Assembly: GCA_913030835.1 (NCBI GenBank)
Contig: CAJWDP010000033.1
Location: 1-35,595, forward strand
Direction of reading: 5' to 3'
DNA: 35,595 nucleotides
Source: an uncultured Flavobacteriales bacterium
GTDB taxonomy: Bacteria; Bacteroidota; Bacteroidia; Flavobacteriales_D; Parvicellaceae
The notes under the pieces are model-generated. The model searched no databases. It saw nothing but the letters and a program-made list of their open reading frames with translations, and had not been told where the DNA came from. Position 1 is the stretch's first letter. The number at the start of each line of letters is the position of its first letter. Shown here piece after piece: positions 1 to 35,595 of this stretch. The position numbers and the translations under genes were made by a program.

Positions 1-318
1 TTCATCTCGTCCTGATCTGCAGTTTTCAATCAATTGCTGGATGTATAGGTCCTTTGGCATTTCTTTTCGAAGCTGAATGCCACGCGAGGCCATTAGCGCA
101 TATACTTGTTGAAAATGCTCTAATTCTTCAAGAGCAGTCTCTATGAGCTCCGGAATGATTTCCACTTTGTCTGGACATTTTGCGACAAAACTCATTGCCA
201 TGGAACTTGCTTTACGTTCACAGTCGGCATGGTCCTGAAGAAAAAATGGAAAATCATCCATAACCTGTGACGCCCAGCTCTGTGGTGTTTTGTATGTCAG
301 ATCTAGCGATAGTTTCAT
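1..318 (-). CDS. miaE: tRNA-(ms2io6A)-hydroxylase MiaE, N-terminal part (cut by window edge)
   Basis: This reading frame runs from an ATG at 316-318 to the left edge of the window without a stop, giving 106 residues of the N-terminus. MiaE is a ferritin-like di-iron enzyme that hydroxylates the isopentenyl group of ms2i6A at position 37 of some tRNAs. The visible sequence carries DHADCERKASS (residues 29-39, with Glu34 a likely iron ligand) and LEELEHFQQ (residues 63-71, with the ExxH ligand pair Glu65/His68), both typical of the family. It is divergent from pdxH, with 75 bp between start codons. The C-terminal half, including the second ligand set, lies outside the window. The family call is firm; I cannot tell whether the gene is complete. 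Confidence 0.85.
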   Translation of the reverse strand, partial: MKLSLDLTYKTPQSWASQVMDDFPFFLQDHADCERKASSMAMSFVAKCPDKVEIIPELIETALEELEHFQQVYALMASRGIQLRKEMPKDLYIQQLIENCRSGRDE

Positions 319-393
319 AGGAACATCATTTCTGCTGAAAAGTAAGCATTATGAAAGAAATATTTGCGGATATTTGTTCAGTTATCATTGTCA

Positions 394-1020
394 ATGGAGG
401 ACAGAAGTGAATTTTTGAAAGGCCATTTGAGTGAAATCGATTCTCCCGATTCGCCATTCAAATTGTTGAAGAATTGGATCGAAGGCGCACAAAAAATGGA
501 AGTGGATGAATATAGTGCTATGGTTTTATCCACGAATAGTAGCGCGGGGAGTCCTTCTTCCAGAATTGTGTATTTAAGAGATTTTCATCAGGAAGGGTTG
601 GTTTTTTATACCAATTACAACAGCAAAAAGGGCAGGGAAATCGCTCATGACAATCGAGTTGCGGTTAATTTCTTTTGGAAAGAATTGGAACAGCAGATTC
701 GTATTGAAGGGATAGCCAATAAGGTCAGCGATCAAATTTCCAATAAGTATTTTGATGATCGACCACGAGGAAGTCAAATTGGCGCATGGGCCTCTTATCA
801 AAGTGAACAACTTTCATCCCGATCGGAGCTTGAAGGCAGGGTTAGAGAATTTGAAGAAAAATTTGCCGATTCTGCAGTTCCCAGACCGCCTCATTGGGGG
901 GGATATGTCATCTTTCCTGATTATTACGAATTCTGGCAGGGTAGGAAAGGAAGGTTGCACGATCGAATGGTCTATCAAAAGGATGCGGATGGATGGACTA
1001 AAATCAGATTGTCTCCTTGA
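394..1020 (+). CDS. pdxH: pyridoxine/pyridoxamine 5'-phosphate oxidase
   Basis: PdxH is an FMN enzyme of the cytosol that oxidises pyridoxine or pyridoxamine 5'-phosphate to pyridoxal 5'-phosphate. The 208-residue product shows the expected blocks in order: GLVFYTNYNSKKGREI, the long RPRGSQIGAWASYQSE motif, PRPPHWGGY, and the C-terminal EFWQGRKGRLHDR followed by W-x-x-x-RLSP, which is the usual end of the family. The frame is open upstream to a TTG at 364, but the ATG at 394 (MEDRSEF) gives the normal family length of about 210 and is preferred. Its stop overlaps the next gene's proposed start (TTGA), so the two are probably co-transcribed. The call is secure. Confidence 0.95.
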   Translation: MEDRSEFLKGHLSEIDSPDSPFKLLKNWIEGAQKMEVDEYSAMVLSTNSSAGSPSSRIVYLRDFHQEGLVFYTNYNSKKGREIAHDNRVAVNFFWKELEQQIRIEGIANKVSDQISNKYFDDRPRGSQIGAWASYQSEQLSSRSELEGRVREFEEKFADSAVPRPPHWGGYVIFPDYYEFWQGRKGRLHDRMVYQKDADGWTKIRLSP

Positions 1021-2249
1021 ACCGAACAATTTACGACCGTTACGACAAGAAATTTTCTATTCGCCCACCAATTATTAGCGAACAACCGGAAGAAAATTTA
1101 GGAATTGCAGTTGTAATACCTTGTTTTAACGAGCCTGAAATAGAGGCTGCCATTTATTCTTTAAATGCAGCTGAATCACCAGTTTGTGATGTTGAGGTGA
1201 TTGTTGTAGTAAATCAATCAAAGACTTGCGAGGATACTATTGCTCGTGTAAATCGTTCGTCTATTGAAGCTCTGAAATTGTTGTCCAAGTCAACCTGGTT
1301 TAAGCTTCATATTATATCTGAGCTCCAGTTGCTAGATAAAATTGCTGGTGTTGGGACTGCACGAAAAATAGGCATGGATGAAGCCTTATATCGATTTTCG
1401 ATTCTTGAAAGAAATGGAGTTATTGCCTGCTTTGATGCCGATTCTCTAGTGGAGGGTAATTATTTCATTGAATTAGAAGGAGCCTTTAAAAAAGGTATTT
1501 CGGGTTGCAGCATTCATTTTGAACATGACCTTCAGGGACCGGATGACCGAATTAATACCGCCATAACAGACTATGAATTGTTTCTGCGGTACTACAACCT
1601 CGCGATCAATTATGCTGAGCTTCCTTACGGGTTTTATACTGTTGGCTCAAGCATGGCTGTGTCTTGTGAAGCATATGTGAAAGTTGGTGGGATGAATAAG
1701 AGAAAAGCGGGGGAAGACTTTTATTTTTTGCACAAGGTGATTCAGCTTGGCAACTTTATGGAATTGACATCGACTACAGTCTTCCCAAGTTCTCGCATGT
1801 CTGATCGGGTTCCATTTGGAACAGGGAAAGCGATAAAAACCAGAATAGATAATGGCGCAGAAACCTATCAAACTTACTCCTTAGAAGGGTTTACGCAGTT
1901 AAAGAATTTTGCAAGAAAATTGAAACGATTTGATACGAATGATTGGGATCAAGACCTGGTTTCATTTTTATCTTCTGACTTTAAGGATTCATTGTCAAAA
2001 ATCAGGAAGACATATTCATCTGATTCCAATTATGTGAATGCTGCGTTCCGACTGTTTAGTGCTTTTCGGACAATGAAATATTTGCATTTTAAGCGGGAAC
2101 AAGGATTCACTGCAGAATTGAATACGGCAGTAAAAGATTTACTCATTGAAATGGATATTGATTTTGATGCCGGGAGCTCAAACCTGGAGCTATTATCTCA
2201 ACTGAGAAAGTTGGACCGGATGAAAATGTACAGGGTAGAGCAATTTTAG
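1017..2249 (+). CDS. family-2-like glycosyltransferase (GT-A fold), target unknown
   Basis: The 410-residue product starts with a GT-A nucleotide-sugar-binding strand (GIAVVIPCFNEPEIEAA, about residues 29-45), then has a DXD-like CFDADSLVEGNYF near residues 138-150 and AGEDFYFLHK near residue 230, which is the usual ED general-base region. It lacks obvious membrane spans. The start is taken as TTG at 1017, overlapping the pdxH stop as TTGA, because the first in-frame ATG lies well inside the catalytic domain. The acceptor cannot be inferred: only pdxH lies next to it and there is no polysaccharide cluster here. A role in cell-envelope or lipid glycosylation is a guess. The family call is good, the start less so. 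Confidence 0.75.
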   Translation: MNRTIYDRYDKKFSIRPPIISEQPEENLGIAVVIPCFNEPEIEAAIYSLNAAESPVCDVEVIVVVNQSKTCEDTIARVNRSSIEALKLLSKSTWFKLHIISELQLLDKIAGVGTARKIGMDEALYRFSILERNGVIACFDADSLVEGNYFIELEGAFKKGISGCSIHFEHDLQGPDDRINTAITDYELFLRYYNLAINYAELPYGFYTVGSSMAVSCEAYVKVGGMNKRKAGEDFYFLHKVIQLGNFMELTSTTVFPSSRMSDRVPFGTGKAIKTRIDNGAETYQTYSLEGFTQLKNFARKLKRFDTNDWDQDLVSFLSSDFKDSLSKIRKTYSSDSNYVNAAFRLFSAFRTMKYLHFKREQGFTAELNTAVKDLLIEMDIDFDAGSSNLELLSQLRKLDRMKMYRVEQF

Positions 2250-2466
2250 GTAGTCGATGATTTTGTCATTTGGAGTAATAAAATCTAATCCCAGAATAAA
2301 TGCACTAAAATATACAGATATGCAAAATATAGTTCTAAATACTTGTATGGGTTAATGTGTTTTTTTAACTTTTCCGCAGATTAACTAAGGAGTTGGACAT
2401 TTCGACCATAATAGCCTGAATCGGAATAAATTAGAGTCTAGCCGAATTTATAAAACTACAAACGCC

Positions 2467-3024
2467 ATGAATAAAGTTATTACACTCTTTACTACTATTT
2501 CATTTTCGTTATCGCTTTTCATTATTTCTTCTTGTAGCAAAACGGAACCGGATGAAGTTCGGGAAAGCTTTGAATACAATTTTGAGCAATTGGAAGGAAG
2601 AGGTATTGTTACAACGCTTAAGCAGCTTGGTTTTGATGATCAAGGTATTCCCGGGAATCCGGAGCCTCGCCCATTTTGTTTCAACACCGGCGGAAACTGT
2701 GTATGTGCAGTTAATATGGATTCTAAGGTGCAAGCTAATTTATCCGATTTAGATCATGCGATACATCATGAATTGCAACAAGAGTTTTTTAACATTCATC
2801 ATTATGGGGATATTTTTGATCTTTCCGAGAACAATATTGTTGAAAAGGTCCAGAGAAAACTAGAGCAAGGGAAGCTGTTTTTCAAAAAAGTTCATGTAGC
2901 AGGAACCGGATGGTACTTTGCCTCTAAACCACAGCATCTGCATAGAGAAGGTCAGGATTTTATCGATAGGGCAGTGCTTTCAATTCAAACTGCGGATGAG
3001 TATTTTTCTCATGACGGACACTAG
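2467..3024 (+). CDS. predicted lipoprotein of unknown function, first gene of a three-gene set
   Basis: I do not recognise this 185-residue protein. It begins with a hydrophobic signal segment ending in an FIISSC lipobox (Cys near residue 23), so it should be lipidated and exported. The mature part is hydrophilic, with a Cys-containing FCFNTGGNCVCAV stretch near residues 75-87 and several histidines (HAIHHELQQ, NIHHYGD). A metal or redox role would be a guess. A 217-bp non-coding gap precedes it, so it probably has its own promoter, although I found no convincing -7 element. Its end overlaps the next start by 14 bp, which suggests translational coupling with the two downstream lipoprotein genes. 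Confidence 0.7.
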   Translation: MNKVITLFTTISFSLSLFIISSCSKTEPDEVRESFEYNFEQLEGRGIVTTLKQLGFDDQGIPGNPEPRPFCFNTGGNCVCAVNMDSKVQANLSDLDHAIHHELQQEFFNIHHYGDIFDLSENNIVEKVQRKLEQGKLFFKKVHVAGTGWYFASKPQHLHREGQDFIDRAVLSIQTADEYFSHDGH

Positions 3025-4183
3025 TCCGAGAGTAGGGAGGAATTACATCCTATTTATTCTGATCATCCTGCTGAATTGGAAGTGCGATTCAGCTCCTGAT
3101 TTTACTTTATCTCCTCAATTCAATGGCACCCATTTTAGTTGTGAGATATGGAATGCCTTACCCGGTGAGTTTGGACAGGAAATTGGATGTTCAAAATTTA
3201 AAGGCGAAGACTGTATTTACTACCTAACGAGAGATGCTGAGATTGTACTTTACTTCTTGAATGGCGAAAAAGATTCGCTTCGCATTCCCCCTTCATTAAA
3301 GAAACGCTTAGGAATAAATCCCGAGGAAGTCATTGGATTTTGCTTGGCAAATGACTCCTATTGGTTCAATACTCCAATGACAGATACGGTATTCGAACTA
3401 TCGGCTGATCTGACTTCTATTGATCCACACTACACTGATCTGGGGAAACTCAATGCAGATGCGAAAATTAAAAGAGGATTGGGATTAATAAGTTGCAAGC
3501 GTCACCTGGTTCATGTAACAAAGAATCAGCTATTTCTTCCTATGATTCAGCATTACACGAAGCCGGGATCTAGTGATCAAATTCCAACGAATTACAGGAC
3601 AATTGGCATGTTCAGCCAATCATCAGGTACGCTTACTTTACGGAAAGATTTTGGTTCGCTTCCAGCAAATTACTACTCGGAAAATATGTATTTCAATACG
3701 TCTTCTTATTCTTTTAAAGGCGATACCGTACTGGTGAATTATCACTTTAATGACTCCATTGAATTGTACAACAAAGGCGTTTTAATCAATACGATTGAAA
3801 TGAAATCCAGGAAAAGTTCTGAGTTTATTGGACTGAAAGGTCCGTCACTGGATATTATGGCAGTTAAGGAGCATCAAATTCAGCACCCAAGGTATATCGA
3901 ATTAGTTTATGATCAGTTCAGAAATTTATATTATCGAACGTTTTTGGTTGAATCCAAAAATATGCAGGGTAAAATAATACCTCACGAAAAATGGAGATTA
4001 ATGGTTTATGACCATAAGTTTCGACCTATTGATGAATTTGAATTTAATTGCGCTGATTTTAGTCCGGCAACTTTATTTGTAATAAAGGAAGGTATATTGA
4101 TCAGGGATTTTAGGAATTTTGACCGCAACAACCCACAAAAAGCGGAATTTGAGTTACTTACATGGGAAGAAAAAGAGGTTTAG
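3011..4183 (+). CDS. secreted or lipoprotein beta-rich protein, DUF4221-like
   Basis: From the ATG at 3011 the product has about 390 residues. An earlier in-frame codon at 2918 would lie deep in the preceding gene and put charged sequence before the signal peptide, so it is not used. The N-terminus has a hydrophobic run (YILFILIILLNWKC) that may end in an atypical lipobox. The body alternates short beta-strand-like segments, with a late block DQFRNLYYRTFLVES that resembles the YR-x-YYR region of DUF4221 proteins of Bacteroidota; I recall that resemblance and could not search it. The function is unknown. It overlaps the upstream gene by 14 bp and the downstream gene by 22 bp, so the three form an operon. 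Confidence 0.65.
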   Translation: MTDTSPRVGRNYILFILIILLNWKCDSAPDFTLSPQFNGTHFSCEIWNALPGEFGQEIGCSKFKGEDCIYYLTRDAEIVLYFLNGEKDSLRIPPSLKKRLGINPEEVIGFCLANDSYWFNTPMTDTVFELSADLTSIDPHYTDLGKLNADAKIKRGLGLISCKRHLVHVTKNQLFLPMIQHYTKPGSSDQIPTNYRTIGMFSQSSGTLTLRKDFGSLPANYYSENMYFNTSSYSFKGDTVLVNYHFNDSIELYNKGVLINTIEMKSRKSSEFIGLKGPSLDIMAVKEHQIQHPRYIELVYDQFRNLYYRTFLVESKNMQGKIIPHEKWRLMVYDHKFRPIDEFEFNCADFSPATLFVIKEGILIRDFRNFDRNNPQKAEFELLTWEEKEV

Positions 4184-4641
4184 TATTTTTGTTGCCAATT
4201 GGTTTGTTTCTTAGCTGTATTCAAGGAGGTAGGGAGAATGAACCATCTATAACCGAAAAGTTCTCAGCATACTTGCACGAAGCATTTAATGAACAGATTC
4301 CCGAAGAAGAGCACTTTTATTTATTTACTACCGAAAAAGTTTGTGCATTGTGCGCAGGACCTCATTTCTCTTCATTCAATGAATTTCAGAATATATTGAA
4401 CAATCAAGACCTTTCCGTGATTACGGATTTTCCGTGTAAGAAAAGACTGAATTCAAGTTTAAGTGAGGTATGCAGGTACGATTCATTAGGCTTGTTCAAT
4501 CATTATTCATTCCCCAAAGCCTATCTTACATTTTACAGAACTAAATCCGGCGAAGTAAAGTCATACGCCTTTTACAAACAATCTACTAAGTTTATGGAAT
4601 TTGCTCAAAAACATGGTCGTTTGATGCCCTCTGATCAGTAA
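4162..4641 (+). CDS. small predicted lipoprotein with a CxxC motif, last gene of the set
   Basis: The 159-residue product has a short basic start, a hydrophobic segment and an LFLSC lipobox, so it is probably an outer- or inner-membrane lipoprotein. The mature protein contains VCALCAG, a CxxC motif placed just after a strand-like YLFTTE, as in many thioredoxin-fold proteins. The rest of a thioredoxin fold (cis-proline, long helices) is not convincing to me, so redox activity is only a possibility; metal binding is the alternative. It begins 22 bp inside the preceding gene. No clear terminator follows, although it converges with the THX gene 25 bp away. Confidence 0.65.
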   Translation: MGRKRGLVFLLPIGLFLSCIQGGRENEPSITEKFSAYLHEAFNEQIPEEEHFYLFTTEKVCALCAGPHFSSFNEFQNILNNQDLSVITDFPCKKRLNSSLSEVCRYDSLGLFNHYSFPKAYLTFYRTKSGEVKSYAFYKQSTKFMEFAQKHGRLMPSDQ

Positions 4642-4666
4642 TATGAAACCGTATTATTAGCGAATT

Positions 4667-4951
4667 CTATTCCTCTTCTGAAGATTCTTCTACAGTCTCC
4701 TGCTGCTCTTCCTGAGTTTCTTCCACTTTTTCCACCACTTCTACTTTTTCCACCACTTCAACTTCTTCCTTCACTTCAGCTTTTTTTGTGGCTTTTGCTT
4801 TTGATGTTTTCTTAGCTGTCGATTTTTTCGCACTTGCTTTTTTTGTCTTTTTCCCCAGGTTTATCTTTTTTGTCTTTTTTCTTGGTCTTAACACTCCATA
4901 AGATCCTGAGGTTCTTTTCCCTCTTTTTGTTTTTTTATCCCCTTTTCCCAT
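4667..4951 (-). CDS. 30S ribosomal protein THX with long lysine-rich and acidic tail
   Basis: THX (Thx) is a very small basic protein first described in the 30S subunit of Thermus and common in Bacteroidota. Residues 1-27, starting MGKGDKKTKRGK and continuing GSYGVLRPRKK, match that family well. Known THX proteins are much shorter than this 94-residue product. Here the core is followed by a Lys/Ala/Thr-rich stretch (about residues 36-58) and then a strongly acidic tail (about residues 60-94) with a twice-repeated EVVEKV. The acidic repeat corresponds to an 18-bp tandem repeat in the DNA. The tail could shield the basic part or contact another ribosome factor, but that is inference. The gene lies 74 bp downstream of trmH. 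Confidence 0.8.
   Translation of the reverse strand: MGKGDKKTKRGKRTSGSYGVLRPRKKTKKINLGKKTKKASAKKSTAKKTSKAKATKKAEVKEEVEVVEKVEVVEKVEETQEEQQETVEESSEEE
4725..4760. repeat. 18-bp tandem repeat, two copies, inside the THX tail
   Basis: Two adjacent 18-base units (4725-4742 and 4743-4760) differ only at the last base. They encode the doubled EVVEKV in the acidic tail of the THX protein, and being in frame they suggest growth by slippage. Confidence 0.8.
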
Positions 4952-5025
4952 TGTTCATTCTGATTTGAACTTTTAAAATAGTTTTTACCTAACTAAGGTA
5001 TAAAATAAAGAACGACTTCGTTCAT

Positions 5026-5700
5026 TCAATCTTCAGGATTTTCAACCAGATAACGATCTTTGATTTGGTGAGCAGATTTTACGGTTTTCATCGTCCATTC
5101 GTACAATAGCTCAATTTTTTCTTCATTGGTAAGCTCAAAATTGACTTTTTCATGTCTCAATCTGTTCGAGAGTTCAGCCATCAATAGTGCGGCAGAAACG
5201 GATATGTTGAAACTCTCTGTGAACCCGTACATGGGCAGGTGTACGCATCCATCTGAAGCTTTTATAGCCTCTTGTGTCAATCCTGTTAATTCCGTTCCAA
5301 ATAAAAAGGCCGATTTGTTTTCGAGCGGTACCTCTTTTAATGTTAAAGACTTAATGTGCGGACTCGTTGCATACACAGTGTATCCTTTGGCCTTCAAATG
5401 GTTGATGCAATCCACAGTATTACTTTCCTTTTCTGAGTATTTATGTACGTGTAACCATTTGGTGCTGCCCATATCAATATCTTTGTTGATTTTATATCGA
5501 TTCGAATTCTCAATAATGTGAATGTCTTGAACTCCAAAACAATCACAGGACCTTAAAATGGCACTGGCATTATGTGTTTGATATAAATTTTCAAGTACAA
5601 TTGTTATGTGTCTGGTTCTTTCTCCAGCAACCGATAAAAACTTTTTTTTTCTTTCTTCAGTAAGAAAGCTGAACATATATTCAAAAAGGTCATGTCTCAT
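5026..5700 (-). CDS. trmH: tRNA (guanosine(18)-2'-O)-methyltransferase TrmH (SpoU family)
   Basis: This 224-residue protein belongs to the SPOUT family of trefoil-knot methyltransferases, which use S-adenosylmethionine to methylate a ribose 2'-OH. The three family motifs are present: NASAILRSCDCFG (motif 1, arginine included), FLFGTELTGLT (motif 2) and LPMYGFTESFNISVSAAL (motif 3, with the N-S of the knot). The N-terminal part and the C-terminal tail after the knot fit TrmH rather than the longer RlmB or the shorter TrmL. It lies downstream of hup, from which it is separated by a strong terminator, and upstream of THX. The substrate assignment (Gm18 of tRNA) is by family only. Confidence 0.85.
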   Translation of the reverse strand: MRHDLFEYMFSFLTEERKKKFLSVAGERTRHITIVLENLYQTHNASAILRSCDCFGVQDIHIIENSNRYKINKDIDMGSTKWLHVHKYSEKESNTVDCINHLKAKGYTVYATSPHIKSLTLKEVPLENKSAFLFGTELTGLTQEAIKASDGCVHLPMYGFTESFNISVSAALLMAELSNRLRHEKVNFELTNEEKIELLYEWTMKTVKSAHQIKDRYLVENPED

Positions 5701-5716
5701 CGTACTTAAAAGGTAT

Positions 5717-5749
5717 AAAAAAAGCTCTGTCCTTTTAAGAACAGAGCTT
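5717..5749 (-). terminator. rho-independent terminator of the HU gene
   Basis: A perfect 9-bp stem (5722-5730 with 5741-5749) and a 10-base loop are followed, reading on the minus strand, by a run of seven T. It lies 20 bp past the HU stop and before trmH. Confidence 0.85.
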
Positions 5750-5769
5750 CCATAAAGTTGTGAACCGGA

Positions 5770-6042
5770 TTAGTTTACTTTCTTAGAAAGGTCAGCTCCA
5801 GCTTTAAATCGAATTACATTTTTTGCAGCAATTGCGATCTCTTTTCCAGTTTGTGGGTTTCTTCCTTTTCTAGCAGCTCTTTTAGAAACTGAAAAAGATC
5901 CGAATCCTACCAAAGAAATTCTATCTCCTTTTTTCAGTGCTTTTGTGGTAGTTTCACAAAAAGCATCTAATGCTCTCTTCGCGTCCGCTTTCGACAGGCC
6001 AGATGTGCTAGCCATTCCTTCAATTAATTCAGCTTTGTTCAT
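5770..6042 (-). CDS. hup: HU-family DNA-binding protein
   Basis: This 90-residue protein is a normal-length HU: a small dimer that bends and packs DNA. It starts MNKAELIEGMASTSGLSKAD and shows the family signature GFGSFSVSKRAARKGRNPQTG, with the beta-arm segment bearing the conserved R-N-P, followed by the C-terminal helix. It has a very good promoter about 55 bp upstream and a strong terminator just downstream, so it is transcribed alone and probably at a high level. HU and IHF subunits are similar; the RNPQTG arm and the context favour HU. Confidence 0.95.
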   Translation of the reverse strand: MNKAELIEGMASTSGLSKADAKRALDAFCETTTKALKKGDRISLVGFGSFSVSKRAARKGRNPQTGKEIAIAAKNVIRFKAGADLSKKVN

Positions 6043-6096
6043 TTTATTTAATTTAAAAGTTAATAATTATGAAATTTCTTTCGCTTTAGTGCAAAA

Positions 6097-6127
6097 CAAA
6101 TATATACTTAATCCCAAGCCTGTCAAG
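6097..6127 (-). promoter_or_regulatory. primary-sigma promoter for HU (CTTG-N19-TATATTTG)
   Basis: On the minus strand the -33 element CTTG (6124-6127) is followed by exactly 19 bases and the -7 element TATATTTG (6097-6104). This is the consensus known for Bacteroidota primary sigma. It predicts a start near 6090 and an AT-rich leader of about 48 nt before the HU ATG. Confidence 0.75.
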
Positions 6128-6220
6128 GGATTCGGTGTGTAATGGGGAGGAATTGTTAATAACTACGGCCCTTTGTTGAAAATGGAGTTGAGTATAGATG
6201 CTAAACCACCTTTTATAGGT

Positions 6221-6625
6221 CTAATTGTGTGATTTAAAAACACGGTCAATGCCTTTGAATTCCGGCGATTGTATTGAAACGACCTTGAGCGGTACCTTAG
6301 AAGTAACCTCTACGCCGTGCCATGTGTTTTTTGGAATGGTAATTAGATCACCTTTCTTAATCGGTTGTGTTGTATTGCCAAGTGTAAAATCTCCGGAGCC
6401 TTCTAACACATATACGTGTTCAGTATGAAAATCATGTTTATGCAGTTTCACCTTTAATTTGATCCAGATCGCAAACGAAGTGGATAAACTATCTGAGCTC
6501 AGCTTTTTGATATATAAATTGTCATAATCAGTGGAATCAGGGGTCAAATCCTCGACATCGTTCGTTTGAGCCACGTAAACTGAGCATAATCCAGCGATTA
6601 TAATGGAGAAAATTAGTTTAATCAT
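6221..6625 (-). CDS. exported cupin-domain protein
   Basis: The product (134 residues from the ATG at 6625) starts with a hydrophobic signal-like segment ending around VYVAQ and then a single cupin domain. Both cupin motifs are complete: HKHDFHTEHVYVLEGSG supplies the HxH-x4-E ligands and GDLITIPKNTWHG the last histidine, so a metal can be bound. The substrate is unknown. The frame is open to an ATG at 6637, but the ATG at 6625 overlaps the fmt stop as ATGA, which fits the same pattern between fmt and the gene before it. It is therefore probably made by translational coupling as the third gene of this set. Stable transcription past it is unclear, as no terminator is visible. Confidence 0.75.
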   Translation of the reverse strand: MIKLIFSIIIAGLCSVYVAQTNDVEDLTPDSTDYDNLYIKKLSSDSLSTSFAIWIKLKVKLHKHDFHTEHVYVLEGSGDFTLGNTTQPIKKGDLITIPKNTWHGVEVTSKVPLKVVSIQSPEFKGIDRVFKSHN

Positions 6626-7578
6626 AGAGCTTTCCATTTGTTATTGAGATTTGAACCTCTTAGAAAGTCATCTGCGTTCATTCTTCGCTTTCCTTCCATC
6701 TGTAGCTCATTGATTACAAGGTAACCATCTCTGCAATAGATTGAAAGTGTTCCATCTTGAATCCTTAGCGATCCCGGTTCCGCGGTATGATCCTGTTGAA
6801 ATAGAGTTGATACAAAGATCTTAACCGTTCGAGACCTGTTGTTATCGTCTAAAAACTCGGTCCAGGCACCTGGCCTTGGACATAGACCTCTGATTAAATT
6901 GTAAATTTCTATTCCATCTTTTCCCCAGCTGATCCGGCAATTTTCTTTGTAAATCTTGGGAGCCTCTTTGAGTGCAGTAGTGACAAGAGAATTCTGGGGT
7001 GCACTGTTAACTGTTCCAGAGGCAATACATTCATATGTTTCAACCACTAGCTTGGCACCGAGTGATGCCAATTCATCGTGCAGCTCACCGGCTGTCATTT
7101 CTTCTCCAATTTCAGCTGATTGTTGCATGATGATATCACCGGTATCGATTTTGTGTTGTAGAAAAAAAGTAGTTACTCCTGTTTGTTTTTCCCCGTTAAT
7201 GATTGCCCAATTGATCGGTGCAGCACCCCTGTATTGCGGCAATAAAGATGCGTGCAAGTTTATAGTGCCCATAGGTGGCATTTGCCAAACTACTTCAGGA
7301 AGCATCCTAAATGCTACCACAATTTGTAGATCAGCATTGTAACCTTGAAGTTCTTTTAGAAAATCCTCGGATTTTAAATTGGTTGGTTGAAGCGTCGGAA
7401 TATGATTTTGGTCTGCATACTTTTTAACTGCAGATTGGTTCAGTTTTCGTCCCCGACCTGACTGTTTATCAGGTGCAGTAATTATTGCAACTATATCAGC
7501 CCCATGCATTCGCAGCGTATCCACGATTGTTACGGCGAAATCAGGAGTGCCCATGAATATGATTCGAGGTTTTTTCAT
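6622..7578 (-). CDS. fmt: methionyl-tRNA formyltransferase
   Basis: Fmt transfers a formyl group from 10-formyltetrahydrofolate to initiator Met-tRNA in the cytosol. The 318-residue protein has normal length. The N-terminal domain shows IIFMGTPDFAV, the catalytic segment with N and H in INLHASLLPQYRGAAPINWA, and the catalytic aspartate in KIDTGDI. The C-terminal part carries the OB-like domain (about residues 205-318). Both ends overlap neighbours by 4 bp (ATGA with the rRNA methyltransferase gene before it and with the cupin gene after it). The call is secure. Confidence 0.95.
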   Translation of the reverse strand: MKKPRIIFMGTPDFAVTIVDTLRMHGADIVAIITAPDKQSGRGRKLNQSAVKKYADQNHIPTLQPTNLKSEDFLKELQGYNADLQIVVAFRMLPEVVWQMPPMGTINLHASLLPQYRGAAPINWAIINGEKQTGVTTFFLQHKIDTGDIIMQQSAEIGEEMTAGELHDELASLGAKLVVETYECIASGTVNSAPQNSLVTTALKEAPKIYKENCRISWGKDGIEIYNLIRGLCPRPGAWTEFLDDNNRSRTVKIFVSTLFQQDHTAEPGSLRIQDGTLSIYCRDGYLVINELQMEGKRRMNADDFLRGSNLNNKWKAL

Positions 7579-8765
7579 TCGTCGACTTGAATTACAAGAC
7601 CTTTTAGGTACTCGCTTTCGGGATGAAACAAATTGATCGGATGATCTGCAGGTTGATGGAGTTGGTGTAAGATTCTGATTTTCCGTTTTGCCACAATAGC
7701 AGCTGATGCAATTGTATTCCTAAACAGTTCTTTATCAATTACTTGGCTGCACGAAAAAGTAAATAGTATTCCACCTGATTTAATGTTTTCTATGGCTCTC
7801 GCATTCAACCTTTTGTATCCCTGAATGGCTTTGTGTTTTGCATCGCGATGTTTCGCAAATGCAGGAGGGTCCAAAACAATGACGTCATAATGCTGAGGAA
7901 GCTCTTTTATAAAATCCATAGCGTCTGCAGTAATGGAATTGTGTTTCTTGGCTAGCTCAGGGTAATGTGATACGTTTTTCTCGACAAGATCGATTGCTTT
8001 TTGAGAGCTGTCGAGGGAATCAACTTGTTTAGCTCCTGCGGCCAATGCATAGATCGAGAATCCACCGGAATAACAAAAGGTGTTTAGAACCACTTTGTTG
8101 TGTGAGTATTGAGCAATCAATTTTCTGTTTTCTCGTTGGTCAATGAAAAATCCAGTTTTTTGTCCTGTGATCCAGTTCACAAAGAAGTGATGACCATATT
8201 CCATGCCTTCCATCATCGCTGATTCTTCGCCAAAAAGGTAGCCATTTTGCACCTGTTGGGCGTACTCCTTTGGTAAGGTTTCTCGGCTTTTATTAAAGAT
8301 GGATTTAACGAGACCATCCGTGCACAATCGTAGTGCTTCACAAATGTTGTTTATCGATTTGTGCATTCCGATACTGTGGCATTGAACTACGGCTGTGCCG
8401 TTGTAGTAATCAACGATCAGACCGGGAAGGTGATCTCCTTCAGCATGGATAAGTCTGAATATATTTGTATCGCCGGAATGAACCAAACCAATATTTTTAC
8501 GGAGATTGAAAGCAGCAGAAATTCTATTGTTCCAGAAGGATTGATCTATTTCATCGGCATTGAAAGACAACATCCTTGCGGCTATAGAGCCATTCGAATA
8601 ATGCGCTTTCCCCAATACTCTATCTTTATTGTTTATCACTGTAACTATATCCCCATCTTGCAATCCCGGTGATATGGTTTTTATCGCTCCTGAGAAAATC
8701 CAGGGATGAAATCGAAGGACTGATTTTTCTTTTGTGGGCTTGAGCTTTATGCAGTGTTGTAACAT
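7575..8765 (-). CDS. rlmI: class I rRNA (cytosine-C5)-methyltransferase, RlmI-like
   Basis: The 396-residue protein has an N-terminal PUA-like domain (FHPWIFSGAI, residues about 19-28, and GDIVTVI), a middle EEHEA-like region, and a C-terminal Rossmann methyltransferase. The SAM-binding and catalytic blocks are LNTFCYSGGFSIYALAAGA, DVIVLDPPAFAK and the catalytic cysteine region TFSCSQ. In E. coli RlmI makes m5C1962 in 23S rRNA; the exact target here is by similarity only, and RlmK-type or other C5 specificity is possible. It is the first gene of the overlapping set with fmt and the cupin gene, so translation functions are grouped together. Confidence 0.85.
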   Translation of the reverse strand: MLQHCIKLKPTKEKSVLRFHPWIFSGAIKTISPGLQDGDIVTVINNKDRVLGKAHYSNGSIAARMLSFNADEIDQSFWNNRISAAFNLRKNIGLVHSGDTNIFRLIHAEGDHLPGLIVDYYNGTAVVQCHSIGMHKSINNICEALRLCTDGLVKSIFNKSRETLPKEYAQQVQNGYLFGEESAMMEGMEYGHHFFVNWITGQKTGFFIDQRENRKLIAQYSHNKVVLNTFCYSGGFSIYALAAGAKQVDSLDSSQKAIDLVEKNVSHYPELAKKHNSITADAMDFIKELPQHYDVIVLDPPAFAKHRDAKHKAIQGYKRLNARAIENIKSGGILFTFSCSQVIDKELFRNTIASAAIVAKRKIRILHQLHQPADHPINLFHPESEYLKGLVIQVDE

Positions 8766-8820
8766 GGATGCAATATTACTATATCATATCCACAATTGCA
8801 GTTTACAATCGAATCTTTCC

Positions 8821-8828
8821 TAAGTTTG
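8821..8828 (+). promoter_or_regulatory. candidate -7 element TAAGTTTG
   Basis: An exact TAnnTTTG lies just before the lipoprotein gene at 8833, with ATTG at 8795-8798. The 22-base spacing is longer than the usual 19, and the start would leave almost no leader, so this is a weak call. Confidence 0.3.
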
Positions 8829-8832
8829 AACT

Positions 8833-9381
8833 ATGAAAAAGATCATGTATTTAATGTTTTCTACTTTTTTGCTGATAAGCTGTGGAGCGCTAGAGGAGAA
8901 AACAAAAAACAAAGTTGCAATTGAACAATTACTGGAAGAATTCATTGCGTGCAAAGAAAGTAGTGATGATGACCGAAGGATGTGCAAACATTATACAGCC
9001 GAGGCAATTTGCAAATACAATGGTATTGAAGATTTTGAAAACAGTGATGGTACATATTTGGAGTATCACGATTTGTTCATTGCTATTACGGATAGTCCAA
9101 ATTGGAAATTTTTGGGAGAGGCCAGTGAACAAAGTGTACTTGATGATGCACAGGATCTTGCAAATAGAGGGTTTCCGGTGGTGTGCATAGATGCCCAGGA
9201 CAAGCACAAATTTGCAGTGTTGATCATCGAAGGTGAAGCTCAGAGTTCCAAGAAGTGGGGTCTCACGTGCCCGAATTCCGCAGCATTTTTTCCATCTAAG
9301 CGTCCTGAGCCGTATATCAACAAAACGTTGAATTACGCATTCAAGAAACCAAAAGGATTGGAGATATTTGTTCGGAAGTAA
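8833..9381 (+). CDS. lipoprotein, possibly with a papain-like/NlpC-type fold
   Basis: The 182-residue protein has a clear lipobox (LLISC, Cys17). The mature domain has the order seen in NlpC/CHAP-type papain-fold enzymes: a cysteine at the start of a helix followed by G-I-x-D-F (Cys51 to about 68), then NWKFLG, AQDLANRGFPVVC (about 105-118), a histidine (His125) at the start of the strand KFAVLIIEG, then KWGLTC and a C-terminal YINKTLNYAF with a basic end. In that reading Cys51 and His125 would be catalytic, and the protein could be a cell-wall or toxin-type amidase. This is inference from pattern order only; it could equally be an inactive relative. It stands alone, convergent with the next gene. 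Confidence 0.55.
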   Translation: MKKIMYLMFSTFLLISCGALEEKTKNKVAIEQLLEEFIACKESSDDDRRMCKHYTAEAICKYNGIEDFENSDGTYLEYHDLFIAITDSPNWKFLGEASEQSVLDDAQDLANRGFPVVCIDAQDKHKFAVLIIEGEAQSSKKWGLTCPNSAAFFPSKRPEPYINKTLNYAFKKPKGLEIFVRK

Positions 9382-9418
9382 AAAGCTGGCGAATTATTGA
9401 TTTCTTTTCCTAAGCGGA

Positions 9419-10261
9419 TTACTCGCCGTACTTTTTAAGTAGACTCTGCAACTTTTTCCTCGTTTTGTGATCACGTACAAGTTCGATATCTATACTGTTT
9501 AGAATTTGAACGATCCCTTTATTGTCACTGGGCTCAGATTGCTCTAGCTTCTCAATTTTTTCGAGCTTCAATAGAATCGAATTTTCATTTGTCTTCAATT
9601 TTCGTCTTCTAGCTTCATAAATCTTGTTGAAACGATCATTAAATACATCCTTATATCCGTATTGTAAGATAACGTCCATGGTTAATCGATTTGCTTCCTC
9701 CCATTTCTCTTTGGCCACCAGTTGATCAAATTGTTTTGTATAGCTAATGCTATCCGATAAAGTCCAATCGACAGTTGTAAAATTGAAAATACGGCTATCT
9801 TGAGGGGAATCAGAAATAGACGATGTGTCTGCAATTTCAACGGGTTGTTTCATTTTTGCTAATAAGGCCATCCACTCGATTTTTAAGTCTGGTTCCTTAT
9901 TCAGAATTTGTCTGGTCCGGGTCGCTATATAGCGGCTTGATGATTGCCCGGAAAGAGCGTAGTGGACAAGGGCCGCTCTGCTTGTAGAATGCAAATAAGC
10001 GCTATCTCCTTTGATGATGTGCTGGATTGCTCTGTCCGAAGCCTTGTTAAATAAAACTATGCTATCCAATGAAAATAACTTATTTGCTAATCTTAGGGTA
10101 TCGGGGGTATCTCGTTCCAATGCGATTGAATAATAATACCTTGCTTGCTCAAATTCTCCTTTCGATTCAAATTTGGTTGCCTGATGGAGAATGTGTTTTA
10201 TTTCTTGTCCATAGGAACAGCACACAGAAATAATGCTTGTTATTACGATTAATTTACGCAA
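9419..10261 (-). CDS. secreted TPR-like protein of unknown function
   Basis: The 280-residue product has a signal peptide ending near CCSYGQ (around residue 19), so it is probably in the periplasm or on the surface. Residues about 24-55 look like a tetratricopeptide repeat (KFESKGEFEQARYYYSIALE), and a second weaker one covers EKWEEANRLTMDVILQYG near residue 190. The C-terminal third is charged and helical. No catalytic motif is visible. Its start lies 13 bp inside the end of recQ, so it is read from the recQ transcript. Why a secreted TPR protein should be coupled to a helicase is unclear; it may be chance. Confidence 0.65.
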   Translation of the reverse strand: MRKLIVITSIISVCCSYGQEIKHILHQATKFESKGEFEQARYYYSIALERDTPDTLRLANKLFSLDSIVLFNKASDRAIQHIIKGDSAYLHSTSRAALVHYALSGQSSSRYIATRTRQILNKEPDLKIEWMALLAKMKQPVEIADTSSISDSPQDSRIFNFTTVDWTLSDSISYTKQFDQLVAKEKWEEANRLTMDVILQYGYKDVFNDRFNKIYEARRRKLKTNENSILLKLEKIEKLEQSEPSDNKGIVQILNSIDIELVRDHKTRKKLQSLLKKYGE

Positions 10262-12162
10262 AGTCGATCCAGTTTGTCTAATGAGATTTCTTTATTGTCT
10301 AGCAACCATTGTACCACATCGATGAGTCGGCCCTTGTCGTTTTCAGATACTTTTTTCTGAAGGTCTTCCAGAGCAATGGATTCAATTTCAAGAATTTTTT
10401 TCACTTGAATTCGAGTCTCATCGAAATTTTCACTGAGTTTAATTTTTGCATTGGATAGGCATAAGTCACATAGTTGACAAGCCGGTGTATTCAATTCTCC
10501 AAAATAGGCTAGGAGAATCTGACTTCGACATCCAAAATTCGCTTGAGCAAATTGAATCATTGAATTCATCTTGCTGAATGCTCTTTCTTTTCTATCACTG
10601 AGGTGTTCTTTATCAAATCGTAGATTTTTTGCATCCTCACGTGGCTTTATAAACGTGATTTGTGGTTTAGAGCTCCTTGGTTTGTAGGTGATTACTTCCG
10701 TTTGATTCAGATAATTCAGCTTAGCGAACACTTCGCTCAAGGATAGGTTTAAGGCATCTGCAATGAATTCCTCATTGACTTTAGCAAAATTCCCAATGAT
10801 TTCTCGATAACTTCTCAGAAGAACATGCAAAAGGTCTCTTTGCGATGGATTGTTCGCTATGTACTTCATCAATTGTTTATGTTGAACATTAACCTGCACT
10901 TCAGATGGTGATCGAACCCCTTCTGACAAAACGATGTGCTGGCCAAGTTCAAGTAACTTCAATACGTTGAATAGTACTGCAAGATTTTTTGAAACTTGAC
11001 TTGAAATTCTGTTCAGGTCAACCGGAAAAGTTTCTTCCTTTCCGGAGCCTACGGCCAATTGAAGCTGATTGCAAAGAGCTTGGTATATTTCTCGAATCAC
11101 CTCCATTTCAGGAAATGAATTTTCTATGCGGTTTTTTAGTGCAAGTATATCATTTGTAAAGATGAATGATACCGCTTCCGCATACTGCTCATCTCTTCCT
11201 GCCCGACCTGCTTCTTGAAAATAGGATTCGATCGTATCGGCTAAATCCAAATGGATCACAAAACGAACGTCGGGCTTATCTATGCCCATGCCAAATGCAT
11301 TGGTCGCACATATGATCCTAACCTTATTATTGATCCATGCATTTTGCTTTTCATTGCGTTCCTGATGCGATAGTCCGGCATGATAATAATCGGCAGATAT
11401 TTTGTTTTTATTCAGCAGATCTGATATTTGCTTCGTTTTTATTCTACTTCTCACATAAATTATCCCGCTTCCTGTTCGATTTGAGATGAACTCAATAAGC
11501 TCCTTTTGTTTGTTTTCGGTATTTACAATTCTATACGCCAAATTTTTTCTATTGAAACTTTTCCGAATAACGTTATTGGCTCTGAATAAAAGCTTTTCCT
11601 GAATGTCGTCTACAACGGGTTCGGTTGCTGTAGCCGTAAGTGCAATAACCGGCACTTCCAAACCTACTTTTTCTCTTAGCGACGCTATTTCCAGGTAGCT
11701 GGGTCTGAAGTCGTATCCCCACTGAGAGATGCAATGAGCTTCATCTACTGCAATCAAATCAACATTCATGCGCTCGAGTCGATCCGAGAACATTCTTGAT
11801 TTTATTCGTTCCGGAGACAGATAAAGAATCTTAACATTCCCATAAATGGCATTGTCCAAAATTCGATCGATCTGCGTATGATGCATTCCGGAAAAGATGG
11901 CCTCCGCTCGAATACCCTTTTTTTTCAGTCCCTCGACCTGATCTTTCATTAAGGCAATCAGAGGCGATATCACAAGGGTCAAGCCTTCCTTAAGTAGCGC
12001 GGGCACTTGAAAACAAATGGATTTACCTCCTCCTGTTGGCAGTAAGGCTAAAGTATCTTGATTATTCAACACGGATTCAACAATATCCTGCTGAACCGGA
12101 CGAAATTGGTCAAAGCCCCAGTATTTCTTAAGAATTTGTTTCGGCATCATCTTGCATTTCAA
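10249..12162 (-). CDS. recQ: ATP-dependent DNA helicase of the RecQ family
   Basis: RecQ enzymes unwind DNA 3' to 5' in recombination and fork repair. The 637-residue protein has the RecQ start (YWGFDQFRPVQQ, motif 0), Walker A LLPTGGGKS, the DEAH box with the aromatic loop (DEAHCISQWGYDFRPSYLEI), and motif VI QEAGRAGRDEQ. The zinc-binding cysteines of the RQC subdomain (GCRSQILLAYFGE, then CQLCDLC) follow, and a winged-helix-like part comes after them. I see no HRDC domain, so it is the short form found as a paralogue in many Bacteroidota. The start could also be the ATG at 12150 or 12147. It is divergent from ilvE. Confidence 0.93.
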   Translation of the reverse strand: MKCKMMPKQILKKYWGFDQFRPVQQDIVESVLNNQDTLALLPTGGGKSICFQVPALLKEGLTLVISPLIALMKDQVEGLKKKGIRAEAIFSGMHHTQIDRILDNAIYGNVKILYLSPERIKSRMFSDRLERMNVDLIAVDEAHCISQWGYDFRPSYLEIASLREKVGLEVPVIALTATATEPVVDDIQEKLLFRANNVIRKSFNRKNLAYRIVNTENKQKELIEFISNRTGSGIIYVRSRIKTKQISDLLNKNKISADYYHAGLSHQERNEKQNAWINNKVRIICATNAFGMGIDKPDVRFVIHLDLADTIESYFQEAGRAGRDEQYAEAVSFIFTNDILALKNRIENSFPEMEVIREIYQALCNQLQLAVGSGKEETFPVDLNRISSQVSKNLAVLFNVLKLLELGQHIVLSEGVRSPSEVQVNVQHKQLMKYIANNPSQRDLLHVLLRSYREIIGNFAKVNEEFIADALNLSLSEVFAKLNYLNQTEVITYKPRSSKPQITFIKPREDAKNLRFDKEHLSDRKERAFSKMNSMIQFAQANFGCRSQILLAYFGELNTPACQLCDLCLSNAKIKLSENFDETRIQVKKILEIESIALEDLQKKVSENDKGRLIDVVQWLLDNKEISLDKLDRLCVN

Positions 12163-12285
12163 TATCGTAAATCTCGGTAGAGTTTGCTCAAAATTCTGTA
12201 TATTATTGGTACATTATTTCAACATCTTTGGTTTGTGAGACTGTTATCTATTAGTTATCTTCACGCACCCAAAAATAAGTCTTGT

Positions 12286-13353
12286 ATGATTGCAGATACT
12301 TTGGATATCAATATTCAACAGGTTTCGAAGAGTAGGTTAGAGGAGGTAGATTTTCAAAACCTTCCTTTTGGAAGGGTTTTTTCCGATCATATGTTCGTAA
12401 TGAACTATGAAGGTGGTAAATGGGACCACGCAAGAATAGAAGGATTCAAGTCTTTGTCAATGTCGCCTGCTACTTCGGTATTGCATTACGGCCAGGCTAT
12501 TTTTGAAGGGTTGAAGGCGCACAAGTCAAAAGATGGAGAAGTTCTGTTATTTCGACCTCAAGATAATGCAAGAAGGCTCAATCAGTCAGCGATTCGAATG
12601 TGTATGCCGGAAATTCCTGAATCCTTGTTTATGGAGGCCCTGACCAAACTGATTGATGTTGATCGCGGTTGGGTTCCTGATTCGGCTGGCTCAGCCCTGT
12701 ACATTCGTCCGTTCATGATTGCTGTTGATGAGTACGTTGGAATTCGCCCGTCTGATAATTATACCTTCATCATTTTTACTTGTCCGGTGAATGCCTATTA
12801 CACTGAGCCGCTGCATGTAAAGATCGAAGAAAAGTACTCCAGAGCATCCTCTGGTGGGACAGGATACGCAAAGGCATCTGGAAATTATGCTGCTTCTTTG
12901 TATCCTGCTAAATTGGCTCAGGAGGAGGGATATCGTCAATTGATCTGGACGGATAGTTCAGAGCACAAATACATTGAAGAATCAGGGACGATGAACATTT
13001 GCTTTGTAATGGGCAATCGTTTAATTACGCCAAAATCGAGTGACACAATCCTGGCTGGGATCACAAAGGATAGTGTAACCACTATCGCTAGAGATTGGGG
13101 TATGGAAGTGGAAGATCGCAGAGTTTCAGTGGATGAGGTGGTTCAAGCATTAAAGGACGGTCAGATTAGTGAGGCGTTTGGTGCAGGAACTGCTGCCACA
13201 ATTGCTCAAATTGAGTCAATCACCTTCAGAGAGAATACGTATAATCTACCCGGAAAAGAAAACAGAACCTTTTCCAATAAATTATACGATTATCTGGATA
13301 ACCTGAAGCGGGGTGCATTAGATGATGCCCATAATTGGATCATAAAGGTCTGA
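12286..13353 (+). CDS. ilvE: branched-chain amino acid aminotransferase
   Basis: IlvE is the PLP enzyme of the last step in leucine, isoleucine and valine synthesis. The 355-residue product is of class IV (group II) type, with ATSVLHYGQAIFEGLKA near residues 57-73, the PLP lysine at residue 196 in TGYAKASGNYAAS, and EESGTMNICFV near 227. The open frame reaches a TTG at 12184, but the upstream residues are not of the family and the ATG at 12286 gives the expected length. It is preceded by a 123-bp gap to the divergent recQ start. The product is cytosolic. The call is secure. Confidence 0.95.
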   Translation: MIADTLDINIQQVSKSRLEEVDFQNLPFGRVFSDHMFVMNYEGGKWDHARIEGFKSLSMSPATSVLHYGQAIFEGLKAHKSKDGEVLLFRPQDNARRLNQSAIRMCMPEIPESLFMEALTKLIDVDRGWVPDSAGSALYIRPFMIAVDEYVGIRPSDNYTFIIFTCPVNAYYTEPLHVKIEEKYSRASSGGTGYAKASGNYAASLYPAKLAQEEGYRQLIWTDSSEHKYIEESGTMNICFVMGNRLITPKSSDTILAGITKDSVTTIARDWGMEVEDRRVSVDEVVQALKDGQISEAFGAGTAATIAQIESITFRENTYNLPGKENRTFSNKLYDYLDNLKRGALDDAHNWIIKV

Positions 13354-13420
13354 ATGTGATTTGTTTGTCACACTTTTATGGAAATGTACTTGAATTGCAC
13401 CTAAAGAATAAACTCTATCC

Positions 13421-14737
13421 TTGAAAATCTTTTCGGTAATTTTATTGTTCACTACATCCGTGCTCTGTGCACAAAACAAATTTATTGTCAAGGGTACTAT
13501 AGAAGATGAAAACGGGGAAACCATAAAAACCGGAGTTCGTATTTCCCAGGCCAGTAAGCCATCCAATACTGTTCTTTCAAAACGAAATGGAACGTACATT
13601 TTTCGTTACAACTACACTGGAAACAATGAAGATGGGTTGATCTTCCATTCCGCCTGGTTTCAGGATAAGACAGTCAGGATTACCAAAAAATTGATAAAAC
13701 GGGTGGTTAAAGACACACTTTACTTAAATGTTCGTCTTTCATATGTCATGTTGGAAGGACCTGTTATTGAACGGGATCAGGCACCTGAGGTGGTATTTGG
13801 TCACCCGCACAAAAGTGTTCAGGATTTTGAGTTGGATTCGGGCAGATTGGTCTTACTGCTGTTTGAAAAAAGTTTAAAACGAGGGGCTGAGGTAATTTTG
13901 GCAAAAGGAGACAGCGTAATTTCCAGGTGCAACGTGCCTGGCCAAGCGGAACGGTTGTTTAAAGATTATTTGGGTAGAATCTACGTCATTTGTGAGAAAG
14001 AAGTATTTCTGTGCACTTTCAAAGACAATTTGGGGACAATAAGTGAAGTGAATGCTGAGGAATTTTACAAACAAACATGGCGGGTTATTGATACGCTAGC
14101 AGGAAAGTATTATTTCTCAAATAAAATAGAGATTTATCCGGCGTATGAATATTTTTCCCAAAAACGAAAAGATACTGTCTCAAAACGACTTCATTATGTA
14201 GAAAATGAGCTGATCATGGATTTGTATAGAGCGGAATACAAGTACGTTGATGGTCAGGAGAAATTGTGGGCAGTTCGCAAGGAAATGGCTACGGGTATAG
14301 ATAAAGAAATTTGGATAGGCGCAAAATACTTTACGTGCAGTGTGTATTACAAGGTTCCCTATGCGCCATTATTTGTTAAAGAAGATACCGTGCTGGTTTT
14401 CGATCATTTTAAAGACTATTTATATAAATATGATCGGGAGGATCAAAAAGTTGATTCGGTAGCGATCTACTACCACAAATTAACGAAACCGGTTAAATGG
14501 AAGCAACCACTGGTTGCTGACGAAACGACAAGCCGGATATACGGTCTGTTTATGAGGGCAGGACATTTCCACATAAAAGAAATTTATACAAACACAGGGT
14601 TGACATCAAGAGCCTTTAAAGTATATTACAAATTTGTAGAAAAACTGAAGATAGATAAAGGCTACGCATACTACATTTATCGTCCATATGAATCGGCGCA
14701 GGAGCGTTATATTTACAGAGAGAAGATAGACCTTTAA
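13421..14737 (+). CDS. secreted protein with N-terminal carboxypeptidase-regulatory-like domain
   Basis: The 438-residue product begins at TTG (13421), which is supported because a signal peptide (MKIFSVILLFTTSVLCAQ) starts exactly there and no ATG is nearby. The mature N-terminus KFIVKGTIEDENGE, followed by a strand-rich block to about residue 100, looks like the carboxypeptidase-regulatory-like or SusC/D-plug fold often found in Bacteroidota envelope proteins. The remaining ~330 residues are strand-rich with many Tyr, Trp and charged residues, and I do not recognise them; a beta-propeller is possible. No sorting domain for T9SS is visible at the end. It lies 67 bp after ilvE and 15 bp before a GNAT gene. 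Confidence 0.7.
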   Translation: MKIFSVILLFTTSVLCAQNKFIVKGTIEDENGETIKTGVRISQASKPSNTVLSKRNGTYIFRYNYTGNNEDGLIFHSAWFQDKTVRITKKLIKRVVKDTLYLNVRLSYVMLEGPVIERDQAPEVVFGHPHKSVQDFELDSGRLVLLLFEKSLKRGAEVILAKGDSVISRCNVPGQAERLFKDYLGRIYVICEKEVFLCTFKDNLGTISEVNAEEFYKQTWRVIDTLAGKYYFSNKIEIYPAYEYFSQKRKDTVSKRLHYVENELIMDLYRAEYKYVDGQEKLWAVRKEMATGIDKEIWIGAKYFTCSVYYKVPYAPLFVKEDTVLVFDHFKDYLYKYDREDQKVDSVAIYYHKLTKPVKWKQPLVADETTSRIYGLFMRAGHFHIKEIYTNTGLTSRAFKVYYKFVEKLKIDKGYAYYIYRPYESAQERYIYREKIDL

Positions 14738-14752
14738 GGGAATTAGTTTATT

Positions 14753-15274
14753 ATGAACATACGCCTCGCGAAACGATCTGAAAAGCAAACCGTTATTGAA
14801 ATGGTGAATGACGTGTATTACACGTCGGAAAGGAAGTTTTGGTCTGAGGGGTATTACCGTATAGATGAAAATGACTTTGAGCGTTACATTGCAAATGACT
14901 GGCTTTTTGTTTGTGTTGACGCTGACGATTCTTTGGTGGGATGCGTTCTATTCAAGCAAGAATCTGAAGATACCACTTCATTTTCGATGTTGGTTTGTCA
15001 TCCGGATCATCGAAAAAAGGGAATCGGGAGAAAATTGGTTGATTTCGTCACAAGTAAGGCTATGGAAGGGGGTAACCAGTACATGCAGCTAGAAATATTA
15101 TCGCCAAAAGATTGGGTGCACGAAGAGAAGAAATTTTTGAAGGAGTGGTATGGCAAATTAGGTTATAAGCTAGTTCGAGAAGTCAATTTTAAGGATTACT
15201 ACCCTGATCACTCTATCTACATGAAATGCGAGCTGATCTTTTCCTTGTACAGAAAAAGCTTGTTGGGTCGTTGA
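14753..15274 (+). CDS. GNAT-family N-acetyltransferase
   Basis: The 173-residue protein shows a single GNAT domain. The acetyl-CoA pyrophosphate-binding motif is SMLVCHPDHRKKGIGRKLVDFV (about residues 81-102, the R/Q-x-x-G-x-G/A loop), preceded by the strand LVGCVLFKQ and followed by a typical C-terminal part with WYGKLGYK. The substrate cannot be told from the sequence. It lies 15 bp after the preceding secreted-protein gene, so the two may be co-transcribed although their products act in different places. A new promoter starts before the next gene. Confidence 0.85.
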   Translation: MNIRLAKRSEKQTVIEMVNDVYYTSERKFWSEGYYRIDENDFERYIANDWLFVCVDADDSLVGCVLFKQESEDTTSFSMLVCHPDHRKKGIGRKLVDFVTSKAMEGGNQYMQLEILSPKDWVHEEKKFLKEWYGKLGYKLVREVNFKDYYPDHSIYMKCELIFSLYRKSLLGR

Positions 15275-15306
15275 ATAAGACTGAATATCGTGTAATGCAA
15301 TAATAT

Positions 15307-15337
15307 ATTGCCTACTTTTTTGATTGTACTATATTTG
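15307..15337 (+). promoter_or_regulatory. primary-sigma promoter for the T9SS cargo gene (ATTG-N19-TATATTTG)
   Basis: ATTG at 15307-15310, exactly 19 bases, then TATATTTG at 15330-15337 matches the Bacteroidota consensus. The start would be near 15344, leaving a leader of about 16 nt. Confidence 0.7.
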
Positions 15338-15359
15338 ATAGAACTTAAAAATCTCTAAC

Positions 15360-16226
15360 ATGAAAAAAATTCTACTCATTGCTATTGTATCAGTGTTTCT
15401 AAGTCAAGGATTTTCTCAAGTAGGTGTGAACCTCGATTTGGAGGCATGGACTACTTCGGGCACCTATGATGAGCCTGATGGCTGGCAGACACTAAATGGG
15501 CTATCTTTATTTGGAGTGCCTATCACAGTGACGAAAAATACAACATCTCCTGCGGGTGGTGCAGCTTCTGCTGATTTGACCACTAGTTTATGTACTGCTT
15601 GTCCTGGTTTCGGTTTGGACACGAATTTATTTGGTTTGATTGCTCAGGAAATTCCTGTGACAGAATTGGCGACAACGATGGATTTCGATTGGAAATACAC
15701 TCCTGTCGGATCGGATTCTGCTGCAGTTTTTGCTGAGTTTACTCACTACGATACAGGAATTGGTGATCGGGTTACGGATGCGGTTGGATTTGCTATTTTG
15801 GGAGCAAACAGCACTTGGATGATGGAAACCGTTGCATTTTTCCCTTTAACGACAGATGTTCCGGATACGCTTACTATTTATGCTACTTCGAGCAGTGGAG
15901 GTCTATTTGGATCTCCTGTTGCTGAAATTGGCTCGGTTCTGTCTGTAGACAACTTTAGGGTAAATTTCCCAACGACCTCACTTGAAGAAGAGTATGCCTT
16001 GGGTGCTAATGTGTTTACCAGAGAAGGAAATCTCGTTGTTACTCTTGAGGAACCAACCAATGCGACTATTTCAGTTGTTGATATGACCGGAAAGACGGTG
16101 GTGAGACATTCCTTTAACGGAGACAGAGATATTCTGGACACCAGAAGCGTTTCATCCGGAGTATATGTCGTTAATGTGCAATCGAATAACGGATATGCTG
16201 TTACTAAGAAAATATTCATCAGATAA
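15360..16226 (+). CDS. secreted protein with type IX secretion sorting domain
   Basis: The 288-residue product has a Sec signal peptide (about residues 1-20, ending GFSQ), a middle beta-rich domain (about 21-205) and a C-terminal type A sorting domain of about 75 residues. That last domain shows the three-strand pattern of the family: ATISVVDMTGKTVVRH, a turn, then SGVYVVNVQSNNG and the basic end KKIFIR. Such proteins cross the outer membrane through the type IX system and are usually linked to the surface lipopolysaccharide. The middle domain has the opening NLDLEAWTT-x-PDGW that is common in carbohydrate-binding or PCMD-like domains, but the ligand is not known. It has its own promoter and a strong terminator. 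Confidence 0.85.
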   Translation: MKKILLIAIVSVFLSQGFSQVGVNLDLEAWTTSGTYDEPDGWQTLNGLSLFGVPITVTKNTTSPAGGAASADLTTSLCTACPGFGLDTNLFGLIAQEIPVTELATTMDFDWKYTPVGSDSAAVFAEFTHYDTGIGDRVTDAVGFAILGANSTWMMETVAFFPLTTDVPDTLTIYATSSSGGLFGSPVAEIGSVLSVDNFRVNFPTTSLEEEYALGANVFTREGNLVVTLEEPTNATISVVDMTGKTVVRHSFNGDRDILDTRSVSSGVYVVNVQSNNGYAVTKKIFIR

Positions 16227-16245
16227 AATGAATTGCATTACAAAG

Positions 16246-16274
16246 AAGCCTTGCCTTGAAGCAGGGCTTTTTTT
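16246..16274 (+). terminator. rho-independent terminator of the T9SS cargo gene
   Basis: A 9-bp stem (16246-16254 with 16261-16269, one G-T pair) and a 6-base loop are followed by a run of T to 16274. It lies 20 bp past the stop. It also overlaps the upstream extension of the next open frame, which shows that the true start of that gene must lie further on. Confidence 0.85.
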
Positions 16275-16300
16275 GTGCCAGAAAATGTGTTGTTTGTAAC

Positions 16301-17980
16301 ATGAGGTATGTATCACTTATGGTATTGATTATTTTCTTCTGTTGTTCAGGACAGAACGAAAAATCTCTTGAAAAGGAAAACAGAGTTCGTGGAATGGTGG
16401 TCTCTGCTCACCCTGAAGCTTCAGCCGTGGGGTATGCTATTTTAGAGCAGGGGGGGAACGCATATGATGCTGCTGTAGCTGTTCAATTTGCTCTTGCTGT
16501 TGTGTATCCAAGAGCGGGAAATATTGCAGGAGGTGGCTTTGCAGTATTTCGATTGAATTCGGGTAAAACAGGGACGCTGGATTTTCGGGAAAAGGCCCCA
16601 ATCCAAGCCCATCGAAATATGTATCTCGACCAGGATAGCTCAGTTATTGAAGGACTGTCTTCTTTTGGGTCACTTTCCGTTGGTGTTCCGGGAACTGTGG
16701 ATGGAATGCTCCAACTGCACAAAAAGTATGGCGTACTGCCGTTTGAAATGGCAATTCAGCCTGCTATTGATCTGGCCGCTTACGGTTTTGCGTTAACGAA
16801 AAAGGAGGCTGACAAATTGAATCAGTATCAGGATGAATTCCTCAGGGCGAATAATTTTGATTTTCCTTTTTTGAATTCTTCCGGTTGGGCAGAGGGGGAT
16901 TCCATAAGACTTCCTATGTTGGCCAAGACATTGGAACGAATTAAAGATCATGGCAGAGGTGGTTTTTATGCAGGTGAGACCGCAAAGAACATCATTGATG
17001 CAATGCATGATGTAGGAATTATAACACCAGAAGACCTATCGAATTATCAGTCAGTTTGGCGAGAGCCGATCATCGGTTCTTACAAAGATTTCAAGGTGGT
17101 TGCCATGTCACCGCCGTCAAGTGGTGGAATTGCTCTGATGCAGTTGCTACAAGGGAGTCAGTCATTTGACTTTAAAAGAATGGGTCACAATACAGTAGAA
17201 TCTATTCATGTTATGGCTGAGCTGGAACGAAGAGTTTATGCAGACCGGGCTACTTATCTGGGAGACCCTGACTTCAACCCTGTTCCTACGGATATGTTGC
17301 TAGACTCAGCATACATTGCGAATCGAAATGCTAGAATCTCTTTGGAAAAGACAACCCCATCTGACCAGATTCGGGAAGGAAAAGTAGATGTGATTGAAAG
17401 TGTAGAAACTACACATTTTTCAATCGTGGACAAACAGAATAATGCAATCGCAATAACAACAACATTGAACGGAAATTTTGGGTCGAAGGTCTTTGTTGAG
17501 AAGGGTGGGTTCTTTTTAAACAATGAAATGGACGATTTTAGTGTTAAGCCTGGAGTTCCAAATCAATATGGTCTGGTAGGCGCTGAGATGAATTCTATTC
17601 AATCCGGTAAAAGAATGTTAAGCTCAATGACACCAACCATTTTAGAAAAAAATGGAGAATTGTACATGGTTTTGGGCACACCGGGAGGATCAACTATAAT
17701 TACATCAGTTTATCAAACCATATTAAATGTCGTTGAACACGGGATGACCTTGCAGCAAGCGATTGATAGTAAGAAAGTCCATCATCAGTGGCAGCCGGAT
17801 GCAATAACCTATGAACGGGGAGCTATAGATTCTGCTGCCAGAAACGAATTGATCCGCATGGGGCATGAATTGCGTGAAGTTCAATTCATTGGTCGGGTGG
17901 ATGCTGTATTGATGAATAATAATGGTAGCCTTGAAGGAGGAGCTGATCCTAGGGGAGACGATGCAGCAGTGGGGTTCTGA
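16301..17980 (+). CDS. ggt: gamma-glutamyltransferase (autoprocessing Ntn-hydrolase)
   Basis: Gamma-glutamyltransferase cleaves or transfers the gamma-glutamyl group of glutathione-like compounds, usually outside the inner membrane. The 559-residue product is normal in length. It has a hydrophobic N-terminus with a possible lipobox (IIFFCC, near residue 13), the region GNAYDAAVAVQFALAVVYP, and the processing site ETTHFSIVD in which Thr371 should become the N-terminal nucleophile of the small subunit. Conserved elements GNFGSKV, SSMTPTI and GTPGGS follow. The start at the ATG 16301 avoids the terminator that covers the upstream open frame. Partners: ytxJ lies 66 bp downstream, so the pair may both act in thiol metabolism. 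The call is firm; lipid anchoring is less so. Confidence 0.9.
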   Translation: MRYVSLMVLIIFFCCSGQNEKSLEKENRVRGMVVSAHPEASAVGYAILEQGGNAYDAAVAVQFALAVVYPRAGNIAGGGFAVFRLNSGKTGTLDFREKAPIQAHRNMYLDQDSSVIEGLSSFGSLSVGVPGTVDGMLQLHKKYGVLPFEMAIQPAIDLAAYGFALTKKEADKLNQYQDEFLRANNFDFPFLNSSGWAEGDSIRLPMLAKTLERIKDHGRGGFYAGETAKNIIDAMHDVGIITPEDLSNYQSVWREPIIGSYKDFKVVAMSPPSSGGIALMQLLQGSQSFDFKRMGHNTVESIHVMAELERRVYADRATYLGDPDFNPVPTDMLLDSAYIANRNARISLEKTTPSDQIREGKVDVIESVETTHFSIVDKQNNAIAITTTLNGNFGSKVFVEKGGFFLNNEMDDFSVKPGVPNQYGLVGAEMNSIQSGKRMLSSMTPTILEKNGELYMVLGTPGGSTIITSVYQTILNVVEHGMTLQQAIDSKKVHHQWQPDAITYERGAIDSAARNELIRMGHELREVQFIGRVDAVLMNNNGSLEGGADPRGDDAAVGF

Positions 17981-18046
17981 CAACGAACATGTAGAAACCC
18001 TTTCGAATAATTGATAGTTGTATATTTACCGAGAAAAATTTCGGCG

Positions 18047-18391
18047 ATGATTTGGAACGATTTTAAGGAAGAGGCACAGTTGAATGAACTGATCGATCGA
18101 TCAAGCGATGAATTCATTTGTATTTTTAAGCACAGTGCCAGATGTAACATTAGTACGATGGTAAAATCAAGACTGGAAAGTAGCTCGGATGAAAAAATCC
18201 AATCGCAACCTATTTTTCTAATTAACGTGTTAAAAAACAGGGCTATTAGTGATCAAGTTGCTAGTACATTCAATTTGGTACATGAATCGCCACAGCTTCT
18301 TGTTGTGAAGAACAGAGAGCTGATTCACCATTCAGCACATACTGGTATTACGGTGGAAGGTTTAAAACAAGCCTTAACCAATAACTCTTGA
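18047..18391 (+). CDS. ytxJ: bacillithiol-system redox protein YtxJ
   Basis: The 114-residue product (ATG at 18047) matches the YtxJ/BrxC-type family linked to bacillithiol, the low-molecular-weight thiol of Firmicutes and many Bacteroidota. It has a thioredoxin-like fold with one active-site cysteine in FKHSARCNIS. The remaining strands end with the cis-proline-like SPQLLVVKN region, and the rest matches the expected size of 105-115 residues. An earlier in-frame start at 18011 is unlikely. A TATATTTA that could serve as -7 lies just upstream, without a clear -33. It is convergent with gltA. Confidence 0.85.
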   Translation: MIWNDFKEEAQLNELIDRSSDEFICIFKHSARCNISTMVKSRLESSSDEKIQSQPIFLINVLKNRAISDQVASTFNLVHESPQLLVVKNRELIHHSAHTGITVEGLKQALTNNS

Positions 18392-18434
18392 AACGGAGTT
18401 TAGCAATCGAGAAATTGAATTGGAGTGTTGCTAT

Positions 18435-19721
18435 TTAGCGTTCGTCCACAGGAACGTAATCTCTTGCCGTTTTTCCCGTGTATATTTGACGAGGTCTTCC
18501 GATGGGATCTTTGCTGTCCAACATTTCTTTCCATTGCGCAATCCAACCGGGTAGCCTTCCCAAAGAGAACATAACGGTAAACATTTCAGGTGGAATTCCC
18601 AATGCACGATAGATAATTCCGGAATAAAAGTCTACGTTAGGGTAGAGTGATCTTTCTACAAAATACTCATCGTCAAGCGCTACCTTTTCGAGCTTCTTTG
18701 CAATGTCCAGAACCGGATCTTCAATTCCTAAGGTGTCGAGTACATCGTTGCAAGCTTCTTTTATAATTCTAGCTCGCGGATCAAAATTTTTGTACACACG
18801 ATGTCCGAATCCCATTAAACGGAAAGGATCTTCCTTATCCTTTGCTTTTGCAATCCACTTTTCAGTGTCTCCTCCGTCTTCTTTAATTGCTTCAAGCATT
18901 TGGATTACGGCTTGATTCGCGCCTCCGTGCAGTGGGCCCCATAACGCACACACTCCTGCTGACACAGATGCATACAGGTTAGCTTGAGAAGAACCTACGA
19001 TACGCACTGTAGAAGCAGAACAATTCTGCTCATGATCTGCATGCAGAATCAACAATTTGTTCAATGCTTTTAGAACAACCGGGTTAGGGAAATACTCCTC
19101 TGTTGGCATGGAGAACATCATATTTAAGAAATTCTCGCAATAGTTGAATCTGTTTTGAGGGTAAATCAGCGGTTGTCTCAGGCTATGTTTGTAGGCCCAA
19201 GCCGCTAGTGTTGGCATTTTTGCAATCAATCTTGTAATCGAAAGGTCGAATGCCTCTTGCGATCGATTCGGATCTTGCGATTCAGGGTAGAAAGTGGACA
19301 AAGAGCAAACCATAGCAGCCAACACACCCATTGGATGGGCATTGGCGGGATAAGCTTGAAGGAAGCCCTTCATCTCTTCGTGAACTAAAGTGTGCTGCGT
19401 GATATTGTTCTCAAACTCCTGAAGTCGTTCTTTGCTGGGAAGATCTCCATAAATTAGTAGGTATGCAACCTCAATGAATGTTGCTTTTTCTGCCAATTGT
19501 TCAATTGGGTATCCCCTGTATCGCAATACACCGTTTTCTCCATCCAGATAGGTGATGGCGCTGTAACACGCTCCCGTATTTTTGAACCCTCTGTCAATAG
19601 TAATGCAACCTGTTGAACCTCTTAACTTGGAGATATCCAGACCTCTTTCATTTTCCGCTCCGATGGTTACCGGTAGCTCATGTGTTTCTTCCCCCAAGAT
19701 TAATTTGGCTGTTTCACTCAT
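18435..19721 (-). CDS. gltA: citrate synthase (type II)
   Basis: This 428-residue enzyme condenses oxaloacetate with acetyl-CoA in the first step of the citric acid cycle. It has the normal length of the hexameric, NADH-sensitive type II form. The conserved histidines are seen in LHADHEQNCSAST, GPLHGGANQAVI and GFGHRVYKNFDPRA, together with the N-terminal beta-rich domain (LRYRGYPIEQLAEK). The catalytic aspartate lies in the C-terminal VDFYSGI block. The convergent neighbour ytxJ ends 43 bp away. A short inverted pair TAGCAA/TTGCTA with a 21-base loop lies in that gap but has no T-run. The upstream gene (repeat-channel) is 87 bp away. Confidence 0.97.
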   Translation of the reverse strand: MSETAKLILGEETHELPVTIGAENERGLDISKLRGSTGCITIDRGFKNTGACYSAITYLDGENGVLRYRGYPIEQLAEKATFIEVAYLLIYGDLPSKERLQEFENNITQHTLVHEEMKGFLQAYPANAHPMGVLAAMVCSLSTFYPESQDPNRSQEAFDLSITRLIAKMPTLAAWAYKHSLRQPLIYPQNRFNYCENFLNMMFSMPTEEYFPNPVVLKALNKLLILHADHEQNCSASTVRIVGSSQANLYASVSAGVCALWGPLHGGANQAVIQMLEAIKEDGGDTEKWIAKAKDKEDPFRLMGFGHRVYKNFDPRARIIKEACNDVLDTLGIEDPVLDIAKKLEKVALDDEYFVERSLYPNVDFYSGIIYRALGIPPEMFTVMFSLGRLPGWIAQWKEMLDSKDPIGRPRQIYTGKTARDYVPVDER

Positions 19722-19808
19722 TTTTACCCACGAATTAAATTAATTTAAAAAGCGCATAAAGATAATAAAGTAATTCAAAATTTAGTGGTCAGAATTGCAA
19801 AGAAATCA

Positions 19809-21479
19809 TCAACGCAGAATCTTTCTTACAAATGCAACGGTGAAGTACGACATGAGAAATAAACCAACAAATCCTTCAATGCTTGATACGGCTCGAATAA
19901 TTCCCCAGGGAGAATAGTCGCCATATCCGATGGTTAAAAAGGTGATTGCGGAATGGTAAAAAGAAACTGCCAAATTTGACAACTCTTCCGGAGGACTAAA
20001 GCCGGGTTTTAAATCTCCAAAGCCTAAACTGATCATAAAGAAATAGGTAAGGCTAAACAAGACGTATGTGCACAGCATGCTGATGAGCACTCTTAACGGG
20101 TCAGTAGCATAAAGACCCATCCAATCAAAAATCAACTTCTTAAAAAAGCTGAGCGGATAAACCCAAAGCTTATTCATTTTGTGCTTACTGATCTTATCAC
20201 TGTTATAGGCCTTCAGCTCGTATCTTTTGAAGGCAACATATGCTTTGTCTTCGTCATTGTATTTTCCGGAAGCATTGAAGTCTTCTTTGAGCAACCGAAA
20301 TTGATTGGTTTTGTCATGAAAAGACGAATCCTGACTTTCGATCAATGATTTGACATTATTTTCTTTCCAATCAAGGAAGATCTTTCCAAGGTTTCTGACA
20401 CCTGTTAGGATCAGCTGATTCAGCTTTAATTCTGTTTTGCCTTTTTTCAGGTCGACAATATCTCGGATTATCGTATCGGATAGATCAATGGTATCACATT
20501 GTTCAACCCGCAGATCAACGTAGGTTTTAAGCTGGCAAGATTTAAAATTGATGATTCTTGCTTTTGTTCTGAGCATTGAGATGCTTCCATCCCCAAACTC
20601 TGCTCCTTCGAAAGAAACTTCTTCATCACCGAAGTCGGCCATGTCAAAAGAAATATTTCCGGAACCAAAAATTGCTTTCTTGAAAAAGGTGCGTCCTTTT
20701 TTGTGCTCTATTTCTTCGAATGAGACGATTGCATTACCGAAAACTGTCCTTCTGAAGTCCAGCTTGCCGGAGCCAAATTCGACTTTTCTAAAGTCCACAT
20801 ATTTTCCTCCGAATTCTGATTTGTCGAAAGACACGTCGCCTTTTCCAAACTTCGCAAAATGGAAGTCAACGTTTCCTGATCCAAAATTGAAATTCTTGAA
20901 GTTAACTTTTCCGTCCTTAAAATCAGCATTGATAAAAGAGGTGTTTCCGTTGTAATTCGCGCAATTTTCAAATGTGACATTGCCGTTTCCAAAATCGGTA
21001 AACTGAAAATTAATGCTTCCCTCACCAAAATCCACGTTGGAGAAATCCACATCCGTTTCAGCGAATGAGCTTTTGTAAAAACTAACATTACCACTTCCGA
21101 AAGATGAGTTAACAAAATCGCCGCCTCCATTGAATTCCGCATAAGAAAAGTCTGTGGTGTCATCTGCTTCAAAGAATGTTCGGATGGCGATGAAGTTGTT
21201 GAGTGTCAGCTTCTCATCCCTGCTTAGCTCGTGTTTTTCTCGAAAATCGGACAACGAAAAATTCTTCACATAGCAATTGGAAATGTCTATTTCTTCTTTA
21301 GCTATGATCTTTTTGTAAATCTCATCCGATTCCAACACACCATACCGTTCCTTTTTAACAACGTTTCTATTTCCATCTCTAAAGATAATTACTGCAGTTC
21401 GAGAGAGTGAAAACAGTCCGTTCTCGAAAGGGTCGTCGGTAATCTTTATTGAGTAATATTGATGCTGTTTTTCCTTCAC
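19809..21479 (-). CDS. 12-residue-repeat (beta-solenoid-like) protein fused to a two-TM potassium-channel pore
   Basis: This 556-residue protein has three parts. Residues 1-115 are a soluble N-terminal region. Residues about 116-306 hold about sixteen near-perfect 12-residue repeats, F-G-x-G-x-V-x-F-x-x-x-x, with the leading aromatic at 116, 127, 139, 151, 163, 176, 187, 199, 211, 223, 235, 247, 271, 283 and 295. Residues 460-556 form an ion-channel domain: a first span (about 461-487), a pore helix and the selectivity filter TIGYGD (516-521), then a second span (about 531-553). The linker has LLKEDFNASGKYNDEDKAYVAFKRY, seen in pentapeptide-repeat channels. The filter predicts K+ selectivity and probably a tetramer. 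The repeat is not the usual A-D/N-L-x-x pentapeptide. The start is GTG, overlapping the preceding small gene as GTGA; no ATG fits. What opens the channel is unknown. Confidence 0.85.
   Translation of the reverse strand: MKEKQHQYYSIKITDDPFENGLFSLSRTAVIIFRDGNRNVVKKERYGVLESDEIYKKIIAKEEIDISNCYVKNFSLSDFREKHELSRDEKLTLNNFIAIRTFFEADDTTDFSYAEFNGGGDFVNSSFGSGNVSFYKSSFAETDVDFSNVDFGEGSINFQFTDFGNGNVTFENCANYNGNTSFINADFKDGKVNFKNFNFGSGNVDFHFAKFGKGDVSFDKSEFGGKYVDFRKVEFGSGKLDFRRTVFGNAIVSFEEIEHKKGRTFFKKAIFGSGNISFDMADFGDEEVSFEGAEFGDGSISMLRTKARIINFKSCQLKTYVDLRVEQCDTIDLSDTIIRDIVDLKKGKTELKLNQLILTGVRNLGKIFLDWKENNVKSLIESQDSSFHDKTNQFRLLKEDFNASGKYNDEDKAYVAFKRYELKAYNSDKISKHKMNKLWVYPLSFFKKLIFDWMGLYATDPLRVLISMLCTYVLFSLTYFFMISLGFGDLKPGFSPPEELSNLAVSFYHSAITFLTIGYGDYSPWGIIRAVSSIEGFVGLFLMSYFTVAFVRKILR
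20562..21134 (-). repeat. coding region of ~36-bp diverged tandem repeats (12-residue FGxGxVxF units)
   Basis: The DNA encodes about sixteen units of 36 bp, with one unit of 39 bp and two of 33 bp, so the frame is kept. The units have diverged strongly at the nucleotide level but keep aromatic, glycine and beta-strand positions. This shows selection on the protein repeat rather than a recent expansion. Confidence 0.85.
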
Positions 21480-21619
21480 TCAATTGGCTTTTGAACATAG
21501 AACGAGCCAATATACAGAATTGTAAAAAGAATGATAAAAACCATCAAATAAAAGATGACTTTATTGTTAGCCATTGGACTCTTTTTGTCGTATCCTTTTT
21601 TATAATTGAAAAACCCCAT
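21476..21619 (-). CDS. 47-residue single-span membrane protein in the channel operon
   Basis: This short gene starts at an ATG at 21617-21619 and ends in TGA at 21476-21478. Its stop overlaps the GTG start of the repeat-channel gene (GTGA), and its start lies 3 bp past the stop of the thioredoxin-like gene. The product has a basic N-terminus (MGFFNYKKGYDKKS), then a strongly hydrophobic segment at about residues 21-40 (VIFYLMVFIILFTILYIG), and a short tail SFYVQKPIE. Basic residues before the span predict a cytoplasmic N-terminus. I do not recognise the family. Its tight place between two genes makes it likely to be a true protein and perhaps a partner of the channel, but partnership is inference. 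Confidence 0.7.
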   Translation of the reverse strand: MGFFNYKKGYDKKSPMANNKVIFYLMVFIILFTILYIGSFYVQKPIE

Positions 21620-21622
21620 GCT

Positions 21623-22180
21623 TTAATTCTTGGGTGGGGTAGCTTTATTCCATTGACCGTGCAGGTAGTTGTGATAATACTTGTATTGATCTGTTGAGAA
21701 AAAGAGCAAGATGCCCATCAGCTGATCTACAGGTTTGGCCCCCTGATAGATCATCAATCGAGTTTGATTTTCATCCAATATTACGTAGGAAGGATACGAT
21801 AGCTTCCCTTCCAGCAGAGAGTAGGCCATGTAATGCACTTTTCCTCTGCTTCTTGGGGAAGATTTTACAAATCCCGGATCTGAATTGATGAACATATTAC
21901 CATTATACACTATGGTGTCTGTTGTTTCTGCGTCAAATTTAACCGGATAGAAATTCGCATTCATATATGATACAACACCTTTGTCTTTAAACGTGGTTGC
22001 ATCCATTCGTTTGCACCAACCACACCATCCCGTGTAAAAATCGATGAACATTTTTTTAGGAACACTGTCAGTCTTACTACGATTAATTGCCTCATCCCAG
22101 GTCATCCAATTGATTCCATCATCTTGGGAATGGATTGCAATACTGCAAAAACTAATGATAAGTAATAGTAGTAATCTCAT
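21623..22180 (-). CDS. secreted thioredoxin-like protein with CGWC motif
   Basis: The 185-residue protein has a signal peptide (MRLLLLLIISFCSIAIHSQ, residues 1-19) and a thioredoxin fold with the active site FYTGWCGWCKRMDATTF (about residues 48-64; C-G-W-C). A longer loop follows before the cis-proline region GKLSYPSYVILDE (Tyr-Pro-Ser at about 129-131). This is the thioredoxin_7/DUF255-like form common in Bacteroidota envelopes. It would act as a disulfide reductase or isomerase in the periplasm. It starts 4 bp after the S9 peptidase stop and ends 3 bp before the small membrane gene, so it sits in a four-gene operon. The substrate is unknown. Confidence 0.85.
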   Translation of the reverse strand: MRLLLLLIISFCSIAIHSQDDGINWMTWDEAINRSKTDSVPKKMFIDFYTGWCGWCKRMDATTFKDKGVVSYMNANFYPVKFDAETTDTIVYNGNMFINSDPGFVKSSPRSRGKVHYMAYSLLEGKLSYPSYVILDENQTRLMIYQGAKPVDQLMGILLFFSTDQYKYYHNYLHGQWNKATPPKN

Positions 22181-22184
22181 TAAG

Positions 22185-24428
22185 TCACAGGTTTTTCAAT
22201 AGAAAGTCTGTCATTTTGTTGTATAGGTGAAGTCGTGTGTTTCCACCGTAAATGCCATGATTTCTGTCAGGGTAGATCAAAAGCTCATAATCCTTATTTG
22301 CTGCTACCAGGGCATTTACCATTTCCATCGTATTTTGGTAATGCACATTGTCATCAGCTGATCCGTGCACCAACAGATAACTCCCCTGCATCTCTTCCAC
22401 AAAGTTTATGGGTGAGTTGATGTCATAGTTCTCTCCATTTTCTTGCGGAGTCCGCATGAATCTTTCTGTGTAAATATTATCGTAAAATCTCCAGTTCGTC
22501 ACAGGCGCAACAGCAATCGCCGCTTTAAAAATGCCGGATCCTTTGGTAATGCATAATGAAGACATATAACCTCCGTAGCTCCAACCGAATATTCCTATTC
22601 GTTTTTTGTCAACATAGGGTAAACTGCCCAACCATTTACCTGCCGCAATTTGATCTTCGGTTTCATATTTACCCAATTGCAGGTAGGTAGAGTGTTTAAA
22701 ATCTCTGCCCCTGTAACCAGTTCCTCTTGCATCAACGGAAATCACAATGAACCCTTTTTGAACAAGTAGCTGAAACCAGGCGTAATTTTGTCCTGCCCAT
22801 GCGTCGTTCACTGTGTTGATCCCCGGACCGCCATATACATACATTAAGACAGGAAGCTTTTCTCCCTCTTTAATCATAGCTGGCTTCATAATGAACGCAT
22901 TCAATTCCCTTTCATCAAGTGGAATCTTAATGAATTCTTTATTTACAAACCCAAAATCCTGCATGGTTTGAACAACTCTCTGATTGTCTTTCAGAACTTT
23001 TAGCTCTTCTCCTTTAGCGTTGTTCAGCGTAATAAAATAAGGTGTATTTGCTGATGAGTGGTAATTGATGTAGTACTTGAATCCTTTGCTGAATTGCACC
23101 TCATTTTGACCTTTTTTAGTGGAAATCTTCTTTTTGGATCCTCCGTTCAACTTGATCGAGTAAAGCTGTCTTTCCAGGGGTGATTCTTCAGTAGAAATGT
23201 AGTAAATGAGCTTGTTTGATTCATCGACGCCGACAAGCTCAGTTACTTCCCAGTTTCCCTTAGTTATCTGCTCTTCAGAGCCGTCTTTAAGGTTGATTCT
23301 GTAAACATGATTGAAACCGTCTTTTTCACTGGTCCATAGAAAGGATTTGTTGTCATTCAAAAATGTGAGATTGTCGGTAACATCAATGTAAGTTGCTGCC
23401 GTCTCCGTATAGATAACTTTGGTGATAACGCCGGAGTTGTTCGGTCTGGTTTCATCAAAATCTCCTACCATCAATTCCAGCTTGTTCTGTAATCGATTCA
23501 TTCTGCATACCATTAATACGTCGGGATCATTGGTCCATTTTATTCTTGGAATATATATATCGCTTTCAATTCCTGTATCGAAGGCAAACGATCTTTTCTT
23601 AGCTAACTCGTAAACAAAAATCTGAACAATGGAGTTGTCTTCCCCCGCTTTTGGATATTTGAATTTGTATTGATCGGGATACAAACTGCCATACATGGCC
23701 ATCTGGAATTCCTTAACTCGACTTTCGTCAAAACAATAGTATCCCAGCTTTCTGCCATCCGGAGACCAATATAGTCCATTATCAAAGCTGAACTCCTCTT
23801 CATATACCCAATCCGTTGCTCCATATATGATCTCATTCATTTTGCCGTCTCGAGTAACCTGAATTTCCTCATTCGTGTCAAAATCCTTTATGAATATGTT
23901 GTTGTTCCTTACAAATGCGACTTTATTCTCAGTAGGCGAGAATTGGGCCAGTCGCTGCTTACCTTTAGCCGGATCTGAAAGAGACTGAACTGATTTGGTG
24001 CCTCTATCGTAAACATAATAAAACGCTTTTGTGGAATGGCGGTAGATACTTTCCTGGTCTACGGCCAAAAGAATCTTCGATTCGTCGGAATTAAATGAAT
24101 AATCGCTTATAGCTCCTTGGTTTTGTTTTGGAGTATTACCCGTAAGCGTATATTTTTCGAGCGCCTTAAGTGCTGCTTTATCGAGTATTTGACCAACTTC
24201 AGCGTAATCTTGGTAAGAATATTTATTGATCGTGGTTTTACCCATTTTGTTATCGAACTCCAGGGTGGTAAAATGCTCTCCATCGTTCATTGATCGCACT
24301 CCGGATACATAGTCTCCATAAAACGCATAGTTCTGCCAGATAATTTCGTTGGTAAGTATTTTTTGAACTTGACTGAAGCTGACGTTAAAAAAAATCAGCC
24401 CAACAGACATCAACAGAATATTCTTCAT
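22185..24428 (-). CDS. S9 family peptidase, dipeptidyl peptidase IV type
   Basis: The 747-residue protein has a signal peptide (FFNVSFSQ end, about residue 19), an eight-bladed DPP-IV-type propeller (about 40-480, with EEEFSFDNGLYWSPDG near residue 210 carrying the Glu-Glu motif that binds the substrate amino end), and an alpha/beta-hydrolase domain. The catalytic serine is Ser617 in GWSYGGYMSS, with the aspartate in SADDNVH and the histidine in DRNHGIYGG. It removes X-Pro or X-Ala dipeptides from the N-terminus of peptides, probably in the periplasm. It heads the operon with the thioredoxin-like, small membrane and channel genes, and is divergent from glcD. Confidence 0.93.
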   Translation of the reverse strand: MKNILLMSVGLIFFNVSFSQVQKILTNEIIWQNYAFYGDYVSGVRSMNDGEHFTTLEFDNKMGKTTINKYSYQDYAEVGQILDKAALKALEKYTLTGNTPKQNQGAISDYSFNSDESKILLAVDQESIYRHSTKAFYYVYDRGTKSVQSLSDPAKGKQRLAQFSPTENKVAFVRNNNIFIKDFDTNEEIQVTRDGKMNEIIYGATDWVYEEEFSFDNGLYWSPDGRKLGYYCFDESRVKEFQMAMYGSLYPDQYKFKYPKAGEDNSIVQIFVYELAKKRSFAFDTGIESDIYIPRIKWTNDPDVLMVCRMNRLQNKLELMVGDFDETRPNNSGVITKVIYTETAATYIDVTDNLTFLNDNKSFLWTSEKDGFNHVYRINLKDGSEEQITKGNWEVTELVGVDESNKLIYYISTEESPLERQLYSIKLNGGSKKKISTKKGQNEVQFSKGFKYYINYHSSANTPYFITLNNAKGEELKVLKDNQRVVQTMQDFGFVNKEFIKIPLDERELNAFIMKPAMIKEGEKLPVLMYVYGGPGINTVNDAWAGQNYAWFQLLVQKGFIVISVDARGTGYRGRDFKHSTYLQLGKYETEDQIAAGKWLGSLPYVDKKRIGIFGWSYGGYMSSLCITKGSGIFKAAIAVAPVTNWRFYDNIYTERFMRTPQENGENYDINSPINFVEEMQGSYLLVHGSADDNVHYQNTMEMVNALVAANKDYELLIYPDRNHGIYGGNTRLHLYNKMTDFLLKNL

Positions 24429-24492
24429 AAGATTTGTGTTATTTTTAAGCGGTTTCGAAGGTACAAAAGAACCTTAATCAAAACAACAAGTA

Positions 24493-25911
24493 ATGTCTTA
24501 TCAAAAGAAATACCAAACTATCAAACAAGACCATATTGAGTGGTTTCAGGAGTTGTTAGGTAAAGAATATGTTATGGTGGATATGGACACCAGAAATAAG
24601 TATGGAAAAGATGAGACAGAGGATTTTATATTTCCACCGGATGCGGTTCTTAAGCCATCTAATACAGGTCAAGTATCGGAAATCATGCGATTCTGTTATC
24701 AACACTATATACCCGTGACACCCATTGGTGCAAGGACCGGTTTAAGCGGAGGAGCGTTGAGTCTTAATGGTGGAGTAGGCCTTTCCATGGAGCGTATGAA
24801 TTGTATTCTCGATATTGACCAGAAGAATTTACAGGTAACCGTTGAGCCGGGAGTAATTACCCAGGTGCTGCAGGAAGAGGTAGAAAAAGTCAATTTGTAC
24901 TATGCGCCGGATCCTTCTAGTCGGGGCAGCTGCTTTATTGGAGGTAATCTTGCGGAAAATGCCGGGGGACCTAGAGCCGTTAAATATGGAGTAACCAAGG
25001 ATTTTGTGCTTAATCTGGAAGTGGTTTTGCCAAGTGGAGAGGTCATCTGGACCGGCGCGAATACCCTAAAAAACTCGACGGGATACAATCTTACTCAGCT
25101 CATGGTGGGAAGCGAGGGGACTTTAGGTATCATTACGAAAGCTGTTTTGAAATTGATCCCTTTGCCTAAGCATAATTTGTTAATGCTTGTTCCTTTTTCC
25201 TCCGCGGAAAGAGCCTGTGAGGCAGTCAGTGCAATTTTCAGGGGCGGAGTGGTTCCTTCTGCTTTGGAGTTTATGGAGAGAGATGCAATCGACTGGACCA
25301 TGAAGTATGTTGATGCCAACATCTCTGTTTCGGACGAAGTTGCGGCTCATCTATTGATAGAGGTGGACGGTAGCGATATGGATCTTCTCTTTAAAGAATG
25401 TGAGCAGATCACGGCAATAATGGAAGAGTTCGATTGCGGAGAAATCATGTTTGCCGACTCTCAAGCTCAGAAAGACACATTATGGAAGCTTAGAAGAAGC
25501 GTAGGAGAGGCGGTTAAGGCCAACTCGATCTACAAAGAAGAGGACACGGTTGTTCCGAGATACGAGCTTCCTAAATTGCTCAATAAAGTCAAAGAGTTGG
25601 GAGATCACTACGGCTTTAAATCAGTTTGTTATGGACATGCTGGCGATGGCAATCTTCATGTTAATATCATAAAAGGCGACTTGTCGGATGACCAATGGGA
25701 AAATGAACTTCCATTGGCAATTGAACAATTGTTTGAATATACGGTAGCTCTCGGGGGTACGTTGTCCGGTGAGCACGGAATTGGATATGTTCAAAGAGAG
25801 TATATGAAAATACCATTCGGCGATGTGCATTTAGGAATTATGAAAAGGATTAAGGAAATCTTCGATCCAAAAGGAATCTTGAATCCTGGGAAAATATTCC
25901 CTACTGAATAA
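24493..25911 (+). CDS. FAD-binding oxidase, GlcD/D-lactate dehydrogenase type
   Basis: The 472-residue protein has the FAD-binding type 4 (PP-loop) domain: VTPIGARTGLSGGALSLNGG (about residues 75-95) and PSSRGSCFIGGNLAENAGGP (about 141-160), then TVEPGV and STGYNLTQLMVGSEGTLGI. The C-terminal domain shows the metal-binding CYGHAGDGNLHVNI and the end GGTLSGEHGIGYVQREYM, in which the histidines are ligands. Such enzymes oxidise D-2-hydroxyacids (glycolate, D-lactate and related) and pass electrons to quinone or a cytochrome. Glycolate oxidase subunit D and D-lactate dehydrogenase cannot be told apart here. No glcE or glcF genes lie next to it, which favours a stand-alone dehydrogenase. The start at 24493 is the first ATG of the frame. 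Confidence 0.9.
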   Translation: MSYQKKYQTIKQDHIEWFQELLGKEYVMVDMDTRNKYGKDETEDFIFPPDAVLKPSNTGQVSEIMRFCYQHYIPVTPIGARTGLSGGALSLNGGVGLSMERMNCILDIDQKNLQVTVEPGVITQVLQEEVEKVNLYYAPDPSSRGSCFIGGNLAENAGGPRAVKYGVTKDFVLNLEVVLPSGEVIWTGANTLKNSTGYNLTQLMVGSEGTLGIITKAVLKLIPLPKHNLLMLVPFSSAERACEAVSAIFRGGVVPSALEFMERDAIDWTMKYVDANISVSDEVAAHLLIEVDGSDMDLLFKECEQITAIMEEFDCGEIMFADSQAQKDTLWKLRRSVGEAVKANSIYKEEDTVVPRYELPKLLNKVKELGDHYGFKSVCYGHAGDGNLHVNIIKGDLSDDQWENELPLAIEQLFEYTVALGGTLSGEHGIGYVQREYMKIPFGDVHLGIMKRIKEIFDPKGILNPGKIFPTE

Positions 25912-25914
25912 TAA

Positions 25915-25944
25915 AAAAGCCTTCATTTGAAAATGAAGGCTTTT
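25915..25944. terminator. bidirectional terminator between the oxidase and peptide transporter genes
   Basis: A perfect 14-bp stem (25915-25928 with 25931-25944) has a two-base loop, A-rich on one side and T-rich on the other. It serves the plus-strand oxidase gene just before it and the minus-strand transporter gene that ends at 25969. Confidence 0.9.
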
Positions 25945-25968
25945 CCAATGCTTTGGGGTAATGAATAA

Positions 25969-28059
25969 CTATTCTATCCCATGCATCAATTTTGTTAATG
26001 GTTTACTGATGATGCACAATAGCAATCCGATACAAATCGTAATTAGACCCATCATCATATAGACATTAGAATAAATGTCCCAATACATGTGCGACGCAAT
26101 GGTTGAATAATTTTTGTCAAAGCTCTCCATTGCCGACTGTGATCCCTTGAACAGATAGGCTTCATTGCTAGAATCAAAAGCTGCGTCTCCTCGATTCTTT
26201 CTATCAATGATGCTGATCACTTTTCCGTGCATAGCGTTCAAACCATCCCCGATGCCTACAATTCCGCTACTGAAATTATCTTTGACATCTGAATAGTTGG
26301 AGCCTTTATTCATTTTATTCGTTGCTGCAGTTACATTTTGCAGCGCTTCAGACAATCCCCCAACAGCCTTAGCATAGTTTGCAGTCAGCTGGCTCCAAAG
26401 AACTTCTTTTCCGGTATACGTGCTGGTATCTTTCAACATCGGGCCGATGTCAGCATTAATGGCTTTGAATGTTGGAAGGATATCTCCCACCATGGAGTTG
26501 AGTTCTTTCGGAAGGTTAAGGGCGGTCGTATCGTCTTCCGCGAAATCAGTTGCAAGATTAAACTGTTCAGCTGATTCCAATAGCGAGGAGCAGTTCGATT
26601 CGACCGCTGTTGCAGACGATTCAATTTGCGCAAGGTATTCTTGACGCGTAGGTTCTTTTTCCGGGCCGGATCCTCCGCCATGACCACCTGATCCTGTTGC
26701 CATCGCAATAACAGCTGCTGCATAATTGGCGAAGGCAAACGACAAGAACCATCCACCCATAGCTGTTCCAGTTATCTTTTTTGGCGCGAGCTTGGTCACC
26801 ATAGAAAGTCCAATCGGTGACAGGAACAATTCACCTGTTGTGTGCAACAAGTAAAGTATAGCTAATGTCCATAATGGCACCAGATAGGCCTCGCTTAAAA
26901 ACATTCCGCCTAATAGTACAACAAGATAGCCCAAACCAAGCTGGACAATACCTAGACCAAACTTCATGGCTATACTTGGGTTGATTTTTCTTTGTTGCAG
27001 CTTGATCCACATGATGGAAAAGATGGAACCAAACAGTATGATGTATAATGGGTTGAAAAATTGTGTTGTCGCGTCACTCATTTCCCAGCCACCGATCATC
27101 CTATCTACATTTCTTCGGGCAAATAGCGTTAGCGATGTTCCTGCTTGCTCAAAACAGGCCCAAAATGCAATGTTGAATACGAAGATGATGATCATGGCCA
27201 ACATACGCTGAAGCCAAACCTTTTTTCCCTCTACCGCTTGTTCACCGGATTTATCTTCTTTGTAGGCTGCTGAAAGCAAATTGAAGATCACATAAACCCC
27301 AACTATAGCCAACAAATACGGCATGATCTCATTGAATTGAATCAACATGTATATTGCAGGAATTATGGCAAGCGAGCAAATGAAAATAACCGATTGCTGG
27401 CTGAGTGGTCCGAGTACTTTACTTTTTAATTTCTCTGGGTTTGGTGGTGCCGCTGCATGTTCGTACAGTTTTTTACCAAAAACAAAAATCAAAGTTCCAA
27501 GGATCATACCTATGCCGGCTAAAGCGAATCCGTATTCGTATCCAACCTTTCTACCCACTTCAACGCATACCGTTGTTGCTAGCAAGGCTCCTACGTTGAT
27601 CCCAATGTAGAATATGGTGAAACCTGAGTCTCTTCGTTCGTCACCATCTCGATACAACTTCCCAACAATACTGGAGATGTTTGCTTTGAAATAACCATTC
27701 CCAACAATAATCCCTGCCATACCTAGATAGAGCCAGAAATTGGTCTGGCCAAGCAACATGAATTCGCCTATGGCCATTAAAACACCTCCAAAAATAACGG
27801 CTCGCTTGTACCCAAGAAATTTATCAGCGATCTTACCTCCTAATACCGGCGCCATATATACCAGTGCGGTATATGTTCCATAAATTGCGAATGCTTCGCT
27901 GTCTCCCTTAAGGAAAACGTCAATTAGGAAAACGGTCAATAATCCCCGCATTCCGTAGTAGCAAAATCGTTCCCACATTTCTGCGAAAAAGAGAACGAAT
28001 AGTCCTACCGGATGTCCTAGAAACTGCTTTTCATTGATTGTTGTTCCTTCTGAGCTCAT
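25969..28059 (-). CDS. POT family proton-coupled peptide transporter with large insertion
   Basis: The 696-residue protein belongs to the POT/PTR2 (MFS) family, which imports di- and tripeptides with protons. The first span carries the family ExxERFxYY motif (EMWERFCYYG, about residues 27-36), and a second signature is NGYFKANISSIVGKLY (about 120-136). Twelve or more membrane segments are visible. After the tenth or eleventh span, an insertion of about 200 residues (about 456-655) begins with a glycine-rich GGHGGGSGPEKE and is mostly hydrophilic and helical; the final span YMMMGLITICIGLLLCIIS follows. Similar insertions are known in Bacteroidota transporters. The start is an ATG at 28059. Confidence 0.9.
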   Translation of the reverse strand: MSSEGTTINEKQFLGHPVGLFVLFFAEMWERFCYYGMRGLLTVFLIDVFLKGDSEAFAIYGTYTALVYMAPVLGGKIADKFLGYKRAVIFGGVLMAIGEFMLLGQTNFWLYLGMAGIIVGNGYFKANISSIVGKLYRDGDERRDSGFTIFYIGINVGALLATTVCVEVGRKVGYEYGFALAGIGMILGTLIFVFGKKLYEHAAAPPNPEKLKSKVLGPLSQQSVIFICSLAIIPAIYMLIQFNEIMPYLLAIVGVYVIFNLLSAAYKEDKSGEQAVEGKKVWLQRMLAMIIIFVFNIAFWACFEQAGTSLTLFARRNVDRMIGGWEMSDATTQFFNPLYIILFGSIFSIMWIKLQQRKINPSIAMKFGLGIVQLGLGYLVVLLGGMFLSEAYLVPLWTLAILYLLHTTGELFLSPIGLSMVTKLAPKKITGTAMGGWFLSFAFANYAAAVIAMATGSGGHGGGSGPEKEPTRQEYLAQIESSATAVESNCSSLLESAEQFNLATDFAEDDTTALNLPKELNSMVGDILPTFKAINADIGPMLKDTSTYTGKEVLWSQLTANYAKAVGGLSEALQNVTAATNKMNKGSNYSDVKDNFSSGIVGIGDGLNAMHGKVISIIDRKNRGDAAFDSSNEAYLFKGSQSAMESFDKNYSTIASHMYWDIYSNVYMMMGLITICIGLLLCIISKPLTKLMHGIE

Positions 28060-28261
28060 AGCTAAAGTAAAATTTGATTAATTCGTGGCTCGAATGTAAG
28101 GCATTTTTTTTTAATGAATCCAAAGGAAGAGACACTATAGTTGTATAGGAATTCTGTCATCCATCTATACAAGAGCATTTAAATTGCATGTAATGTTTGC
28201 GTTAAATTAATGTGCGGAAAAACAATTAAAAATCTATTTTTATGCTCGATTTTTTGCAGCT

Positions 28262-30157
28262 ATGAGATTAATATACATCACAACAGTTGCATTCATCTCT
28301 ACTCTGTTGATCTCTTGTGGGGGCAAGAATGAGCAGATTACAACAGGTGATGCAAGTACGAATAGTGAACAACAAACATATACTGACGCCGATTTGGATC
28401 GTGATTCGCATACCCTGTCAAATTACAGGGAAGTAAAAGTGGAGCATAGCCATCTGAATCTAGAGGTCGATTTTGACGAGGAAAAATTGAAGGGCTCTGT
28501 TGTACATAGCATTCAGAATATGAGTGGTGTTAAGGAGGTTGTTTTTGACACCAAAAATCTGGAAATAAAAAATGTGATGGTTGACGGTGCCAAGGCAAGC
28601 TACCGGATGGGTAGTGCTGATGAATTATTGGGCGTGCCTCTTATCGTGGAGATTCAACCGGAGTCAAAATCTGTAGAGATCGAATATGAAACTACCGAAG
28701 GAGCTGAGGCACTTGATTGGGTTTCTCCCGAATTAACTGCTGGTAAGGGACATCCTTATTTGTTCACACAGGGTCAGTCCATCTTTACCAGAACATGGAT
28801 TCCGATAATGGATACTCCTGGGTTGAGGATTACCTATTCAGCGGATATAAAAGTGCCGTCACATCTTCTGGCGGTTATGAGCGCTGACAATCCAACGGAA
28901 CGAAATGAACTAGGTGAATATCACTTTGAAATGACACAGCCCGTTCCGTGTTATTTGATGGCACTTGCTGTTGGTAACCTGGAGTTTCGAGCAATTGATT
29001 CAAGAACTGGGGTGTATTCAGAGCCTGAGATGATTGATGATTGCGCATATGAGTTTGCCGATATGGGTAAAATGGTCACACAGGCGGAGGAGCTTTATGG
29101 AGCATACCAATGGGGTAGGTACGACATTATTGTCCTGCCACCCAGCTTTCCTTTTGGCGGAATGGAAAACCCGAAGCTTACCTTTGCCACGCCTACTATT
29201 ATAGCTGGGGATCGATCCCTAGTAGCGCTTGTTGCTCATGAATTGGCGCACAGCTGGAGTGGGAACTTAGTTACCAATTCAACTTGGAATGATTTCTGGC
29301 TGAATGAAGGATTTACAGTTTACTTTGAGCGCCGGATTATGGAAGGCATCTATGGTAAAGATTATGCGGATATGTTGGCAATTCTTGGTTATCAGGATTT
29401 AAGACGGTCCTTGGATGAACTGCCATCGGACGAGCAACGGTTAAAGCTGGCATTAAAAAGAAGGCATCCGGATGTTGGAATGACGGATATTGCATACGAA
29501 AAGGGTTGTTTCTTTTTGAAAATGTTAGAAGAAGCAGTGGGTCGGGCAAAATTTGACACATTTCTAAATCAATATTTTGAAGAACATAAATTTGAAACGA
29601 TCACAACAGAGCAATTTGTCGATTATTTGAATGATCACTTGTTGGATTCTGCCGAAAAGAAAATTAATGTTGCGGAGTGGATTTATGAGCCGGGAATTCC
29701 GGCAAACTGCCCTGTGGTTGTGAGTGCTAATTTCAATAATGTAGAGGAACAATTGAATGCCTTTTACGCTCAGAACGATGTAAATTCTGTGATTCCAGAT
29801 CAGTGGTCCACTCACGAGTGGCTTCATTTTTTGCGAAATCTAAGAGAAAACACAACTCCGGAACAGTTGGAACTAATCGATAGTCGATTCAATTTAACTG
29901 AAACTGGAAATAGTGAAATTGCATGTTGTTGGTTCGAAAAGTCTATATACACGGGCTATATGAATGGTATAGACAACAAATTGGAGGAATTCTTGGTCAC
30001 TGTTGGGAGAAGGAAATTCTTAACCCCGCTATATCGAGCCTTAAAAGCCACGGGTCGTTCAGACAGAGCCTTGGAAATATACGGTAAGGCCAGATCCAAC
30101 TATCATCATGTTTCACGGCATACCATTGATGAATTGTTGGATTATTCGGAATCCTGA
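28262..30157 (+). CDS. M1 family aminopeptidase lipoprotein (leukotriene A4 hydrolase-like)
   Basis: The 631-residue protein has a clear lipobox (LISCGG, Cys near residue 19), so it is an exported, membrane-anchored peptidase. The zinc site is HELAH (residues 326-330), with the third ligand Glu349 in FWLNEG. The substrate-binding GGMEN lies in FPFGGMENPKL (about residue 298). The domain order (N-terminal beta saddle, peptidase, helical C-terminal repeat region with LNQYFEEHKFETITTEQFVDYL) fits the leukotriene A4 hydrolase branch more than PepN. It would remove N-terminal residues from peptides in the periplasm or outside. A non-coding stretch of about 200 bp precedes it, and its 3' end overlaps the convergent patatin gene by 16 bp. 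Confidence 0.93.
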   Translation: MRLIYITTVAFISTLLISCGGKNEQITTGDASTNSEQQTYTDADLDRDSHTLSNYREVKVEHSHLNLEVDFDEEKLKGSVVHSIQNMSGVKEVVFDTKNLEIKNVMVDGAKASYRMGSADELLGVPLIVEIQPESKSVEIEYETTEGAEALDWVSPELTAGKGHPYLFTQGQSIFTRTWIPIMDTPGLRITYSADIKVPSHLLAVMSADNPTERNELGEYHFEMTQPVPCYLMALAVGNLEFRAIDSRTGVYSEPEMIDDCAYEFADMGKMVTQAEELYGAYQWGRYDIIVLPPSFPFGGMENPKLTFATPTIIAGDRSLVALVAHELAHSWSGNLVTNSTWNDFWLNEGFTVYFERRIMEGIYGKDYADMLAILGYQDLRRSLDELPSDEQRLKLALKRRHPDVGMTDIAYEKGCFFLKMLEEAVGRAKFDTFLNQYFEEHKFETITTEQFVDYLNDHLLDSAEKKINVAEWIYEPGIPANCPVVVSANFNNVEEQLNAFYAQNDVNSVIPDQWSTHEWLHFLRNLRENTTPEQLELIDSRFNLTETGNSEIACCWFEKSIYTGYMNGIDNKLEEFLVTVGRRKFLTPLYRALKATGRSDRALEIYGKARSNYHHVSRHTIDELLDYSES

Positions 30158-30996
30158 TTGAAATTGTGTAAAAACTGAGTCCCTAGGTCAAGTCCCAATC
30201 GATAGTCGGCATCTATCCTGTGTTTCGTTGTGGAGTAGCTGCTAGTAGATAGGAACTTTGGTGGTGCGATCTGTGTAATCTCTACATGGTCAGGGTTATT
30301 AGTGATGTAGTCGATACTGTCGTTATAATATTGATGGTCATCTGAAAATCGGCGGCTTAATCGGGGATTCTCTCTGTACCATAGTCCGCCGAACCATCCG
30401 AAATAGCTCCATTCTAACTTGAGGTCTGCAGGCATTGTACGGATCACAGCGATTTTTGTGGCTCCCAATTCGACTGCTCTTCTAACAGGAATAGGATCGC
30501 TCCATCCACCGTCCATTAATTTGACCCCGTCGAACATACAGTAACCTCTCGTGAGGAAGGGAAGGGTAGAGGATGCCCTCATCGCTTTATGCCAGTTTTC
30601 TTTGTTTGGTCGAATATAAACGGGATTTCCATTCTCCATGTTGGTAGCAACGATTTCTATGTGACTTTTTCCGGCACGTTTAAGTGCTTTCTTCATATTT
30701 AGCGGATGATGTTTCAAAGCAAAGGATTCCAAGTATTGTAGATTGACATATCCTTCTGTTGCAAAAAGCTGTTTTAGGCTGATGAATTTTTTGTCCGGAA
30801 AGATCTTTGAAATGATCTGATAAGTTGCTTTGTATTGCTGTGTAAGGTAGTAGGAAAGACACATCGATCCTCCACTAACACCAATGTAAATATCGAAAGG
30901 ATCGAAACGTGCTGCGATAAATGCATCGAGCACACCGGCGGTGAAAATCGATTTTAAAGCTCCCCCTTGAATGACCAATGCCGTTTTACCTTTCAT
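30142..30996 (-). CDS. patatin-like phospholipase (RssA/YlbK-like)
   Basis: The 284-residue protein has the Ser-Asp dyad of patatins: the glycine-rich oxyanion segment VIQGGALKSIF (residues 8-18), the nucleophile Ser41 in GVSGGS, and Asp162 in MDGGWSDPIP. It should hydrolyse acyl lipids in or near the inner membrane. No signal peptide is visible, so it is probably cytosolic or peripheral. Its end is convergent and overlaps the M1 peptidase by 16 bp. The substrate is not known; members of the family act on phospholipids or neutral lipids. Confidence 0.85.
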   Translation of the reverse strand: MKGKTALVIQGGALKSIFTAGVLDAFIAARFDPFDIYIGVSGGSMCLSYYLTQQYKATYQIISKIFPDKKFISLKQLFATEGYVNLQYLESFALKHHPLNMKKALKRAGKSHIEIVATNMENGNPVYIRPNKENWHKAMRASSTLPFLTRGYCMFDGVKLMDGGWSDPIPVRRAVELGATKIAVIRTMPADLKLEWSYFGWFGGLWYRENPRLSRRFSDDHQYYNDSIDYITNNPDHVEITQIAPPKFLSTSSYSTTKHRIDADYRLGLDLGTQFLHNFNQDSE

Positions 30997-31100
30997 ATAC
31001 TAAAAAATAAACGGATCGAGATGAAAAATTGTTGCATAAATTAGAACCATTTGAGCAATAATCCGTTATATTGACTTATATTTAAGCAAAAGATTACTGC

Positions 31101-31424
31101 ATGACGTTTGAAGATAAATTAAGAGAGTTTTTCAAAAAACACGATCCGGGTAGACTTCGTTTTGCACGAAAAATAGCGAACAAATATCAACCAAAAGCGA
31201 AAGATGTGCTTGCTGAATTGGCAAAAATTTATGCGGGTGGTGGTCCGGGTACCTATGCAGCAAAAATGGAGGCAAAGCGCAATGCAGCTTTTCAGAATTT
31301 CCCTAGTAATTTCGACGAAATCAGTGAAGGCGCTGATGATGAAATTGAAGACGACACGGTAGTAACGGAAGTTGAAAAGTCTTCAAATGGTGACACGGGC
31401 ATGATCGATGACCTGGACGATTAA
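31101..31424 (+). CDS. conserved-type small acidic-tailed protein, unknown function
   Basis: The 107-residue product has a basic, helical N-terminal half (KLREFFKKHDPGRLRFARKIANKY) and an acidic, low-complexity C-terminal half from about residue 70 (EISEGADDEIEDD to DDLDD). I do not recognise a domain. I recall short proteins with the HDPGRLRFARKIA block in other Bacteroidota, but could not check. No signal peptide is visible, so it should be cytosolic. A possible -7 element TATATTTA lies at 31077-31084 with TTTG at 31050, spaced longer than normal. The basic/acidic layout could suit nucleic acid or protein binding, which is inference. Confidence 0.65.
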   Translation: MTFEDKLREFFKKHDPGRLRFARKIANKYQPKAKDVLAELAKIYAGGGPGTYAAKMEAKRNAAFQNFPSNFDEISEGADDEIEDDTVVTEVEKSSNGDTGMIDDLDD

Positions 31425-31509
31425 TCAGCTTTATTCTTAACGTGATAGGTAGGCAGAACAATAAATTGGGCTGTTCATAAGTTTATTGGATAAACATTGG
31501 AATTGCAAT

Positions 31510-31632
31510 ATGAAACTCCTGTCATGCTTATTTTTGATGATCGCATTACTGTTTGGCTCATGCAGTGCAAAACGAGGCGTAAAAAAATGCAATGGGAGTA
31601 AAGGTGTAAAAACCAATATGGGTGTGATGTGA
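31510..31632 (+). CDS. tiny (40-residue) predicted lipoprotein
   Basis: An ATG at 31510-31512 opens a frame that ends in TGA at 31630-31632. The product has a hydrophobic start (MKLLSCLFLMIALLFGSC) with a good lipobox LFGSC (Cys18), then a 22-residue basic tail with KKCNGSKGVKTNMGVM at the end. A second Cys and the M-G-x-M ending look like a conserved peptide rather than random sequence, and I have a vague memory of similar short lipoproteins in this phylum. The function is unknown. It ends 12 bp before the convergent SpoIIE-type phosphatase gene. Confidence 0.6.
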   Translation: MKLLSCLFLMIALLFGSCSAKRGVKKCNGSKGVKTNMGVM

Positions 31633-31644
31633 TGATCAACAGAT

Positions 31645-33861
31645 CTATATCTCTATACCAACGATACAAATATCATCTACTTGTTCAAAGGTTCCCTTCC
31701 ATTCCTCGTGTTTCTTAATTAGCGCTACTTTTTGTTCACCCATAGGTTGATCAAACGTATCAAGTAAGAGCTCCTTCATCACTCTTGGTTTTAGCTTTTT
31801 TCCTTTTGGACCGCCAAACTGATCGTAGTATCCATCACTAAAGGCGTAGATCCTGTCTCCGCTTTTCAATTGGATCGATTGGTTAGTAAAAGGCTCCAGA
31901 GTATTTCCGAATCGACCCACAGGTTGAGGATCTGCCGGTATTTCAATTAAATCCAAGTCGCCTTTGCTGACTATTTTAACTATATCGTTACAGTTATCCT
32001 GGTTGTTTTTATTTCTAATCAGCCAAAGCGCATTGTTTGCCCCAGAGTAAGTAAGCATGTTGGTTTCTTTGTTCCATCTGCACAAACAAATGTCCATTCC
32101 ATCCTTTTGTTGAACATCACTGCCTTCGTTTTCGAGGGCCTTAATGATCTTGCCTCTTAGCTCGTCTAAAATTTGTGCTGGATCCGTTGTATGGTTTTCA
32201 AGGATGATCTCATTCAGGAATCCAATGCCCAACATACTCATAAAAGCACCCGGAACACCATGACCTGTGCAATCGGCAACGATTATAAAACATTCATTTT
32301 GGTTCTGATAAGCCCAGTGAAAATCTCCTGACACAACGTCTTTCGGTTGATATAGGATAAAATAATTTTTAGAAATACTGCTCCAGTACGCTTCAGATGT
32401 TAATAGGGCATCCTGAATTTTTTTTCCATATTCTATACTGTCGGTAATATTTTTGTGCTTTTCCTCAAGCTCAATACTTTTTAATTTGGCAATTTTTTGC
32501 TGTTCTTCTGCGAAATCACGTTGCTTTTCCACCTCACGTTTTTGCTCAGATATCAATCGATTATCTGCTCTTTTCCTTTTTAGTGAGGTAAGAATGAAAA
32601 TCAGAAAAACCACTACTGAAATCAAGCCTATGACAATGAACCAAATAAAAAGACGTTGTGATGCTGTTTTTTGGTTTGCTTTAGCCAGCAAAACATCATT
32701 TAAAATGATTCGTTTTTCCTGTTCAGCAAAATCCAGCTTCCCCTGAATAACGGCCACAGCGTCGTTATAATCAATTTCATTTAGTTTGTTTGACACAACT
32801 CGAGCACTATCTACAAAAGCATAAGCGGAGTCCCAAATTAACAATCCTTTGTATCCTTCACCCAGATATTGATACATGGTTTTCAGTTCCATTAGATTGA
32901 AATTCTTGTAGTATTGAAGTGAGTTGTTTAGAATGTCCACTCCTTTTCTATACTCGTTCTGTGTTATGTAAAGAATACCTAATGAAGTTTTTCCCCATTC
33001 TAGTCCAGGTGCATCATTTAATTCCTTACTTATTTCCATGCCAGCACTATACATCATGATTGCAGAATCACTCAATCCCAGAATGTTATATGCATCTCCC
33101 AAATAATAGTAGTCATAGCTTAAATTGTAATCATCGTTACGTAAAACACTCAAGTTTTTGGATCGCTTGAAATAATCCAAGGCCTCTTCGTGTCGGCCAA
33201 GTTCTGACAGGGACAATCCGGAATTTGCAAGGGCATAGGCATAGTCAACACTAGTGATGGTATCGTCAATCTGAATAAGCAATTCCATACATTGTTTACA
33301 AATTGAGATTGCTTCTGTGTAACGATCGATTTCATACTGACAAACACAAAGATTATTAAGTATGCTCGCAATCTGAATGGTATCATTCAGGTCCTGGTAA
33401 AATTGTAGCGCTTTATGCAGACCCTCAGCAGCGAGACCATAATGACCAAGCTTCATTTCAGAAACTGCTACATTTCTTAAGTCATTGTAAATTACACCAG
33501 AGTCTATCAAGTGCTCTGGATAACTCTTAGCAATCTTAAGTGCCTCCTGAAAAAAAGAAACGGTTTCTTTGAAGTTGCCTTGGTTGGAATGACTTTTTGC
33601 CAGAAGATGGTGGGCTAAATGCAGTTCCTCCTTCTTATTCAGTTGCTTTGCAATCGAAAGAGCCTCTTCGGCGAAATAATGGCTTTGATCTAAATTCTTG
33701 TATTGGAAATACTTCGATATTTTAACTGCACGGTCAAAGTCCGTTGATGTTGGTTTGATTTTACTTTCGTTGTGCTCTAAAATCCAAAAGGCTACACTGT
33801 CTTGAGTATAGGTCTGGCAAACAAAAGCCAGTAAAAACAATTTGATCAAAATAATTCGCAT
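31645..33861 (-). CDS. TPR - transmembrane - coiled-coil - SpoIIE-type serine phosphatase
   Basis: The product (738 residues from the ATG at 33861) has a signal peptide (MRIILIKLFLLAFVCQTYTQ), then about eight tetratricopeptide repeats (about residues 40-380), one membrane span (RLFIWFIVIGLISVVVFLIF, about 410-430), a coiled coil (about 440-490) and a C-terminal PP2C/SpoIIE phosphatase domain. The metal-binding aspartates are seen in VVSGDFHWAY, VADCTGHGVPGAF, YAFSDGYYDQFGG and VDDICIVG. A TPR sensor outside the membrane would signal to the phosphatase inside. The target is probably a sigma or anti-sigma-type partner, but none is next to it. An in-frame ATG at 33885 is possible; the signal peptide favours 33861. 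Confidence 0.9.
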   Translation of the reverse strand: MRIILIKLFLLAFVCQTYTQDSVAFWILEHNESKIKPTSTDFDRAVKISKYFQYKNLDQSHYFAEEALSIAKQLNKKEELHLAHHLLAKSHSNQGNFKETVSFFQEALKIAKSYPEHLIDSGVIYNDLRNVAVSEMKLGHYGLAAEGLHKALQFYQDLNDTIQIASILNNLCVCQYEIDRYTEAISICKQCMELLIQIDDTITSVDYAYALANSGLSLSELGRHEEALDYFKRSKNLSVLRNDDYNLSYDYYYLGDAYNILGLSDSAIMMYSAGMEISKELNDAPGLEWGKTSLGILYITQNEYRKGVDILNNSLQYYKNFNLMELKTMYQYLGEGYKGLLIWDSAYAFVDSARVVSNKLNEIDYNDAVAVIQGKLDFAEQEKRIILNDVLLAKANQKTASQRLFIWFIVIGLISVVVFLIFILTSLKRKRADNRLISEQKREVEKQRDFAEEQQKIAKLKSIELEEKHKNITDSIEYGKKIQDALLTSEAYWSSISKNYFILYQPKDVVSGDFHWAYQNQNECFIIVADCTGHGVPGAFMSMLGIGFLNEIILENHTTDPAQILDELRGKIIKALENEGSDVQQKDGMDICLCRWNKETNMLTYSGANNALWLIRNKNNQDNCNDIVKIVSKGDLDLIEIPADPQPVGRFGNTLEPFTNQSIQLKSGDRIYAFSDGYYDQFGGPKGKKLKPRVMKELLLDTFDQPMGEQKVALIKKHEEWKGTFEQVDDICIVGIEI

Positions 33862-33935
33862 GATATACGAACTAAATGTATGCAATATTTGGATAAACTA
33901 AACGAGGGAAATGTGCTTGCAGAGGATGTCCTGAG

Positions 33936-34202
33936 TTATTTCCGAACCTTTGCTATTTCTGTATTGTCTACTTTAATGATGTATTCCCATGCTCGGAAAG
34001 CGGGAAAGACAGGAGGTATCATGACCGTTACATTTACGTCCTTATTATTCACCTGAAAATCAACTTTTTTAACGCCGCCAACTACCGCCATCTTTGTTTT
34101 CAAAGGAACTCCATCGATCCAGATCTTTATGGTTCCCAAAAACCAATTTCTACTTACTAAAACTTCCTTTTCATCTACTTTAAAACGATGGATGTCTGAC
34201 AT
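33936..34202 (-). CDS. small beta-rich protein of unknown function
   Basis: This 88-residue product has alternating hydrophobic strand-like segments (KEVLVSRNWFLGTIKIWIDG, VKKVDFQVNNKDVNVTVMI) and no signal peptide or catalytic motif. Several strands with conserved-looking W, G and D suggest a small beta-sandwich. It lies 74 bp upstream of the phosphatase gene on the same strand, so it may be co-transcribed with it, but no link in function is shown. It could be a protein-binding domain; the family is not recognised. Confidence 0.55.
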   Translation of the reverse strand: MSDIHRFKVDEKEVLVSRNWFLGTIKIWIDGVPLKTKMAVVGGVKKVDFQVNNKDVNVTVMIPPVFPAFRAWEYIIKVDNTEIAKVRK

Positions 34203-34327
34203 ATTAAGTGTTTTTCGACTGAGCTAAGTTATAAAATAGTTTGTAAAACTTAACCTGCACGAAGAAAATTGAACTCTAGCTTTAAAGGAATACGTGTTGA
34301 GGATTGATGCGGATGGGTAAATAGCGA

Positions 34328-34822
34328 TCACTCTGTAATCGTCGGTACCAGCTTTCCATTTTCATAGGTCTCTTCGTCCCAGAGCTCTCCGTTGTCAAAC
34401 CAAAGTCTGCATAAACCGTTTTTCTTTCCATTGGTGTAAATTTCTTCTGTAGAAAGCTGACCATTCTGGTGCCATTCTCTCCAAACTCCATCTTTTTCAC
34501 CGTTGATGTAGCTACCTTCCTGCTTAAGCTGACCGGATTTATACCACTTTTTGCATGCTCCGTAAAGTAAGCCGGATCGATAAGCACACTCGCTCAACAA
34601 CCCACCATGCATCCAATTTCGATAAACGATTCCATCCAATGGACGCATCGTCATTCGTAAATAGATATAGGTATCTCCGATGGTTACTACTTCCTGCTCA
34701 GAATAACGTGATAAAGACGAATCCGATCTAAGCTGCGGGGATGGTTCCGGATAGTCTAGTGGGTTTTGACTGTAACCAATTGCTGCTGACAAAAGCAATG
34801 CGGGGATAAGCAAATATTTCAT
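34328..34822 (-). CDS. secreted MORN-type (YwqK-like) repeat protein
   Basis: The 164-residue product has a signal peptide (MKYLLIPALLLSAAIGYSQ, residues 1-19). From about residue 78 it shows four MORN-like repeats with the pattern G-x-x-x-x-W-x-x-x-G-Q-L-x-x-E, for example GVWREWHQNGQLSTEEIY and GLCRLWFDNGELWDEETY. This resembles the YwqK antitoxin family repeat, but in secreted Bacteroidota proteins such repeats have no known link to toxins. A shorter frame on the same strand (34282-34587) overlaps it and is a shadow. A plausible promoter lies just upstream. Confidence 0.75.
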   Translation of the reverse strand: MKYLLIPALLLSAAIGYSQNPLDYPEPSPQLRSDSSLSRYSEQEVVTIGDTYIYLRMTMRPLDGIVYRNWMHGGLLSECAYRSGLLYGACKKWYKSGQLKQEGSYINGEKDGVWREWHQNGQLSTEEIYTNGKKNGLCRLWFDNGELWDEETYENGKLVPTITE

Positions 34823-34842
34823 GCGGTAAGTTTAAGTGTTTA

Positions 34843-34873
34843 CTAAGCTAATCTAATTTTGATTTCAGCCAAA
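34843..34873 (-). promoter_or_regulatory. probable promoter for the MORN-type gene (TTTG-N19-TAGCTTAG)
   Basis: On the minus strand TTTG (34870-34873) is followed by exactly 19 bases and TAGCTTAG (34843-34850). The -7 differs from TAnnTTTG at one position. The start would leave about 15 nt of leader before the ATG at 34822. Confidence 0.45.
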
Positions 34874-35015
34874 TTCTTTAAGCAAAAACCAATACTGAAT
34901 TAGTAATAACGATTTGTTACTAACTAGGTTACAAGAATCATAAATTTTCAGTGAAGCTGAACCATCAATGAACAGATTACCCATATGAAAATACGATTCC
35001 CACATTACAACATGA

Positions 35016-35042
35016 AAACCCGACGAGTAGCACGTCGGGTTT
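35016..35042. terminator. strong hairpin terminator next to the suspected junction
   Basis: A 10-bp GC-rich stem (35016-35025 with 35033-35042) and a 7-base loop have A or T runs at both ends. On the minus strand it is followed by four T. No intact native gene precedes it on the right, which fits a gene that was replaced by foreign sequence. The stretch 34874-35015 holds nothing else I recognise. Confidence 0.7.
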
Positions 35043-35048
35043 ATCTAT

Positions 35049-35595
35049 TCATAAGACTATTAATTCATTAGCTGTTTCTTCTTCTATACCTTCTATCTTT
35101 ACTAAGTCATTAAGATTACAATCTTTAATTATATCGATTGTAGAAAATCCCTCTGCTACCAAAAGTTGTCCTAAAGTTTCATCAACTTCTAAATTTCTCA
35201 TTAAATTTTCAGTCCTATCTTTAAAAACCTCTTGTCTTCTCTCAGACTCTTCTTTGTCTGTCATTATATTAATTTCATAATCTATTAATTTGGTCGCTAA
35301 CCTAACATTTTGACCTCTTCTTCCTATTGCTTTACTTAGATTTTCTTCACTGAGAATGACATCAAGTTTTTTACCCTCTTTATCAATATTTACTTTTTGC
35401 ACTTCAGCTGGTGATAAGGCATTTGAGACTACAACAGAAATATCTTCAGACCAATTCACAATATCAATCTTCTCTCCTTGAAGTTCATTAACAACTGCTT
35501 GGACCCTGCTACCTCTCATTCCCACACAAGCGCCTACTGGATCAAGTGAAGTATCTATAGCTTTAACACAAATTTTGGCTCTACTCCCAGGGTCT
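35049..35595 (-). CDS. nusA: NusA fragment of alphaproteobacterial type (5' part outside the window, 3' end truncated)
   Basis: The frame is open to the right edge and codes for about 180 residues of transcription factor NusA. It has the KH1 part DPVGACVGMRGSRVQAVV, then LSPAEVQKVNID, the KH2 part LSKAIGRRGQNVRLATKL, and the start of the C-terminal repeat region VDETLGQLLVAEGFST to KIEGIEEETANELI. AIGRRGQNVRLA, EESERRQE and LLVAEGF are features of alphaproteobacterial NusA, while Bacteroidota NusA has different residues at these sites. It ends abruptly (ELIVL, then stop) where family members continue with ERA or a similar run. The codons are also more AT-rich than in the rest of the window. 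It is probably not part of the same genome. Confidence 0.85.
   Translation of the reverse strand, partial: DPGSRAKICVKAIDTSLDPVGACVGMRGSRVQAVVNELQGEKIDIVNWSEDISVVVSNALSPAEVQKVNIDKEGKKLDVILSEENLSKAIGRRGQNVRLATKLIDYEINIMTDKEESERRQEVFKDRTENLMRNLEVDETLGQLLVAEGFSTIDIIKDCNLNDLVKIEGIEEETANELIVL

Follow-up and report, generated by a model that had tools for sequence, protein, structure and literature searches.

The 35,595-nucleotide stretch of DNA analysed here (the window) encodes a conserved, uncharacterised variant of the pentapeptide-solenoid K+ channel, a protein in which a long array of widened pentapeptide-type repeats precedes a two-transmembrane pore. On balance, we lean towards a reading in which the stretched-pentapeptide solenoid lies in the cytosol, acts as the sensor of this two-transmembrane K+ channel and gates its pore via a connecting linker. 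The gene (positions 19809-21479, on the minus strand, as are all of the protein's features given below) codes for 556 residues and ends in a stop codon at 19809-19811; its GTG start codon lies immediately 3' of an in-frame TGA, and both congeners found (G001 and G002) have a GTG start at the same point. Among the papers listed by full-text searches of the literature, no title or abstract concerned pentapeptide-repeat K+ channels, and PMC11237479 and PMC9009326 hold the relevant terms in unrelated places.

The protein begins with a domain of mixed beta and helical structure (residues 1-104; 21168-21479), modelled by AlphaFold2 with fair to high confidence, the first residues excepted, and matching no family in the Pfam scan. 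It is followed by the solenoid, whose Phe repeats are each 12 residues long (5+7) and occupy residues 105-306 (20562-21167), by a set of irregular final solenoid turns in the model (residues 307-370; 20370-20561) and by a predicted helical linker, delimited from the model and the alignment (residues 371-460; 20100-20369). The Pfam scan and the model place the first transmembrane helix at residues 461-485 (20025-20099), the translation places the selectivity filter at residues 516-521 (19917-19934), and the model and the alignment place the second transmembrane helix at residues 527-555 (19815-19901). This domain order is common to the 18 sequences first aligned (the query and 17 relatives) and to the 21 aligned later, one of which (L011) is truncated by a contig edge and lacks its N-terminus.

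The 12-residue periodicity, originally predicted as about sixteen repeats keeping their register, is confirmed. Residues 115-306 form 16 rows of 12, with Phe or Tyr at position 1 in 13 rows, Gly at position 2 in 11 and at position 4 in 12, Val, Ile or Leu at position 6 in 13, and Phe at position 8 in 15. Over residues 106-345, the column information at period 12 reaches a z of 13.2 against 500 shuffles, compared with -0.8 at period 5, and there is no signal at period 24 in excess of that at period 12 (p 0.68). The motif [FY][GKNA]xGx[VILT]xF occurs 8 times, against an average of 0.04 and a maximum of 2 in 2000 shuffles of the protein.

Within this period a second regularity is visible, as the Phe-to-Phe spacing in residues 105-306 alternates between 7 (12 times) and 5 (11 times). 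The 12-mer can accordingly be split into V-S-F-x-x, followed by A-D-F-G-x and two further residues, often G-N. Seven of the 16 first (V-x-F) units match the extended five-position pentapeptide consensus, as given in PMC8145042, at all five positions, where shuffles average 0.1 and never exceed 2; 11 of the 16 second units match it at the first three positions. The Pfam scan assigns Pentapeptide_3 (PF13576) to the protein at 3.5e-9, with 37.2 bits against a curated cut-off of 27, but the same profile is found at E 0.01 in only 9 of the 21 aligned sequences. When the six frames of the protein's own genome were searched with Pentapeptide_3 at E 1e-3, another protein was listed and not the channel protein. 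The same genome also encodes a separate pentapeptide protein of 427 aa (L028, 1054-2337), with canonical five-residue repeats and hydrophobic N-terminal segments.

We class the channel protein as a variant of the pentapeptide family, because it matches the profile above the curated cut-off but lacks contiguous five-residue repeats, having a period of 12 and a 5/7 alternation instead. Each 12-mer reads as a near-canonical pentapeptide followed by a pentapeptide with two extra residues, and the repeat as a whole reads as a widened pentapeptide repeat, with no new repeat class needed; this reading draws on the 5/7 spacing, the consensus fit, the PF13576 match and a Streptomyces protein with the same spacing. 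The original prediction had set the repeats apart from those of pentapeptide proteins, a distinction that gives way to the 5+7 units, the Pentapeptide_3 score and the superposition on solved pentapeptide proteins described below. In part, then, the repeats already belong to a described family, whose name, PF13576, they carry; and while their predicted helix is of the pentapeptide type, it is a stretched helix and not the ordinary one.

The AlphaFold2 model, built from the 18 aligned sequences, has a mean pLDDT of 88.1 and of 90-95 in the solenoid blocks, where it confidently predicts a right-handed beta-helix; a second, partial model covers residues 223-556. In VIA, tailspikes and other wide beta-helices score highest against the whole model (Sf6, Z about 21, rmsd 3.8 over 304 residues), and the list closes with HetL in row 50 (Z 16.4, 226 residues, rmsd 3.1). 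The partial model matches AlbG (Z 11.6, rmsd 2.5 over 129 residues) along a path that runs from model residues 1-170 against AlbG 10-174, and its final 97 residues match Kir/NaK-type pores. The solenoid thus superposes on AlbG, QnrB1, MfpA and HetL, and also on the wider helices. The wide helices concerned have turns of 20 or more residues. Since the predicted helix follows the paths of pentapeptide proteins and wide helices, which would be unexpected for a 12-residue turn, we infer a turn of about 24 residues, equal to two 12-mers; pentapeptide proteins have four five-residue repeats per turn, according to PMC8145042. Given the VIA ranking, the cross-section may be nearer to that of the tailspike-like wide helices. 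A true 12-residue turn, in a two-sided helix like that of the beetle antifreeze protein, had been raised by the original prediction and would agree with the sequence period of 12 and the missing extra signal at 24. We consider it highly improbable, as the superpositions extend over 129-304 residues on helices with turns of at least 20 residues, AlbG and HetL among those matched, and the half-units match the pentapeptide consensus. A knotted solenoid was also considered; the triangular knotted fold of PMC13123833 is unlike the Phe-rich quadrilateral helices.

The linker and the two-span K+-channel pore with TIGYGD are present as originally predicted. Ion_trans_2 (PF07885) is detected in the query at 2.7e-10 and in all 21 aligned sequences, whose filters read TIGYGD (9), TIGYGE (8) or TVGYGD (4). 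Two helices, a P-loop and a TxGYG filter, the hallmarks of two-transmembrane K+ channels, are all found, and the Pfam scan of the channel protein shows neither a Kir nor an RCK domain. Nineteen of the 21 sequences share an identical C-terminal end, YFTVAFVRKILR, from residue 545 on. The net charge is +3 before the first transmembrane helix and -2 in the pore loop, and the C-terminus is basic, a pattern consistent with both ends lying inside the cell. The linker contains the invariant runs G-x-Y-x-D-E-D, F-K-R and F-D..G..A-T.P.R-V; taken as a whole, its conservation is no higher than that of the rest of the protein, and identity to a congener is 79% in the linker, 81% in the solenoid and 87% in the pore.

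Charged residues recur in the solenoid at 24-residue steps, each following closely on the second Phe (K195, D/E219-K/R220, R243-R244 and K/R267-K/R268). K195 does not vary across the 21 aligned sequences, and basic residues predominate at positions 220, 243, 244, 267 and 268. We suggest this stretch (residues 195-268; 20676-20897) as a candidate ligand strip. When turns of 24 residues are assumed, the two faces of the solenoid do not differ significantly in charge (p 0.78); the idea of a single basic face was dropped for this reason, the strip stays a suggestion, and our claims are limited to the individual conserved positions. Around the pore helix and filter, positions 492 (20004-20006) and 522 (19914-19916) are both Cys in 13 of the 21 sequences and neither is Cys in the other 8, the channel protein of the window included; a single Cys is never seen. 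The two cysteines probably form a disulphide, bracketing the P-loop as in Kir channels, and all 13 sequences with the pair form one group on the tree, which points to one event. A link between the pair and the adjacent thioredoxin was considered and dropped, as the thioredoxin is retained in members that lack the pair, and two loci with the pair (L008 and L009) have no detected thioredoxin.

The channel gene is present in four families of one order in the sampled genomes. A long match with E below 1e-130 is found in 23 of 60 genomes, the window's own included, and matches at E 1e-20 or better occur in 31 of 299 sampled genomes of the order. The window's family accounts for 23 of these, and three further families for 5, 2 and 1. 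Internal stops are present in three of the 31 copies (G008, at L013; G576, at L059; and G030, at L060, a short remnant), and some lineages may be able to do without the gene. Among 395 sampled genomes across the phylum, the full match is confined to the window's own genome, with a match to the channel part in four others; the solenoid search there gives 1 of 395, and the linker search gives 1 of 198, the window's own genome alone. No relatives in viral contigs were confirmed. Two further channels of the phylum (L024, 307-1857, and L025, 607-1866) have long N-terminal regions without Pfam matches before an Ion_trans_2 pore. Compared with a congener, pN is 0.124 per site and pS 0.855, which is saturated, and by this sequence comparison the gene is under purifying selection.

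For the flanks of 20 relatives' loci (L003-L022), several of which reach contig edges, the comparison was limited to the window's proteins. In this comparison, citrate synthase is next downstream of the channel gene in 14 loci, a thioredoxin-like gene precedes it in 12, one match being weak, and 11 have an S9 peptidase upstream. In five loci (L018-L022) a second thioredoxin-like gene lies between thioredoxin and channel; in L020-L022 it shares 33-34% identity with that of the window over 70-76 residues, and in L018 and L019 the intervening ORF contains CGWC and has no match to the window's proteins. The gene order is absent from four loci of another family (L056-L059), where the neighbour in three is presumably a chorismate synthase. 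With family f8 as the root, a FastTree phylogeny of the 21 sequences places the genus of the window beside f11 (support 0.95) and, less firmly, f10 (0.70). The rest of its own family falls elsewhere on the tree, despite the gene neighbours that it has in common with the genus. Simple vertical descent is therefore not clearly borne out by this tree; the shared neighbours argue for descent, and the tree favours either a more mixed history or imperfectly drawn family limits.

HalA is the membrane effector of the Hailong anti-phage system, whose partner gene halB encodes a nucleotidyltransferase and in which oligodeoxyadenylate serves as the ligand. It is also the closest solved chain to the channel protein: in Foldseek it is the best match of the whole model (E 1.8e-3) and, for the partial model, the sole chain of 350,542 under 0.001 (E 3.1e-5, probability 1.00, 353 columns on a 333-residue chain). 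VIA aligns 275 residues to HalA from one chain end to the other, so that both programs recover the overall architecture of the HalA chain, at an rmsd of 13.0 Å in VIA; the overall rmsd of the HalA match is poor (11-13 Å), and we conclude that the parts match while their arrangement differs or is uncertain. A chain combining a solenoid with a two-transmembrane pore thus seems to have been solved already, as HalA (PDB 9nyi, by its title determined with a DNA ligand). No sequence similarity to HalA appeared among the matches listed in the sequence searches. The Pfam scan of the 27 other ORFs of the window yields no nucleotidyltransferase, six of them having no match at 1e-5, and no HalB-type neighbour was found in the window, unlike in Hailong. 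PADLOC also gives no match, with a library of 2023 that perhaps lacks Hailong. A Hailong locus was rejected on the missing nucleotidyltransferase and the empty PADLOC result, and we do not claim membership of that system; a HalA-like way of working is possible. The six ORFs that match no Pfam family at E 1e-5 measure 159-438 aa, five being on the plus strand (13421-14737, 1017-2249, 2467-3024, 4162-4641 and 8833-9381) and one on the minus strand (9419-10261).

In the mechanism that we prefer, the channel would be a K+-selective, two-transmembrane tetramer. The N-terminal two thirds of each chain would lie in the cytosol as a solenoid with about 24 residues per turn, its final turns connected to the first pore helix by the predicted helical linker. 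A ligand or partner protein would bind the side of the solenoid, perhaps at the charged positions 195-268, and binding would shift the linker and thereby open or close the inner gate, as in HalA. The repeat, the pore signature, the conservation and the neighbourhood are matters of sequence and the fold is a prediction; the turn size, the tetramer, the topology, K+ conduction, gating by the solenoid and the binding strip go one step further than these, and a sensor role for the solenoid is plausible. Repeat solenoids are often used as docking surfaces, and the domain could instead be merely a scaffold, serving tetramer assembly or docking, with the pore open or gated otherwise by voltage, pH or lipid. 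This we regard as rather unlikely: the near-invariant inner end of the second transmembrane helix could itself contain a gate and the linker is on average not more conserved than the solenoid, but the invariant runs within the linker speak against a passive role, as does the DNA ligand named in the title of 9nyi, the structurally closest chain.

Two further readings start from HalA, which heads the Foldseek results for both models, and from the conserved basic residues midway along the solenoid. The protein could be a HalA-like effector, in which a nucleic-acid or nucleotide signal bound to the solenoid keeps the pore closed until that signal is lost, for example to phage enzymes, and the channel opens. 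We hold this to be decidedly improbable, because the scanned ORFs include no nucleotidyltransferase, the neighbours are housekeeping-like, with citrate synthase so often adjoining, and PADLOC is silent, with the reservation on its library made above. Quite unlikely, too, is a stand-alone K+ channel that resembles the Hailong effector and serves normal physiology instead of defence, in which an anionic intracellular signal (an oligonucleotide, a nucleotide or a lipid) would act on the basic positions of the solenoid; if true, it would point to an ancestral use of such channels. Being chromosomal and mostly intact, the family is a tractable subject for finding what solenoid-linked channels sense outside anti-phage defence.

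Among known systems, HalA appears from the alignments to share the layout of the channel protein, running from solenoid through linker to two-span pore, in a resolved chain of 333 residues compared with 556. The two-transmembrane K+ channels (Kir, KirBac, KcsA, NaK and MthK) have the pore domain and TIGYGD in common with the channel protein; its added domain is the solenoid, placed before the pore, and unlike Kir channels it has no Cys pair around the P-loop. Pentapeptide-type repeats fused to a K+ pore are found also in another genome of the phylum (L027), for which no plasmid relatives were found at E 1e-8. With AlbG, QnrB1, MfpA and HetL (PF00805, PF13576), the channel protein shares the profile match, a Phe/Val/Ala core and, in the model, a right-handed beta-helix, whereas Phe residues in pentapeptide proteins are spaced 5/5 with 20 residues per turn and those of the channel protein 5/7 with probably about 24. 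The same 12-mer and 5/7 spacing recur in a Streptomyces plasmid protein (WP_331730470.1, L029), annotated as a pentapeptide repeat protein (PF13576, 1e-15), which has no channel match in Pfam and carries N-terminal hydrophobic segments instead; 79 plasmid records were matched, 64 of them from Streptomyces, and this is the one such protein read for spacing. A haloarchaeal plasmid protein of 779 aa (WP_302083717.1, L030) has, like the channel protein, a PF13576 solenoid followed by an Ion_trans_2 pore, and aligns with query residues 111-555 at 23% identity (E 2e-4); its Phe spacing is 5/6. The resulting series of 5/5, 5/6 and 5/7 suggests a simple rule for the widening of the pentapeptide helix.
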